From Methanosarcina flavescens (GTDB lineage Archaea; Halobacteriota; Methanosarcinia; Methanosarcinales; Methanosarcinaceae), in the NCBI RefSeq assembly GCF_001304615.2, contig NZ_CP032683.1, positions 2,852,001 through 2,916,000 of the forward strand: a stretch of DNA of 64,000 nt, read 5' to 3'. Made by a program: the position numbers and the translations under genes. The notes below the pieces were generated by a model, which saw only the letters and a program-made list of their open reading frames with translations, made no database searches and had not been told where the DNA came from. How positions within the stretch are numbered: position 1 is the stretch's first letter; each line of letters starts with the position of its first letter. This document shows positions 1 to 64,000 of the stretch, one piece after another.

Positions 1-2747
1 TCCTCTGGGGTTCCTTCGGCAATGATCTCTCCGCCTGCATTCCCGCCTTCGGGGCCAAGGTCGATGATATAGTCTGCGGATTTGATTACGTCTAGGTTGT
101 GCTCGATTACAACCACGGTATTTCCTTTTGCTACAAGCCCATTAAGGACTGCAATTAGTTTCTTGACATCATGGAAGTGGAGCCCTGTTGTGGGTTCGTC
201 AAGGAGGTAAATTGTCCTTCCGGTGCCCTTTTTAGAGAGCTCTCTTGTCAGTTTAATTCTTTGGGCCTCCCCGCCTGAAAGCGTTGTTGAGCTCTGCCCA
301 AGTTTGATGTAACCAAGCCCTACCCTTTTCAGGGTATCGAGTTTGCCTTTGATTGCAGGTATATTCTCGAAATGTTCGGCAGCTTCTTCTACAGTCATAT
401 TTAGGACTTCAGCAATCGATTTGCTCTTGTATTTTACTTCGAGGGTTTCCCGGTTGTAGCGCGTACCCTTGCACTCCTCACATTCAATGTATACATCAGG
501 CAGGAAGTTCATCTCTATTTTTATCATCCCGTCTCCCTGGCAGGCTTCGCAGCGCCCTCCTTTTACATTGAAAGAGAAGCGTCCGTTCTTATAGCCCCGG
601 ATTTTGGCTTCCTTTGTCTCGGCAAAAGCCTGCCTGATAGCATCAAAGACTTTGGTATAGGTTGCAGGGTTCGAACGGGGAGTCCTGCCTATAGGGCTCT
701 GGTCAATAACGATTACCTTGTCGACCTCAGAATCAAAAATCAGCTCGTCATACTCCCCTGGAGTTACATTTGATTTGTTTATTTTCTTTGCCAGGGCTTT
801 GTACAGTGTATCGTAAATAAGTGTGGATTTTCCAGATCCCGAAACCCCTGTAACCACGGTCAGGACTCCTATCGGGATATTCACATCTATGTCCTTAAGG
901 TTGTTTGCCCTGCACCCTTTAAGCCTGATGAACGAATCACTTTGCCTTCGAAGAGCAGGCGGCTTTATCTGTTTTTCTCCCGAGAGGTACTGGCCTGTCA
1001 GGGATTCCTTGTTCAGTTCAATTTCTTCAGGCGTACCTTCGGCTACCACGTAACCTCCGTGAATGCCTGCCCCTGGTCCTATATCGAGTACATAATCCGC
1101 AGCCCGGATGGTATCTTCATCGTGTTCTACGACTATAAGGGTATTTCCAAGGTCCCGCAGGGTCTGGAGAGTTTGGATAAGCCTTTCATTGTCCCTCTGA
1201 TGCAGCCCTATTGAGGGTTCGTCTAGCACATAGAGCACGCCCATGAGGTTTGAACCTATCTGGGTAGCCAGTCGGATTCGCTGTGCTTCTCCGCCTGAGA
1301 GAGTGCCTGAGCTACGGGAAAGCGTGAGATAGCCGAGTCCCACGTGCTCAAGGAAGCCAAGCCTGGATCGAATTTCCTTTAAAATCTGCTTTGCTATCTC
1401 CCTTTCCTTTTCCGAGAGATCAAGGTTTTCGAAAAATCGGATGCAGTCCAGAATTGAAAGATCGGTTACGTCCACAATGGATTTTCCACCCAGCTTTACT
1501 GCAAGCACTTTTTCCTTCAGGCGCCTGCCTTCACATTTCGGGCAGGGCTTGACCTGCATGAATTTCTCAAGTTCCTTGCGCCTGTATTCGGATTTTGTCT
1601 GGCTGTACAGCCTCTCAGACTGAGGAATCAGTCCTTCCCATGTTCCTTTATGAGACCAGTGGGCATCTCCGTTCTTCATGCTCATTTCGAACTGCATTCG
1701 TTCGTCCGAACCGTACATAAGCACATTGTACTGCTCATCTGTGAGAGCCTCAATTGGGGTAAAAATGTCGAACCCAAAGTGCTTTGCCACAGCTCCCAGA
1801 TGCTGACTCCGGTAACTGTCCAGGTAATTCCTGTAAAGAGCAACAGCCCCATCCGCAAGACAAAGTTTTTTATTCGGAATAATAAGGTCCGGGTCAAATT
1901 CCATCTTGAAGCCGAGCCCGTTACAGGCTTCACAGGCTCCAAAAGGACCGTTGAAGGAGAACATCCTGGGCTGGAGTTCTTCGAAAGCCATTCCGCAGAT
2001 CGGACATGCCATATTTGAGGAATAAAGGTGGTCTTTTCCTTCCGAATCAACCGCGATTAAAAGCCCGTCTGCCTTCTTGAGGGCGTTTTCACAGGCTTCT
2101 ACTAGCCTTGAGCGGTCTTCAGAAGGATCTAGCCGATCAATCACAACTTCAATATCATGTTTTTTGTAACGGTCGAGGGTGATCTCATCGTCAGTCCTGT
2201 GGATCTCACCGTTTACCCTAATCCGGGAGAATCCTTCGCTATTCAGTTCCCTGAAGAGATGCTGGTAAGTCCCTTTCTTTTGCCGGACCACAGGCGCGAG
2301 AATAGTAATCATGCCCTCGCATTCCCTGCTCAGGCTGTCCGCAATCTTTTCGGGGGACTGGGACTCGATTTTTATATTGTGGGTCGGGCAGTAAGGCGTG
2401 CCTATCCTTGCGAAAAGCAACCTCAGATAGTCATAAATTTCCGTAACGGTCCCGACCGTACTTCGAGGGTTTTTTGATGTAGTTTTTTGTTCAATGGAAA
2501 TCGCAGGAGATAATCCCTCTATGCTGTCTACATCCGGCTTGTTCATGAGCCCGAGGAACTGCCGCGCATAAGCCGAGAGTGACTCCACATAGCGCCGCTG
2601 CCCTTCGGCATAAATCGTATCAAAAGCAAGAGTAGATTTCCCTGAACCTGAAACTCCTGTAATAACAATGAATTTGTCCCGCGGGAGTTCAACAGTGATA
2701 TCTTTCAGGTTGTGTTCCCGTGCCCCTTTAATAATAATATTTTTCAT
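1..2747 (-). CDS. uvrA: excinuclease ABC subunit A, C-terminus cut by window edge
   Basis: UvrA is the damage-recognition ATPase of nucleotide excision repair. From the ATG at 2747 about 915 codons read without a stop to the window edge, so roughly the last 50 residues are missing. I see two Walker A motifs (GVSGSGKST near residues 31 and 637), two [12 protein letters not shown] signatures, and Cys pairs of the zinc modules (CPICG with CEAC, then CEAC with CEEC). The N-terminus ([17 protein letters not shown]) is typical. A GGGAGAAG ribosome binding site lies four bases before the ATG. UvrA is bacterial in origin but standard in Methanosarcina, where uvrB and uvrC usually lie nearby; they are not in this window. 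Confidence 0.97.
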
Positions 2748-3698
2748 TTTTCTTCTCCCGGGTTTTATCCAGTAGAATTGGTTAGATGAGAATTTTAGTG
2801 TATGAGAATTTAATGTATGACAGTTTTAAGGTAAGAGTAAAGTCTGAATCAAGTCTGGATTTTACATTGAACTCTAAAAAACCCAGAAATAATATGAATT
2901 AATATGAACTTATGATTCTCAGGAACTTTTTGAAAATCTTAAAATTTACGTTTTCTTATCAAGTTATTCATTCAGACAGATAATTCTATGTGTTATTATA
3001 AATAATTAGTTATAATTGACTGACATTGATTTTATCCAGATTACACATGACAATTTTCTGATTCATATTCCCATTTTTTTCGATATACACAGCAGAATGA
3101 AGACTTGCTATTAATAGAGCAATATAGCAATGTGAATTTTAATAGAGCAATATAGCAATGTGAATATTAATAGAGTAATATAGCAAAGTGAAAGTATTAA
3201 GCAATTAACAATCGTTCTTTGAATATATGTTCAGCAAATCGGGATTACCGATAGTGAATTGTATGGTTTCTTATTCTCAATCTTATATCTGTTTGCGTTC
3301 AATACTTTCAGTTTTGAATAATGATTTTTTTCTACAAACCAACGTGAATAACCCTGTTAAGCCAGGAACTCATTCTCTAAAAATAACGAGGAAAAACATA
3401 GGAAAAAAGCAGGAAGAGCGGGATTCAAGCTTTTACATATAACGGATGGCTAGATTATATCTATTATATAAATAATTATCTGCATTAGAATATTTTAATA
3501 GATTTGAGTAAAATTAGTTAAGTGTCTTAATATCAGTATTTACTTATTTCATTAAAAGTATTCTCTTTGAGTACAAACGAGACCCACATGTAAATTGTGA
3601 AATAGATTTCTTAGAAAAATATACAAATCTATCCCTTTATCTTTTACGTGGGAAATAGCACTCCGATTGTAGACAAGATTTTTTAACAGAGGCTTTCA
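2748..3698. other. AT-rich intergenic region
   Basis: This is a 950-bp divergent spacer between uvrA and a lipoprotein gene. It holds a short tandem repeat (3112-3195) and otherwise only AT-rich sequence. A 71-codon open frame at 3227-3442 has no ribosome binding site and no recognisable protein character, so I do not call it. Confidence 0.6.
3112..3195. repeat. three tandem copies of a 28-bp AT-rich unit
   Basis: Units start at 3112, 3140 and 3168 with an exact 28-bp period. The first two are nearly identical (TAATAGAGCAATATAGCAAT core) and the third has diverged. There is no sign of coding function. It lies about 370 bp upstream of uvrA and 500 bp upstream of the lipoprotein gene. Confidence 0.85.
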
Positions 3699-4103
3699 AT
3701 GAAAAAAGTAGGCTTAATAAGTTTATTATTAATCATGCTGCTGATCAGCAGTGGATTTAGCGGCTGTATCGGACAGCAAAAATCAGCAGAAGATAATAAT
3801 ACATCAACCCCTTCTTACAGCGATACCCAGAGCGGTTGCCCCAGTTTATTGTCAATGATGTTCTGGTCGAGTCTCTGGCATAGACACGTAGTACCGAATA
3901 TCCATGCTGCAAAATCTTACTTAAACCCCGATTCTTCAAAAAGAACAGATATATCTAACCTCAATAAAAATATTGACGCAAAAAATCCGACAGAAACAGC
4001 AGAAAAAATAGGTAAGAATTCATTAATTTATGATACCGGAAGCAAATCAAAACCAAAAGTAAAAACAACCACCCCACGGATCAGGCGAGGCGGAAGACGT
4101 TAA
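3699..4103 (+). CDS. small secreted lipoprotein of unknown function
   Basis: A 134-residue protein with a lipoprotein signal: positively charged start, hydrophobic stretch at residues 5-18, and a lipobox ending in Cys23 (FSGC). The mature part is short, polar and low-complexity, with Asn/Thr/Ser after the Cys and a strongly basic C-terminus (RIRRGGRR). No enzymatic motif is visible. It stands alone between divergent uvrA and a convergent transporter gene. The ribosome binding site is weak (AGAGG about 6 bases before the ATG). The lipobox and charge pattern support a real gene; the function is unknown. Confidence 0.65.
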   Translation: MKKVGLISLLLIMLLISSGFSGCIGQQKSAEDNNTSTPSYSDTQSGCPSLLSMMFWSSLWHRHVVPNIHAAKSYLNPDSSKRTDISNLNKNIDAKNPTETAEKIGKNSLIYDTGSKSKPKVKTTTPRIRRGGRR

Positions 4104-4182
4104 CCATTATCTTAATCTTTTTGTGAGGTCCATAGCTTTTTACCTCAATTCTTTTACTTAAATCTTCTTTTCCCAGCGCTTC

Positions 4183-5229
4183 TCATTTATTATCAGCAGC
4201 CTGTGCACTTTGTTTTGACCAGTGTCCAGCCAGGAGAGCACCTGACAGGTTGTGCCAGATGCTAAAAATCGCGCCTGGAAGTGCGGCTGCTGCCGTGAAA
4301 TGCTTTATAGCAAGTGCGACACTCAGGCCGGAGTTCTGCATCCCTACCTCGATTGCAATAGTCCGGGCTTCGATCTCACTTAATTTCAGGGCTTTTGAAA
4401 TCCAGTAGCCACCAGCAAGGCCAAGCCCATTGTGCAGGATCACCGCGAGCAGGACCAAGGGGCCGCTCTGCTCTAGGTTTGCACTATTTGTCCCTATGAT
4501 TATGGCGACAATGATTACTATAGCTGCGGCTGAAATTGCCGGAAAAACTTCCCTGACCATGCTTATTCGTTTCTCAAAGAAATAGTTGATTGCAAGCCCT
4601 AGCACTACAGGCACGATTACCATATTTACAACACTGACCAGCATGCCTGTGACATCGACCTCTACAGTCTGACCTATAAAAATCCAGGTAAGGAAAGGAG
4701 TTGCAAGAAAAGCAAGCAACGTGGAGACCGACGTAAGGACTATTGAAAGAGCCACATCAGCCTTTGCTAAATAAGAAATCAAATTCGAAGCCGTGCCGCC
4801 TGGGCAGCACCCAAGCACAATCACACCAATCGCCAGGTCGGGAGGCAACTTCAAAACCGTGCAGACTATCCAGGCTGCAAAAGGCATAACAGTGTACTGC
4901 ATTAAAGTGCCCAGGAGAACTACTGACGGCTTCTTCAATACTGCAAGGAAACTGTTCACCGAGAGGGTAACTCCCATCCCTAGCATAATAAGGCTCAGAA
5001 TAGGCACAATAAGCCCCTGGTGGGGAGCAAAGTATTCAGGATAAGCGTATGCAACAGCAGACAAAAGTACTGCCCATAGGGGGAACAATGAGGTAAATTT
5101 TTTAAGGATCTCTTGATACACTATCTCACCAGGTTTGCAGGATAAAACGGCTTGCCCGAAGTATCTGGCAGAAAGTAAATCAATAAATTTCAGTAAATGA
5201 ATACACAAAGGTTTGCACATTATAAACAT
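4183..5229 (-). CDS. bile acid:sodium symporter (BASS/SBF) family transporter
   Basis: A membrane protein of up to 348 residues with about nine hydrophobic segments. Family motifs are present: CCPGGTASNLISYLAKAD in the middle and EVGMQNSGLSVALA in the C-terminal half, which carry the sodium-site residues of the BASS fold. It probably moves an organic anion with Na+; the substrate cannot be read from sequence. The first 35 or so residues are atypical. A GTG (the V of the EIVYQ stretch) just after a GGTGAG motif is an alternative start. No operon partners. Confidence 0.88.
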   Translation of the reverse strand: MFIMCKPLCIHLLKFIDLLSARYFGQAVLSCKPGEIVYQEILKKFTSLFPLWAVLLSAVAYAYPEYFAPHQGLIVPILSLIMLGMGVTLSVNSFLAVLKKPSVVLLGTLMQYTVMPFAAWIVCTVLKLPPDLAIGVIVLGCCPGGTASNLISYLAKADVALSIVLTSVSTLLAFLATPFLTWIFIGQTVEVDVTGMLVSVVNMVIVPVVLGLAINYFFEKRISMVREVFPAISAAAIVIIVAIIIGTNSANLEQSGPLVLLAVILHNGLGLAGGYWISKALKLSEIEARTIAIEVGMQNSGLSVALAIKHFTAAAALPGAIFSIWHNLSGALLAGHWSKQSAQAADNK

Positions 5230-5457
5230 GACTTTATTCTTTTGAAATGCCAGAAGAACTCAGAATAAATACTAGAATAAAGAATTCAATATGAGTGTTA
5301 TTATATAAATAATAAGATTATTCAAAAATATATTCTTTTTTCTACGATAAATAATAAAATTGTAATTAATTTTGAAATACAGTTTTTATATTTTTATAAA
5401 AATGGGATTTTTAGAGAAACTTTTAAATTTTTTGTGAACTGATATTTATTAAAATTT

Positions 5458-7405
5458 TTGTTTTCATTATTGATATTGAGAAAAGAAGAAGGTGAGACAT
5501 TAAAAGCCAAGACAAGATGTTCGATATTCTTTGGTTTAGCAGCTCATTTTTTATTGCTGGTTTTGATTTTATCTACAACATCAGTTGCTTCAGCAAATAA
5601 TTCTTCGACTATATGGCAGTGTGAGTATCAAAATTCTTCAATCATAGGACCGGATGCATATCAGAATTCCTCGGCTACAGGACCATATGCATATATTACT
5701 AATTCCGACACCGCTACTGTTCATATAATTGACACAGCAACAGATACTGTTATAGATACTGTGGATATAGAAACATCTCCCATCACATATGAACGGCATG
5801 TAGAAGAACCTTTTGGAGTTGCTATTACGCCTGATGGAACAAAGGTGTATGTGACACATTCAGGCAGTATGGCACATATGAATAGCAATGTTTCTGTAAT
5901 TGACACGGCGACAAATAATCTTACAGCAATAGTTAGTGTAAGAGGCAATCCGAAGGGGTTGCAGTCAGTCCAGATGGAACAAAGGCATATGTAGCGAGCA
6001 GTTATGGAACTCGTGGATTTGTCTCTGTAATTGATACAGCCACAGATATCGTTAAAACCACGGTAAAAGTAGGTAAGGATCCTCAGGGAGTTACAGTTAC
6101 TCCGGATGGAAAAGAGGTATACGTGGCGAATAGTGGAAGCGATACTGTCTCTGTAATTGACACCTCCAGAGATAAGCTTAAAAAACAGTATCTGTAAAAG
6201 AGAGATGCAAGTGTACATACGCTCCTAATGGAGTTACAGTCACCCCAGATGGATCGAAAGTGTATGTGACAAACTATCAGAGCAACACAGTGTCTGTAAT
6301 CGATACAGCCAAAAAAACCGTTATAGCTACCGTACCTGTTGGGGCCGATCCTTTTGGAGTTACAGTTGCGAGAGCAAAGGTATATGTGGCAAACTCCCAG
6401 AGTGACACTATCTCTGTAATTGATATATCCTCAAATAAGGTTATAGCCACTGTGAATGTAGGATGTAGCCCTAAGGAAATTGCAGCTACCCCGGATGGAT
6501 CGAAAGTGTATGTGACAAACTATCAGGGCAACACAGTGTCTGTAATTGATACAACCACAGACACTGTTATAGCCAATGTCAATGCGGGAAGTTACCCATG
6601 TTCCTTCGGGCAGTTTATAGGTCCTGTCCTAGTAGAGCAAGTGCTGCCTGTAGCAAACTTCAGCAGCAATGTCACAGAGGGTTATGCTCCTCTATCGGTA
6701 CAGTTTATAGATCTGTCAGAAAATGCGACTTCTGTAAATTGGGACTTTGGAGATGGAGTTAATTCTACCGAGCAAAATCCAGTGCATACTTATTCTGCAG
6801 CAGGAAACTATACTGTTAATCTAACTGCAGTTAATGAGAACGGCACAGATTCAATGGTTGCAACCATAACAGTTCTGGAAAAACCTGTTAGCCATTGGGA
6901 TTTTTCCCCTAAGAAGCCTGTTTCCGGGGATGTACTCAATATAAAAGGGAGTGCTTTTCCGGGAGAGAAGGTCGATGTATTTGTAAATTTCGAGACGACT
7001 GTTCCTGTCTCAAAAGGAAAATTTGAATATACTATTGATGAAATAAAAATCCCTGAGGGCCTTAACAACTTCTTTACGGTGGAAGCCGAAGGAGCCAAAA
7101 ACCTCAATGTGAGGGTAAAAAAGGTTATCTGGGTAACAAAAAGCTCAGAGGCTTCAGGGGATACTGCAATAGTATCTCAGTCAAACGTTCCTCCTGGAAC
7201 CTATAAAATAAAAATCGATGGAAATGCTGAGAAAAGGGTCCCAAAGGTTAATTTGAATATTACGGCTTCTCAGTAGGTAAAAGTTGATTCGAATGGGGAC
7301 TTCAATTACTTCTATGATACAACAGCTGTCCCCCCTGGGAATTTTAAGATAGATGTGGGAGGCATCAAGAAAGAAATAACCATTAAACCTAAGAAAGTAA
7401 TATAA
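5458..7405 (+). pseudogene. decayed YVTN beta-propeller / PKD surface protein
   Basis: The remains of one large exported protein in three frames. The first part (5458-5994) has a signal-like hydrophobic segment and YVTN-type propeller repeats. A missing G in the run at 5955-5958 shifts into a second frame, and a missing A at 6180-6185 shifts into the third, where the propeller resumes (YVTNYQSNTVSVIDTA). A PKD domain follows (PVANFSSNVTEGYAPLSVQF). An in-frame TAG at 7274-7276 is followed by matching sequence to a TAA at 7403-7405, and another PKD start (PVANFSS) lies beyond that. The only early start is a TTG; a GGTGAG ribosome site at about 5490 is not followed by any start codon. Either real decay or several sequencing indels; I favour decay because the lesions are of different kinds. 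Confidence 0.75.
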
Positions 7406-7486
7406 TCTGCACAGGAGTTTCCGGTGGCGAATTTTAGCAGCACCGTTGGGGATCTTGTTTCCCTGATGTTTAGTTTACAAGCAAGC

Positions 7487-7522
7487 ATGGGCAGTTCCAC
7501 CAACTGCCCATCTCCTTTTTTT
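7487..7522 (+). terminator. stem-loop followed by T run
   Basis: A perfect 10-bp stem (ATGGGCAGTT paired with AACTGCCCAT) with a 5-base loop CCACC, followed within a few bases by seven or eight T residues at 7515-7522. It lies just after the decayed surface protein and before the TlyA-type gene, consistent with a terminator for the former. Confidence 0.6.
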
Positions 7523-7769
7523 ACTAAACTCAATGTACACGCCCTGCTTTGTGACCTCGTTTATGACTGAACTCATGATGTCAGGTCTATTCCAGTTTTC
7601 AGGAAGGGCTATTTTTGAGAAATTCGAGCTTAAATTGGCTCAGCAGATGAACTATGATAAGATTCTGAAATTTAATATGCTTTTGAATCAACCAACAATA
7701 AGAAATGCTTTCTCTAGTTTGCTATACACCGACTTGCTATATATACAGGCTCTGCCGATACAATGCCCC

Positions 7770-8495
7770 ATGAGACTGGATGCATACCTTGTGGATATGG
7801 GCCATTTCAAATCAAGGGGGAGAGCCAAAGCTGCTATCGTTGCCGGAAATGTTAAGGTTAACGGAACGGTGGTAACAAAGGTCTCCAGAGACGTTTCTAC
7901 CGAGGATGTTATTGAGGTTGCCGAGGGGCTGGATCAGCCTCAGGGGTATTTCAAGCTCAAATTTATTCAGGAGGAAAGCGGGATTCTTAAACCCGGGGAC
8001 AGGGTGCTTGATCTTGGGTCCAGTGCAGGTGGATTTCTCCTTTTTGCTTCGGAAATTGCAGGCAATGTGAAAGGCATTGAGTTCAGCAGGGATTTCAGGA
8101 GTGAGCTTGGGAAAATCGCACACGAGAGGGAAAATGTCGAGGTGACATTCGGAGATGTTTTCACTATACCGCTGAACTTACTCTCAGAAGAACCTGTAGA
8201 TGTTATCCTCTCAGATATGACCCTTGAACCTGAAGATTCAGTCAAGGCTCTTTCGAGAGTGCTGCCTCTGCTGAGACCCGGAGGAAAGCTGCTCCAGGTT
8301 ATCAAAATCCCAAGGCGAAAAAATCCAAAACCCATCCTCAGTAAAATAGAGAATCTCGGGCTTGAAATTCAGCAGGTCATCAATTCCGAAAAACAGGAGA
8401 TCTATGTAGTCGCAAGAAAGCCTCTACTCGAAGAAGAAAAGCTGTCTGAAGAAAAAAAGCTGTCTGAAGAAGGAGAAAACAAGCTTTCCGAATAA
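7770..8495 (+). CDS. TlyA-family S4-domain RNA methyltransferase
   Basis: A 241-residue protein starting at the ATG at 7770 (MRLDAYLVDMGHFKSRGRAK). The open frame runs further upstream to 7533, but those 79 residues do not resemble the family. Residues 1-60 form an S4 RNA-binding domain; residues 65-210 form an FtsJ-type Rossmann methyltransferase with the SAM motif DLGSSAGGFLLFA and the acidic motif VDVILSDM. Family members methylate ribose in rRNA using SAM. The C-terminus ends in a short charged repeat (KLSEEKKLSEEGENKLSE), which looks like a local duplication. The next gene starts 25 bp downstream and may be co-transcribed. Confidence 0.88.
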   Translation: MRLDAYLVDMGHFKSRGRAKAAIVAGNVKVNGTVVTKVSRDVSTEDVIEVAEGLDQPQGYFKLKFIQEESGILKPGDRVLDLGSSAGGFLLFASEIAGNVKGIEFSRDFRSELGKIAHERENVEVTFGDVFTIPLNLLSEEPVDVILSDMTLEPEDSVKALSRVLPLLRPGGKLLQVIKIPRRKNPKPILSKIENLGLEIQQVINSEKQEIYVVARKPLLEEEKLSEEKKLSEEGENKLSE

Positions 8496-8520
8496 AAGGA
8501 ATACAGAGGTACTAGAACTA

Positions 8521-9189
8521 ATGGCTGCTAATGGAATAGAGGGTTCAGAAGATCCCTTTCCTGCAAAGCGAGAATACACAAAAATGCCAAACTCGCACCC
8601 GGATGCCGGAATTAGAATTTACGGCAGCGGAAAGCCAGTCCGGCTCTTTGTCGCGGGTCTGCACGGGAACGAGTGGAAAGATACAACTGAACTCTTGGAG
8701 AATATAAAGCCTCCAAAGACCGGTACTCTTGCCTTAATTCCAGTTGTAAACTGTGGAAAGTACGTCTCAACCCTGACCTCGGGTTATTATACAGGACCCG
8801 GAAAGAAAATCCTCAAGGCTATTGAAGAACTGAAACCCGAGATCTATCTTGAACTTCACTCATATTCCAGCCAGAACCTTGAAAAGCTTGCTGGAAAAAA
8901 CAGGCTTGAACTTATAGGGGTGCCTGCCTACAGCATTCTGAAAGACGGCGTGCTTCTTGGCTCGGTTTCTCCATGGATCAGGAGGAAGTACTTCCCAAAA
9001 GAAGCCCTCTGTCTCTCTCTTGAATTACAGAAAGGAAGTATTGAGTCGAAAAAATTTACAGCACGTATGCTTGAAATCCTGAAGGAAATTCAATCAAGAG
9101 ATGAGTTTATAGAATTTATGAAAAAAGAATTTCCTGCACAGGCTAAAAAGGCAATTGAGGATTACAGGCAGTTTTACGGGGAAATTTGA
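8521..9189 (+). CDS. DUF2119 family protein, zinc-carboxypeptidase-like
   Basis: A 222-residue conserved methanogen protein. The stretch FVAGLHGNEWKDTTELLE resembles the His-x-x-Glu zinc motif of M14 / succinylglutamate desuccinylase-aspartoacylase enzymes, and ELHSYS later in the protein could supply the third zinc ligand. The substrate is unknown, so a hydrolase role is inference. It lies 25 bp after the TlyA-type gene, in the same direction, and probably belongs to the same transcript. The starting ATG at 8521 has a weak upstream AGAGG. Confidence 0.75.
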   Translation: MAANGIEGSEDPFPAKREYTKMPNSHPDAGIRIYGSGKPVRLFVAGLHGNEWKDTTELLENIKPPKTGTLALIPVVNCGKYVSTLTSGYYTGPGKKILKAIEELKPEIYLELHSYSSQNLEKLAGKNRLELIGVPAYSILKDGVLLGSVSPWIRRKYFPKEALCLSLELQKGSIESKKFTARMLEILKEIQSRDEFIEFMKKEFPAQAKKAIEDYRQFYGEI

Positions 9190-9303
9190 GCTGGCTTTGA
9201 AAATACTTAAACAAAGGTGAATTAGCTCCTTAAAAAGATATACAAGCTATTATCAACTATTTATCAATCCATTTTATCTTTTTTTTACATTCAGTAATAC
9301 TAA

Positions 9304-10384
9304 TTAATTATTGTTACTTACTAGTTTTTTGAACTCTTCATCTGTCCATAATTCTTCAAAATCACTATCGTTTCTTGCGATTTCTTTGTACGATGAGTTA
9401 AGCTCAATTGCGTACTTTAAATCAGACATTGCTTGCTCCTTGTCATTGATAAGTGAAAAAACACATGCACTATCCTACGTTATTCCAAGCAAGTGAATAA
9501 TTGCAATCAATTTCAATAGTTTTATAATAGTATACTAAGCTCTCATTTAGCAGACTTTCATTAATCAGGAATTTATTAGGTACGCTTCCATCAAATTTAC
9601 TCATCTCAAAATAACAGCTCCCAATATAAAATAAAATAGTTTTTTCATTTTCATGATTTACAATGTGTTTAAACATTTTAATTGCAGATGCATATTGAGA
9701 TTTTCTATAGTATTCGAATGCAAGAGCTGTATATACGGCAGAGGATACGTTTTCCTCTACTGATTCAAGCCGAATTGATTTGTCAGAATATAAGATTGGA
9801 ATTGCTTTTTTACTACTATTAACATCCAGGAATAAAGGTGTTGTAGAAGATGTATTTGTGGATATTATATAAAATTCTGTAATGGTTTCACCTGTTACAA
9901 CCCTATGATCCCCTCCATAAATAACAAGATGGGCTCCAGTTTTTTTCCCTTTCTGTACTGCGTCTTTATCATCAGTTATTGGAGGTGAATCCAGAATTAT
10001 AGCGTTTATTGTGTTCCCCTCAACTTTTTCAATCTCGTCCTTAATTTTACCTGGAGTATACATATCTACTGAGTAACCTTGGGGACTAACTGCATAAAAA
10101 GGTGAGATTGCAACTATAAATCGGTCTTCTGGAGGCTCAGGAAAGAAAAAGCTTTCGTGTACAAAAAAAATGGCAGCTAAAAAGGCGGTCGATATTATAA
10201 TTAAGATCAGACCAACAGTGATTTGTTTAAAATGTAAATCTAAAAAATTATTGACCTTATTTTTATTCTGCGTATAATAAAACTTGGCTAAAAAAATATA
10301 TATCATTATAATAAAAATTGCAAGTAAGTTATATGGAAAGGGAAGTGAATTAACTAACTGTATAAAGAAGTCCTCAGGAGTCAC
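9304..10384 (-). pseudogene. membrane-anchored TPR protein with a frameshift
   Basis: The first 304 codons (10384 down to 9470) encode two N-terminal membrane segments (about residues 18-35 and 55-73), an extracellular or cytoplasmic alpha/beta region, then TPR units. The frame ends at a TAG (plus 9470-9472) inside a TPR unit, just after AWNNVG. Removing one base restores GYACVFSLINDKEQAMSDL and a typical TPR end (FEELWTDEEF) down to a TAA at 9304-9306. So one extra base breaks the gene, or the sequence has an error there. The function of the intact form is unknown. Confidence 0.7.
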
Positions 10385-10651
10385 ACTAACTTCTCCATTA
10401 ATAAGCTTATACCCCTCTGTTTTTCCTGAAGTCCAATGGATATATTAATTTAGCACTATATTTATTTATGCAAATATATAATAATCATTCAGAAAGTAAA
10501 AAGGGGTTTAAGGATAAGCTCGAACAAAGTAGAACAATAAGAGACATGTAAAAGAACAAAAGAGAATTAAAATAAGAAGGCTGCTGAATGGGATCTGCAG
10601 CTTTCCTTCTTGAAATTTTCTGAGTACTTCCAGTATTTATCTAACTTGTCT

Positions 10652-12295
10652 TTACCTGCGCATGTTAAGCTGCGGGGCTGCCATACCGTCGTAGGTACTT
10701 GCCCTGTGTTCGGGTTTGACTTCAGGCATGTCAGAGCGCTGGGCTCGGAGCATATCATCAACACGCAGTACCATTTCTGCGGCTTCTGAACCAGCTTTGA
10801 CAGCGTTGACCTTAACCCTTAGAGGATCAATTATGCCTTTTTCGAGCATATCCTCGGCAACGCCTGTATTGACGTTCAGGCCTGCGTTTTTGTTTTCGGC
10901 GTGCTTTGCCCTGAGGTTTACTATTGTGTTGATAGTATCCAGGCCTGCGTTTCTGGCAATTGTCCTGGGGATTTCTTCAAGAGCGTCGGCAAAAGCCTTT
11001 ATTGCCATCTGTTCCCGCCCACCAATGCTGGGGGCATATGCGCGAATCCCGAGTGCAACTTCGACCTCAGATGCACCGCCGCCTGCAACGACCTTGCCAT
11101 CTTCTACCGCACATTTCACTACCCAGAGGGCGTCATCAATTGCGCGTTCAAGGTTATCAACTACATGCTCGGTAGCACCCCTGATGACAATCGATACAGA
11201 TTTTGCACCCTTGCAGTCCCTGAGGTAGGTTTTACCCTGGTCGCCATCCCTGACCTGTTCAAGAAGCCCTGCGTGACCAAGTTCTTTTTCGGTCAGTTCC
11301 TTGATGTTGCGGACAGGTCTTCCGCCTGTAGCATCTACAAGGTGCTGCATATCCTCATTCTTAACCCTGCGGGTTGCATAAATCCCCCGGTTTTGTAGAT
11401 AGGCTGCGATCTTGTCATCCATGCCCTTGGAACAGAAAACCGCATTTGCGCCTGCCCGAATAATGTAGTCTGCCATTTCGAATAGAGATGCTTCTTCCTG
11501 CTTTACGAAATTCTCAATATCGCTATACGCGCCGATCTGAAGTTTTGCTTTGTTTGCGGTCTTGGCAATTTCCATTGGTGCATCGATGAGGGCAATCCTT
11601 GGATTCTCTATTTTCAGAGGGAATTCCCTGTCCAGAGCAACCTTATCTATTACAATGCCTTCGACGAACTCGGTTTCTTCAATTTTGCCGCCGACATCTT
11701 TTGTAATAATGATGTCTTTAAGGTCGATTATTCCTCTCTCGCGAATAGCGAGTGCGGCATCCACACAGAGTTCCGCAATCATACTTTTATATTTTTCAGA
11801 TGCTTTCCCCGTAATAGAGGTTCTGGCAACCTCTACAAGCAAGTCCTTTTCGTTCTCATCAACTGAGATCGCCAGGTTCTCAAAAAGCTCGATAGCTTTC
11901 TCGGCTGCAAGCCTGTACCCCTTGATAACAACTGTCGGGTGGACCCCACTCTCAATAAGGTTTTCTGCCTTTTCCAGCAGACTGCCTGTGAGCACGACAG
12001 CACTTGTAGTCCCATCACCGGCCGAGCTTTCAAGTGATTCGGCAACTTCCACCACCATTTTGGCTGCCGGATGCTCAATGGACATATCATGTAAAATAGT
12101 TGCACCATCGTTTGTAATTGTTATATCCCCGATGGGATTGATAAGCATCTTGTCCATTCCTCTCGGTCCGAGTGTACTCCTGACTATACTGGCCACTGCC
12201 TTTGCAGCCGCAATATTCGTGCTGAGCGCTTCTTTTCCCTTTGTTCGCTCTTTTCTAGGATCTACTATTATGATTGGCTGGCCACTTTTTTCCAT
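10652..12295 (-). CDS. thermosome (group II chaperonin) subunit
   Basis: A 547-residue subunit of the archaeal ATP-dependent cytosolic chaperonin. Visible are GPRGMDKML near the N-terminus, NDGATIL, GDGTTSAV (nucleotide binding) and the C-terminal GGGASEVE. The ATG at 12295 (MEKSGQPIIIVDPRKERTK) has an AAGGAGG ribosome site 11 bases upstream. The open frame continues 29 codons further upstream, but that part is not thermosome-like. The C-terminus is short and not the GGM repeat of many homologs. Methanosarcina has several paralogs; I cannot tell which one this is. Confidence 0.95.
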   Translation of the reverse strand: MEKSGQPIIIVDPRKERTKGKEALSTNIAAAKAVASIVRSTLGPRGMDKMLINPIGDITITNDGATILHDMSIEHPAAKMVVEVAESLESSAGDGTTSAVVLTGSLLEKAENLIESGVHPTVVIKGYRLAAEKAIELFENLAISVDENEKDLLVEVARTSITGKASEKYKSMIAELCVDAALAIRERGIIDLKDIIITKDVGGKIEETEFVEGIVIDKVALDREFPLKIENPRIALIDAPMEIAKTANKAKLQIGAYSDIENFVKQEEASLFEMADYIIRAGANAVFCSKGMDDKIAAYLQNRGIYATRRVKNEDMQHLVDATGGRPVRNIKELTEKELGHAGLLEQVRDGDQGKTYLRDCKGAKSVSIVIRGATEHVVDNLERAIDDALWVVKCAVEDGKVVAGGGASEVEVALGIRAYAPSIGGREQMAIKAFADALEEIPRTIARNAGLDTINTIVNLRAKHAENKNAGLNVNTGVAEDMLEKGIIDPLRVKVNAVKAGSEAAEMVLRVDDMLRAQRSDMPEVKPEHRASTYDGMAAPQLNMRR

Positions 12296-12702
12296 CTGAA
12301 CCAAAACCTCCTTAAAATGAATGAAATATAAGTGTCGAAGATATTTACCCAATATCTTGATATTGTCCTGGCTTACAGTCACTATTAGCCCAATATCAGT
12401 CTGAAAATGTAATTTAATCAGTTGCCTTATCTGAAGTAGTATTATTTGATCACAAAATTACTGATAATACTTCTATAAAAACATACCGGGTGTGTGTCAA
12501 TTCTTGAGGGTAAAACTTTATTTTCGCATAAGATTCCGGAGATGAAGCCCTAAAGGCAGTCATCTGCTGTTCTTATTCTTCGAGGGATTTTTATTGAAGC
12601 TAAAGAAAGCTTACTCCTGGGCTATATTTAACTGAATCTTATCTTGCTCGTGACAATTTTGAACTACTTCCAGACTATTATTTCCTGAATCCCAGATCAC
12701 TA
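12296..12702. other. intergenic, thermosome promoter region
   Basis: About 400 bp between the thermosome gene and the end of rpiA. It must hold the thermosome promoter. I see no clear repeat, RNA gene or small ORF. Confidence 0.5.
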
Positions 12703-13401
12703 TTATCTCCTGACTATCTCCACTGATTCATCTTTTCTTCCGATATAGAGTTCATCCACATTGGAAAATATCCCATGCTCAACAACTCCAGGAATTGAAG
12801 ATAGCTGGAGGGCAAGGTTTTCAGGATCGTTTATTACACCGAAATCAGCATCAAGTACAAAGTTTCCATTATCGGTTATCACGGGTCCGTCTTTTCTTAA
12901 AGCAGACCTCAGCTTGGGTTTTCCTCCCAGTTCCTTTATCTTCTTAACCACAAGGGTCTTTGCAAAAGGTAAAACCTCTATAGGTACGGCTTTATCAAGC
13001 TGCGTACTTATTTTTGACTCATCGGCTACGACCACGAAACGTTTTGAAGAAGATGATACTATTTTTTCCCGGGTGTGAGCAGCTCCCCCACCCTTGATTG
13101 CGTAAAGCCTGGAATCGATCTGATCTACCCCGTCAATAGCAATATCCAGTTCCGGATGCTGGGCAAGGGTTGCTAGAGGGATGCCAGCTTCTATAGCAAG
13201 CATTTCAGACTGATATGAGGTGACAACACCCAGAATTTCAAGCTCCTCTTCCCTGATCCTCCTGCCAAGTTCTTTTATAGTATACGCAACTGTCGAGCCT
13301 GTTCCAAGCCCCACTACCATTCCCGATTCTACCATCCAGGAAGCAGCAACACCGGCTGCACGTTTTTCCGGGGAATCGGTGGACATGTTTCTTTCTGTCA
13401 T
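12703..13401 (-). CDS. rpiA: ribose-5-phosphate isomerase A
   Basis: A 232-residue RpiA interconverting ribose-5-phosphate and ribulose-5-phosphate. Motifs: [16 protein letters not shown] (phosphate binding), AIDGVDQID and [11 protein letters not shown] (active site). I start at the ATG at 13401 ([10 protein letters not shown]), which has GGAAGG eight bases upstream; an earlier ATG at 13422 overlaps that ribosome site. It is in the same direction as aspS upstream, with a 110-bp gap, and may be in one operon. Confidence 0.95.
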
Positions 13402-13509
13402 ATATATTTCCTTCCGGCTCAAGTCTTGAAAAAAGATAATAAGATTATTAAACTGGAGATTAACTGGAGACTAAACTGAAATTGTTTAAACACCAAAAAT
13501 AAGGGAATT

Positions 13510-14844
13510 TCAGGGAGAAAGTCTTCTTCTATCCCTGGGGAAGAGTACGGTATCCCTGATATTGTCTGTCCCGAGCATGGTCATGATAAACCTTTCACAG
13601 CCCATACCCCAGCCTGCATGTGGAGGCATTCCGTATTCGAAAGCCTTCAGGTAGAATTCGAAACCGTCAGGATTCAGGCCCTGTGATTCTATCCGGCTCT
13701 TAAGCAGGTCAGGGATATGGATACGCTGGGCTCCCGAAGACAGTTCCATTGTTCGGTGCATCATGTCAAAAGACTTGCTGTACTCCGACCTGTCTTCATA
13801 AGGCATGGCATAGAATGGTTTAATCTCAGTTGGCCAGTCAATAATGAAATAGTGTGATTCCTCTGTGGTTTCGTAGACATAATCACCCACAACATGCTCT
13901 CCGAGCGTGCTGAGATCATCTCCCCACTGCATTTTCTCTTCCGAGCGGGCATTTATAATCTCGATTACTTCATCATAGGTAAGCTTGAGGAAAGGAGTTT
14001 TCGGAACTTTCAGTTCAACCTCAAGTGTCTCAAGGGAGGACTTGCACTTCTCAATGACCTGAGTGTAAACATAAGTTACGAGGTTCTCGAGAATTTCCAT
14101 TACATCGAAATGATCTGCGAAACTGACCTCGATATCGATAGAAGTAGCCTCGTTCAGGTGCCTGCGAGTATCATGTTCTTCTGCCCTGAAAATGGGGCCG
14201 ATCTCAAAGACCCTATCAAGACCGCCGCTCATAAGAATTTGCTTGAAGAGCTGGGGACTTTGATTCAAAAAAGCTTCCCTGTCAAAGTAGGTAATAGGGA
14301 AAAGTGCTGTACCACCCTCAGTTGCAGTCGCTACGACCTTGGGAGTTGCGGTCTCTATAAATCCGTTTTCTACAAAGTATTTCCTGATTGCCTGGAGAGC
14401 CAGGTGCCTTATCTTGAAGATTGCAGCTGTTTCGGCCCTTCTTAGGTCGATAAATCTTGAATCCAGCCTGGTATCAAGTTCAGCCTCCACCTTGCCTGTA
14501 GTGTCCATCGGCAGGGGAGAATCTGCAACATTCAGGACAGTGATCTCATCAGGAAGCAGCTCATATCCATTTGGAGCCTTCTCTTCAAATTTAACGGAGC
14601 CAGTTACTGAAATCACTGATTCGCGGACAAGCCTTCTTGCAGCGGCAAACAGTTCTTTATCAACTTTCTTCTTTACAAGGGTGACCTGAGCCTTTCCTTC
14701 CCGGTCTCGAAGCACTACAAAACAGATCCCTCCGAGGTCTCTAACCTCGTGGACCCATCCTGCCAGGGTGATTTTTTGACCGTTATCAACCTTTTCAGGC
14801 TTGATATCGGCTGTATAATGTGTTCTGAGTTTTGCTAATGACAT
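13510..14844 (-). CDS. aspS: aspartyl-tRNA synthetase, archaeal type
   Basis: A 444-residue class IIb synthetase: N-terminal OB anticodon-binding domain ([12 protein letters not shown]) followed by the catalytic domain with motif 2 ([14 protein letters not shown]) and motif 3 (GWGMGCERF). The His in GWVHEV and the Pro in KAPNGYE match residues reported for non-discriminating archaeal AspRS, so it probably also charges tRNA-Asn for the amidotransferase route; this is inference. Full length, no lesions. Confidence 0.95.
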
Positions 14845-15375
14845 AAATTCACCTTAATTGGGGGTAAATTAAATGAAAAAGTAAGGATAACGCTGAAACG
14901 TAGGTGAATAGTCCTAACTCATTATTAATTTATTTGTTGCCCGAACCCCGTCTCGCCCGAGTCCCGTCTGGGGAGGACGGTCAAAGCTCTGCTCTAAAAC
15001 TATACACTGGGCTGTCTGTTTCACTTGCTTCGCTCGTTCAAGCGAAAACCTTTTCAAAAAAGGTTTTATCGAAAACGAAGTAACAGGACAGACTCGCCGC
15101 GCGTCGGAAGGGAAAAAATAGGCTGAGGTTTGCTATATAAAGATTTGGCTTGCAATGCTATACAATTTATAAATATTCTCTACTAATAAATGTGAAGTAC
15201 ATATTTATAGCATCTTCACAAGTTTTGTAATATAAGTCTTCTTTTTTAACGAATTATAATTAGATATTTGTAAATATGTAAATTTGACAGATAACTATAT
15301 ATAATGCTACAGAATTCCAGTGCTCGAATGTAATTAATTTGATATATTTGAAATTAATAAAAAGAGGAAGTAAAA
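14845..15375. other. intergenic with long imperfect hairpin
   Basis: A 530-bp spacer between the divergent aspS and metallophosphoesterase genes. It contains a GC-richer block (about 14940-15115) with a hairpin related to the array at 30.7 kb, then AT-rich sequence that should hold the promoter of the phosphoesterase gene. Confidence 0.5.
15044..15075. repeat. AAAACCTTTT hairpin, copy of a dispersed element
   Basis: AAAACCTTTT, a CAA loop, then AAAAGGTTTT followed by ATCGAAAACG. The same stem and tail occur at 30801-30833. The stem sits inside a longer imperfect inverted repeat (CTGTCTGTT on the left, AACAGGACAG on the right). Confidence 0.7.
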
Positions 15376-16116
15376 ATTATACAGATTGTACACCTTTCGG
15401 ATATTCACTATTCAGATGCGTATTTTGTCCCAGAAATTGCAGATTCTATGGTTGACAGTATAAACCGGCTGGGACCTGATTTCATTGTAATTACAGGCGA
15501 CCTGACTGAAAATGGATTTTCTGCGGAATATAATGGAGTAAAGCAATTCATTGACAGGATTGAATGCGAAAATAAAATCCTTGTCCCTGGTAACCATGAT
15601 TCGAAGAACGCAGGGTACCTTCACTTTGAGGATCTTTTTAAGGATCGGTTCTTTTCACGGAGCTTCAGAAACGTTACTGTCGTAGGAGCGGACTCTTCAC
15701 AGCCTGACCTTGACGAAGGGCACATCGGTAGGGAAAACTACGGCTGGATCAAGGAGGCTTTTACAGGCAAAGACTTCAAGGTTTTTGCCCTGCACCATCA
15801 TCTCGTGCCCATACCTCTTGCAGGCAGGGAAAATACCGTCCTTGTAGATGCAGGAGACATTCTCGAACTTCTGAATCGGTGCAAGGTTAATCTTGTCCTC
15901 TGCGGGCACTGCCACATACCCTGGGTCTGGAATCTCAATAACATGCTCGTGGTAAACGCAGGCACGTTCTGTTCTTCCAAAACAAGGGGAAAGACCACTC
16001 AGTGTTATAACCTGATCCAAGCTGACAGCGAGAGTTCAGACGAAGACTGGAAAGTCAGGGTATCCAGAGTTTTCTCAAAGGGAGATCTGGAACTGGTCAC
16101 TGAAACGGTAATGTAA
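15376..16116 (+). CDS. calcineurin-like metallophosphoesterase with no canonical start
   Basis: A class III cyclic-phosphodiesterase-like metallophosphoesterase. The metal-binding motifs are complete: HLSDIH (N-terminal), ITGDLTENG, PGNHDS, ALHHH, and LCGHCHIPW. The first ATG (15448) comes after HLSDIH, and an in-frame TAA at 15358-15360 closes the frame upstream, so the motif can only be translated from a non-standard codon. A GAGGAAG ribosome site at 15364-15370 is ideally spaced (5 bases) from an ATT at 15376, which I take as the likely start. Alternatively the start codon has mutated or was misread. The substrate is unknown. Confidence 0.75.
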   Translation: MIQIVHLSDIHYSDAYFVPEIADSMVDSINRLGPDFIVITGDLTENGFSAEYNGVKQFIDRIECENKILVPGNHDSKNAGYLHFEDLFKDRFFSRSFRNVTVVGADSSQPDLDEGHIGRENYGWIKEAFTGKDFKVFALHHHLVPIPLAGRENTVLVDAGDILELLNRCKVNLVLCGHCHIPWVWNLNNMLVVNAGTFCSSKTRGKTTQCYNLIQADSESSDEDWKVRVSRVFSKGDLELVTETVM

Positions 16117-16143
16117 CTGTACATCTGCCGCTTACAGGTATAA

Positions 16144-16854
16144 TCAATCTCTTGAGACCCGCCATGCAGGGGGTTCTCCTCTAATTTTTTTGATTTCCCT
16201 CCTCTCGGTTAGATCATCCAGAATTTCAATGAGTTCTGTTTTTTTGATTTCCAGACTGTACCTGCGCCTAAACTCATTAATGATTTGAGAGAGGTCAAGG
16301 GCTCTGTCTTGGATGATTTTTTCTGCAAACCCTGCAAAGTCCTCATATCTTGCCCAGGGGTAAATGATCCAGCGCCATTTAATGATTTTTTTGAGCGTAA
16401 AAATCAGGTGTGAAAGCTGAGCAGGTTTTATGCTGGAGAACTGCAGTCATGACATTTGTAGGCTTCAGGCTCAGAGCGTAACTTACTGCAAGGTTGAGAG
16501 TCTCGCCAGTATCGGTTACATCATCGACAATCAAGATTTTTTTCCGGTTATATCCACAGGAATAGGGAATTTTATCCTTACCTCTTCCAGCATGTTTGCA
16601 GCTCGTGTGTAATGCTCGATCTTCATTGAGGTTAGATCATCAAAAAGCAAAAAATCGGAAATCAGCCTTCCGGGAACATAACCTCCTCTCCCTATGGCTA
16701 CAATCAGGTCAGGCTTATAACCTGAAGCTTTGATTTTTCGCGCAAGAATTTTTGAGAGCCGCAGGACTTCATTAAAGCTTATAAGCTCACACCTGAATGA
16801 ATCATTTTCTGCCTGGCATCGGGATTGCTGAGCCTGCATTTTCTTTTCCTGCAT
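16144..16854 (-). pseudogene. phosphoribosyltransferase broken by two A-run deletions
   Basis: The first frame (16854 to 16531) gives the N-terminal half of a PRTase (DLIVAIGRGGYVPGRLISDF). Adding one A to the run at plus 16537-16543 restores ILIVDDVTDTGETLNLA, the PRPP-binding loop. That frame in turn ends at a run of seven at 16386-16392; adding one A there restores IIKWRWIIYPWARYEDFAGF and a C-terminal helical region to the TGA at 16144. So two homopolymers each lack one base. Related archaeal proteins are annotated as purine/xanthine-type PRTases. Either a slippage-inactivated gene or two sequencing errors. Confidence 0.75.
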
Positions 16855-17251
16855 CGGATAAATCGCCTTCTGCTACCTGTCTCTTAGCCTGCAAGTATAC
16901 CATATGGCGTATACTTGATAAAAGAAGATAACATCTTTTCCTAATGAATTTATCGGCTTAATCTAATAATTTATCAGTTTAATCTAGTAATTTATCAGTT
17001 TAATCTAATGAATTTATTAATTTTATCTAACGAATTATCGATTCAATGGCTTATTAATCCGTCTGAAAGCTTACGTTGTTACCTGAAAATATTTGAGTCA
17101 AGGGAGACATAAATTAAGAGTGCATGAAATAATTGTAAAAAAATAGATGGTGTGGGCATTGAAGAGGCTAAAGAATTTTGATGACTACATATTGTGCTTT
17201 TTTAGCAGTCTCATATAGTGAAAAGTAGCCCCCGAAAAGGAGTCCTATGCG
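16855..17251. other. intergenic with five imperfect 21-bp repeats
   Basis: A 400-bp spacer between divergent genes. It holds a tandem AT-rich repeat (16943-17050) and the promoter of the helical-repeat protein gene. No small ORF with a ribosome site was seen. Confidence 0.5.
16943..17050. repeat. tandem 21-22-bp AT-rich repeat, about five copies
   Basis: Units of the form AATTTATCAGTTTAATCTA recur with a 21-22-bp period. The two central copies are almost identical and the outer ones diverge. Noncoding. Confidence 0.75.
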
Positions 17252-18148
17252 ATGTTCTCAAAAGATGAAGACAGGATGGTAAGTTTAGGGTTTAGTTCGG
17301 TTAATGAAGGGTTTGAAGAAGGTGTGAGCCAAGCTCTTAATGTTCTGACCGAAATCGGCACAGGTTATTTGAATGAAGGAAAGGAGCAGGAAGCTGAAAA
17401 AACGGTAGCTTCCATAAAGGAGATAGGAAAAGCTGCCGCCCTTAAGGGAATGGAAGAAGCTGCAATCAGCGCTATCCGCAGCCTCGAGAGGCTGCTACAA
17501 TGCTCCATGGAGCAGAATATGCACGGCACAACGGTTCGGGTGCTGCTTTCATTTGGAGCTATAGGAAAAATAGCTGCCGAACAGCAGATGGAAATGGTAG
17601 CCAGGCTCGCAGCCTCAGTGCTGGGGAAGAGCGGGAATACAGCAGCTCTTCTTAACCGGGAACGAGAAACCATAGCAGTAGCGATAGGTCTTGGAGAAAT
17701 CGGAAAAGCGGTTGCCAAGATAGAGTTTCCTGATATTTCTGAAAATACTGCAATATGCATCTCATGCCTTGGGGATATTGGAAAACTTACGGCTCAAAAG
17801 CGCCTTGAAGAAGCTGCTGTGGGAGTAGAGCTTATGCTTCAGGAAATGGCTGCTGCAGCCATGCAAGAAAATCTTCAGAATACAGTAAGAAGGATAGCAA
17901 GCTCTATTGAAGATATTGGAAAAAATGCTGAAGAGGAAAATATGGAAAGTGCGGTTCTCCAGGCAGCTTCAGCCCTCCAGACCATTGTGAGCAATACGGA
18001 AAGCAAGTATCTGAACGACACATCAATTGCAGCCAAGCTTGCCCTTGAATCTTTCAATGAGCTTAATATAATAAACGGTGAAGCAAACATAAAAAAGATA
18101 GAAGCAATAAGGGAAATGATGAGGACGCTCTGGATGGATTTGAAATAA
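17252..18148 (+). CDS. alpha-helical repeat protein with recurring IGK motif
   Basis: A 298-residue, Ala/Glu-rich cytosolic protein with no signal or membrane segment. Degenerate units of roughly 35-40 residues recur through the length, each with a core like (L/I)xx-IGK-xAxxxxMExAxxxAxxSL; clear cores are IKEIGKAAALKGMEEAA, GAIGKIAAEQQMEMVA, LGEIGKAVAK, LGDIGKLTAQKRLEEAA and IEDIGKNAEEENMESAV. This pattern suggests a HEAT-like solenoid, probably a protein-binding scaffold. I do not recognise a named family. AAGGAG precedes the ATG. It stands alone, convergent with porB. Confidence 0.8.
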   Translation: MFSKDEDRMVSLGFSSVNEGFEEGVSQALNVLTEIGTGYLNEGKEQEAEKTVASIKEIGKAAALKGMEEAAISAIRSLERLLQCSMEQNMHGTTVRVLLSFGAIGKIAAEQQMEMVARLAASVLGKSGNTAALLNRERETIAVAIGLGEIGKAVAKIEFPDISENTAICISCLGDIGKLTAQKRLEEAAVGVELMLQEMAAAAMQENLQNTVRRIASSIEDIGKNAEEENMESAVLQAASALQTIVSNTESKYLNDTSIAAKLALESFNELNIINGEANIKKIEAIREMMRTLWMDLK

Positions 18149-18291
18149 AAAAATCCTTATACCTGTAAATAAATGCCTGTAATAAATGCCTGTAAATAAA
18201 AAATTTCGGATATGAAACCTGTTTAAAACGCCTGCAGGCTTGAAGAACCTGAGAGTGGGAAAGTAAAAACCTTCAATTAAAACCCCTGTTT

Positions 18292-19182
18292 TCACTGAAG
18301 CCCGAAATGCTTTATGTTCCAGTCTGCCATCGCCTGAATCTTCCTGATCTCCTCTTCTCCACCTTCCATGGTGAAGAGGTGCTTGAACCTTTTCTGGGTC
18401 TTGAGGTACTCCTCAACCGGTCTCGGATCCTTGATTTTTCTGACCTGTGTAATTTCCCCATTTTCCATCTCATAGAGGGGCCAGAGGCAGGTTTCGACTG
18501 CTAGTTTGGCGACCTGTAGGGTCTTTGAGGTGTCAAAGCCCCAGCCTGTTGTACAGGGGGCGTGCGCATGGATGTAGGTCGGGCCAACGATTTCGGTAGC
18601 TTTCTTGACCTTGCGCATCATGTCCCTAGGGAAGCCTATCGTGGTTGTGGCTACATACGGAGAACCGTGAGCTGCCATAATGGCAGGCATATTCTTTTTG
18701 GGGAATGGGTTTCCGAAGGAAATTTTCCCGGCTGGAGTGGTCGGTGTGCTGGCATCATAGGGAGTCCCACTGCTGCGCTGGGCTCCCGTGTTCATATAGG
18801 CTTCGTTGTCCATACAGATATAGGTGAAGTCGTGCCCTCGCTCAAATGCACCAGAGACTGCCCCGAAGCCTATATCCATTGTAGCACCGTCACCTGCAAT
18901 GGCTATAATTTTAATATCTTTCTTTTTACCGAGAGCTTTTAAGCCAGCTTCGATACCTGAGGCCACTGCACCTGCATTCTCAAAAAGCGAATGGATCCAG
19001 GGAACCTGCCATGATGTCAATGGGAAAGGAGTAGTTGTAACCTCCAGGCAGCCTGTCGGGTTAACAATAATGGTGTTGGGACCTGCTCCCATGAGTGTGA
19101 ATTTTGCAGCAAAAATGTCACAACAGCCCGGACAGGCACTGTGTCCCGAAGTAATATAACTTTTCGGTGCAGTTCTGCTCAT
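18292..19182 (-). CDS. porB: pyruvate:ferredoxin oxidoreductase beta subunit (orphan)
   Basis: A 296-residue PorB-type subunit that binds thiamine diphosphate and Fe-S in pyruvate synthase. Motifs: CPGCCDIFAAKF (cluster Cys pair), IAGDGATMDIGFGAVSGAF (ThDP-Mg binding) and MDNEAYMNTGAQRS. In methanogens the usual order is gamma-delta-alpha-beta; here the gene upstream is UPF0210 and no other por subunit is present. It is therefore an isolated paralog that may pair with alpha, gamma and delta subunits encoded elsewhere, or use another 2-oxoacid. Confidence 0.92.
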   Translation of the reverse strand: MSRTAPKSYITSGHSACPGCCDIFAAKFTLMGAGPNTIIVNPTGCLEVTTTPFPLTSWQVPWIHSLFENAGAVASGIEAGLKALGKKKDIKIIAIAGDGATMDIGFGAVSGAFERGHDFTYICMDNEAYMNTGAQRSSGTPYDASTPTTPAGKISFGNPFPKKNMPAIMAAHGSPYVATTTIGFPRDMMRKVKKATEIVGPTYIHAHAPCTTGWGFDTSKTLQVAKLAVETCLWPLYEMENGEITQVRKIKDPRPVEEYLKTQKRFKHLFTMEGGEEEIRKIQAMADWNIKHFGLQ

Positions 19183-19728
19183 TACTGTATCTCCATATGG
19201 TTAAAGAAACCGGCTTTCGATCGCGATCAGGAATATTCATCAAATGAAAACTAAAGACTTTATTAAGAAGAACAACGAGTCAGAATGAACAGCAGAAAGA
19301 AGTCCAGAGGCGCTGGATCCGTTAACTGCATCCCCCAATGCAGCCTCTTCGAAGATATCATGCTCCCCCAAACACATTTATTCGAAGAGATGGATCAGCG
19401 CCCTCAGGAGGTTCATTTGCCCAGTTCGTTTACTTGATGATACCCCACTTGTTCCCCTACTCTAGAATATACGAGTAACATAAAATTATTTTAAATTAAT
19501 TATATAAAAAATTGTTTCCAGACAAATATTATTTTTAAACGCAAAATTTTAAGCCTAAATTGTTTTTGCAAATTTTTATATTGAAGAGCCCAGCAATTTC
19601 AGTAACTGAAGAACTCTTCCGGGAGCGAATTGACCCTTCTTCACAAAAAATTAATTGCCAGATTCGCGGACTTGATCTATATTCTTGAGGAAGTATCAGT
19701 GTCCTTGAATACCTTTCAGTCCATTGTT
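19183..19728. other. intergenic, porB upstream region
   Basis: A 546-bp spacer between UPF0210 and porB, both on the minus strand. It holds an inverted repeat CTCTTCGAA (19345-19353) / TTCGAAGAG (19381-19389), which could be an operator or RNA stem in the porB leader. I found no remnant of other por subunits. Confidence 0.5.
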
Positions 19729-21114
19729 TCAGTTTGTAAGTGACTGGATTGGAGCCGGAATTCTTCCTCCCCGTTTTACGAAAACCTCAGAACTGAAAGT
19801 GCTTACCGGCATAATAGGAGCATTCCCAAGCAGGCCGCCGAACTCAACTGAATCGCCGACTCCTTTTCCGGGTGCAGGGATAATCCTGACTGCGGTGGTC
19901 TTTCTATTTATTACTCCTATTGCCATCTCATCGGCAATAATAGCCGATAGGGTGGAAGCAGGAGTGTCACCTGGGACTGCGATCATATCAAGACCGACTG
20001 AGCAGATACTGGTCATGGCTTCAAGCTTCTCCAGGCTGAGGGCTCCGACCCGGACGGCTTCAATCATACCTGCGTCTTCACTGACAGGAATAAAAGCCCC
20101 GCTCAGGCCACCTACCGAAGAAGAAGCCATTGCCCCGCCTTTTTTCACGGCATCGTTCAGGAGGGCAAGGGCTGCAGTCGTTCCGTGGGCTCCGCATCGC
20201 TCAAGCCCCATTGCCTCAAGAATTGCAGCAACACTGTCCCCTATTTCGGGTGTCGGGGCAAGGGAAAGGTCAAGAATCCCGAATTCGATTCCAAGCCTCC
20301 GTGAAACTTCCCTGCCTACCATTTCGCCCATACGGGTTATTTTAAAGGCTGTCTTTTTGATGGTCTCGGAAATCTCAGTAAGATTCGGGTTTTCAAGCTC
20401 GTTAATTGCAGCATTCACAACGCCAGGCCCACTGACCCCAACATTGATGACGCACTCGGGTTCACCTATTCCATGAAAAGCTCCTGCCATAAAGGGATTA
20501 TCTTCCGGGGCATTTGCAAAAGTTACAAGTTTAGCACAGCCTATCCCATCTCTATCCACAGTCAGATCCGCAGTCTCTTTTATTATGCCGCCCATCAGGC
20601 CGACTGCATCCATATTAATGCCGGTGCGTGTAGTAGCAACGTTTACAGACGAGCAAACCTTTTCCGTGTCTGCAAGGGCTTCCGGAATGGAATTGATAAG
20701 CTTCAGGTCTCCAGCAGTTACGCCTTTATGGACAAGGGCACTGAAACCTCCTATAAAATCTACCTGTGCTTCTTTTGCAGCCTCATCCATAGTCTTTGCA
20801 ATGGATACGAAATCGTTAGACCTGCAACTTTCGGCTGCTATGGCTATAGGGGTTACTGAGATTCGTTTATTGATTATCGGAATTCCATAGAGGCACTGGA
20901 TCTCGTTTGTTGTGCGCACAAGATCTTTTGCACGCGTGGTTATTTTTTCGTAAATATTCTCATTGAAAACTTCAATATCAGGATGGCTGCAGTCCCTGAG
21001 GTTGATACCCATTGTTACGGTTCTTATGTCTAGATGTTCCATCCTGACCATCTGGATTGTCTCCAGAATTTCGTTGTTGGAAGGCGAATAAAACCCACTA
21101 TGTTTAAATGACAT
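19729..21114 (-). CDS. UPF0210 (DUF711) family protein
   Basis: A 461-residue conserved protein of the UPF0210 family found in bacteria and methanogens. Typical features are the N-terminal [25 protein letters not shown] stretch (start quoted in part: [15 protein letters not shown]), [12 protein letters not shown], and Gly-rich C-terminal segments. The fold is related to glycyl-radical enzymes of the PFL type, but the catalytic role is unknown. In many genomes an ACT-domain protein gene is adjacent; I see none here. Confidence 0.9.
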
Positions 21115-21471
21115 GAATGTTATCTCCCTATTAAGAAAACGATGAGTTTATTACAAGATATTTAAGGAAATGTCGGGCTGAATTCATAGTCCGAAGTCAC
21201 TATTTCTAACTATCATACTATTAAACACTTTGTTGAATGGTGTGACACGAATAATAAAAAATTGACATCTTTTCCGAAGACGATGTTTATGATTATCTGA
21301 TTCCCTGGATAATTATACCTTTGTGCAAAAGGGAGTTGTTAAACAATATTCGGAAATCACCAGGAAGAGAAATAAAATACCGGTCAGGAAATTTCTAAAA
21401 TAATATATTAGAACTTGATCTTTTGAGTGAACTTTATCTGGAAACTTCAGACTTGATTTTTTGAGTGTACC
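21115..21471. other. intergenic, no features seen
   Basis: A 350-bp spacer upstream of UPF0210. A short direct repeat (GACTTGATTTTTTGAGTG-like, near 21415 and 21450) is visible; nothing else can be supported. Confidence 0.45.
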
Positions 21472-21712
21472 TTATCTGGAGAATTCAGTCCAGCCTATAT
21501 CTTTATTCTTAAGCCGCTCAAGCAAACTGGATATTCTTTCTTTTGCAGTTTCTGTCTCCTTTACATGTCTGAAAGTGATAATATTTAGAATGTTTTCTTC
21601 TCTGCTCTCAGGAGGTAATAAAAAGAGAGGGATATTAATTTTAATTGTTTCTTTATCCCTCACAATCAAAACCGCAATTTTTATCCTCAATCCTGTCAAG
21701 AGTAACTTTAAA
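21472..21712 (-). pseudogene. DUF3006-like small protein, frameshifted
   Basis: The 75-codon frame from a TTG at 21699 contains IAVLIVRDKETIKINIPLF and LLERLKNKD, the pattern of DUF3006 proteins. The usual N-terminus (KVTLDRIEDK) is present in another frame just upstream, separated by one extra base in the run at plus 21678-21682. No start codon precedes that N-terminus. The sequence overlaps or abuts the end of the large surface protein gene. I read it as a decayed copy; a sequencing error plus an unusual start is the alternative. Confidence 0.5.
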
Positions 21713-21740
21713 ATTCGTTTTAAAACGAGTTTTAAACTCG

Positions 21741-24050
21741 TTATCGTCTACTTTTGCACAAGGACAGTCCAATAAGCCCGATTATTCCGTAAATTATTTT
21801 GAAGCCAGGGATACTTGCACTTTCTTTTTGTTTAGAAGTTTGCTCGACACTTACTGTTACATTTTCATTATCTCTGAGACTTTCAATATCAGACTCATGT
21901 TTTGTCTCAGCAACGTCTTCTTTCTCTATGGTTTTCCCTGTTACTGCAAAGTGGGTGAAGCCTGGCGTGTCTGCCGTGAAGTACAGATATTTGCTATCTT
22001 CTTTCAACAGCTTTACGGGCAGCTCGGACCATTTTTTGTCACTGTACCTGTTGAGAGTGATTGAATTCAGGTCAATGTTCTTATCCTCAAGCCAGGATTT
22101 TTCAACCTTGAAGCACACTACAGGGTTTTCAATATTCTTTTCCGTTACAAACCCTGCATTCCCGACCCAGAGGTTAAAGTACTTGTAGACCTCATCTGAG
22201 GACAGATTTGAAGTCAGGGTTGATTTTGCTTTGAGCTGCTCGGCAATAGTTGTGGTCTTGCCTGCGGTCTTCTTTGCATCAAAACTCACATACGCAACGC
22301 AGGTGGCATTCTTCGGGAAATCAAATTTCACGGGATTTCCGCTTACAACGCGTACCTGTGAAAGTTCTTTTACTTCAACATTTCTTGCAGGTTCAGGGGA
22401 ACCGCCGCCTCCACCGCCGCCACGGCTGCTGCCTCCGCTCTTTTTGCTTCCTCCACTATTTCCATCACTGTTTGAGTTGCTATCACTGCTGGAACTGCCT
22501 TCCAGTACAGTTATTGTAGTACCCTTTGAGGAAACTCCGTTTGCATTGTATATTGTCAGGTTTACAAGGTACGTTCCCGGGGCTGTATACACATAAACGG
22601 GATTAGGATCACTGGAGTCAGGTATTCCATCGTTATTGAAGTCCCACACCCTTGAAACTGCATTCCGGGAGAGATCATAAAACTGCACTGTCAGGGGAGC
22701 ATAACCCTTTGTGACATTGCTACTGAAATTTGCAATTGGAACGTTTAAATCAGTGAAATCAGTGACAACTATGTAATTAGGCTTTGTTGCTGTACTATTC
22801 CCGGCGGCGTTTTCTACAGTTAGGCTGACTGTATAATTTCCTGGTTTTGTAAACGTGTGGGTTGCATTCATGGCATGTTTTGAATAGATACCGTCTCCAA
22901 AATCCCATAGCCATGAAGTTGGAGATCCACCAGTGCTGGTGTCTGTGAATAACACAACTAAAGGTGCAACTCCAGAAGTTACATTGGCTGTGAAGTTGGA
23001 AGCAGGTGGTACTGAGTTATACTTAGCTGTGAGGGGTAGATAGTCAATATTATTTTCGTCAATAACATAGGCTGAGTCTGCAATTCCGTCTCCGTTTGCA
23101 TCAACAGTGGTTTGGGAAAAACCAGTCCCATCAGGCTTTGCCCAATAGTTACCTCCTATATATGGTCCACCAATAATGTTTGTACCACTGGTGAGTGTAG
23201 TATTCCAGGCTGTTATATTACTGTACTCTCCAATTTTTACATTCACGGTGTTATTGAAGTAGTTATTATAGTTAATACCCAGATATCCAGTCGCTTCAAC
23301 TCCACAATCGGTACAGTACGTTATTTTGTTTCCAATTAACGTAGCTCCACCAGTTTCTCCTGCAACTATACCTGTTCCACAATTTGTTATCTCGTTGTTT
23401 ATGATATCATAAGTTACCCCTGAAACATGTATTCCTATGCTACAGTTACTTATTTTATTACCACTAATTGGTGGTACATATCTCTCGTCAAATACGTATA
23501 TACCTGTTTTACTGTTCGAAATTTCATTATTCACTATTGTGTTATATGAACCACAACAAGAGACATCTATACCATTACCTGAAACTCGATTCCCAGATAT
23601 GGTAACAGCAGTACTCTCTGATCCTACTCTAATACCGCCATTCTCGATAACGTTGTTTGTTATATAGGTAGGGTTATTAGTGTGATATTCAGAGCCTCTA
23701 TCAGGAGCCCATAAACTTACAATCACATCTCCGTGTATATTAAGACCAGTTAATATTACACCTGCATCGCTTATAGTGACAGTTTCAATTGAATCATCCG
23801 CTGGTTGTATGACTACACCGCTTGTTTCTGGTTTAATAGTTAATCCTGTTTTTGAAACATTTACATTTTCAAAATAAACTCCAGGTTTTATTAATATTAC
23901 ATCTCCAGCTTCTGCATTGTCTACAGCTTCCTGTATTGTATAATCTGATCCACTTCCATTGCCCACTATAATATCTTTTGCCGATACTGTAGGCGTTACT
24001 CCTATCAGGAAAATCAAAGTGAAAACTGCAAATAGGATCTTACTCTTCAA
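21741..24050 (-). CDS. surface protein: NosD-type beta helix, two PKD domains, PGF domain
   Basis: A 769-residue exported protein. Residues 1-24 are a signal peptide. Residues 25-340 form a NosD-type right-handed beta helix with repeated ITNNVI/GNKIS-like units. Two PKD domains follow (about 350-430 and 440-520), then a Ser/Gly-rich linker (GGSSRGGGGGGGSPEP) and a PGF-pre-PGF-type domain (to about 715, ending PGFTHFAVTGK). The C-terminus has IPGF, a hydrophobic segment and basic residues (KSRR), a likely PGF-CTERM archaeosortase sorting signal. It starts at TTG (24050) after a GGGGGAG ribosome site. Probably an S-layer-associated or adhesive envelope protein. Confidence 0.9.
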   Translation of the reverse strand: MKSKILFAVFTLIFLIGVTPTVSAKDIIVGNGSGSDYTIQEAVDNAEAGDVILIKPGVYFENVNVSKTGLTIKPETSGVVIQPADDSIETVTISDAGVILTGLNIHGDVIVSLWAPDRGSEYHTNNPTYITNNVIENGGIRVGSESTAVTISGNRVSGNGIDVSCCGSYNTIVNNEISNSKTGIYVFDERYVPPISGNKISNCSIGIHVSGVTYDIINNEITNCGTGIVAGETGGATLIGNKITYCTDCGVEATGYLGINYNNYFNNTVNVKIGEYSNITAWNTTLTSGTNIIGGPYIGGNYWAKPDGTGFSQTTVDANGDGIADSAYVIDENNIDYLPLTAKYNSVPPASNFTANVTSGVAPLVVLFTDTSTGGSPTSWLWDFGDGIYSKHAMNATHTFTKPGNYTVSLTVENAAGNSTATKPNYIVVTDFTDLNVPIANFSSNVTKGYAPLTVQFYDLSRNAVSRVWDFNNDGIPDSSDPNPVYVYTAPGTYLVNLTIYNANGVSSKGTTITVLEGSSSSDSNSNSDGNSGGSKKSGGSSRGGGGGGGSPEPARNVEVKELSQVRVVSGNPVKFDFPKNATCVAYVSFDAKKTAGKTTTIAEQLKAKSTLTSNLSSDEVYKYFNLWVGNAGFVTEKNIENPVVCFKVEKSWLEDKNIDLNSITLNRYSDKKWSELPVKLLKEDSKYLYFTADTPGFTHFAVTGKTIEKEDVAETKHESDIESLRDNENVTVSVEQTSKQKESASIPGFKIIYGIIGLIGLSLCKSRR

Positions 24051-24541
24051 TTTACTCCCCCGCTGATTTTATCTTCAAAAATAGTATCCATTTAGAATAA
24101 TTTTATTATTCAGGTAATAAAATGTTGAGAATTATTTTTATTAATTTGATTATGCTTATTATCATATTTTCATTATTAGAGTGGATTTAAAATTGATATA
24201 TGGAAATGCCAATATTTAATTAAATAAGTAAGATAGTCTCTAATTTTTGATACATATTGGATTTATTAAGAATATAAAGATTGAACCTACATTTACTAAG
24301 ATGCGCAAAAATGAGATCTGCTGATTCACCCAGTATTATTGAGTTCATTCCAAAACCTGATTTAGCCTTATTATTGCTGCTAGCATTACAACTTCCAAAT
24401 ATGATATCTTTGATTTCATACCTTGGAAATATCTTTTAAGTTTTAAAATCTATGTCTTTGAAAAAAGAGTATCACATAATTCAAGTAGTATTGCAGGTTC
24501 AGGGGCTCAAATCGTTGCCACAATCCTTTGGCAGAAATCTG
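24051..24541. other. intergenic, surface protein promoter region
   Basis: A 490-bp AT-rich spacer between the surface protein gene and the fdhD remnant. No repeat, RNA or ORF that I can support. Confidence 0.45.
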
Positions 24542-25141
24542 TTATCCAGAATTACCATTGGATCTGGAGAATTTTCTTACCATTTCTGAAGAGAGTCTTC
24601 CCGAACAGGTCACAATTGTTCTGGAAAAATCCACATTATGTTTTAATCCATAACCTATTACCTTGTCAAGAGCATTGTGTCTGCCTATGTCCTCTATTAT
24701 GCAGATTTTCCCATGAGGTCCAAAAAATCCTACAATATGGATTCCTCCTGTTCTAATGTGAAGATCTGAAACCAGAGTTTCCTTCATTATTTTGCTTATT
24801 GTAGAAGGCTCTATGAGCATATCAGACTGGACTTTTGGAAGCCTGTCAGGATCAAGGTATGATGTATCGCCGCCGCATCCAGAAAGAACAGTTTTACTTG
24901 AAACCATTATCGAAAAAGGATTTTTTTGTCAGAACACCTGCACTAGTGGCAGCAGTATCCTTTTTTCTATACGCAAGGAGTCGATATCTTCCAGTTTGCG
25001 GATTATCCTTTCTGTGTATAGAAAACCTGTTATAAATTCTTCAAGCATTACCGGGCTTATTATTGCAGTTAGAGCATGGCGGCCATTGACAAATACAGAA
25101 AGGGGTACTTCAATCACAACATCATGTGATGAAGAAATCAT
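24542..25141 (-). pseudogene. fdhD: fdhD remnant (formate dehydrogenase sulfurtransferase)
   Basis: FdhD sulfurates the Mo/W cofactor of formate dehydrogenase. This copy begins within the family (HDVVIEVPLSVFVNGRH, lacking the true N-terminus), is interrupted by an in-frame TGA (plus 24929-24931) after ILLPLVQVF, then continues in the same frame as QKNPFSIMVSSKTVLSGCGGD, keeping the catalytic CGG motif region and EDIGRHNALDK. It ends early, after SGRLSSEMVRK, without the last 80 or so residues. Truncated at both ends with an internal stop, so not functional as full-length FdhD. A complete fdhD may exist elsewhere. Confidence 0.8.
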
Positions 25142-25505
25142 TGATCGATTATCACTACGCCTTTTTGACGTAATCTAAACCAGGGAAGCAGGTTAGAATG
25201 ATGTTCGGCAACTGTTGTCACAACTTGGTCCCCAGGCTCCCAGTCCAATCCTGTTACAACAATATTAATGGCTTCTGTCGTATTTTTAGTAAATACATTT
25301 ATCCCTTCTTTCCCACGAATGAAATCACTAACTGTATCATGTGCATCCTGGTACCGCTGGGTTGCAATCCTTGTAAGCCTATGCATCCCCCCTACCAACA
25401 TTAGCACGATATTGTTGGTCATACTCATTCATCGAAGCTACAACTTATTGAGGAATAAGACTGGTTGTAACACTATCCATAGATAGACTCCTAAAGATCG
25501 CCCCT
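25138..25505 (-). pseudogene. N-terminal fragment of a class V aminotransferase / cysteine desulfurase
   Basis: The frame from 25428 holds HRLTRIATQRYQDAHDTV, TKNTTEAINIV and EHHSNLLPW, typical of SufS/NifS-type PLP enzymes before the PLP lysine. Upstream, in another frame, MDSVTTSLIPQ and MNEYDQQYRANVGRG match the family N-terminus but contain a TAA (25445-25447) and are offset by one extra base in the run of six at 25387-25392. The fragment stops at the junction with fdhD, before the active-site Lys. Dead by three lesions. Confidence 0.75.
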
Positions 25506-25625
25506 GAGTTCAGAGCATTTCTGCATACCAGGGCAACTTTCCGAAATAAGAATTTTATCTCAGACAGGTAGGTAGTATACTTCTCGGTCAGCTGCGGAAA
25601 AGAATTAATACTGCTTCACCTGCAG
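25506..25625 (-). pseudogene. degenerate duplicate fragment of mptE
   Basis: About 120 bp resembles the mptE gene at 26.98-27.11 kb on the same strand. Shared words include GCATTTCTGCATACCAGG versus GCATTTCCGCATACCAGG, and the translation LVCRNA/LVCGNA in the middle. Two stop codons interrupt the frame. It directly abuts the cysteine desulfurase fragment. Confidence 0.65.
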
Positions 25626-25792
25626 GAAGGCTAGAAAGTAATATTCTAGGAATAACAGGTAAAAATCTATATCAAAAATATGTAGCCATCAACTCAGGAC
25701 AGGATGATTAATCAGAAGCAATCTCCCGCTTTGAGATGATGGCTGCTGTAGTTTCATCCATGTTCAATAGTTCCAGAGTTCAGTAGTAACTT
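25626..25792. other. remnant sequence of unknown origin
   Basis: The stretch between the mptE-like fragment and the tiny ORF. The plus strand shows short open stretches that I could not assign to any family. It is probably more decayed sequence. Confidence 0.3.
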
Positions 25793-25870
25793 TTAGCACC
25801 AACCACAGCGGCGCCATTTGCGCCAGAACCACCAGTTACGGCAGCCCCAGCCACAATGTCCAAACCACAT
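25793..25870 (-). CDS. 25-residue Trp/Cys/Arg-rich peptide (too short for standard gene calling)
   Basis: A 26-codon frame from ATG (25870) to TAA with a perfect GGAGGT ribosome site (plus 25878-25883) seven bases upstream. The peptide has 7 Trp (positions 2, 8, 13, 14, 16, 19, 24), 4 Cys (6, 10, 22, 25, spaced C-x3-C and C-x2-C) and 6 basic residues in 25. It is much GC-richer than its surroundings. The Cys spacing suggests metal binding or a disulfide/thiolate role; the Trp/Arg content recalls membrane-active peptides. Both ideas are inference. A long hairpin lies 65 bp upstream in the presumed leader. I know no named family for it. Confidence 0.5.
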   Translation of the reverse strand: MWFGHCGWGCRNWWFWRKWRRCGWC

Positions 25871-25934
25871 TATATTTACCTCCACGATTTTGCAGTTTTA
25901 TTTGTTATTTTATGCTTTTCAGATGCTTAGAGGT

Positions 25935-25988
25935 GGACTTTCGGATCAGAGAGTTACACTGGAAAATTACACTCTCTAACCAAAGTCC
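25935..25988 (-). ncRNA. 54-nt two-part stem-loop in the leader of the tiny ORF
   Basis: On the minus strand: GGACTTTGG, then AGAGAGT, a 16-base loop region carrying two GTGTAA copies, ACTCTCT, then CCGAAAGTCC. The outer stem pairs 9-10 bases and the inner 7. It is 65 bp upstream of the 25-residue ORF, on the same strand, so it could be a structured 5' leader or cis-regulator. It could also be a stand-alone small RNA or a transcription stop. Confidence 0.4.
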
Positions 25989-26548
25989 TCAATATCCCCA
26001 CTTATACTTTCACGGCATCTTTTAGAAGTCATTAGAGTTACTTGCTTCCGTTGGAGAGGAATAATTCTGCCATGAAAGTACGATTAAACATATAATTATG
26101 AATTATATAAAAAATCTAGAATAACTGTTTCTTAATATTAATAGTCTTAAGAAAATTGGATAAACCCTCTGTCAGTAAAACAAGCTCACTTTTGCATTTA
26201 TTCCTCAATATCTAATTCTATTAAAACTCTCAATAAATCAGGAGTAATGATCTGTAGACAATCTGTGATTACTATTCAATCAAAAAAAGTAATCTCAAGA
26301 ATAGCCGGGGCTCTATTTCCTGGCTAATTTCAATTTGAAGCCTTAAGAGATTTGCATCTGGTTGGAAAGATTGCACGACTCTTTTTATTTTTAAACTTTA
26401 TAACTTCAATCATTCCTGTTTTAAGTAAAATTTGTATATAAATGGCGGCTGTTCAATAAGATAAGTTTTTTGATTTAACTTATAGATGAAAATAGACGCA
26501 GTAGTAAGCTTATGACATATTATTATCTTTAAATGGACTACTTTCTTT
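25989..26548. other. AT-rich intergenic, no features seen
   Basis: About 560 bp between the stem-loop and the end of mptE. It should hold the promoter for the tiny ORF. I see no gene or repeat. Confidence 0.4.
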
Positions 26549-27190
26549 TTAAAAATCTCCGATTCCTATTAATTTTTTTGCCCACTTTAACTTCTTTTTC
26601 TTAATTGTGTTAACTCTTGGATCTTCAAAATCAAACCCTGCAAGCTTAATATTTTTTGCTCCGAACTCCCTTGCTAAGAAAAAGCATCGGTCTCCGTCGC
26701 TAAACCCCCCAAAATTATACACCTTGTCAAAAGGTTTTGCCTGAGTAGTCGCAATAAATCTCTTAAAGCGAGGTACATATTTCTCGAGTTTATCAATATT
26801 GTCTCCGTGTGCATGGATAAGGACTATAGAACCCTTTTCACAGGCAAGAATCTCTTTCTCAATATCAGCTTCTGAGTTGCCGTCAAGGTCGGTGCAGATA
26901 ACCTCAGGTACAATGCCCATGTCCATAAGAACTGCGGCTGCCCCATCGGCTGCAATTACTGTAAAATCCGAAAAATTGATTTCCGAAAGCTCTCTCCTGA
27001 GTTTGGGAGCATTTCCGCATACCAGGACAGGCTTTCCAGAGATCAGGGCTTTAAGCTCGGATAGGCTGACAGTGTTTTCCTCTGTCAGCTTGCGGGAAAG
27101 AAATTGAGCTGCTTCTTCATCACCGGCACGGTCGAATCCGAAATCCTCAAGTATTTGTTCGTAAATCGGCTCCCAGGCAGCAAAATTCAT
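26549..27190 (-). CDS. mptE: 6-hydroxymethyl-7,8-dihydropterin diphosphokinase (MptE, DUF115)
   Basis: A 213-residue archaeal MptE, which transfers diphosphate to the pterin in tetrahydromethanopterin/sarcinapterin synthesis. Motifs: LVCGNAPKL, VIAADGAAAVLMDMGIVPEV, CTDLDGN, IHAHGDN and GGFSDGDRCFFLA. I start at ATG 27190 (MNFAAWEPIYEQIL), with GGAAAGGA nine bases upstream; a TTG at 27247 gives an atypical 19-residue extension. It follows ileS by 63 bp in the same direction, so an ileS-mptE operon is likely. Confidence 0.92.
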   Translation of the reverse strand: MNFAAWEPIYEQILEDFGFDRAGDEEAAQFLSRKLTEENTVSLSELKALISGKPVLVCGNAPKLRRELSEINFSDFTVIAADGAAAVLMDMGIVPEVICTDLDGNSEADIEKEILACEKGSIVLIHAHGDNIDKLEKYVPRFKRFIATTQAKPFDKVYNFGGFSDGDRCFFLAREFGAKNIKLAGFDFEDPRVNTIKKKKLKWAKKLIGIGDF

Positions 27191-27253
27191 TTCAGTCAGT
27201 CCTTTCCCATTTTGTAGTTTGGCTTCTAACCTCTCTTTGATCTCCAAACCTCT

Positions 27254-30200
27254 TCAGGGTTTACTTTTTGCAATACCCATCTTCATGGCAATGCCCTCGA
27301 CATCCCAGTCTTTCACAAGGGCTCCGGAAACATCGATATCGCTGCCAAGCTCAAGGATATCGGCTCTTACCTCTTCTGCAATCAGATCCTTGAGGGTTTC
27401 AACGAGCTTCAATACTCTTTCATCTCCAATCCGGACCGAGACGCGGATATTTTCATCCACGACAAGGTCAAGTTCTTTCCTCATATCCTGAAGCCTGCGA
27501 ATTACTTCTCTTGCATATCCTTCAGCTTCCAGTTCGGGAGTCAGGTTCGCATCTACATAGACAAGGCCAGCATCGAATTCTGCACTTGCTGTACCTTCGG
27601 GCAGGGTCTCTTTGAAATTTGCCATGTTCGAAGTTACTGTAACCGTTGTTCCGTCTGCAAGGGAGAGTTCAAACTCGCCAGCCTCAGAGAAAGCTTTCTT
27701 CAGGGCAAAGCCGTCAACTTTCTGCAGGGCAGGAATGACTTTTCCTGCATCTTTCTTGAAAACAGGGCCTATTTTGCCCGGGTCTGGAATCACTTCAAGC
27801 CCGAGTTCATCCCAGCTCTTGCCTACAGGCGTCAGCACAATTGCCTTGGAATTAGTCTGATCCATAAGGACTGAGCGCAAGCTCTCGACAGCCTTTGCTG
27901 CATCCTCACTTTCAGGGGAAACAATTATTCGGGATACAGGCCATCTGAGCTTTCTTCCTGCTTTCTGGCGGGCATTTGAGGTGGCTTCCACAATAGAACG
28001 CACAGTGTCCATTGCTGACTCAAGTTCAGGATCGAGATAAGCTTCATTGACTGTCGGCCAATCGCACATATGAACCGATTCCAGTGCGCTCGAGTCTGCG
28101 TTTCGGATCAGGTTCTGGTACATCTCTTCAGCCAGGTAAGGCATGAAAGGCGAGATCAACTTCGTAAGGGTTACATAGACTTCATAAAGCACGCAATAAG
28201 CTGCAAGCTTATCGGGATCCTCAGCCTCGGTCCAGGTTCTTGGGCGGATAAGCTGGATATACCAGCGGGAGAGGTCTTCCAGAATAAACTCCATGATTTC
28301 GCGCACGGCTTTATGCAGCAGATACCCGCTCATCGCTTCGTCCACGGTTTTGACAACGGATTGGACTCTTGAGAGAATCCATCTGTCCTCCACCCTGAGC
28401 GCGTCTTTTACGGAATCCAGGCTAATTTTTAAAGGATTAAAATTGTCAAGCGCCATGTATGGCAGAGGGAACCTGAAAACATTCCAGAGAATATTAATTG
28501 AACGGTGGATAGTTTCCACTTCTTCAAGGTTGAATTTCAGGTCGTCCCAGGGCGCACTTGAAGAAAGCACATAGGCACGCAGGGTATCAGCCCCGAACCT
28601 GCCAACGATATCCATCGGTGAAATCACGTTTCCAAGGCTCTTGGACATTTTCTTTCCGCCCGCATCAAGCGTAAAACCGTGCATGAGCACACTCTTATAT
28701 GGCGCCTGTCCGAAGCCTACCATGCTTGCTCCCAGTTGAGAATAGAACCAGCCACGGGTTTGGTCATGTCCCTCAGTGATAAAGTCAGCAGGCCACCATT
28801 CATCGAACTGCTCCCGTGTCTGCGGGAACTTCAGGGTAGCCCATGAAGCGACAGCCGAATCAAACCAGACATCAAAAACGTCTTCCACGCGCTTCTTCTC
28901 TCCGCCGCACTCACAGGGGATAGTGACTTTATCCACATAGGGTCGGTGAAGTTCGATGTCCCCGGCTGTTCCTGATTTTTCCAGCAGTTCGGCTTTGGTC
29001 CCTATTACCTCAAGCTTTCCGCACTTTTTACACTTCCAGACCGGTATGGGAATTCCCCAGTAACGCTGCCTGGAGATACACCAATCCCGGGCGCCTTCCA
29101 CCCAGGTTCTGAAACGGGCTGAACCTGCCCAATCAGGGTACCAGTCTACAGCATCGATTTCCTCAAGCATCTTATCTTTTATCTCGGTAACTTTGAGGAA
29201 CCACTGTTCGGTTGCCAGATAGATAATGGGCGTTTTGCAGCGCCAGCAGTGCCCGTACCTGTGCGTGATTGTCCCTTCCGCAAGCAACCTGTTGCGTTCC
29301 CTGAGATCTTCAACTATAATCGGGTTTGCTTCCCTTACATTCTTGCCTGCATATTCCCCGGCTTCCTCGGTATAGGAACCATTCGGGCCCACCGGGCAGA
29401 GAATCGGAAGGTTATACTTCACACCAAGGTTAAAGTCATCCAGACCGTGTCCAGGGGCGATATGTACACAGCCTGTGTTTTCTACAGCTACGAAATCGGC
29501 AAGATAAACTCCGTGCTTTATCTCATTCTGGATGGGCACAAGATCCCAGACAGGGCTTTCGTACTCAAGTTTTGTAAGCTTGTCACCGCGCATCGTTTCA
29601 AGTACTTCGTAGTCAACATACCTTCCCTGTTTAAGGACATTTTTGATAAGGTCTGTAGCCGTAATCAAAATTTCTTCGGAACCGTCCTGCCTGATAGCTC
29701 TGAATTTCGAGTATTCAAAGTCTGGATGTACGGCTACAGCTACGTTTGCAGGAATTGTCCAGGGGGTTGTTGTCCAGATGACTATGAAGGTGTTTTCCTC
29801 ACCTTTGACCTTGAATTTCACATAAATGGAAGGGTCGGTTCTTTCGGAATATTCAACCTCTGAATCCGCAATTGCCGTCTCACAGCGTGGGCACCAGTTG
29901 ACCGAGCGCTTGCCAACTTCAAGCAGGGCTTTTTCGTTTGCCTGCTTAAGGGTCCACCAGGCAGCCTCGATGTAGTTGTCTTTTAAGGTCATGTAGGGGT
30001 CTTCCCAGTTCATCCAGACCCCAAGCCTCTGGAATTGTTCGGTCATTGCCTGTTTCTGGGTGAGAGCGAATTCCTTGCATTTTTCAATGAAATTCTCTAC
30101 CCCAAAGCTCTCTATGTCCTTTTTCGATTTGAAGCCTAGCACACCTTCGACTTTGACCTCGATTGGCAGGCCGTGCATATCCCAGCCCGGGCGCTCGAGG

Positions 30201-30436
30201 ATATTATGGTTATTCATGGAATAATAGCGAAGAATGGAGTCTTTAATGATCTTGTTCCAGGCAGTCCCAAGGTGGATATGTCCGGTCGTATATGGGGGTC
30301 CATCAACAAAAAAAAGCTTTTTTCCGGTCTTGCGGTGCTCTCGGGTTTTTCGATAAGCTTCGCTATCTTCCCAGAGCTGCGTTACCTTCTTTTCGATTTG
30401 CTCTGCATTATATTTGGCAGTGATTTCTTTTATCAT
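27254..30436 (-). CDS. ileS: isoleucyl-tRNA synthetase
   Basis: A 1060-residue class I synthetase charging tRNA-Ile. Motifs: [11 protein letters not shown] (HIGH-type signature), editing domain in residues 200-400 ([15 protein letters not shown]), GWFYSQL, and KMSKSLGN near residue 600. The anticodon-binding domain and a C-terminal zinc-less extension follow. The size and the C-terminal layout fit the archaeal/eukaryotic type. Intact over 3.2 kb. Confidence 0.97.
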
Positions 30437-30718
30437 ATAGGGGTCTCCCTGAAGAAAGATTAGGTAAAGTGAAAGTGCGGTCAGTGCAGTTCTTATTCTG
30501 CAGCCGCTCGATATGTATTACTAATAAATTTTAACCGGTGGACTGTTGGAAAACTTTACTACCGGTCGCTTATATATTATACTTCAAATAAGTATTTAAC
30601 GAACACAATATCCGTTTTCGGGAAAGAAAACCTTTGCCTATCCTGAAAGAAACGGATCTTCCACACGCCAATCAATTTATTCAGTAATTGCTGAACTTGA
30701 TTTAAGCTTTGTTATAAC

Positions 30719-30830
30719 CAAGCCTTTTTTTAATAAAGCTTGATCGCAAGCCTTTTTAAAAAAGGCTTGAGCGCAAACTTTTTAGAAAAAAGTTTGATCA
30801 AAAACCTTTTGAGAAAAGGTTTTATCGAAA
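30719..30830. repeat. array of four 27-bp hairpin units
   Basis: Successive stem-loops start at 30719, 30747, 30774 and 30801, so the last three units have an exact 27-bp period. Stems: CAAGC/GCTTG (weak), CAAGCCTTTTT/AAAAAGGCTTG, CAAACTTTTT/AAAAAGTTTG and AAAACCTTTT/AAAAGGTTTT. Stem sequences differ between units while pairing is kept by matching changes on both arms. Spacers are short and alike (GATCGC, GAGCGC, GATCAA, TATCGA). Confidence 0.8.
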
Positions 30831-30906
30831 ACGGCATGCCTTTTGGATTTGGTAACCTTATCCCCAAACCCTATCCGGTGTGATAAACCGGCGCAATGGT
30901 TTCAGT

Positions 30907-30929
30907 CAAGCCTTTTCTTAAAAGGGTTG
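30907..30929. repeat. outlying fifth hairpin of the array
   Basis: CAAGCCTTTT, a CTT loop, AAAAGGGTTG, followed by CAGCGCAATGGTTTCAG. The tail GCGCAATGGTTTCAG also occurs at about 30891, just before this hairpin, so a unit appears to have been duplicated. Confidence 0.6.
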
Positions 30930-31097
30930 CAGCGCAATGGTTTCAGAGCAGCGGTTTGTGGACTAAAACCAATAAGAAAGACTCAAGGGATAAAAGAAAC
31001 GGGCAATTGTGAGAAAAAGGGGAGAAAATTCTCCCATATTAAAAATTTGTTTGAAAAAATAGTTATAAGAGAATTTTTATTTGCAAGTCTATTCTTC

Positions 31098-31301
31098 TTA
31101 TCTTCTACCCCTGAGGGTTTTCCATATTACAGCAATTCTCTCTATATCAATATGAGTGTAGCCTTCTTCTTTTGTAGTCCATTTAAGGCTGAGAACCCCA
31201 TCATTGACTTCAGCAGCAATTCCTCTGTATGTGGTATTCCCCCCAATGTCGATCTCAACTTCTTTGCCCAGATAATACTTCTCAATGAACTCCTGTTTCA
31301 T
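31098..31301 (-). CDS. small conserved protein, MM0924-like
   Basis: A 67-residue protein (MKQEFIEKYYLGKEVEIDIG start, then TTYRGIAAEVNDGVLSLKW). The alternating beta-strand pattern suggests an Sm-like small barrel, similar to the MM0924 group of Methanosarcina; this match is from memory. Start at ATG 31301; a TTG three codons upstream is less likely. It stands alone between ileS and a membrane protein gene. No catalytic motif. Confidence 0.65.
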   Translation of the reverse strand: MKQEFIEKYYLGKEVEIDIGGNTTYRGIAAEVNDGVLSLKWTTKEEGYTHIDIERIAVIWKTLRGRR

Positions 31302-31569
31302 TATCCTCAACTCTCGGAATTTAATTTCCGGATGACAGTCCGGTGATACAATTACTAGGATATAGTTAGTTTCATGCAGTATATTATATTTAAAAAAACA
31401 GGGATTCTGAACATAGCTTCTTTATCCGCGAGTTAAAGAACCCCTGATATCGAATTTGCCTTAAAGCTGACCTGAATACCTGAAAATAAATTTGTATAAT
31501 GGTTCAGAATCCTAAGCTTTTCCCATACACGGTAGGGAAGATCAGGACCCTGAACTTTCCTAACCAAGA

Positions 31570-32598
31570 TCAAAAACCTGGCTCAGGCTTATTAAACCCG
31601 TTTTCAGGTTCTACGACAGGAGCATCAAAGAAAGGAATTTCTGCATCTGCAAACCAGGCTTCGAGGAAGCTCAGCAGATGATATTTCATGAAAACCACAA
31701 AGGGAACACTAAGGAAAAACAGGGTCCCCAGGATTAAAAACAGTTCTATAATGATAAAGGGGGTCAGGAGTATCCAGATAAAAGATTCCGATACAAGCAG
31801 AGAAAATAAGAAGTACAGAACCCCGTCAAAAATAAGGAAACCAAGCACCAGAACCAGCATCATCAGCACGAAGAGAAAAATTACAATAATGCCCGTCCCT
31901 ATCCCGAGTGCAAACCTGACAAGCCAGTAAACTACAACCTCCTTCCAGCTTTTTCTGAAATTTCCATAAATCATGCGGAAAGCTGGAAGGATGCCTTTAT
32001 CCCGGTAAATGGAAACTGGGATTGCAAGACTGATAAAGGATTCTATTGCAATCGCAAGCAGAGCTAATAAGATAAATAATCCCACAAGCCAGAAAATCTC
32101 TCCAAGCAATTTAGGCCAGGCAAAATCAGAAGGACTTTCGAGGATAATGGGGAGAATGGGGAGAAAGGCTATTCCAAGGAGCACCAGAAATACAAGCCCT
32201 ATGGCTAAGCGCACCAGCAGTAGATAGAATCCCTTTCCAAGGAACCTTCGTGAATAAGCCCAGAACTTTACTTCGTTTCTAACAAGGGATTCCACAAAAA
32301 CAAACTCCATGACACTGGAAATATACGAAAGAATCAAAACTAGAATAAGAAAGAATAATACTGCTATTAAAATTGCGGGGATTGACAAAGTTGCTGGGAG
32401 TTCAATAATCGGAAAATTGTTTCCTAAGTCTTGCATCTCCGTACTGTAATTGGTCGAACTCCCATAACCCGATCCAGCCCCGCCTAACAGAATGATAATT
32501 GCGAGTTTTGCCCATTTCCAGAAGTCAAAAGGTTCAAAAAGAACTTTTCTTGTTCTTGAGATAGCTCTATATACTGCTTCTATTCCGTACCAGCTCAT
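31570..32598 (-). CDS. multi-pass membrane protein, DUF7544-like
   Basis: A 342-residue integral membrane protein with about seven hydrophobic segments (roughly 28-45, 73-95, 125-150, 165-190, 220-245, 250-270, 280-310). N-terminal AVYRAISRTRKVLFEPFDFWKW is typical of a membrane-protein group shared by Methanosarcina and haloarchaea. No transport or enzymatic motif is visible, so the role is unknown. The C-terminal 35 residues are soluble and Pro/Glu-rich. Confidence 0.75.
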   Translation of the reverse strand: MSWYGIEAVYRAISRTRKVLFEPFDFWKWAKLAIIILLGGAGSGYGSSTNYSTEMQDLGNNFPIIELPATLSIPAILIAVLFFLILVLILSYISSVMEFVFVESLVRNEVKFWAYSRRFLGKGFYLLLVRLAIGLVFLVLLGIAFLPILPIILESPSDFAWPKLLGEIFWLVGLFILLALLAIAIESFISLAIPVSIYRDKGILPAFRMIYGNFRKSWKEVVVYWLVRFALGIGTGIIVIFLFVLMMLVLVLGFLIFDGVLYFLFSLLVSESFIWILLTPFIIIELFLILGTLFFLSVPFVVFMKYHLLSFLEAWFADAEIPFFDAPVVEPENGFNKPEPGF

Positions 32599-32711
32599 GA
32601 TATAGAATTTTGTTCAGATGATAAATAATTATCTAGAAAGTCAGATTTGAGAATTCTCAAATAAATGTAAATGTATCCATACATTAAAATTTATTTCTGA
32701 GCAAATCATTT

Positions 32712-32770
32712 TCAGAATTCAGCGATCTTTTCAGAAATTCAGTAATCTTCTCAGAAATTCAGTGACCTTC
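32712..32770. repeat. three tandem copies of a 20-bp unit
   Basis: TCAGAAATTCAGTAATCTTC and close variants at 32712, 32731 and 32751. Noncoding, between the end of the ATPase operon (atpG) and the start of the membrane protein gene. Confidence 0.8.
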
Positions 32771-32789
32771 TCAGGTCTAGATAGTGGAC

Positions 32790-33746
32790 TTATTTATCAG
32801 CTTCTCGTTTTATCCAGAGTTTGTGCTCAGTCATATTGCCTTTGCGGTGATCAGAACTGCGAGACCTGGATAGCGCTTCGAAGCCTGAGACAACCTCAAA
32901 CAGCTCCTCGTCGATGCCACTCTGCCGCACACGGTAAAATTCTCCATTAAGGTTCTCAAGCAATTCCTCAATATTTTTGTCGGCACGCTGCATTGCTGCC
33001 AGCCTGCTCGAATTTTCACTTGCCAGGGATTCGGCACAAGCCCGAAAAAGTGAGACGAAAAGGTATTCACTTATTATCGCTCGTGTGGTTTCTTCGCTGT
33101 CCCCTATGACTTCAGGCAGGTTCTTAGTTGGCCAGGAGAGTTTAGCCAGATCACTTTGCCAGGTCTCGTCCAGTGGCAGCAATCGCTGACTGACTGGCTC
33201 ATAAGTAATCCTGGTTTTGTGGCGGTTATAAAAAAGATAGAGTTCAGTATTCTCGTCCTGGCTGCGAAGCTTTTCGCTCTCCAAAAGAATCTGTCCTATA
33301 AGCGGAGTAATAGCCTTGACAGAGTTTGGTACCGCAAACAGCCCGACAAGTGGCAAACCCGCTTCTGCCAAACGTGAATAAACACGTTCACCTACACCCC
33401 AAACCTGAACTTTGCCTGGCAAAGCTGCCAGCTTCTTGACGGCATAATCCTTTATAATATCATTAAACTGACCTACCAGCCCCTGATCTGAACCAAATAC
33501 AACAGCACCCACCGTGCCAGTACTCATCTGCTTTTTTCGTTTTGAAGGAGTAACTGAGGTTCCGATTTCCCGGAAACATGTGCTCAATCCTAACTCAACT
33601 GTACGATAGTAGTCAGACAATGCACTGACTGATTTTTCATATTGTCCTACATTTGAGGCTGCCAGAGCTTTCATTGTTCGAACGACAGATTGAAGATCAT
33701 TTGCTCTATCGATTTTTAGGCGCAGACTTGCCAGAGTTTCGCTCAT
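32790..33746 (-). CDS. atpG: N-ATPase gamma subunit
   Basis: A 318-residue gamma subunit, the central rotor shaft of F1. The N-terminal helix ([26 protein letters not shown]) and C-terminal helix ([20 protein letters not shown]) match the family; canonical gamma is shorter in its middle region, and here the C-terminus has an extra 25-residue basic tail after VVSGFEAL. It overlaps the end of atpA by 4 bp. It is the last gene of the operon, as in N-ATPase clusters of bacteria. Confidence 0.9.
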
Positions 33747-35404
33747 TGTTTCTCTTCAGCCTCCGGTTCGGGTTTTCCTTCAGTTTGAACTTCCTGCCCT
33801 GTTTTATCGCCAGTCTGGGATTCAGGCACGGATTTTTCCCCAGCTTTAGCTTCTGACTCATTCTCTGTTTCGGCTCTGGGCTGAAAATGTTCCAGTGCTT
33901 TACGCGCGATCCCAAGGATTGTTTTTCGGTCATTGTCGGTCAATTCTGCATCAGCTTTGAGATGTTCGCGCACCTCTGCAGGGATATCAGCTACTGCCCT
34001 GCGTAGGGACGCTTCAGCCTCCTCCATCCGATCAAGTGGCACGCTGTCGAAAAGTTTAGCATTTAAAGCAAGCAGAAGAACAATTTGATCGGGTACGGGC
34101 AATGGAGAGGATTCCGGCTGCTTGAGAAGGGCACGGATACGCCTGCCATGCTCTATTATCCTGCGTGTGTTCTCATCCAGCCTGGCACCAAACCGGGTAA
34201 AAGCTTCGAGTTCTTCAAACTGCGAGTAGGCTAGCTTTAGATCTCCAGCCACTTCGCGGTAGGCAGCAAGCTGTGCTTTACCGCCTACGCGGGAAACAGA
34301 TTTGCCGACATCAACTGCAGGCAGTACTCCCAGCTCAAACAATGAAGGTGAGAGGTAAATCTGCCCGTCAGTAATTGAAATCAAATTGGTTGGAATATAG
34401 GCTGAAATATTCTGTGCTTCGGTTTCAATAATGGGAAGAGCAGTAAGTGAGCCCCCACCTAGCTTTTCGAACAGGTGGGTAGCTCGCTCCAATAACCGTG
34501 AGTGGATATAAAAAATATCGCCAGGATACGCTTCACGCCCCGGAGGGCGGCGAAGCAAGAGGGAAAGTTCGCGATAAGCACGCGCATGATTGGTCAGGTC
34601 GTCATAAACAATTAGCACATCCCGGCCAGCTTCCATAAAATACTCTGCAATGCTAGTAGCAGCATAAGGAGCAATATAGGTTAGTCCTGATGGGTCGTTG
34701 CCCTCAGTCACCACAACGACAGTATAATCCATTGCACCTTTTTCGCGCAAGGTTGCTACTGCCCTGGCAACTGCTGAGGCACGCTGACCAATTGCACAAT
34801 AAACACATAGGACATCATAATCGCGCTGATTGAGGATTGTATCAATTGCAATTGCAGTTTTTCCAGTCTGACGATCTCCTAAAATTAACTCTCTCTGGCC
34901 ACGTCCTACTGGAATTAACGCATCAATAACTTTGATACCTGTTTGAAGGGGCACGCTGACAGGAGAACGGTTCATAATTGCTGCACTGGGGCGCTCAATA
35001 GGCAAGCGCTTACTGGAGATTACAGGTCCTTTGCCGTCCAATGGGCGGCCCAGAGGATCGATCACTCGCCCTAACAAACCCTCGCCTACAGCTACATCCA
35101 TAACCCTACCAGTACGTTCAACCTGGTCCCCTGCATTCAGATGATAGTATTCGCCGAGCAGGACAACCCCGATTTCCTCTTCGTCCACGTTAAAAGCAAT
35201 CCCATACACATCGCCGGGAAACTTTATCAGTTCCTCAAAACCCACACCAGGAAGGCTGAAGACATTGGCAATACCTGTAGAGACCGTCTTTATAGTGCCA
35301 ACCTCCCTTAGAGTAAGCCTTGGAGTGGATGACTCACGTACCTCGCTGATCTCATTGAAAACCCTATCTAAAATATCCTTCAGGCTTGTAGCTTCCATGT
35401 CCAT
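33743..35404 (-). CDS. atpA: N-ATPase alpha subunit
   Basis: A 553-residue F1 alpha subunit, the non-catalytic nucleotide-binding subunit. Walker A is [14 protein letters not shown]; the downstream [18 protein letters not shown] and [21 protein letters not shown] motifs are intact. The last 45 or so residues form an acidic Glu/Lys/Gln-rich tail not seen in ordinary F1 alpha. It ends 4 bp into atpG, indicating translational coupling. Confidence 0.96.
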
Positions 35405-35535
35405 CGACTCTTTATGTGGATTTTGGCTAGGATTGACGCTTTGTTCAGTTAAAAATTAGGGTTCATTCTCAGACTCCTGCTCATTCCCGGATTCCTATTC
35501 AGGTTTAGATATATCAGATGTGGTTTCATGCCTGG

Positions 35536-36366
35536 TTACGCTCCAGATTCGGTTTTTGACCTTGATTCATCCGATTCAGGCTCAGGCTCTGGTTTGGCCT
35601 CACCTCTGGGCTGTTCTTTCAGAAGCTCGTCAATACTTGTTTCCAGAGATGTGAGATAATCTTTAATACTCCACGCCACTTTTTGTCCGTTTGTTGTTAA
35701 CTCAATACCGTTGACCAGATCCGGAGTAGTTTCGAACTTTGGTTGAATTTCTACATTAAGTGCTTCCTTAATTGTCTTTTTTATCAGATCGCGCTGTGTT
35801 TGAGGAAGATCGAATGCGGTGCGTACATTCACGGAACCAGGTGACGCACTAATCTCTGAGGTCAGTTGCTCCTTCTCTTCACCTTTTAACTCGTGCAGTC
35901 TTCGAGCAAACACGTCAACAGCACTTTCTTCGAGGCTTGCTCCAGCCAGATCTCTCAGGACTTTTCTAGCTATGGCAAAAACTTCCTTTTGAGTCCGGCG
36001 GCTTATCTCCCGATTTAAGTTCTCTCTGTCAGTCCTTAATGCTTCCAGCTGTTTTGCCTTCAAATCCAAAGCTTCTCTCCGTGCTTCCTCTAGGAGCCGC
36101 TGGCGTTCTGCTCTTGCTTCATCCTGTGCCCTTTTGAGGAGTTCGGCGCGCTGTTGGTCAAATTCCTCGTTCTTACGCTTGAACTCTTCTTTCTCTCTTT
36201 GTGCTTCTGCCTCTTTTGCATCGGCATTCGCAAGTTCATCTGCCACCTTTTTCTCACGCGTATCAATAGCGTTGAGAATGGGTTTATAAAGAAAGCGCTT
36301 CAGCAACCACACAAGTATGAGGAAGTTGAATATCTGTGCAATGACAGTGAACCAATCGATCAGCAT
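35536..36366 (-). CDS. atpF: N-ATPase b subunit with delta-like C-terminal domain
   Basis: A 276-residue protein. Residues 5-25 are the membrane anchor, about 30-140 a long charged coiled coil of the stator stalk, and about 140-245 resemble the delta subunit (TPDLVNGIELTTNGQKVAWS). The operon has no separate atpH (delta), so this fusion probably supplies stator attachment to F1. The last 30 residues are a Pro/Glu/Ser-rich tail. GAGGAA precedes the ATG. Separated from atpA by 130 bp. Confidence 0.9.
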   Translation of the reverse strand: MLIDWFTVIAQIFNFLILVWLLKRFLYKPILNAIDTREKKVADELANADAKEAEAQREKEEFKRKNEEFDQQRAELLKRAQDEARAERQRLLEEARREALDLKAKQLEALRTDRENLNREISRRTQKEVFAIARKVLRDLAGASLEESAVDVFARRLHELKGEEKEQLTSEISASPGSVNVRTAFDLPQTQRDLIKKTIKEALNVEIQPKFETTPDLVNGIELTTNGQKVAWSIKDYLTSLETSIDELLKEQPRGEAKPEPEPESDESRSKTESGA

Positions 36367-36386
36367 AAGCTATTTTCCTCTGCAAC

Positions 36387-36662
36387 TCAGGTAATTGCTC
36401 TATTCCAGAACGGGTTGGCAAAGATCAGAATAATCGAGATAACGAAACAATAGATAGAAAGAGACTCGATCATAGCCAGTCCAACGAACAGGGTCCGGGT
36501 AATGGTTGCCGAAGCGTCGGGTTGCTGTGCCAGTGAACTCAGAGCTGTCGCAACAGCTCGCCCTTCACCGATTGCAGGTCCTAGAACCCCAATACCTATA
36601 GTGATACCGGAGGTGGCAATTGATGCCACCGCGATTATAGTTGTATAATTATCTAAAGCCAT
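36387..36662 (-). CDS. atpE: N-ATPase c subunit (rotor ring)
   Basis: A 91-residue hairpin of two membrane helices forming the c ring. Helix 1 has GPAIGEGRA with Glu33; helix 2 has IESLSIY with Glu66, Ser67 and Tyr71. Glu66/Ser67/Tyr71 match the sodium ligands of Na+-type c subunits, and Glu33 replaces the usual Gln, giving two carboxylates per subunit as described for N-ATPases. So a Na+ or possibly mixed Na+/H+ ring is likely. AGGGG precedes the ATG. Confidence 0.95.
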   Translation of the reverse strand: MALDNYTTIIAVASIATSGITIGIGVLGPAIGEGRAVATALSSLAQQPDASATITRTLFVGLAMIESLSIYCFVISIILIFANPFWNRAIT

Positions 36663-36698
36663 AATATCCCCTTCTGTTCTTAGTTGTTATTTCTATTC

Positions 36699-37388
36699 TT
36701 ATTCTCCAGTTTCACGCCTGGATTTGCTGGTTCGGGTGGCGGCAGTAATATAAACTGTAGCCAGGATACTGAAAATATAGGCCTGCACCATTCCAATGAG
36801 CAGACCTAGAGCAATCATGAGCTCCGGGAAGATGAACGGCGCAATGGTCAGCAAAATGGCAACGATCATCGTGCCACTCATAATATTACCGAACAGACGA
36901 ATTGCCAGAGACATGGTGCGGGATAGCTCACTGATTATATTAAACGGCAACATAATAATCGTAGGTTCTGTATACGACCTCAGGTAGTAACCAACTCCTT
37001 GCTCTTCGATCCCGAAAAGCGGCACAGCTACAAACACGCATAATGCAAGCGCAGCAGTGGTTGAAAGAGAGCCAGTAGGCGGTTCATAGCCTGGAATAAT
37101 AATACAAAGGTTAGCTACGGCAATGAACAGAAAAAGAGTGCCCAGAAAACCCAGATACTTTCGTGGCTTATCCAGGCCGACGTCATCAATCTGCTTCAAA
37201 ATACTCGTGACAATAATTTCCAGAATATTCTGCCAGCGAGAACGTTTTAGACCTGTGGAAAGTTTGTCTGTAACGATTTTTGAGCCGACTGCCATTACAA
37301 GCATTAGTCCCCAGGTGTACACAATGGTAGCGTTGAACTTGATAAATCCGTACTGCCAGAAAATCAGCTCATCAGGGCTAATTCGCAT
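36699..37388 (-). CDS. atpB: N-ATPase a subunit (ion channel)
   Basis: A 229-residue membrane protein with 5-6 helices, forming the ion half-channels against the c ring. The essential Arg sits in SLAIRLFGNIMSG. The last 15 residues are polar and basic. The ATG at 37388 has AAGGAGG upstream and lies 10 bp inside the end of the extended atpR frame, so the two are translationally coupled. Confidence 0.94.
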   Translation of the reverse strand: MRISPDELIFWQYGFIKFNATIVYTWGLMLVMAVGSKIVTDKLSTGLKRSRWQNILEIIVTSILKQIDDVGLDKPRKYLGFLGTLFLFIAVANLCIIIPGYEPPTGSLSTTAALALCVFVAVPLFGIEEQGVGYYLRSYTEPTIIMLPFNIISELSRTMSLAIRLFGNIMSGTMIVAILLTIAPFIFPELMIALGLLIGMVQAYIFSILATVYITAATRTSKSRRETGE

Positions 37389-37692
37389 GACTGGCCTCCT
37401 TTGTTAACTGATTCGATTCTTCCTCCGGGAGTCTGGTGAATCTGAGCACAACACTGCGCATAACGAAAAACCCGAATAAGCATATTAACAGCCTCTCCTA
37501 GTGGCCTCCTGAAGCGAAGCAAAATCCAGCAACAGAGGTGCCAGTACGCAGCAGCAGGCTGCCGAGGAACCACAATGCGGGTCGCCTGGATGAAAGCCCC
37601 CTCTGAACCGTCCACCAGAGACCTCCGAAGAAAAAAGCTCCTAGCAAAAAACCAGCTGCCAGCGCCGAGGTGAGATTTAAAGCATCATTCAT
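37378..37692 (-). CDS. atpR: N-ATPase AtpR with in-frame UAG (possible pyrrolysine)
   Basis: AtpR is a small membrane protein unique to N-ATPase operons, thought to help c-ring assembly. From ATG 37692 (AGGAGG six bases upstream), 64 codons encode two hydrophobic helices and end at a TAG (plus 37498-37500) after FCFASGGH. The frame continues in the same phase as ERLLICLFGFFVMRSVVLRF, a helix expected in full-length AtpR, and ends at TAG 37378-37380, with TGA two codons on. So full AtpR (104 residues) needs read-through at codon 65. Either UAG is read as pyrrolysine, or a TGG or CAG codon has mutated and AtpR is truncated. Confidence 0.8.
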
Positions 37693-38015
37693 TGTTATCC
37701 TCCTCATTCTGTTGCATTTCCCTATGCTCCCTGCTTACCCAGTACCATGCATTCAGGCAGCCGATAAATAAGCCAATAATCAGCATTGTGAGTGTCCAGG
37801 AATAGCTCACTGGATAATGCTCATCCAGCCAGAGCCCAAGTGCAGCACCAAGCAGGGTTGGAACTGCCACTGACCAGCCTACAAGCCCCATCATGCCTAA
37901 ACCAAGCCAGACAGTCCGGTTCACCTGGCGCTGTGCTCTGAGCTTGCGTTCAGCTTTTGCCCCAACCTGGCGGGCCAGGCGGGGTTCGTCTTTTGAAGGT
38001 TTTTCTGCCATTCTG

Positions 38016-38023
<8 letters not shown>
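37685..38023 (-). CDS. atpQ: N-ATPase AtpQ (AtpI-like) membrane protein
   Basis: A 112-residue protein with two membrane helices (about 45-65 and 80-98, LGMMGLVGWSVAVPTLLG) between basic and acidic ends. It is related to AtpI/Q proteins thought to help assemble the rotor or import Mg2+. The listed start is a GTG at 38023; an ATG at 38011 is an alternative. It overlaps atpC and atpR at its ends, as usual for this operon. Confidence 0.88.
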
Positions 38024-40372
<2,349 letters not shown>

Positions 40373-40466
40373 CGGGCCCGCCGCGATTCGAACACGAGTC
40401 AATGGGTATCTTCGTAAAAATCTTACTTCGAAGCCCATTAGGATATCCTGGCTACCCCACGAGCCC
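40373..40466 (-). tRNA. tRNA-Arg (UCG anticodon, decodes CGA), intron-containing
   Basis: Folds as a canonical tRNA: acceptor GGGCTCG / CGGGCCC, discriminator G, T-loop TTCGAAT, anticodon stem ATGGG/CCCAT and loop CTTCGAA with U33 and anticodon TCG. A 20-base intron sits after position 37 (AGTAAGATTTTTACGAAGAT). TTCG before it pairs with CGAA inside it, giving the bulge-helix-bulge needed by archaeal splicing endonuclease. Mature length is 74. Oligo-T follows on the minus strand. No 3' CCA is encoded. The exact 3' base could be off by one. Confidence 0.93.
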
Positions 40467-40906
40467 GCAGTGCAGCACTATTGATAGAAGCTATCCATAT
40501 TAAACTTTTCTCTCAAAATTAAGACGGCAGGAATATTGGGGCAAATAGAAATCTGACAGAAGAAAATTGGGGCTAAAAAAGAGCAGAAAAAGGACAAAAG
40601 GGTACAATAAAAGAGATAAAAGGATGAAGAAAAAATCCCAGAACTTGTAAGGCAAAATTCAGAATAATTAAGTTAAAAAAGCGCTAATTGGGAAAAGATC
40701 AGCCTGAAATCTTGGTATAAAATGCCCAACTGGATAAGGATAACCAGTGAGAGAATAAAAATATATAGTAAGTGTAACAAAATTAAGAGTACACAGTAAG
40801 AAAAAGAGTGGAACTGGTAATATCGATGCAAGCTAATGATTTAATATAATTTCATAGTGCAGGAAGCGATAAAGATAGGATACAGAAAGTACGAGGGTCT
40901 ATAAAA
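40467..40906. other. intergenic, promoter of KaiC-like gene
   Basis: A 440-bp spacer between the tRNA-Arg and the first KaiC-like gene, which are divergent. Purine-rich on the plus strand (many AAAAGAG runs). No hairpin or RNA I can support. Confidence 0.4.
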
Positions 40907-41629
40907 ATGGATAGGGTTTCAACAGGGATAGAGGAGCTTGACAGGAAGCTAAGTGGGGGTTATCCTGTAAACAAAGTAACCCTTATAACAGGCATAGCAG
41001 GGAGTGGGAAAACAATCTTCGGAATCCACTTTATTTATAAAAACTGTCTTGAAGGCAGAAAATGCATGGTAATTGCTACCGAAGAAACCCCTGAGGATGT
41101 TCTCTACCAGGCAAGTCTTTTAGGGCGCGACCTTACCCCGTACTATGAGAGCGGACAGCTTATTATAGAAAATATCTTCGAGAACCGTTCCGAAATGATA
41201 GGACAGACCAGGTATGGGTTCAAGCCTGAAAGTCTGGATATTGAAATTCCCAATCTTGTAGAATTAATACACGAAGGAACGGAATGTCTTGTTATAGACA
41301 ATATAGGCACCTTTGCTCTCAGGGTGTCCATAAAAAGGCTCAGGGACCAGTTTGATGCGCTGAATTACCTGGTAAGGAAAAAAGGCTGTACTGCGCTTTT
41401 AATCATGGATGAGTCAGCACACAACATAACCCACCAGCTTGCTGAATATTCGGTTTACGGGTCTATTCGCCTGCTGGTAAGAGAAAATTGTTACCTTGGA
41501 AAAATGGAGCGCTACCTGAGTATACCCAAGATGCGCAGCACTCCTGTTTCTCCTGAGATGTCTGTTTTTGAAATCACATCCGAAGGGATAAAGATTCGTG
41601 AGTCCGGGGGAGGAAACCTTGTGGAATAA
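40907..41629 (+). CDS. KaiC-like RecA-fold ATPase (single domain)
   Basis: A 240-residue ATPase of the KaiC/RadA class with one RecA domain. Walker A GIAGSGKT is at residues 29-36; ATEETPEDV carries the paired Glu thought to activate water in KaiC; Walker B is ECLVIDNIG. Substrates of such archaeal single-domain proteins are unknown; signal-coupled regulators or chemotaxis-like partners are typical neighbours. It overlaps the next gene by 11 bp, so it is co-translated with the response regulator. Confidence 0.88.
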   Translation: MDRVSTGIEELDRKLSGGYPVNKVTLITGIAGSGKTIFGIHFIYKNCLEGRKCMVIATEETPEDVLYQASLLGRDLTPYYESGQLIIENIFENRSEMIGQTRYGFKPESLDIEIPNLVELIHEGTECLVIDNIGTFALRVSIKRLRDQFDALNYLVRKKGCTALLIMDESAHNITHQLAEYSVYGSIRLLVRENCYLGKMERYLSIPKMRSTPVSPEMSVFEITSEGIKIRESGGGNLVE

Positions 41630-42494
41630 AAAAAGCAAACCGAAAATTCTTATTGTAGATGACATGCCTGAAAACCTAGAGCTTATTGAAGCTTATCTTT
41701 CAGTAGAACCCTATGATGTCATTACTGCCAGTAGCGGGAAAGAAGCTATTCAGAAATTAGAGGAAGAGGAACTTGATATGATTCTCCTGGACGTCATGAT
41801 GCCCGAGATGAGCGGTTATGATGTCTGTAAAATCGTCAAAGGCTATCCTAAAACTCAATTTATCCCGGTTTTGATGCTTACTGCGCTTTCCCAGATTGAA
41901 GATAGGATCAAAGGAATTGAAGCCGGAGCTGATGATTTTCTTACAAAACCCATAAACAGGCTTGAGCTCAAAACCAGAGTAAAATCTCTACTCAGGGTAA
42001 AATACCTCCATGATACGCTGGTGGCTGAACGCGACATCCTTGAGATAAAAAACCGGGTACAGGGTATCCTGACCGCAGTCATTCCTACTCTGCTCCAGGT
42101 TGTCTCAAATGACGAAAAGAAGATCATAATTAACCAGATGACAGGCATGGTCGAGAATACCCTGCTTGAAATGTACCATCTTGAAAACAGGAAGATGGAT
42201 TTCGCTTACGCAGGCGAGGTTTGCGCCGAGATTATGAACCAGCTGGGTGGAAACTTCTGTTCTGAAATGGGTGAAAAAGATAGCTTGTGCATAGTAAAGG
42301 GAACAAAATGCCCCTGGAAGGGGGAAGAAGCCCGAAGAAACCCTATTCTATGCACTTTGACCAGGAAAATATTCTCAATCATAACTTTGAAAGTAGACCC
42401 TGATTTCCATCTTGAAGCACTTAAGACTATAGGGAACAGGAATGATTGCTGTGAATTCCTTATAAGAGGAAGACAAAGCTCTGTTTTTAGTTAA
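41619..42494 (+). CDS. response regulator: CheY receiver plus Cys-containing methanogen output domain
   Basis: A 291-residue protein from a TTG at 41619, five bases after GGGGGAGG (a GTG at 41598 is less well placed). The receiver domain (KILIVDDMPENLEL to LTKPINRLE) has the acidic pair, phospho-acceptor Asp in LLDVMMPEMSG, the Thr and the Lys. The C-terminal 150 residues hold several Cys (NFCSEM, KGTKCPWKG, NPILCTLT), similar to a methanogen-specific output domain (MetOD1-like, from memory). Coupled to the KaiC-like ATPase upstream. Confidence 0.88.
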   Translation: MWNKKSKPKILIVDDMPENLELIEAYLSVEPYDVITASSGKEAIQKLEEEELDMILLDVMMPEMSGYDVCKIVKGYPKTQFIPVLMLTALSQIEDRIKGIEAGADDFLTKPINRLELKTRVKSLLRVKYLHDTLVAERDILEIKNRVQGILTAVIPTLLQVVSNDEKKIIINQMTGMVENTLLEMYHLENRKMDFAYAGEVCAEIMNQLGGNFCSEMGEKDSLCIVKGTKCPWKGEEARRNPILCTLTRKIFSIITLKVDPDFHLEALKTIGNRNDCCEFLIRGRQSSVFS

Positions 42495-42506
42495 GCCTGT
42501 AAAAGT

Positions 42507-43217
42507 TCATCTCATGCCTGTGATTATTTGTACTCCTTCAGAGGTAATATCAAATAGGGAATATTTGACAGGCACGGCTTTATCCCTCATCTTTTCAATG
42601 TAAAGATATTTTTTTGTTTTTCCAGATTTAAAATTCTCCTGTGAAGTTAACCGTATCAGCCCGAAGACCATATAGCCGGTAAGCCTGTGGGTAAGATCGT
42701 AAGAGTCCTCATCCATTATAAAAAGGGTCGTGCATCCATTTTTTAGAAGAATAATACTGATTGAACTGAACTCATCGGCAAACTCTCTTATATCTTGATT
42801 TATAGCCATTACCCCTATATTGTCAATAACCACGACATCAACTTCCGAAGATATGGAACTGAGGTACTCGATTATATCGGTGTCTACAGCACAGAGCCCT
42901 TTCCCGAATTTGGAAGCGCTCTTGATTTTATTCATTTTGTCCTCAAAGATATTCCTGATAGTAAGCCCCCCACTCTCCAGAAAAGGCTTGAGATCAAGGT
43001 TGAGGCTTCGGGACTGGTTGAGGATATCTTCTGTAAGTTCCCTTGTAAGGATCAATGTGCATTTCTTGCCTTCCTTGCAGTTCCTGTGAAGGAAGTGAAT
43101 CCCAAGAATAGTCTTCCCCGAACCCGGAGGACCTGTAACCAGAATACTTTTTCCTTTAGGATAGCCTCCATCTATCAGTATATCCAGCCCCTCTATCCCT
43201 GTAGATAAACTTTCCAT
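42507..43217 (-). CDS. second KaiC-like RecA-fold ATPase
   Basis: A 236-residue paralog of the ATPase at 40.9 kb, convergent with the response regulator and ending 13 bp after it. I start at ATG 43217 (MESLSTGIEGLDILIDGGYP), after GAGATGTGAT. Walker A is GPPGSGKT, Walker B DVVVIDNIG. At the catalytic Glu pair it has LTRELTED, with only one of the two Glu, so activity may differ. The C-terminal end (SLFDITSEGVQII) is clearly shared with the first paralog. Its role is unknown. Confidence 0.85.
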   Translation of the reverse strand: MESLSTGIEGLDILIDGGYPKGKSILVTGPPGSGKTILGIHFLHRNCKEGKKCTLILTRELTEDILNQSRSLNLDLKPFLESGGLTIRNIFEDKMNKIKSASKFGKGLCAVDTDIIEYLSSISSEVDVVVIDNIGVMAINQDIREFADEFSSISIILLKNGCTTLFIMDEDSYDLTHRLTGYMVFGLIRLTSQENFKSGKTKKYLYIEKMRDKAVPVKYSLFDITSEGVQIITGMR

Positions 43218-43563
43218 ATAATCACATCTCAGTAGCAGATAATTTTCATAGTTATTATAACATGTCTTAAGTGATATAATCTTTACCAAGTAATTAATTA
43301 AGTCCTAAAATAGAATTATAATAAATGACCAAAACTTCTTGACCAATCTCAGGAAGGTTAACCACGGAAAGCATAGAAAACACGGAACAAAAGAAGTAAG
43401 AGGTACAGTTAATCTGTGCTTTCCGTATCTTTCGTGATTAAGTAAATGCAAATATTTACGTCATGAACTATAAATAAGCTCCAGTACTGAGAGCTAAACA
43501 ACATTAAATAAAAGAGTAATATGAACTTTAAATCTCTGACTTTAAATAAAAGAGTGATATAAT
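43218..43563. other. intergenic with inverted repeat and 38-bp tandem repeat
   Basis: Upstream region of the second KaiC-like gene. It has ACGGAAAGCA (43364-43373) and its reverse complement TGCTTTCCGT (43417-43426), the latter followed by a similar CTTTCGTG; this ACCACGGAAAGCA phrase resembles a dispersed repeat of Methanosarcina. A 38-bp direct repeat follows at 43504 and 43542; the IS element sits in the second copy. Confidence 0.5.
43504..43563. repeat. 38-bp tandem repeat interrupted by the IS element
   Basis: TTAAATAAAAGAGTAATATG at 43504 recurs as TTAAATAAAAGAGTGATATA at 43542, period 38. The rest of the second copy (CTTTAAATTTCTGC) continues after the IS at 44580, where copy one reads CTTTAAATCTCTGA. 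So removing the IS and one target duplication rebuilds two full units. Confidence 0.7.
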
Positions 43564-44492
43564 GGCTCTGTAGAAATCCTTAATTTAATCCATAATAATT
43601 GTATTACTTTTTTGTTTATATTATAGACTATTAGTTTAACTTTTACTTCTTTTACTTGATTTCTAACCTTTCTTGCTCTTAATGTTTCTCCAAATTTTCT
43701 TTTTACAACAGATATTATTGTCTCTACTATATTCCTTCTATTGTATTTGATCTTATCAAAGTCTTTGTTTAATTGTTTTCTATATTTTCCGTTTATTCTC
43801 TTTCTTTTTCTTTCTCTCAAAGGTACTATTGAATCTGCTTTTATCTCTTCTCTTATTAGAGTATGAATTTCTTCGGAATCATATCCTTTATCCATCACAT
43901 AACATTGAGACTTTCTTGACTTGTTTGATTGTCTTATCAGAGTCTTTGCATGCTTGACATCATGATCTGTTTTTTGGCTAATTTTCCATCCTAATATTAC
44001 TTTTTTAATAGTGTCTACTGATATTGAAGTTTTAAGGAAGCTCCTTCGGAGCTTCCCTGTTCTCTTAGAATAATAATGACTTGCATAAGAACTCGTAAAT
44101 CCTGTTGCATCAATTGCCGTAATGAGAACTTTTTCTCCATGTGAGTAAAATAGTTTTAGAGTTTTTGACAAAATTAGGTTAAACAATGAAGAGGGAATTC
44201 TGGACACAAACTTTTGAAGAGTAGTGTAATGAGGAACCTTATCAAGGTCAAGTTTTTCCTTTATATTGTTCATGAGGTCAACAAGTTCTACAAAGTCACG
44301 GTAGTCTGTACTTATATACTCCTTCAATAAAACAAGAACAAGAAGCTGATGTTGAGTATAAACACGTTTGGAATATTTGCAGGAGTAAAGGTTCAGTCTG
44401 GAAGACTGAACCGTTTTAAGACTGAGATCAATAAATTTAATATACTTATTTGATGACAATAGCAATTGCTCCTTTGTTTTTTGTGTGGACAA
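43542..44492 (-). CDS. IS5-family DDE transposase
   Basis: A 316-residue transposase that cuts and rejoins the IS ends. The three catalytic acids can be placed in TAIDATGF (D), VMDKGYDS (D) and [11 protein letters not shown] (E, with the Y-x2-R-x3-E signature). An N-terminal helical DNA-binding region precedes. The frame has no stop before the left IS end, so the last seven codons, LYHSFI and the TAA, come from flanking DNA. Thus the C-terminus depends on where the element lands. Confidence 0.9.
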
Positions 44493-44571
44493 AAAAATTA
44501 AGGAGCATTTTTACAATTTTATTTTTATAATTTTTGGGTAAAAACAGAATTTAGAGGATTTCTACAGAGCC
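43564..44571 (-). mobile_element. IS5-type insertion sequence, 1008 bp, complete
   Basis: Perfect 16-bp terminal inverted repeats (GGCTCTGTAGAAATCC at the left, its complement at the right). Flanked by an 8-bp target duplication GATATAAT at 43556-43563 and 44572-44579. It carries one DDE transposase gene. The exact ends and duplication suggest a recent insertion. Confidence 0.92.
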
Positions 44572-44760
44572 GATATAATCTTTAAATTTCTGCTTTGAAG
44601 AATAAATTTTCTTAGGATTAAAACGGAGAATTAAAGATTTAAAAATGGAAAGGAAAGAAATTAAGGAGAATCGGCTTGAATAAAGCACAGATAAAGTAGT
44701 AAACCCGAAGACTTATGATTTTTTTAAAGGTAAGGGATCAATCTGAAATTTTGAGGCCAA

Positions 44761-46569
44761 TCAGACCCATTGCCCGATGAAAGGTCCCAATATCATGAAG
44801 ATAAACGAGAACAGGATCAACATCGAAAAGCTTGCTGTGATCGAGTTCGAGACCTTTTCCGAGACCGAATTGTTCCTTGTAAGCCGGTATACAAAAGAAT
44901 AAATATAATCCTTAAACACATGGCCTCCGTCCAGAGGCACGGCAGGCAAACAGTTGAACAGCCCAACATAAAAGTTCAGCCAGCCAACCCAGAGCAGGGT
45001 ATTTGCAATCCAGAAAATTCCTATTCCCAGAGGCTCTGCCCAGCCCACTGGCTGATAAAACTGCATTATTGTACCTGAGAAGCCACGGAATCCCTCACCT
45101 GCAAATCCATAAATAGGAAGTCCGAAGAGAATAATCCAGCCTGCAGGTACGGCTAGCAGGGATGGAATTTGCTTAAGGGCATCAAGATATACTTTTGCCT
45201 GCGGCATCCATACAGAAATCCCCAGCATAGGGAATGCAACAACTCCGCTATTTCCATAGATAATTCCAAGGAAACCGCGATCATTCTCAGAACTGGAAGA
45301 CAGCTTCACATCGAAAACTACAGTGCCATTTTCTGTAAGGTTGCCTGTATAATCTTCAGGGGGAAGTAACTCTACTTCTACGGTCTGGTTTGCCCGTGTG
45401 GTTCCCATAAAGTTTACGAAAGTTGCAATGTTCTGCATTTCTGTATTGTTGATCCTGATCATTGTCATTCCGGTTTCAATCCCTGCTTCTGCTGCAGGAC
45501 TTCCCGAAACTACCCCACCCACGAGCACTCCACCAACGTAGTCCGAAGGGACTGGAGCAATCTGTAAATCGTGTGTGGAAACAGTATCATTTTTCTCGGC
45601 ATAGATGCGGACGGTGTCCCCAGGGCTCGTTGTCTCGAGATAGGTTTGCAGATCTATGGCTGTTGTGATATCTGTATCATTAATTTGTGTTATTATCATA
45701 CCTTCCTCAAGCCCTGCAAGGTCAGCCGGCGAACTTTCGTTTACGGTTAGAACCATGGCATCACTTAAGGGAGCAATTGCTCCCAGTACAGGCCCGAAGA
45801 AAAGCAATAAAGCTATAAAGGCGACGCTGAAATTGGCCATAACGCCTGATGCAAGAATCCGGGCTCTCTGAGTCCTTGTGGCGCCTACTACAGGGCCGGA
45901 ACCTGACTTTTCATGCTTCAATTCCTCAGGCCCTGATCCCTCAGTTTCTTGCCTTACTTTCCTTCCCTTTTCCCATTCCTCGATTTCTTCGATCGTGGCT
46001 GTGAGAGGAGGTTCCTCTTCTGTATTCTCCTTTGGCCCGAAAAGCTGTTCATCATCAGGCTCAGCAAAACCTCCTATAGGAACCAGAGCATACAGGATGC
46101 CCATTGATTTGACTCTGATGCCTTCAACCCTGCAGAGGATTGCATGCGAAAATTCGTGCACGACAAGCGTGACTATGAGTGCAATAACTCCCCAGGTAAA
46201 AGGGATAAACTCGTTTACGCCCGGAATAAGCAGGATATTTCTTGGAGCATTGTATTTTCCCGGTTCCGGTACATTTCCGTTAAGGAATGAAGTATACAGC
46301 GCAAGGTCCGAGAGAGCTATGACCAGGAACATTGCAATCATGCCTGCAAACATCAGCAGTATCCCGAGATTCGCAAAACTCCTCCAGTAAAGCTTCGGGC
46401 GGGCCAGTATATCCAGAAGTTTAAGCCCCCTGGTTGTCCTTATCATGAGGATGGGAAGCGGCCCGAATGTGCTTATGTTATATTTCTCCAGAATCCCCTT
46501 TCTATCGAGAACGGAAATGAGGAACCAGTACAATAAAAAAATACCTAGTACAATGCTTGTGCCACTCAA
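44761..46569 (-). CDS. M50 family site-2 membrane protease with PDZ domains
   Basis: A 602-residue intramembrane zinc protease. Helices at the N-terminus lead to VVHEFSHAIL (HExxH), followed by a long charged insertion, two PDZ-like domains (about 280-420; SSPADLAGLEEGMIITQIND and SPAAEAGIETGMTMIRI) and a second active-site motif LPAVPLDGGHVF with the third zinc ligand. Such proteases release membrane-bound regulators. It starts at TTG 46569 with GGAG seven bases before. It stands alone. Confidence 0.92.
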   Translation of the reverse strand: MSGTSIVLGIFLLYWFLISVLDRKGILEKYNISTFGPLPILMIRTTRGLKLLDILARPKLYWRSFANLGILLMFAGMIAMFLVIALSDLALYTSFLNGNVPEPGKYNAPRNILLIPGVNEFIPFTWGVIALIVTLVVHEFSHAILCRVEGIRVKSMGILYALVPIGGFAEPDDEQLFGPKENTEEEPPLTATIEEIEEWEKGRKVRQETEGSGPEELKHEKSGSGPVVGATRTQRARILASGVMANFSVAFIALLLFFGPVLGAIAPLSDAMVLTVNESSPADLAGLEEGMIITQINDTDITTAIDLQTYLETTSPGDTVRIYAEKNDTVSTHDLQIAPVPSDYVGGVLVGGVVSGSPAAEAGIETGMTMIRINNTEMQNIATFVNFMGTTRANQTVEVELLPPEDYTGNLTENGTVVFDVKLSSSSENDRGFLGIIYGNSGVVAFPMLGISVWMPQAKVYLDALKQIPSLLAVPAGWIILFGLPIYGFAGEGFRGFSGTIMQFYQPVGWAEPLGIGIFWIANTLLWVGWLNFYVGLFNCLPAVPLDGGHVFKDYIYSFVYRLTRNNSVSEKVSNSITASFSMLILFSFIFMILGPFIGQWV

Positions 46570-47109
46570 GGAAATTCTCCGGAACTATTAAGCTAACCGA
46601 TTGTGAATTGAGCTTAATCAGTTATGAATTACGCTAGCCTGTTATAAATCAGACTGGCTTAAAGTGAATTTTTAATAAGGCTGTAAATATATAGCTGTTG
46701 AGAGCATATATACATAAAATTTAATACCGTTGATATATAACTCTGCGTATGGCATTCTATGCCAATTAGTTCATCATATTGAGAGTTTTAGTACTCAATA
46801 TGATATAAAAATGTTATAGTATGCCCTACTATTTTAAATCAATATATACTGCCACCCTTTTTCAAGAAGACTCATATCCTGAAAAAGGTACATAATAATA
46901 CACCATAATTATATAAAAACATATATGGAAATTATGTGACTACGTATGGAAGATATAATATCCAGATCATGTTTAGCATGTTAAATCCATAGCCACGGCA
47001 TATCCTGGGATAATTAATTTCCATGGAGATGCGATAGATACTAGTCACATAGGAGTAATGTCCCTTGTATCAATTGTGACAATATCAGGTTTACGTGAGG
47101 TGTCTGCCC
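46570..47109. other. intergenic with hairpin
   Basis: A 540-bp AT-rich spacer between divergent M50 and cutA genes. It contains a perfect stem (46774-46803) and a smaller GGCAT/ATGCC hairpin (46751-46763). No ORF with a ribosome site. Confidence 0.5.
46774..46803. promoter_or_regulatory. perfect 10-bp stem with 10-base loop
   Basis: TCATATTGAG, ten-base loop AGTTTTAGTA, CTCAATATGA. It lies 205 bp upstream of M50 and 300 bp upstream of cutA. No T run follows, so an operator or RNA stem is as likely as a terminator. Confidence 0.4.
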
Positions 47110-47427
47110 ATGCTTGGAATTGTATATATTACTGCCGGAAATATGGAGAATGCGTCGCAGATTGCAAGAGAGCTTGTCTCAAGGAGGCTTGCAGCCTGCG
47201 TAAATATGTTTCCAGTATCTTCGGTTTACCGATGGAAGGAAAAGCTTGAAGAAGACAACGAGATTGCCATGTTCGTAAAAACCGATTCTTCACGTTTTGA
47301 AGAGATCACAAGGCTTGTAAGGTCGCTACACACATATGAGCTACCTGCAATTGAATTCTGGGGAATTGAAGGAGAACAGGAGTATCTTGATTGGGTCCAT
47401 GTTAATAGCTCAGGAGAAGGAACCTGA
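47110..47427 (+). CDS. cutA: CutA1 divalent-cation tolerance protein
   Basis: A 105-residue CutA1-family trimeric protein linked to copper tolerance; its biochemical role is unsettled. Starting at ATG 47110 (MLGIVYITAGNMENASQIAREL), seven bases after GAGGTG. The conserved core LAACVNMFPVSSVYRWKEKL and the C-terminal YLDWV are present. Confidence 0.92.
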   Translation: MLGIVYITAGNMENASQIARELVSRRLAACVNMFPVSSVYRWKEKLEEDNEIAMFVKTDSSRFEEITRLVRSLHTYELPAIEFWGIEGEQEYLDWVHVNSSGEGT

Positions 47428-47769
47428 GAAATAGGCAATACTAAACATCAAAAATATAAGGTTAGAAAAGCTGGGCTAGAAAAAGAGATTCAAATCAATA
47501 GTATCTCAATATTCTTAATTTTAAATTAATTTTAAGTTAATTTTAAGTTAATCCAAAATTAATTTAAAAATAGTTTTAAATTAATTTTAAGCTTTTCAAA
47601 TAGTTTACTTACAGGATTAGCTTTATATGCTAGTTCTATCGTTACCTTATTGGATTCCTGAAAAAGCGGAGTAATATAGCGGTTAACGGAAGTAGACTTA
47701 AGATATAATCAGGAAAACCATATAAATATAGACCAAGAAACCATAATATAGAAAATAACTCAGCAACAA
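47428..47769. other. intergenic with AT repeats and a tRNA-Leu-like fragment
   Basis: A 340-bp spacer before the tRNA-Leu gene. It has four or more copies of TTAATTTTAAG (about 47510-47590) and a degenerate tRNA-Leu 5' half (47665-47707). The tRNA-Leu promoter should lie at about 47718-47750 (TATAAATATA and CATAATATA). Confidence 0.5.
47665..47707 (+). pseudogene. possible degenerate tRNA-Leu 5' half
   Basis: About 43 bases resemble the first half of the intact tRNA-Leu just downstream (AGCGG..GTAA..AGCGGT.AACGG, then GAC-T.AAGAT), with CTTAAGA at the anticodon loop position (UAA). The anticodon stem does not pair well and there is no 3' half. It may be a decayed tRNA copy; chance similarity is possible. 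Confidence 0.35.
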
Positions 47770-47852
47770 GCGGGAGTAACCAAGCGGTCAACGGTGAACG
47801 ACTCAAGATCGTTTCGCGCAGGCGTTCAGGGGTTCGAATCCCTTCTCCCGCA
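47770..47852 (+). tRNA. tRNA-Leu (CAA anticodon)
   Basis: Acceptor GCGGGAG/CTCCCGC with discriminator A, anticodon stem AACGA/TCGTT and loop CTCAAGA (anticodon CAA), a long variable arm (GCGCAGGCGT) marking a class II tRNA, T-arm AGGGGTTCGAATCCCTT. No intron and no encoded CCA. Decodes TTG. Oligo-T follows at 47864-47870. Confidence 0.96.
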
Positions 47853-48186
47853 CTAAAATATAAATTTTTTTATAAACATCATCTCTATTTTGCAATTTGT
47901 TATTTATCTAGCCCGTTTCAAAACTATCTCCAATCCGTCTGAGTTAATGCTAAAGCACTAGGTTATTCTCTTAATGAAATATAGAAATAAAGAGTTAATT
48001 ATATTTAGTTAACAGTTCCCAAAATTTTAACTTTATCCTTTAAGAATAATCCCTGTTTTTCATATTCACATAATAATTTTTGTAGTAATGCATTACTAGA
48101 ATTAGCTGAAAGTTCATAATTGATATAGTTAAGTGAACATATCGTACTAAATATCGATAGAATATTTTAATTAATCGGGGAATAAA
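47853..48186. other. intergenic, tup operon promoter region
   Basis: A 330-bp spacer between tRNA-Leu and tupA. AT-rich, with an inverted-repeat-like ATATCG...CGATA motif at about 48139-48160, 30 bp before the tupA start, which could be an operator. Not supported further. Confidence 0.4.
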
Positions 48187-49074
48187 ATGAATCGCAGAAT
48201 CCTTGTTATTATCGGTATACTGGCTATATTGATTGTGGGCGCCGGTATATATGCATATAGTTCGCCTACACAACCGGACACAAAACGATTGATCGTTTCT
48301 ACCACAACCAGTTTAGAGGACACCGGGCTTTTAAAAGAGATAGAAACGGCATTTGAAGATAAATATCCTGGAGTAGATGTATCCGTTATATCTGGAGGTA
48401 CAGGTATAGCCTTACAGTATGGTGAGAGAGGAGACGCTGACGTTCTTCTTACTCATGATAAAAATCGAGAAGAGGAATTTATTGAAAGTGGATTTGGCAC
48501 AAATCGTACAGAGATAGCATATAATTATTTTTGGATTGTGGGACCTGAAAATGACCCGGCAGGAATAAGAGGTCTTAATGCTACAGAAGCCTTTAGCAAA
48601 ATAATGGAAGAAGGTCAAAACAATCCTGATAAGGTTAAATTTGCATCGCGTGGAGACGATTCAGGCACACATGCAAGAGAGAAACAAATCTGGGGAAGAA
48701 CTGGAGTAAGCTATGAGGAAGTTAGTGGCTCGGGTGCATGGTACATTGAAAGTGGTAGAGGTATGGGGGAAACTCTTTTGCTTGCCAGTGAGCAGAATGC
48801 TTATACTTTGACTGATTCTGGAACATTTCTTGCATATACAAACGAGGGAAGAATCCGGATTGTACCATTAGTAACAACAGGAGATGAACTGCTTAATGTT
48901 TATGCAGCTATGCCTGTAAATCCAGAAAGACATCCGAATATTAATTATGAAGGAGCTCAAAACTTTGTGAACTTCCTTGTTTCTCCGGATGGACAGGAAA
49001 TAATCCAAAATTTTGGTAGAGAAGAATATGGGCAGCCTCTTTTCATTCCAATATCTCAGGGTTTACCATCATGA
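48187..49074 (+). CDS. tupA: tungstate ABC transporter substrate-binding protein
   Basis: A 295-residue anchored binding protein. Residues 5-27 are an uncleaved-type signal anchor. The TupA motif STTTSLEDTGLL and the later SRGDDSGTHAREKQIW (tungstate ligands) are present. It captures tungstate (or molybdate) outside the membrane for TupB/TupC. The stretch ISQG(L/V)P occurs at its end and again just before tupB, suggesting a small local duplication. First gene of the tupABC operon. Confidence 0.93.
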   Translation: MNRRILVIIGILAILIVGAGIYAYSSPTQPDTKRLIVSTTTSLEDTGLLKEIETAFEDKYPGVDVSVISGGTGIALQYGERGDADVLLTHDKNREEEFIESGFGTNRTEIAYNYFWIVGPENDPAGIRGLNATEAFSKIMEEGQNNPDKVKFASRGDDSGTHAREKQIWGRTGVSYEEVSGSGAWYIESGRGMGETLLLASEQNAYTLTDSGTFLAYTNEGRIRIVPLVTTGDELLNVYAAMPVNPERHPNINYEGAQNFVNFLVSPDGQEIIQNFGREEYGQPLFIPISQGLPS

Positions 49075-49181
49075 AGATGGTTTAAACCACCTTTTTTAGC
49101 CAGTGTAACTTAAAAAACTGAGATACTCATATAAACTATAAAATTCCTAAATCTCAGGGCGTACCAGATTCAGGTGGTTTT

Positions 49182-49871
49182 TTGAATGAAATTATCAGCG
49201 CTATTCTACAGGCAGTAGAATTAATAATGGAACGTGATCCAGAATTAATCGGAATAACCAGATTAAGCCTTTATATCTCATTAACCGCAACATTCATAGC
49301 TTCTTTAATATCAATTCCTATCGGTGGAATAATTTACTTCTATGAATTTCGAGGAAAACGAACCCTGATAAATCTTATTCAAACCCTTTACAGCGTTCCC
49401 ACAGTTTTAGTGGGGCTTTTTCTTTTCCTCCTGATATCTAAACAGGGCCCTTTCGGATTTTTAAATCTTCTTTTTACTCCCACTGGAATGATAATAGGGC
49501 AGACGCTACTCATACTGCCTATTCTCATCGGATTTACTATCACTGCTCTTGTTGGAGTCAGCATCCAAATAAGAGAATTAGCAATCTCTTTGGGAGCCAG
49601 TACTTATCAAACAATAATTACCATCATAAAGGAAGCTCGTTATGCTATAATGAGTGCTGTAATACTTGGGTTTGGAAGGGCTATATCAGAGGTAGGAGTC
49701 GCCATACTCATAGGGGGTAATATCAGAGGTTTTACAAGGAATTTTACCACTGCCATATCTCTTGAAACATCCAGAGGTAATCTGGTACTTTCAATAGCTT
49801 TGGGATTCATACTTCTCTCCCTGGCTCTACTAATCAATTTAGTATTGAATTATCTGCAGGGTAAAGATTAA
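49182..49871 (+). CDS. tupB: tungstate ABC transporter permease
   Basis: A 229-residue permease with about five membrane helices. The ABC permease loop is seen as ELAISLGASTYQTIITIIKEA. It starts at TTG 49182, with AGGTGG upstream. It pairs with TupA and TupC. Gap of 107 bp from tupA and 26 bp to tupC. Confidence 0.92.
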   Translation: MNEIISAILQAVELIMERDPELIGITRLSLYISLTATFIASLISIPIGGIIYFYEFRGKRTLINLIQTLYSVPTVLVGLFLFLLISKQGPFGFLNLLFTPTGMIIGQTLLILPILIGFTITALVGVSIQIRELAISLGASTYQTIITIIKEARYAIMSAVILGFGRAISEVGVAILIGGNIRGFTRNFTTAISLETSRGNLVLSIALGFILLSLALLINLVLNYLQGKD

Positions 49872-49897
49872 TTCAATAGAGCTGGTCAGGTGTAAGG

Positions 49898-50959
49898 ATG
49901 AACATAGTAGAGTTGGAAGAGGTTTACAAAAACTATGGAGACCTCCAGGTTCTCAAGAATATTAACTTACGAATTAAAAGAGGGACCAGTACTGCGCTTG
50001 TTGGTCCAACTGGATCTGGAAAAACTGTTCTTCTCAGATTAATTGATTTACTGGAAAAACCGTCATCTGGAAATATATATTTTGAAGGTACGAACGCTAA
50101 TGAATCGAATGATGTTCGGCTGGATATAAGAAGGAAAATTGGAATGGTTTTTCAAAAGCCGCTTGCTTTTAAGGCCAGCGTTTATGATAATATCGCTTAT
50201 GGCTTGAGAGTCAGGGGTAGAAAAGAGAATATGGATAAGAAGATCAAAGAAATCCTTGAGTTGATTGGTCTTCCAGGTTACGAGAATAGAAATGCGCTTA
50301 AATTATCAGGTGGTGAGACTCAAAGGCTTGCACTTGCACGGGCGATGATTACAGATCCCAGGTTACTGTTACTTGATGAACCGACTGCAAATCTTGATCC
50401 TATATCTAAAAAGAAAATGGAAGAACTAATTCTGAAAATTAACCGTGAATCTGAAACAACCATTATAATGACTACTCATGACCTTTCACAGGGTCAAAAG
50501 CTTGCAGATAGAATGATTATACTCTGTAATGGTCAGATCCTGCAATCTGGAACACCCGATAGAATATTTAGAAAACCTAAAAATAGATTTGTGGCTGACT
50601 TTGTTGGTATTGAAAATGTAATGAGTGGTCAAATTGAGGATAGTTCAGATGGTCTTGTAAAAATCAAAACAGATTTCATAACAGTATTTGCTTTATCAGA
50701 AAAAAAAGGTAAAGTTCATTTTACTATACGACCTGATGAGATAACAGTATCCAGGGAAAAGGTGCAAACAAGTGCCAGAAATACAATTCAAGGTAAAGTT
50801 TATCAGATAATTGACACAGGATCACTTATAAAATTGCTAGTAGACACTGGAGAGTTGTTTACTGTGTTTATAACACGCGAATCTCTCAATGAGCTTAATA
50901 TTTCTGTAGGAATCAATATCTGGTTGTATTTTAAGGCATCTGCTGTACATGTATTTTAA
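49898..50959 (+). CDS. tupC: tungstate ABC transporter ATP-binding protein
   Basis: A 353-residue ABC ATPase: Walker A GPTGSGKTV, Q-loop GMVFQKPLAF, signature LSGGETQRLALARA and Walker B LLLLDEPTANLD. Residues after about 235 hold a MOP/TOBE-type oxyanion-binding domain. It powers uptake of tungstate for W/Mo enzymes such as formylmethanofuran dehydrogenase. Last gene of the operon. Confidence 0.93.
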   Translation: MNIVELEEVYKNYGDLQVLKNINLRIKRGTSTALVGPTGSGKTVLLRLIDLLEKPSSGNIYFEGTNANESNDVRLDIRRKIGMVFQKPLAFKASVYDNIAYGLRVRGRKENMDKKIKEILELIGLPGYENRNALKLSGGETQRLALARAMITDPRLLLLDEPTANLDPISKKKMEELILKINRESETTIIMTTHDLSQGQKLADRMIILCNGQILQSGTPDRIFRKPKNRFVADFVGIENVMSGQIEDSSDGLVKIKTDFITVFALSEKKGKVHFTIRPDEITVSREKVQTSARNTIQGKVYQIIDTGSLIKLLVDTGELFTVFITRESLNELNISVGINIWLYFKASAVHVF

Positions 50960-51414
50960 TCAAGGATGAAACAGAAAATGGAGCCTTTTGAACTTTAGAA
51001 TATTAAGCCTGCCAGCTGTATCGAATTCAGGGAATTTTGAAGCAATAAGGTTAATAAAACAGGATAGCAAGATATAAAATAAATTAAAAAGAAATTAATT
51101 AGAAACACTGTGAGCTACTGGAAAAGCGTAAAAGGAAGATGAAATGTTAGATCCACTGTATAATAAAAAAGCTTATGTATTATAAGTTCAACCATAACTT
51201 TATGGATAAGTTAGCCGAAGCAATCACTTATATCGTAGTTCTGGTTTTTGCATTCTGGTTCGTTAAAATATCTGTCACTTTAATTCCTGAAATGTTAAAG
51301 TTTCCATAAACCAGCGTGCAAGTTCAGAACTTTTATTATTCAAGGATGCCGTCTTTCAGGAACATTGCTTCTCAAGAATATTTTTTCAGAATATCGTACT
51401 TCTTTAATCTGTTT
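50960..51414. other. intergenic with a possible small membrane peptide
   Basis: A 455-bp spacer between tupC and the histidine kinase, which are convergent. It contains a 44-codon frame (51175-51309). Confidence 0.5.
51175..51309 (+). CDS. possible 44-residue single-helix membrane peptide
   Basis: Frame from ATG 51175 to TAA. About residues 19-40 form a clean hydrophobic helix (ITYIVVLVFAFWFVKI), flanked by charged residues. There is no good ribosome site, so it may be chance; a second ATG ten codons in is an alternative start. Function unknown. Confidence 0.3.
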   Translation: MYYKFNHNFMDKLAEAITYIVVLVFAFWFVKISVTLIPEMLKFP

Positions 51415-53460
51415 TCATACTTCACAGGCATTTTCTCTGAATTTTATCCTGAATTCGGTCCCTGCTCCTCTTATAAGCTCAATGCTGCCTTCGATCTGTT
51501 CCACGAGGATATTTACAAGTTGAAGCCCGAGAGAAGTGATATGCCTGAAATCGATTTCTTCCGAAAGCCCTATTCCGTTATCCGAGACAATCAGTAAATA
51601 TTCAGAGGTTTCACGCCTGCCGGTGCCTCTATCTTCACCCTCGATTTTGTCGCTGCCTAACCTGTGCAATTTTATCTGGATTTCTCCTTTTCCTTTGGGA
51701 AAAGCATGTTTTAGTGAGTTGGATACAAGTTCGTTAATAATAATCCCGAGAGGAATTCCGGTGTCCATTCCGAGAAAAACACTTTCGAGGTCAAGTTTTA
51801 AGTGAATATCCTGATTGCCAACCACGTATGAACTGAAAAGCTCATTTGCAAGTTTCTGGAGGTATGTTTTAAAATCAAAGGTCTCAAAGTTTCCGGTTTC
51901 TCCTGTTTTATAGAGCTCTTCATGAATTAGAGACATCGACATAACCCGGTTCTGGCTGTCATGGAAGGACTCCCTTACCTCCCTGTCGCTGAAATGTTCA
52001 GCCTGGAGGCTTAATAAGGATGAGATCACCTGCAGGTTGTTCTTGATTCTATGGTGAATTTCTTTTTTCCGGATTTCTTCGGTTTTCAGAAGGGCTTGCT
52101 CGGCTTTTTTAAGTTCAGTAATATCAAGCATCACACCTACGATTCCGATTATGTCACCAGATACACTGCTGTAAGTAGCCTTATGGGCAAGAAAATTTCT
52201 TTCCTTTCCATTTACGGCGCACGGTATTTTCAGTTCATGAGGTATGCTTTTACCTTCCTCAAGAAGAATCCTGTCATAATAGGTAGAGACTTCGATGGTT
52301 TTATCCGAAAACTGCTTCCTGAACTCAAACATTGAATGCCCTATTACCTTTTCTTTTGGAAGGCCAAGCATTTCTCTGGCAAATCTTTCGTTGCATCCCT
52401 GGTAGATTCCCTCCAGATTCCTGTAAAAGACCGGGGAGGGGATGGCATCCAGGAAGGTTTCCAGAAAATACACATTATTCTGAAGGGCTTTCTCAACCTG
52501 CTTGCGTCCTGCAATCTCCTCGGTAAGCCTCTCGTTTATTCTTATAAGTTCTGAGGTTCTCTGTTTAACCAGTTCCTCAAGCTGTTCCTTGTACTGGCGG
52601 AGTTCTTCTTCAGCATGCCTGCGTTCGATTACTTCAGAGATTAGAAAAGCGACCGAGTTGAGGAAATACGTGTCATCCGCAGTAAATCTTTTTGGTCTCC
52701 TTGAGTGGGCACTCAATACTCCAAAAGGCTTCTCTATCTTTCCTATAGTGACACTTATCCCGCTGGCTATATCATGCTCTTTCAGAAAAGGTGAAGCGCT
52801 AAAACGTTTTTCCTTTTTAAAATCCCTTACAATTACCGCAACTTTCGAGTATATAGTGTACCCTGCCTGGTATTCTTTACTCCCACTGACGATAACCTTT
52901 CCTACAAATCCTGGCTTCCAGCCTTCACTTGCCCTGAGCAGAAAATTTCCATCAGGACAAAGTTCCATAATTTTACTGTACTCGACACCAAGAGTTCTTG
53001 CAACCAGTTTTACACTTTCGTCCATAAAAGCCTGCAGGCTTTCGCACCTGAGAGCCATCCTTCCTATGTTATGGAGTGCATCACTCTGCCGCTCTTTGAT
53101 CCGAAGTTTTTCTTTCAGTTTTTTATGGTTGGTTACATCAAATCCGTAAACATTAACCTGATCCTCCCCTTCAAGCGGGTGAAATGAGACAAGATAAACC
53201 TTTTTTCTAAACTTCATTTCTGTTTTTTCAGGATTTACTCGGGAAATTACTCTTTTTACGGTATTTTCAATAGATGAGGGGACTTTCTCTCCTATTTTTA
53301 TGCCCCATTCATGAAGGATGAGCTCTGCTGCCCGATTCGAATAGATAACCCTTCCATCCCTTCCTATCCTCAGTACAGGATAAGGGCTCTGAGAAACAAA
53401 ATTTTCCACTTCCATTCCTCTATGTTTTCTCTTCAAACTGCTTCCTTTTAAAACCTGCAC
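51415..53460 (-). CDS. sensor histidine kinase (PAS-GAF-PAS-HisKA_2)
   Basis: A protein of up to 681 residues, soluble. Domains in order: PAS (about 20-120), GAF (about 130-280), a coiled-coil linker (RQYKEQLEELVKQRTSELIR), a second PAS (about 335-455), then HisKA_2 with the phospho-acceptor His in IHHRIKNNLQVISSLL, and HATPase (ISDN/G boxes: VSDNGIGL). It phosphorylates an unknown response regulator. The start is uncertain: GTG 53460, TTG about 53430 (after GGAAGCAG) or ATG 53415. It may work with the receiver at 41.6 kb, but there is no direct evidence. Confidence 0.9.
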   Translation of the reverse strand: MQVLKGSSLKRKHRGMEVENFVSQSPYPVLRIGRDGRVIYSNRAAELILHEWGIKIGEKVPSSIENTVKRVISRVNPEKTEMKFRKKVYLVSFHPLEGEDQVNVYGFDVTNHKKLKEKLRIKERQSDALHNIGRMALRCESLQAFMDESVKLVARTLGVEYSKIMELCPDGNFLLRASEGWKPGFVGKVIVSGSKEYQAGYTIYSKVAVIVRDFKKEKRFSASPFLKEHDIASGISVTIGKIEKPFGVLSAHSRRPKRFTADDTYFLNSVAFLISEVIERRHAEEELRQYKEQLEELVKQRTSELIRINERLTEEIAGRKQVEKALQNNVYFLETFLDAIPSPVFYRNLEGIYQGCNERFAREMLGLPKEKVIGHSMFEFRKQFSDKTIEVSTYYDRILLEEGKSIPHELKIPCAVNGKERNFLAHKATYSSVSGDIIGIVGVMLDITELKKAEQALLKTEEIRKKEIHHRIKNNLQVISSLLSLQAEHFSDREVRESFHDSQNRVMSMSLIHEELYKTGETGNFETFDFKTYLQKLANELFSSYVVGNQDIHLKLDLESVFLGMDTGIPLGIIINELVSNSLKHAFPKGKGEIQIKLHRLGSDKIEGEDRGTGRRETSEYLLIVSDNGIGLSEEIDFRHITSLGLQLVNILVEQIEGSIELIRGAGTEFRIKFRENACEV

Positions 53461-54042
53461 ATTCCGCAGATAAGAATTAAAAATTAGAGCTGTAGGGTTT
53501 TAAAACCCTGAGTTCCAGAACCAGATATAATCTTATCACCAATGGAGTAAATTAAACCTGTAATTTTTTTTCTTTGCCCCCTTTCTTTACTCCAAAGACA
53601 TGTCTCTTGTTTATACTAGCTTTTTATAATATATTATCTTGATTTTTTACTTTATATTGTTTTATTTTCATTTTTATTGGTTATTTTTATTTTTATTGGT
53701 TTTGATTCTATTCTTATTGGTTTTGTTTTCATCCATTTTTATTCTACCCTGATTTTACTTTTATCTTGATTTTTGTACCCCCTTAAATCCACACTCTTCA
53801 AATATACTCATAGAACATATTCTTATAATACACTCTTCAAATATTTAGTTTTGAGGGAATTAAGTTTAGGAACTGCAGCCAGCTAGCGTTAAGTATATTA
53901 ATAGTTAAGCGCCCGAAAACTTTTAGACTATATAGGATATTAGGAAAATCTATATATGCCTGCACTACAAATATAGTATGTTGAGGAGAGAAATCGAACC
54001 TAAGATTACAAAGGTAAATACATTTAAAAAGAGGTGATAAAA
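53461..54042. other. intergenic with short T-rich repeats
   Basis: 580 bp between the divergent kinase and small-protein genes. A T-rich block (53655-53750) has several copies of TTTTTATTGGTT. No ORF or RNA supported. Confidence 0.4.
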
Positions 54043-54255
54043 ATGGAGAAACTCAGAAATCTGATTATCAAGAACGTGGCAATATTCAATGAAGCGTTCC
54101 CGGACAGATTCTGCCACAGCCCCGATGTCATCTCCGCAATCTCGCATGACTATAAGTTCACTTACGGACAGGTTGAAAACGAGATCGAGAAGATGGTCCA
54201 TGAAGGGATTCTTGATGCAGAACTCTCGGACTGGTACGAAATAAAGCTCGTATAG
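54043..54255 (+). CDS. small conserved-looking helical protein
   Basis: A 70-residue protein (MEKLRNLIIKNVAIFNEAFP start), all-helical with an acidic surface and no membrane segment. GAGGTGAT immediately before the ATG supports a real start. Its helix pattern resembles a winged-helix or small partner protein; I do not recognise the family. It ends in UAG. Confidence 0.6.
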   Translation: MEKLRNLIIKNVAIFNEAFPDRFCHSPDVISAISHDYKFTYGQVENEIEKMVHEGILDAELSDWYEIKLV

Positions 54256-54644
54256 GAAGCCTGCTGCATTTCGAACCAAAATTTAAGAAGTGGAATCACA
54301 AATCAATGCAAGACGACATAAAAGGCTAACTGAAAAATAATTAATGGATTGAATATCCCGGGATTACCGGGTGCATAGCCGCTTGGTTAAGTATTTGCAC
54401 GCCGATACAGGTGTTCAAATCGGATAAAGAAATATATGAAAATCACGGCGAAAACTCCGGCAGGCGATGAATTCGCTCGAAGTTTCGCAGATAACTAAAT
54501 TCTTTTTCCCTAAACCTTTTAATTTTGAATAATTTCCAGTAATGGCATAATGACAAGCACTGTCTTCAACCTTTTTCTGAGAGGCATTTTCCACATTTTC
54601 TGCAACCTTTTTTCCTTTCCGTTTTCTGAAGCAACAATCATGTC
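54256..54644. other. intergenic with a tRNA-like fragment
   Basis: A 390-bp spacer. At about 54370-54424 a D-arm-like AGCCGCTTGGTTAA and a T-arm-like GGTGTTCAAATCGG are present, but the rest does not fold as a tRNA. Otherwise AT-rich. Confidence 0.35.
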
Positions 54645-55100
54645 TTAATAACTTTGATCCAGGGATAGTCTTGAACCGAATTTTGGTTCATAACTTTTAA
54701 GCGCTGTTACCCAGTTCTCTCCATCCCATTTTTTCCCGTAAATCATTATCATAGCGCGATTTAACAAAAGTTCTTCTCCCGAGTCAATGAAACCGTTTCC
54801 ATTCTTGAGTCCGTGTTCAAAAGCATATCTAAGGCGCCAAGAATACCACTCTAAAAATCGCAGGTTTGCTTCGAATTTCGATATCTCTAAATTCTTCATA
54901 AAGAACTCGATACAGATTTCCTGAAGTTGATCCTGTCTCGGTAGCCAGATATAATTAATAGAATTATTTCCGGGATATAATAAAACCTCAACTTCTTCAA
55001 AAACAGGATTGTAAACAAAATCTCCGGATTGGAACATCCATTTCCTCTGAATTTCCTTCGCTAATGAGCACATTTTGATATATTTTTCTGATGTATCCAT
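54645..55100 (-). CDS. hypothetical protein, possibly phage-type
   Basis: A 151-residue protein from ATG 55100 (MDTSEKYIKMCSLAKEIQRK), with GAGG upstream. It has the pattern WLPRQDQLQEI and WRLRYAFEHGLKNGNGF seen in some phage-encoded hypothetical proteins; this is recollection, not a search. No membrane segment. Isolated between noncoding regions. Confidence 0.6.
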   Translation of the reverse strand: MDTSEKYIKMCSLAKEIQRKWMFQSGDFVYNPVFEEVEVLLYPGNNSINYIWLPRQDQLQEICIEFFMKNLEISKFEANLRFLEWYSWRLRYAFEHGLKNGNGFIDSGEELLLNRAMIMIYGKKWDGENWVTALKSYEPKFGSRLSLDQSY

Positions 55101-55739
55101 TTTAACCAACCTCAAAATAAATTATGAGTTATAGGTTAAAAGGAGCACCCGAGCTGTGTGAAAGTATTCACCTGAGATGGTTCTTATAGTGAGCCACGGT
55201 TTTGAACCCTTCTCAATAATTTCAATCGCGTTTCTATTCAGGGATGTGCTATAAGCGGGTCAGCGCTAATATCCCGAAACTTTATTGATTATCATTGTGC
55301 TGAATTCGGTACATTGGGACAAATTGTCTCATCGAAATATGCTGCAAATCCTGAAACCTGCTCCCAAATAATTTTTCGATATTTATTATATATTCAGATC
55401 GTTATTTTTTGCGGTATGTCAGAGAGTTACTCTGGTATCGACTGACGAGCCCTAAAGGGTTAAACTTCATAGTTCGCTCCGGTTTTTTTGTACAAAATCT
55501 CAAAAGGAGGCAAAAAACTGGAAATAGTATTTAAGGTAACGACCCAAGAGATAAAGGATCTCTTTTATCCCTTGATGTTCGGTTGCTCTGTCCTGATCAG
55601 CATGTTCGCCGTGCGGTAAGGCAGAGTACTATAAGGGGCTCTCGGCATACCACTTCTTGATTCCGCTTAGATACACTAAATTCTTTAAAAAAGCTCAAGA
55701 ATGGATCATTTGATGTCATTCACTAAAATAAGTAATAAA
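55101..55739. other. intergenic with a possible short peptide
   Basis: 640 bp upstream of the endonuclease III-like gene's 3' end and the hypothetical gene. It holds AAGGAGG at 55504-55510 and a 33-codon frame from a CTG at 55518 to TAA 55619 whose residues look like a membrane peptide (LFYPLMFGCSVLISMFAVR). No ATG, so unclear. Confidence 0.4.
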
Positions 55740-56528
55740 TTACTCATCAAAAGATATACATTTCAGCAAAATATCATTACCCCAATTGCCTTTTTTCTGA
55801 TAATATCTTTTGGCATGCTAAACAAGCAGAGCATGATATTCCTGGTACACAGCCAGGTCTTGAGGCAAATTTTCTTCAAACAGGGCTTTGATTTCGTTAT
55901 ATTCTGCTTTTTCATCAACAAGACCAAGGTTTGTTACTATTCTTTTTGTGTAGGTATCAACGACAAAGGAAAGCTGTTTAAAGGCATACAGCAGGATAGA
56001 ATCCGCAGTTTCGGGACCCACGCCTTTTAACGAAAGAAGCTCTTCCCGTGCAGGAACTCGGTCTCCAAGCTCCGAAAACCAGTCTGCAAGGGTTTTCAGG
56101 CGCATTGCTTTCTGGTTGTAGTAGCCTGCCGGTCTGATAGCTTCTTTCAGGGCTTCCGGATCAAGGGAAAGAATTGCTTCTGGGCAAAGAGCATTTATCT
56201 GTTTAAGGTTGGAGAGAGCTTTTTCAACCTGTATCCAGCTCGTATTCTGGGTTAGCAGGGCTCCGCAGATAATTTCAAACTGCTGGTTCCGGGTTTGAGG
56301 ATAGGTATAGTCGGCAGGATGGTATCCCTGGACAGAACCGGTTTTTGAGGGGACTGCAAAGCCAGTTTTTTGAAGATCGGTCAAAGGCCACCAGCCCTGG
56401 GGGCCGTATAAGGCAAAAAGACAGTCATAGATCTTTCCGATAGCAGGTTCAGAACCTGTTGGTCCTGTTATTTTGCTTATCCTTATATCCGTTCTTCCGA
56501 TGCCGGAATTTTGAACACGATTTTTCAT
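55740..56528 (-). CDS. endonuclease III-like HhH-GPD base-excision enzyme with in-frame UAG
   Basis: A 236-residue frame from ATG 56528 ends at TAG (plus 55818-55820) after YQEYHALLV. It continues in phase as HAKRYYQKKGNWGND to TAA at 55740, restoring the usual end of this family. The helix-hairpin-helix LKGVGPETADSILLYAF and catalytic Asp (FVVDTYTKR) are intact. It repairs damaged bases by N-glycosylase/lyase activity. The UAG either encodes pyrrolysine or truncates 26 codons. The Fe-S Cys of canonical Nth is not visible. Confidence 0.8.
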
Positions 56529-56647
56529 TTCAGTACTTTTAGGGTAAGGAATTATTTAAAGTCGTCCTTTTCTTCACCTTTTTTTCACCCGTTCCTGTGT
56601 TTTTTCATTAACCTGATTCAATCCCTGGAAAAGCTGCTTTTATCGAT

Positions 56648-58018
56648 TTATTCATATCTCAATGCATCCACAGGCTTCAATTCCGAGGCGTTCTTTGCAG
56701 GCACTAACCCTGCAATCAAACCCACGAGTATGGAAACAAAGGTTGCAACAAAGGCAGCTTTAAGGCTGAGGGCGAACTCGAAGGGAACATTCATTCTAAT
56801 TGAGAGGAAGAGAAGGACTGCCTGCACTGCAGCTGTGCCGAGGAGAATGCCTATAATCCCGCCTACAAGGCTGATCATCGCGGAGTTGCAAAGAAAGATC
56901 AGCATTATATCCCTGTTTTTTGCCCCTATGGCTTTCATTATCCCGATCTCTTTAGTTTTTTCGAGTACAGATGTAAACATGGTATTGGCAATCCCTGTAG
57001 AACCTACAAGAAGAGAAATCCCTGCAATAAATGCCAGGAAAGCTGTAAGCCCGTTAATCAATTTTCTGACGCCTTCTATTGCTTCTCTGTTGGAATTAAC
57101 ATAGAAATCCTGGGTATCCTCATTAACTCTTCTTGAAATTCTTAGTTTATTCTCAATTTCCTGAATCGAGGAGCTATAGTCAGCTCCTTTGTAAAGTTTT
57201 AATTCTATTGAGCTGTAGGTTTCCCTCTCAGGAAGATCCTCATCACTGGCAAGAGAATATACATCCTGGTAAGGCATATAAACGCTGCTCCCGAAAAGCC
57301 CGGTAAAGCCTCCCAGGAGCCCGCCACTCTCTTCCAGAATTCCGATCACCCGGTATGACTTTCCATTTAACAGGATCATCTGGTTGAGCCTAATTTCCTT
57401 CCCAAAGCTCTCCTTTGCAAGCTCGTTTGAAAGAACCACGACGTTCCTATCCCCGGCTTTCAGCATCCTTCCCTGCTCCAGTTCTTTCTTTGAGATTCTG
57501 GGCCATACTCCAGGGTCCACACCTTTGACCCAGACCCAGGTACTCTCACCCCCAAATTTCAGTTCCGCATCCTTTTCAACATTAACATTAATATATTCAA
57601 TAGCCGGAATACTGCGCAGAGCAAACACATCCATTTTTGTGAGCTCAGCTTCTTCTATGGAATCAGATTCGAGATAATCGGACATATCGGTCTCGGTTTC
57701 CTTTTTTCCCCTGTCGGTTTCTATATTTATTTCCGAACTTACTCCCGAATACTCTGAACTTTCTTCAGGATCTTCCAGGTTTTCTATTACGAATTCTTCA
57801 TCGGTTATGTGGAAAGGAGTCGAAGCTACTATTGTGATAGTATCGCCCCCGAAACCCTCCAGAGTCTCAGTCACTTCTTTCTCGAAATACTCCCCTGTAG
57901 TGACGATTGCCATTACCGAGGCAATGCCTATTATCACTCCTATAATTGTCAGCCAGCTTCTCAGCTTATTGGCTTTAACCATACTCAGGGCAATTTTTAA
58001 AATTTTCCCGGTTTTCAT
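56648..58018 (-). CDS. MacB/FtsX-type ABC transporter permease
   Basis: A 456-residue permease: an N-terminal helix (LRSWLTIIGVIIGIASVMAI), a large extracellular domain (about 45-330), then three C-terminal helices with the cytoplasmic loop EIGIMKAIGAKNRDIM. With the ATPase at 59.7 kb it should form an export or envelope-related transporter. Follows the COG1361 gene by 34 bp in the same direction. Confidence 0.9.
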   Translation of the reverse strand: MKTGKILKIALSMVKANKLRSWLTIIGVIIGIASVMAIVTTGEYFEKEVTETLEGFGGDTITIVASTPFHITDEEFVIENLEDPEESSEYSGVSSEINIETDRGKKETETDMSDYLESDSIEEAELTKMDVFALRSIPAIEYINVNVEKDAELKFGGESTWVWVKGVDPGVWPRISKKELEQGRMLKAGDRNVVVLSNELAKESFGKEIRLNQMILLNGKSYRVIGILEESGGLLGGFTGLFGSSVYMPYQDVYSLASDEDLPERETYSSIELKLYKGADYSSSIQEIENKLRISRRVNEDTQDFYVNSNREAIEGVRKLINGLTAFLAFIAGISLLVGSTGIANTMFTSVLEKTKEIGIMKAIGAKNRDIMLIFLCNSAMISLVGGIIGILLGTAAVQAVLLFLSIRMNVPFEFALSLKAAFVATFVSILVGLIAGLVPAKNASELKPVDALRYE

Positions 58019-58052
58019 GGAACACAGACTCCATTTTCCGCGTTCTTTCGAT

Positions 58053-59447
58053 TTACCTGTCCGGGTCCTCGGATTTCATTTCATTGAACTCTTTTTCCTG
58101 CGCATTCCTCATTTCCATTTTTTTCTGGTGTTTTTTGTAACCCACAACGCATATTGCACAGGCAAGCATAGCGAATCCGGCCTTGTATTTAAATGAGCTT
58201 GAACCGCTCTCTTTTGGCACACCAGACTCAACTGACGGGGAAAAAGGTGCGGAGTAAAGGGTTAATTGCTTTTCCTCGACCTGCCTGATCCCATCATTTG
58301 AGGTATAGCTGATCTCAAATTTTATAGGCAGGTCTGCCCCTACCTCTTTTGGCTTAAGATTGAAATCGGCAATTGTCATGTCGCCTTTTGGCAGGTTCCC
58401 AAGCATTACGGAGTTACTTCCGTCCGTAACAGTCCAGTTTGCCTGCAGGGGAACAGAAATCTTAACTGAGTTTGCCCCGTTGTTCCCTATATTCGAAACC
58501 GAAAAAGTGTAAGACCCTGTTGGTCCTCTTTCCATGAACGCAATATCAAACTCAGTTGTGCCTCCGATATAGATTCCAGCCTTGCTTTTTATCTCTTTTC
58601 GCTTCTGGTTTTCTACAGTGCCCGCTTCCGTGATAGTCTTGAGTTCTTCAATATCGTCATATGTGAGCACCATATCCAGCTTATACATGCCTGGCTTCGT
58701 ATTGACGTTCGTCAGGACCTCGAAACTGACATTTGCAGTATCTCCTATGTCAATAAGGTTAATGTGCTTGACATTGCTGGAACCCACAGGCAGGATCACA
58801 TCACCTGTACATTCCCAGGAAAACATTGCATTTTTCAAAGGAGAGTTCCCCACATTCTTTATGCCGAAGACGAGATTGGTCTTCGTTCCGGGCACCATTT
58901 TTTCAACACTGATATATTCGATTTCAGCGTTTGATTCGCTATCAACTTCTATATTGAGTTCTTTAGTAAGAGCAAGCCGGTTTCCGTCTCCTTTCGTATA
59001 AGCGTACACTTTCAGGGGATACTTGCCTGCATTGACGCTGTTCTCAAGCCCGAGCTTGAATTTCACGACTTTTCTGCGGTTGTCTTCAGAGCGTTTTCCC
59101 AGAGTGCCGATGTTCTGTACAAGTTTCTCGCCGGCAAGAGCTTTGAAAGGATAACTGGGCTTGATTTCCAGCACACAGTCCTCTAGATCCTTATATCCCA
59201 TGTTCTGGACTGAAAGCCTGACTTCAAGGATATCCCCGGGTTTTACGGGGTCAGGGACCTGGTTGAGCAGGTCGATAGTTAAGCCTTTGTCAAGGCCCAC
59301 ACTTACATAAGAAGTTCTTTTATCCTCAGAGTTGCTGTCATCTTCAAGGTTGCTCTTATCCTCAGATGTGTCTTCTGCCAAGACAGGTTGAGCGAGTGAG
59401 AAGAGCAGTAAAAGAAAGCAAACAAAACCTGTAAATTTAAAATCCAT
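58053..59447 (-). CDS. COG1361-type surface protein with C-terminal anchor
   Basis: A 464-residue exported protein. Residues 1-24 are a signal peptide; the body is beta-rich with repeated CARDB/COG1361-like units (PGDILEVRLSVQNMGYKDL); about residues 417-435 form a membrane helix followed by a short charged tail. Such proteins sit between an ABC ATPase and permease and probably bind the substrate outside. Confidence 0.85.
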   Translation of the reverse strand: MDFKFTGFVCFLLLLFSLAQPVLAEDTSEDKSNLEDDSNSEDKRTSYVSVGLDKGLTIDLLNQVPDPVKPGDILEVRLSVQNMGYKDLEDCVLEIKPSYPFKALAGEKLVQNIGTLGKRSEDNRRKVVKFKLGLENSVNAGKYPLKVYAYTKGDGNRLALTKELNIEVDSESNAEIEYISVEKMVPGTKTNLVFGIKNVGNSPLKNAMFSWECTGDVILPVGSSNVKHINLIDIGDTANVSFEVLTNVNTKPGMYKLDMVLTYDDIEELKTITEAGTVENQKRKEIKSKAGIYIGGTTEFDIAFMERGPTGSYTFSVSNIGNNGANSVKISVPLQANWTVTDGSNSVMLGNLPKGDMTIADFNLKPKEVGADLPIKFEISYTSNDGIRQVEEKQLTLYSAPFSPSVESGVPKESGSSSFKYKAGFAMLACAICVVGYKKHQKKMEMRNAQEKEFNEMKSEDPDR

Positions 59448-59693
59448 CTATATCCCTCAGTTTACCAATTTTATATATCTAAAGAAGTACCGGAAAGGTT
59501 TTATCGAGCGCATACTTCGAAATACATTCGAATATTTCTGAGATGATCTGAGTACTATCTGAATACAACATTATGAGTTTGAAAGTCCTGATAATTTTGA
59601 AAATTTCTAAATGATCCAGAAAATCTTCTAATAATTTCCCGAGTGTCATCTTAAAGCCTGGAAACGTTGATAGCCTTCCTCTCAGGCTTCAGT

Positions 59694-60422
59694 CTACTGC
59701 TCTTCGAAATGGGTTTCAGGATTAAGCTTTTCTTCGTTTATCCCATCTCTGATAATTTTTCCATCTTTTAGCTCGATGTGCCTGCTTGCGTACTTTGCAA
59801 GGTGCAGGTCATGAGTAACCATGACTATTGTTTTGCCTTCTTCTTTCCAGAGCCTGTAAAGCATTGCCAGCAATTCCCTTCCTGTTACACTGTCAAGGGC
59901 ACCTGTTGGCTCATCTGCGAGGATGATTTCTGGATTGCAGGCAAGAGCCCTTGCGATCGAGACCCTTTGTTGCTGACCGCCTGAAAGTTGAGAAGGTTTA
60001 TGCTGGATTTTATCTGAAAGCCCTACGAGTGAAAGCAGTTTCTTTGCCCTTTTTTCTGCTATCCGATCATCAATTTCCTGAATTTCAAGTGGCAGAAGTA
60101 CGTTTTCAAGGGCAGTCATGCCAGGAATCAGGTTGTACTGCTGGAAAACAAATCCTATTGTCCTGCCTCTCAGGGCTGCAAGTTCCGATTCTTCAAGCCA
60201 GGCTATGTTCCGGCCTTTCAGAAAGATCTCGCCTTTTGTGGGAATATCCAGGCAGCCCACAAGATTCATCATTGTGGATTTTCCGCTTCCGGAGGGCCCG
60301 ATTATTGCGGCGAACTCTCCTTTCCTGAATTTCACGCTTACAGCTCTCAGGGCATTGACCTGGACTTCCCCCATCTGATAGGTTTTCCAGACATTCCGAA
60401 AGGCAATCAGTGTATTGTCCAT
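59694..60422 (-). CDS. LolD/MacB-type ABC transporter ATP-binding protein
   Basis: A 242-residue ABC ATPase with Walker A GPSGSGKST, Q-loop GFVFQQYNLI, signature LSGGQQQRVSIARA, Walker B IILADEPTGALD and switch His. First of a three-gene operon with the surface protein and permease. Ends with UAG, closely followed by TGA. Gap of 246 bp to the next gene. Confidence 0.94.
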   Translation of the reverse strand: MDNTLIAFRNVWKTYQMGEVQVNALRAVSVKFRKGEFAAIIGPSGSGKSTMMNLVGCLDIPTKGEIFLKGRNIAWLEESELAALRGRTIGFVFQQYNLIPGMTALENVLLPLEIQEIDDRIAEKRAKKLLSLVGLSDKIQHKPSQLSGGQQQRVSIARALACNPEIILADEPTGALDSVTGRELLAMLYRLWKEEGKTIVMVTHDLHLAKYASRHIELKDGKIIRDGINEEKLNPETHFEEQ

Positions 60423-60674
60423 ATTTCTCTCCTGAAGGCTTACTTATGTAAATATATCTAATTGTTTAAAAGTTTATTTTCTCTATTCTTTAAATCGGAA
60501 GAAATATCCGATTAATAAACACAAATATTAAGAAAATATATAATGTCGATAGTAAAAGATAAAAGTTGTTAAGGAAAAAGATAAAAAACATTAAAAAACG
60601 GCATATTTCTTTAAAAAAGTGAAGATTTATTAAGAACTAATTAAGATGCTGAGATGAAAAGTGCTTCAGGGAAT

Positions 60675-60881
60675 TCATTCAAGGTCCGAATCTTCAAAGA
60701 TAAATAATTCATCGATTGTGGTCCCCAGGCACTTTGAGATCTTGTACGCAAGCTTGAGCGAGGGGTTGTATTTTCCTTTTTCAAGGAAGACTATTGTTTC
60801 TCTCCGTACTCCTACCATTTTTGCAAGGGCTTCCTGAGTAAGGTCATACCTCGCCCGGAACTCCTTTATCCTTGTTTTCAC
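60675..60881 (-). CDS. XRE-family helix-turn-helix regulator
   Basis: A 68-residue DNA-binding regulator. I start at GTG 60881 ([20 protein letters not shown]), seven bases after GGAGG; an earlier ATG at 60911 gives a longer form. The HTH is [21 protein letters not shown]. It follows the DUF2178 gene by 16 bp and probably forms a two-gene operon with it. Target unknown; it may regulate the adjacent ABC operon. Confidence 0.88.
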
Positions 60882-60897
60882 GGCTTTCCCTCCAGCC

Positions 60898-61293
60898 TTA
60901 TTCGATGTCACCCTTCCGCATGAAGTACCACCTGAAAACGTTCGCAGAAATAATCATAAAGAAAAGAAGTATGCCAAGCACGCCGTCTGCAGTCAGTTCA
61001 GCCAGCCCGAAGTACTGAACCCAGGAAAGCACCACAATGATAACAAGAGTCAGCAGCCAGGAATAAGTAATTCCATACGCTGCCAGCTTTTTTGTCCTTT
61101 CGTCCCTATCAGGAAGGTCTCCACGCCTGAAGAGTCTGAAAACCGTGACAACGAAAATAATCAGTCCAATATTGACTAGAATGATAGGGATCAGCATATC
61201 AATATCGAGAACTTCCAATAAGACTACAGATAAGATTCCGGCGGCTATTAGGATTATTCCGAGAATAAGCTTGTACAGGTCTGTCTTTTCCAT
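60898..61293 (-). CDS. DUF2178 membrane protein
   Basis: A 131-residue membrane protein with four helices (about 9-26, 34-52, 74-92, 100-118) and the motif [18 protein letters not shown] between helices two and three, typical of DUF2178. Paired with an XRE regulator, a common arrangement in archaea and bacteria. It may sense a membrane state; this is inference. Confidence 0.85.
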
Positions 61294-61784
61294 ACTTCCA
61301 TATCACATTTAATTTCAAAAGTCTTTCTCAGGGGATTGTTGCTTATTTACAACAAATCGTTTGATATTTCAAACATTTAGTTAGATATAGATAACATCTA
61401 TGAATATTTAAGGTTTCCTATCGAAAGAAATCTCCAGTTAAAAATGATTTTTGGAAATATTTACAATGTCTGTTCCCTGAAGCAAAAGGAGAATGGAAAA
61501 TCCAGTTTACTTGATACAGTGCTTTACACCTATATACCTAATTTGAGGGATACAATACAGACCTTGAAGCGTGTTTAAATGGTTTAAAGGATGTTAAATA
61601 ATTCCCAAACATCCTTATTTTAAGCTTTTCTGCAACCTCAATTTATATTTTCTATTCCTTTTTTATATATTGTGTCTATAAGTGTTTTCAAGAATAAGCT
61701 CTTTCAAATCCGTAAGATGGTTGTGATTTGTTTTATGAAAACCTGGATGGGTCATTTTATGAAAAACCTGGAGAAATTAATCAC
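61294..61784. other. intergenic, no supported gene
   Basis: A 490-bp spacer between divergent DUF2178 and DUF2121 genes. A 44-codon frame at 61444-61578 has plausible residues but no ribosome site. A near-direct repeat TTTTATGAAAA(A)CCTGGA occurs at about 61733 and 61755, just before DUF2121. Confidence 0.4.
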
Positions 61785-62372
61785 ATGACCCTAGTTATCG
61801 CTTTTATCGGGAAAAACGGTGCAGTAATGACCGGAGACCTGCGGGAAATAACCTTCGAAGGAGATAAGCAGGATCGGGAAAAGCTCGAAAAGGAGCTTTA
61901 CAGCGGGGCAATAGTCACGGACGACGAACTCGCAGAAAAAGCCAGAAAATTCGGGGTCGGCATAACGGTCACGGACTGCAAAAGCAAAATCTCTGAGAAA
62001 AACGGGGTTCTTGTAGGGGAAGTATCATCAATTGAAGGTGGAGTCATCAAAAAAAGGAAACTTTATGCCTCAGCTGGAAATTACGCGATTGCCGAGCTAA
62101 GGGACTCCGAATTAACCTTAACCTCACACGCAAAGGGAAGCACCTTAATAGTCCTCGGAAACGAATTCACAAAGCAGATAGCCAATAAATGCTTCAAGGA
62201 CAACTGGACAAAGAAAAGCACTTTTCAAGATGCTGTAAAAATCCTCATGCTCTGTATGGAAACCGCAGCGAGGAAGACTGCATCTGTGAGCCAGCAGTTC
62301 TATTTAATTCAGACAACTTCGAATGTTGATGTTTTGAAAGCTGTGGAAATGGATAAAACACAGAAAGCTTGA
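61785..62372 (+). CDS. DUF2121 family protein, proteasome-like fold
   Basis: A 195-residue methanogen protein, starting at ATG 61785 (MTLVIAFIGKNGAVMTGDLRE). The start resembles proteasome/Ntn-hydrolase subunits, but no N-terminal Thr processing site is visible. Role unknown. Part of it has a decayed copy at 63.1 kb. A longer frame upstream (to 61728) includes a partial repeat of the same start. Confidence 0.8.
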   Translation: MTLVIAFIGKNGAVMTGDLREITFEGDKQDREKLEKELYSGAIVTDDELAEKARKFGVGITVTDCKSKISEKNGVLVGEVSSIEGGVIKKRKLYASAGNYAIAELRDSELTLTSHAKGSTLIVLGNEFTKQIANKCFKDNWTKKSTFQDAVKILMLCMETAARKTASVSQQFYLIQTTSNVDVLKAVEMDKTQKA

Positions 62373-62500
62373 AAGTTAGCCTGGCAGAATCGAAAATCTT
62401 AGCCCGTGTTTCAAAGTGTACACAAAACGTGCGCCGTCTCTTTTGTTTTCTCTTTTTATCATAATAAGTAATCTGGAGATTTTTCTCAATTTTATAATTA

Positions 62501-62514
62501 GATTTATATAAAAT
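62501..62514 (+). promoter_or_regulatory. candidate TATA box upstream of the echC-like gene
   Basis: TTTATATAAA at 62503-62512, 50-60 bp before the echC-like start codon, preceded by a purine-containing BRE-like stretch. Position fits an archaeal promoter with a leader of about 25-30 bases. Confidence 0.4.
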
Positions 62515-62561
62515 AAGATAATTATAAAGTAGTAATAACAACTAAAAATAAAATTAAAGAG

Positions 62562-63059
62562 ATGATTATGGGACTATCAAAATCTCCATGGATTATACAC
62601 GTAAATTGTAATAGTTGTAATGGCTGCGATATTGAAGTATTAGCCTGTCTTACCCCTCTATATGACGCTGAAAGGTTTGGTATTTTAAACATAGGCACCC
62701 CCAAGCAGGCGGACATAATGGTGGTTACAGGCGCGGTAAATTACAAAAATGTAAACGTACTTAAAAACATCTACAACCAGATCCCTGATCCAAAAGTTGT
62801 TCTGGCAGTCGGAGCCTGTGCATCCACTGGTGGGATTTTCCACGGGTGCTATAACGTAATAGGCGGAGTGGATCAGGTAATACCAGTAGATGTATATGTT
62901 CCAGGATGTACTCCAAGACCTGAAGCCATAATTGACGGAATAGTGGCATGCCTCCCAATACTTGAAGAAAAGAAGAAAAAGAATATCAAAGGACAAGAGG
63001 TAAAACTCAAAGGAAGCGAAGCGCTATCAACCGATAATTTGGCGAGCACGACAGCCTGA
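62562..63059 (+). CDS. echC: EchC-like hydrogenase small subunit (orphan)
   Basis: A 165-residue 20-kDa Fe-S subunit related to EchC of Ech hydrogenase and NuoB. The four cluster ligands are Cys19 and Cys22 (CNSCNGCD), Cys86 (VGACASTGG) and Cys116 (VPGCTPRPEA). Ech hydrogenase couples ferredoxin oxidation to H2 and ion gradient in the membrane. No other ech genes are present; upstream is DUF2121, downstream a DUF2121 remnant and a restriction gene. The last 25 residues are polar. Either functional with subunits elsewhere or a stray paralog. Confidence 0.8.
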   Translation: MIMGLSKSPWIIHVNCNSCNGCDIEVLACLTPLYDAERFGILNIGTPKQADIMVVTGAVNYKNVNVLKNIYNQIPDPKVVLAVGACASTGGIFHGCYNVIGGVDQVIPVDVYVPGCTPRPEAIIDGIVACLPILEEKKKKNIKGQEVKLKGSEALSTDNLASTTA

Positions 63060-63641
63060 AGCAAACTTGAGTGAATTTAAATAGCTGTTTGGCGAGGCAG
63101 ATAGCTAGCTAGTAAATGCTTTAAGGACAACTGGGTTAGGAAAACTAGCCTGTCAGAAGTACAGGAAAAAATGAAAAAAATAGAAAATTAGTTTTTCTAA
63201 ATTTTCTCGCTTTTATTATTTCTACCAAATAATTTTGTTTTCTAATTATTAAGTTTTTGAGTCGGTTTTCTAATTATAAAAATTATTTTAAAATCCTTAT
63301 TTATGAGTTGACTTTAAAACTCAAAATTAGATCCCTTGATTTCAAATTCTCAATAACCAATCGAGTCTCCGGTCATAAATTTATTCTAAAAATTCTTATT
63401 GATGTGAGATATATTTTTGGTTTTATGATGGGATCTATTAGATGAAGACTAATTTTTGGATGAGCTAGTATAGAGCTGAGAATTACTTATTTGTTTCAAC
63501 ATTTGAAAATATTCAAACATCAAAGAGCCAAGGATAATATACAAAATTATGACAAGACATACATAAAACAGTAAATATATCTGTAAAGATGTTATGATAC
63601 TTTTAGATCTTGTTATTCTTTTATAAAGGAGTAGAAATATA
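63060..63641. other. intergenic with DUF2121 remnant
   Basis: 580 bp of mostly AT-rich sequence between the echC-like gene and the restriction gene. It holds a short stretch similar to DUF2121 (63099-63146). Remaining frames, including 63257-63445, lack ribosome sites and recognisable content. Confidence 0.5.
63099..63146 (+). pseudogene. remnant of the DUF2121 gene
   Basis: About 45 bp resembles the DUF2121 gene at 62175-62220: shared words CAGATAGC, TAAATGCTT and AAGGACAACTGG, with a four-base insertion and scattered changes. So a second copy of this gene end once lay after echC. Confidence 0.6.
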
Positions 63642-64000
63642 ATGGATTTCATAGACCAAATAAAAGTATTGTCCGCAAAGATTCCAAAGCTATCTGAAAG
63701 TATAAAAACTGAAGAAGCTACAAAAAATGCTCTTGTAATGCCTCTTTTAAATATATTGGGATACAATGTTTTTGATCCAACTGAAGTTGTTCCCGAATTT
63801 ACGACCGATTATGGAACAAAAAAAGGAGAGAAGGTTGATTATGCTATTATTCAGGATGGTAAACCAATAATACTGATAGAATGCAAAAATATTGATGCTG
63901 ACTTAGATAAAGAACATGCTTCTCAACTGTTCAGGTATTTTAGTGTAAGTGAAGCAAAAATTGGAATCCTAACAAATGGAGTCATATATCGTTTTTATAC
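63642..64000 (+). CDS. type I restriction HsdR_N-like nuclease domain, C-terminus outside window
   Basis: The first 119 residues of a protein with a PD-(D/E)xK-type nuclease core: VDYAIIQDGKPIILIECKN, where the Asp, Glu and Lys fit the catalytic set. This N-terminal domain occurs in HsdR subunits and in small stand-alone restriction-like proteins; which one cannot be told from the fragment. Start at ATG 63642 after AAAGGAG. Confidence 0.8.
   Translation, partial: MDFIDQIKVLSAKIPKLSESIKTEEATKNALVMPLLNILGYNVFDPTEVVPEFTTDYGTKKGEKVDYAIIQDGKPIILIECKNIDADLDKEHASQLFRYFSVSEAKIGILTNGVIYRFY

Follow-up and report, generated by a model that had tools for sequence, protein, structure and literature searches.

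A Trp/Cys-rich micropeptide ORF in Methanosarcina and a candidate genus-specific family of micropeptide cassettes beside ileS- and mptE-like genes

Described small-protein systems and the micropeptide ORF

The closest described systems are the spRNAs and sORFs of Methanosarcina mazei (sP26, sP36 and sP41; PMC11456600), which are short intergenic mRNAs encoding small proteins in the same genus. That Ribo-seq study reports 314 unannotated translated sORFs, and the targets of the small proteins sP26 and sP36 are GlnA1 and AmtB1 (PMC11456600). In the passages searched, its main text describes no such cassette family, shared promoter and leader or ileS-mptE array, and single members may be contained in its supplements (PMC11456600). 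As candidates for the spRNA kind, the cassettes described here show, at the sequence level, a promoter, a Shine-Dalgarno sequence, selection on the peptide and a 3' hairpin. Among the titles and abstracts found for Methanosarcina RiPPs, type I toxins and structured RNAs, none describes the cassette family, and single members may stand in supplements or in older spRNA papers; the family of micropeptide genes is apparently undescribed.

Two other groups offer points of comparison. The bacterial type I toxins (Ldr, Ibs, AapA and TisB) are very short peptides of membrane type that occur in multiple copies, frequently in tandem, have long structured leaders and are narrowly distributed. The cassettes resemble them in copy number and tandem arrangement, peptide length, leader and range, whereas they are archaeal, Trp/Cys/Gly- or Tyr-rich and without conserved occlusion of the Shine-Dalgarno, and have an antisense RNA that is at most putative. 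Indolicidin and tachyplesin are Trp/Arg-rich and beta-hairpin antimicrobial peptides of animals, made as secreted precursors. They share with the cassette peptides their length and a Trp/Arg/Cys or Phe/Arg/Cys composition, which is a lead from composition only, and they differ in that the cassette ORFs have no evident signal sequence.

The ORF under study lies in a 64-kb window (the whole stretch of DNA that was analysed) of a Methanosarcina genome composed of a single contig of 3,283,688 bases. It is encoded on the minus strand, with its ATG at 25870 and its stop codon (TAA) ending at 25793; the plus strand at 25793-25870 reads LAPTTAAPFAPEP... and not the peptide. The gene and its ribosome binding site are:

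25793..25870, minus strand: micropeptide ORF MWFGHCGWGCRNWWFWRKWRRCGWC, with 0 nonsynonymous and 3 synonymous changes relative to its ortholog
25878..25883, minus strand: Shine-Dalgarno GGAGGT, 7 bases from the ATG, kept in the alignment of relatives

The first-pass annotation had reported a Trp/Cys/basic peptide of 25 residues, a GGAGGT seven bases from its ATG and a frame GC-richer than its surroundings, and all three observations were reproduced, with the strand now given as minus. The peptide has seven Trp, four Cys and six basic residues including His, with Cys pairs C6-x3-C10 and C22-x2-C25. At 0.58, the G+C content of the ORF exceeds that of its 300-base flanks (0.32 and 0.40), a difference due to the Trp, Cys, Gly and Arg codons. 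Within the 64 kb it is the sole ORF of 15-60 aa with GGAGG 5-10 bases from the ATG, and 60 dinucleotide-preserving shuffles of the window yielded no such ORF with at least five Trp and at least three Cys.

A second copy of the region (paralog, 77% identical) is located 354 kb away in the same genome, and the counterpart in the sister genome G016 is 89% identical. Between the ORF and its G016 ortholog there are three substitutions, all synonymous, together with one Trp codon inserted and one deleted, both in frame. Over 19 pairs of related peptides, pS was 0.21 and pN 0.06 (pN/pS about 0.29), which is a pooled figure, single pairs being short, not all independent and in a few cases without a synonymous excess; the changes at codon positions 1, 2 and 3 numbered 41, 41 and 93. 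The alternative Gly/Ala-rich frame 2 was rejected, as every change in the closest pair affects a third codon position of the Trp/Cys frame. The earlier expectation that relatives would keep the Cys spacing with silent changes was borne out for the silent changes, accompanied by in-frame indels, but not for the spacing, since Cys6 alone is invariant among 16 short relatives. Taken as a pattern of substitution, this tiny Trp/Cys/Arg-rich frame looks like a genuine, conserved short gene under purifying selection. Its shortness would suit a chance ORF without function, a reading that is scarcely credible and was rejected, being contradicted by the ortholog and paralog, the synonymous pattern, the genus-wide conservation, the shared promoter and the shuffles.

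Promoter, leader RNA and hairpins

Missed by the first-pass annotation were a common promoter, a structured leader and the arrays that such genes form next to mptE. The elements around the ORF in the window are:

26090..26124, minus strand: shared promoter element TTATTCTA-N5-TTTATATAATT..., with 1 mismatch to the family pattern and a TATA box at about 26103-26111
26003..26082, minus strand: 5' leader hairpin P1 (GTACTTTCATGGCA ... TGCCGTGAAAGTAT), duplex of -21.4 kcal/mol, with covariation in the family and a weak match to model R1 (E 0.033); transcription putatively starts at its first base
25935..25988, minus strand: second leader hairpin (GGACTTTGGTTAGAGAG ... CTCTCTGATCCGAAAGTCC), a predicted fold whose conservation in the short class is less clear than that of P1
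25683..25744, minus strand: 3' hairpin AGCCATCATCTCA ... TGAGTTGATGGCT downstream of the ORF, duplex of -18.9 kcal/mol

The promoter box of the cassettes is TTATTCTA-N5-TTTATATAA; a variant of AGTTATTCTA-N5-TTTATATAATTT precedes most genes or tandem pairs, and the leader starts with GTACTTTC or a variant 25-30 nt past the promoter. Sites matching the promoter pattern were found in 19 of the 31 genus genomes, most of them upstream of small ORFs, while the reversed pattern, used as control, gave no site in the same 31 genomes. The leaders have approximately 190-310 nt and open with a long P1 hairpin, before a strong Shine-Dalgarno.

Pairing of the P1 arms in 60 leaders has a mean of -17.9 kcal/mol versus -9.4 with shuffled downstream sequence, and falls below the 5th percentile of the control in 55 of the 60. 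Eleven of 15 P1 pairs are doubly changed among 25 diverse leaders, versus 3-5 in slid controls. The long class covaries in P1 and in two further helices; the short class alone is too similar for much double change in P1. The whole leader of the window has a fold z-score of -2.8. Only weak matches, far below the gathering threshold, were found in Rfam. On the 3' side, a GCCATC...GATGGC hairpin follows a number of ORFs of several classes, as counted with a strict motif that missed variants and had no shuffled control.

A conserved switch that masks the Shine-Dalgarno was considered and rejected. Mean accessibility over 42 cassettes is 0.47 versus 0.41 with shuffled leaders, and among the closest relatives only the window copy is strongly masked, its ortholog not being so. 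The idea of an attenuator or leader peptide serving some biosynthesis gene downstream was rejected as well, as the long-class genes that come next have a promoter and a leader of their own. An antisense TATA-like motif occurs at leader position 160-200 approximately in 14 instances, and is overall commoner than in shuffles; possible readings are a promoter on the antisense strand, an internal promoter or element on the sense strand, and a segment of a helix.

The ileS-mptE array, peptide classes and distribution in the genus

The cassette of the window follows two larger genes on the same strand, and decayed copies of one of them are found at other loci:

27254..30436, minus strand: ileS-like gene (read as isoleucyl-tRNA synthetase), 1060-aa ORF of cluster c2, conserved upstream neighbour of the array
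26549..27247, minus strand: mptE-like gene (read as similar to 6-hydroxymethylpterin pyrophosphokinase), 232-aa ORF of cluster c1, a conserved neighbour that lies directly upstream of the cassette
L046 11847-12209; L059 6475-6927; L188 3048-3480; L189 3262-3725; L190 1-391: decayed extra mptE copies upstream of cassettes, in second loci

The ileS-like cluster c2 adjoins the array in most of the loci compared, and homologues of the peptide occur at the same site (ileS-mptE-peptide) in many Methanosarcina, sometimes as tandem pairs. At about 0.9 and 2.2 kb beyond the short peptide genes come relatives that are longer, with 52-81 aa. The array is split between two places in the genome of the window and in G016, and occupies one place in G007. 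At the second locus L131 a decayed mptE likewise stands beside a cassette. These loci read as duplication of a unit made of the mptE end and the cassette, after which mptE would have decayed and the cassette stayed open.

Some sequence near the arrays falls outside the cassettes. Downstream of the ORF, positions 25513-25640 of the window resemble the interior of mptE (a 23-base repeat at 91%, the rest judged by eye) and are probably a decayed mptE fragment. Just downstream of the cassette, positions 24542-25428 (minus strand) have fragmentary FdhD- and cysteine desulfurase-like ORFs, named by eye, which are probably remnants. A 15-base repeat array, TGGACACTTAAATAC, lies behind the last long-class gene at L056 12813-12917.

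Most leaders are followed by one or, often, two tandem micro-ORFs, nearly all with a strong Shine-Dalgarno. The short class has 25-35 aa and the pattern MWFGxCGWGG...WRRW...CGWGG.W; the long class, of 52-81 aa, is Gly- and Cys-rich and in many members has the motif CCITAVRACKIK. Overall there are Trp/Cys/Gly, Gly/Cys, Tyr/Phe and Phe/Arg/Cys classes, whose sequences look unrelated and which have in common their short length, the Shine-Dalgarno, the aromatic content and a mostly positive charge. Among 22 chosen peptides the aromatic content is 16-48%, the charge is mostly positive and some have no Cys; two classes are near neutral or negative. At the ileS-mptE site, a genome of 5,751,492 bases (presumably M. 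acetivorans C2A), in which the region immediately after mptE spans about 3.0128-3.0153 Mb, encodes MCFFFFRFICIRIRCCVPRFYWRCC, two identical copies of MCCGFGFNNWGWGFRHRFWGRGCGCGWGGGCGGWGGC, and MGFFSLYYNKIIAYYESTQLYIWAGWD, and one of 4,142,816 bases, which we take to be M. mazei, encodes MCGCYSFFNLKWCFFKIKFFKCFQNFCGCR and MGFFSLYYSKVTVIYSKTTLSIFGWFF. No family was matched in Pfam, NCBIfam or PHROGs at E up to 1 by the representatives scanned, and the long-class profile has no match in PDB. The AlphaFold model of one long-class member has a mean pLDDT of 38.

Many of these low-complexity peptides were missed by protein and profile searches (profile A2 was too variable for contig scans), and members were therefore sought with DNA patterns and RNA models. 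Of 31 Methanosarcina genomes, 25 are matched by the P1 covariance model at E up to 1, mostly by hits far stronger than that limit; the model matched no other genus in a 100-genome sample of the order, run under stricter filters than the genus census. The short class, including the window copy (E 0.033 in 471 kb), is weak with this model because it was left out of it; its membership rests on promoter, stem and alignment A5. Searched against 238 genomes of the class, the long-class profile matched Methanosarcina alone. A virus origin was rejected, no relative of the long class being found in viral contigs.

Some leaders precede something other than a micropeptide. At L178 2546-2638 (minus strand) a leader of the same family (E 1.9e-7) precedes a gene for a protein longer than 100 aa, which has many Tyr and Gly residues and a signal-like N terminus and may itself belong to the regulon proposed below. 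The leader copies at L046 9326-9450 (minus strand), L058 14256-14380 and L130 512-636 have no evident aromatic micro-ORF behind them, and are either decayed cassettes or RNA-only members.

Proposed role and alternatives

The cassette anatomy, the selection on the peptide, the hairpin covariation, the restriction to the genus among the genomes searched and the ileS-mptE array are demonstrated by the comparisons above. As an explanation, we tentatively propose, at a confidence just short of probable, that the micropeptide ORF is a gene that is translated and belongs to a multicopy family of cassettes specific to Methanosarcina, whose peptides act at the membrane or envelope under common control. 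Each cassette would be a small, separate transcription unit with promoter, leader, Shine-Dalgarno and one or two tandem micro-ORFs, many with a 3' hairpin. The micro-ORFs would be translated, the common promoter and leader would make the peptides a co-regulated set, and the terminal hairpins may stabilise or gate the short mRNA. From their composition, the aromatic, mostly cationic peptides may act at the cell membrane or envelope as self-acting toxin-like or stress peptides, an action that would tolerate fast sequence change at constant composition. Such a composition fits contact with membrane or nucleic acid and proves nothing. In favour of the cassette-family reading we count the cassettes kept open beside decaying mptE duplicates; against it, a convincing aromatic ORF is missing after some leaders, the charge of two peptide classes departs from the rest, and the short-class leaders are weak with the general model.

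The leaders without a clear ORF bear also on the view that the RNA is the main product, a structured and perhaps dual-function small RNA whose 5' and 3' hairpins act in trans while the short ORF is secondary. Cassettes with peptides too different to align still have a recognisable leader, and the 2024 M. mazei study, in the part consulted, allows that translated sRNAs may be dual-function RNAs (PMC11456600). RNA as the main product is made unlikely by the in-frame indels and purifying selection in the peptides, by the strong Shine-Dalgarno on nearly all ORFs and by a tandem duplication that copied the ORF but not its leader. In a type I toxin-antitoxin-like locus, which we consider quite unlikely here, an antisense RNA would silence the structured mRNA of a membrane toxin. 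The short peptides, aromatic and cationic, the multicopy arrays in tandem, the restricted range, the long structured leader and the 14 antisense TATA-like motifs would agree with it, but occlusion of the Shine-Dalgarno is not conserved, and the motif may instead be an element of the sense strand or belong to a hairpin.

The Gly/Cys-rich sequences, their diversification and the tandem copies could also be those of RiPP or bacteriocin-like precursors modified by enzymes encoded elsewhere. Clustering and inspection by eye place ileS, mptE, an ATPase-like ORF and various other genes beside the arrays, with no constant maturase or exporter gene among them, and this origin is improbable. Metal binding, proposed by the first-pass annotation from the Cys spacing, would make the product a metallothionein-like, small zinc knuckle or redox peptide. 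Four Cys in 25 aa, and 12 in one long-class member, speak for it. Conserved paired Cys, as in a zinc or iron-sulfur micro-protein, were not found: the short class has one invariant Cys and some sister classes have none (for instance, the sister-cassette peptides MGYFTLYYSNYKVVYERTKLYMRARW and MYIENFVILLSQKFKVIFNDWF), and the absence of family and PDB matches noted above also counts against it. As a common function of the family metal binding is not supported, and such a peptide is very improbable here.

Returning to the cassette family, it is possible, though held with reserve, that it constitutes a regulon specific to the genus. In this regulon a single leader, structured and conserved and possibly responsive to a ligand or to stress, would control a rapidly diversifying array of aromatic micropeptides. 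The peptide would be exchanged or remodelled between lineages, with the RNA control and the site remaining fixed, and this would be a new kind of archaeal RNA-controlled micropeptide system. Archaeal small proteins have mostly been found singly; here, a whole family with a common promoter, leader RNA and genomic site emerges from sequence alone. Since the family sits in genetically tractable methanogens, the function of archaeal micropeptides becomes directly testable. The leader is itself a new structured-RNA candidate and, if it senses a signal, would be an uncommon archaeal cis-regulatory RNA.
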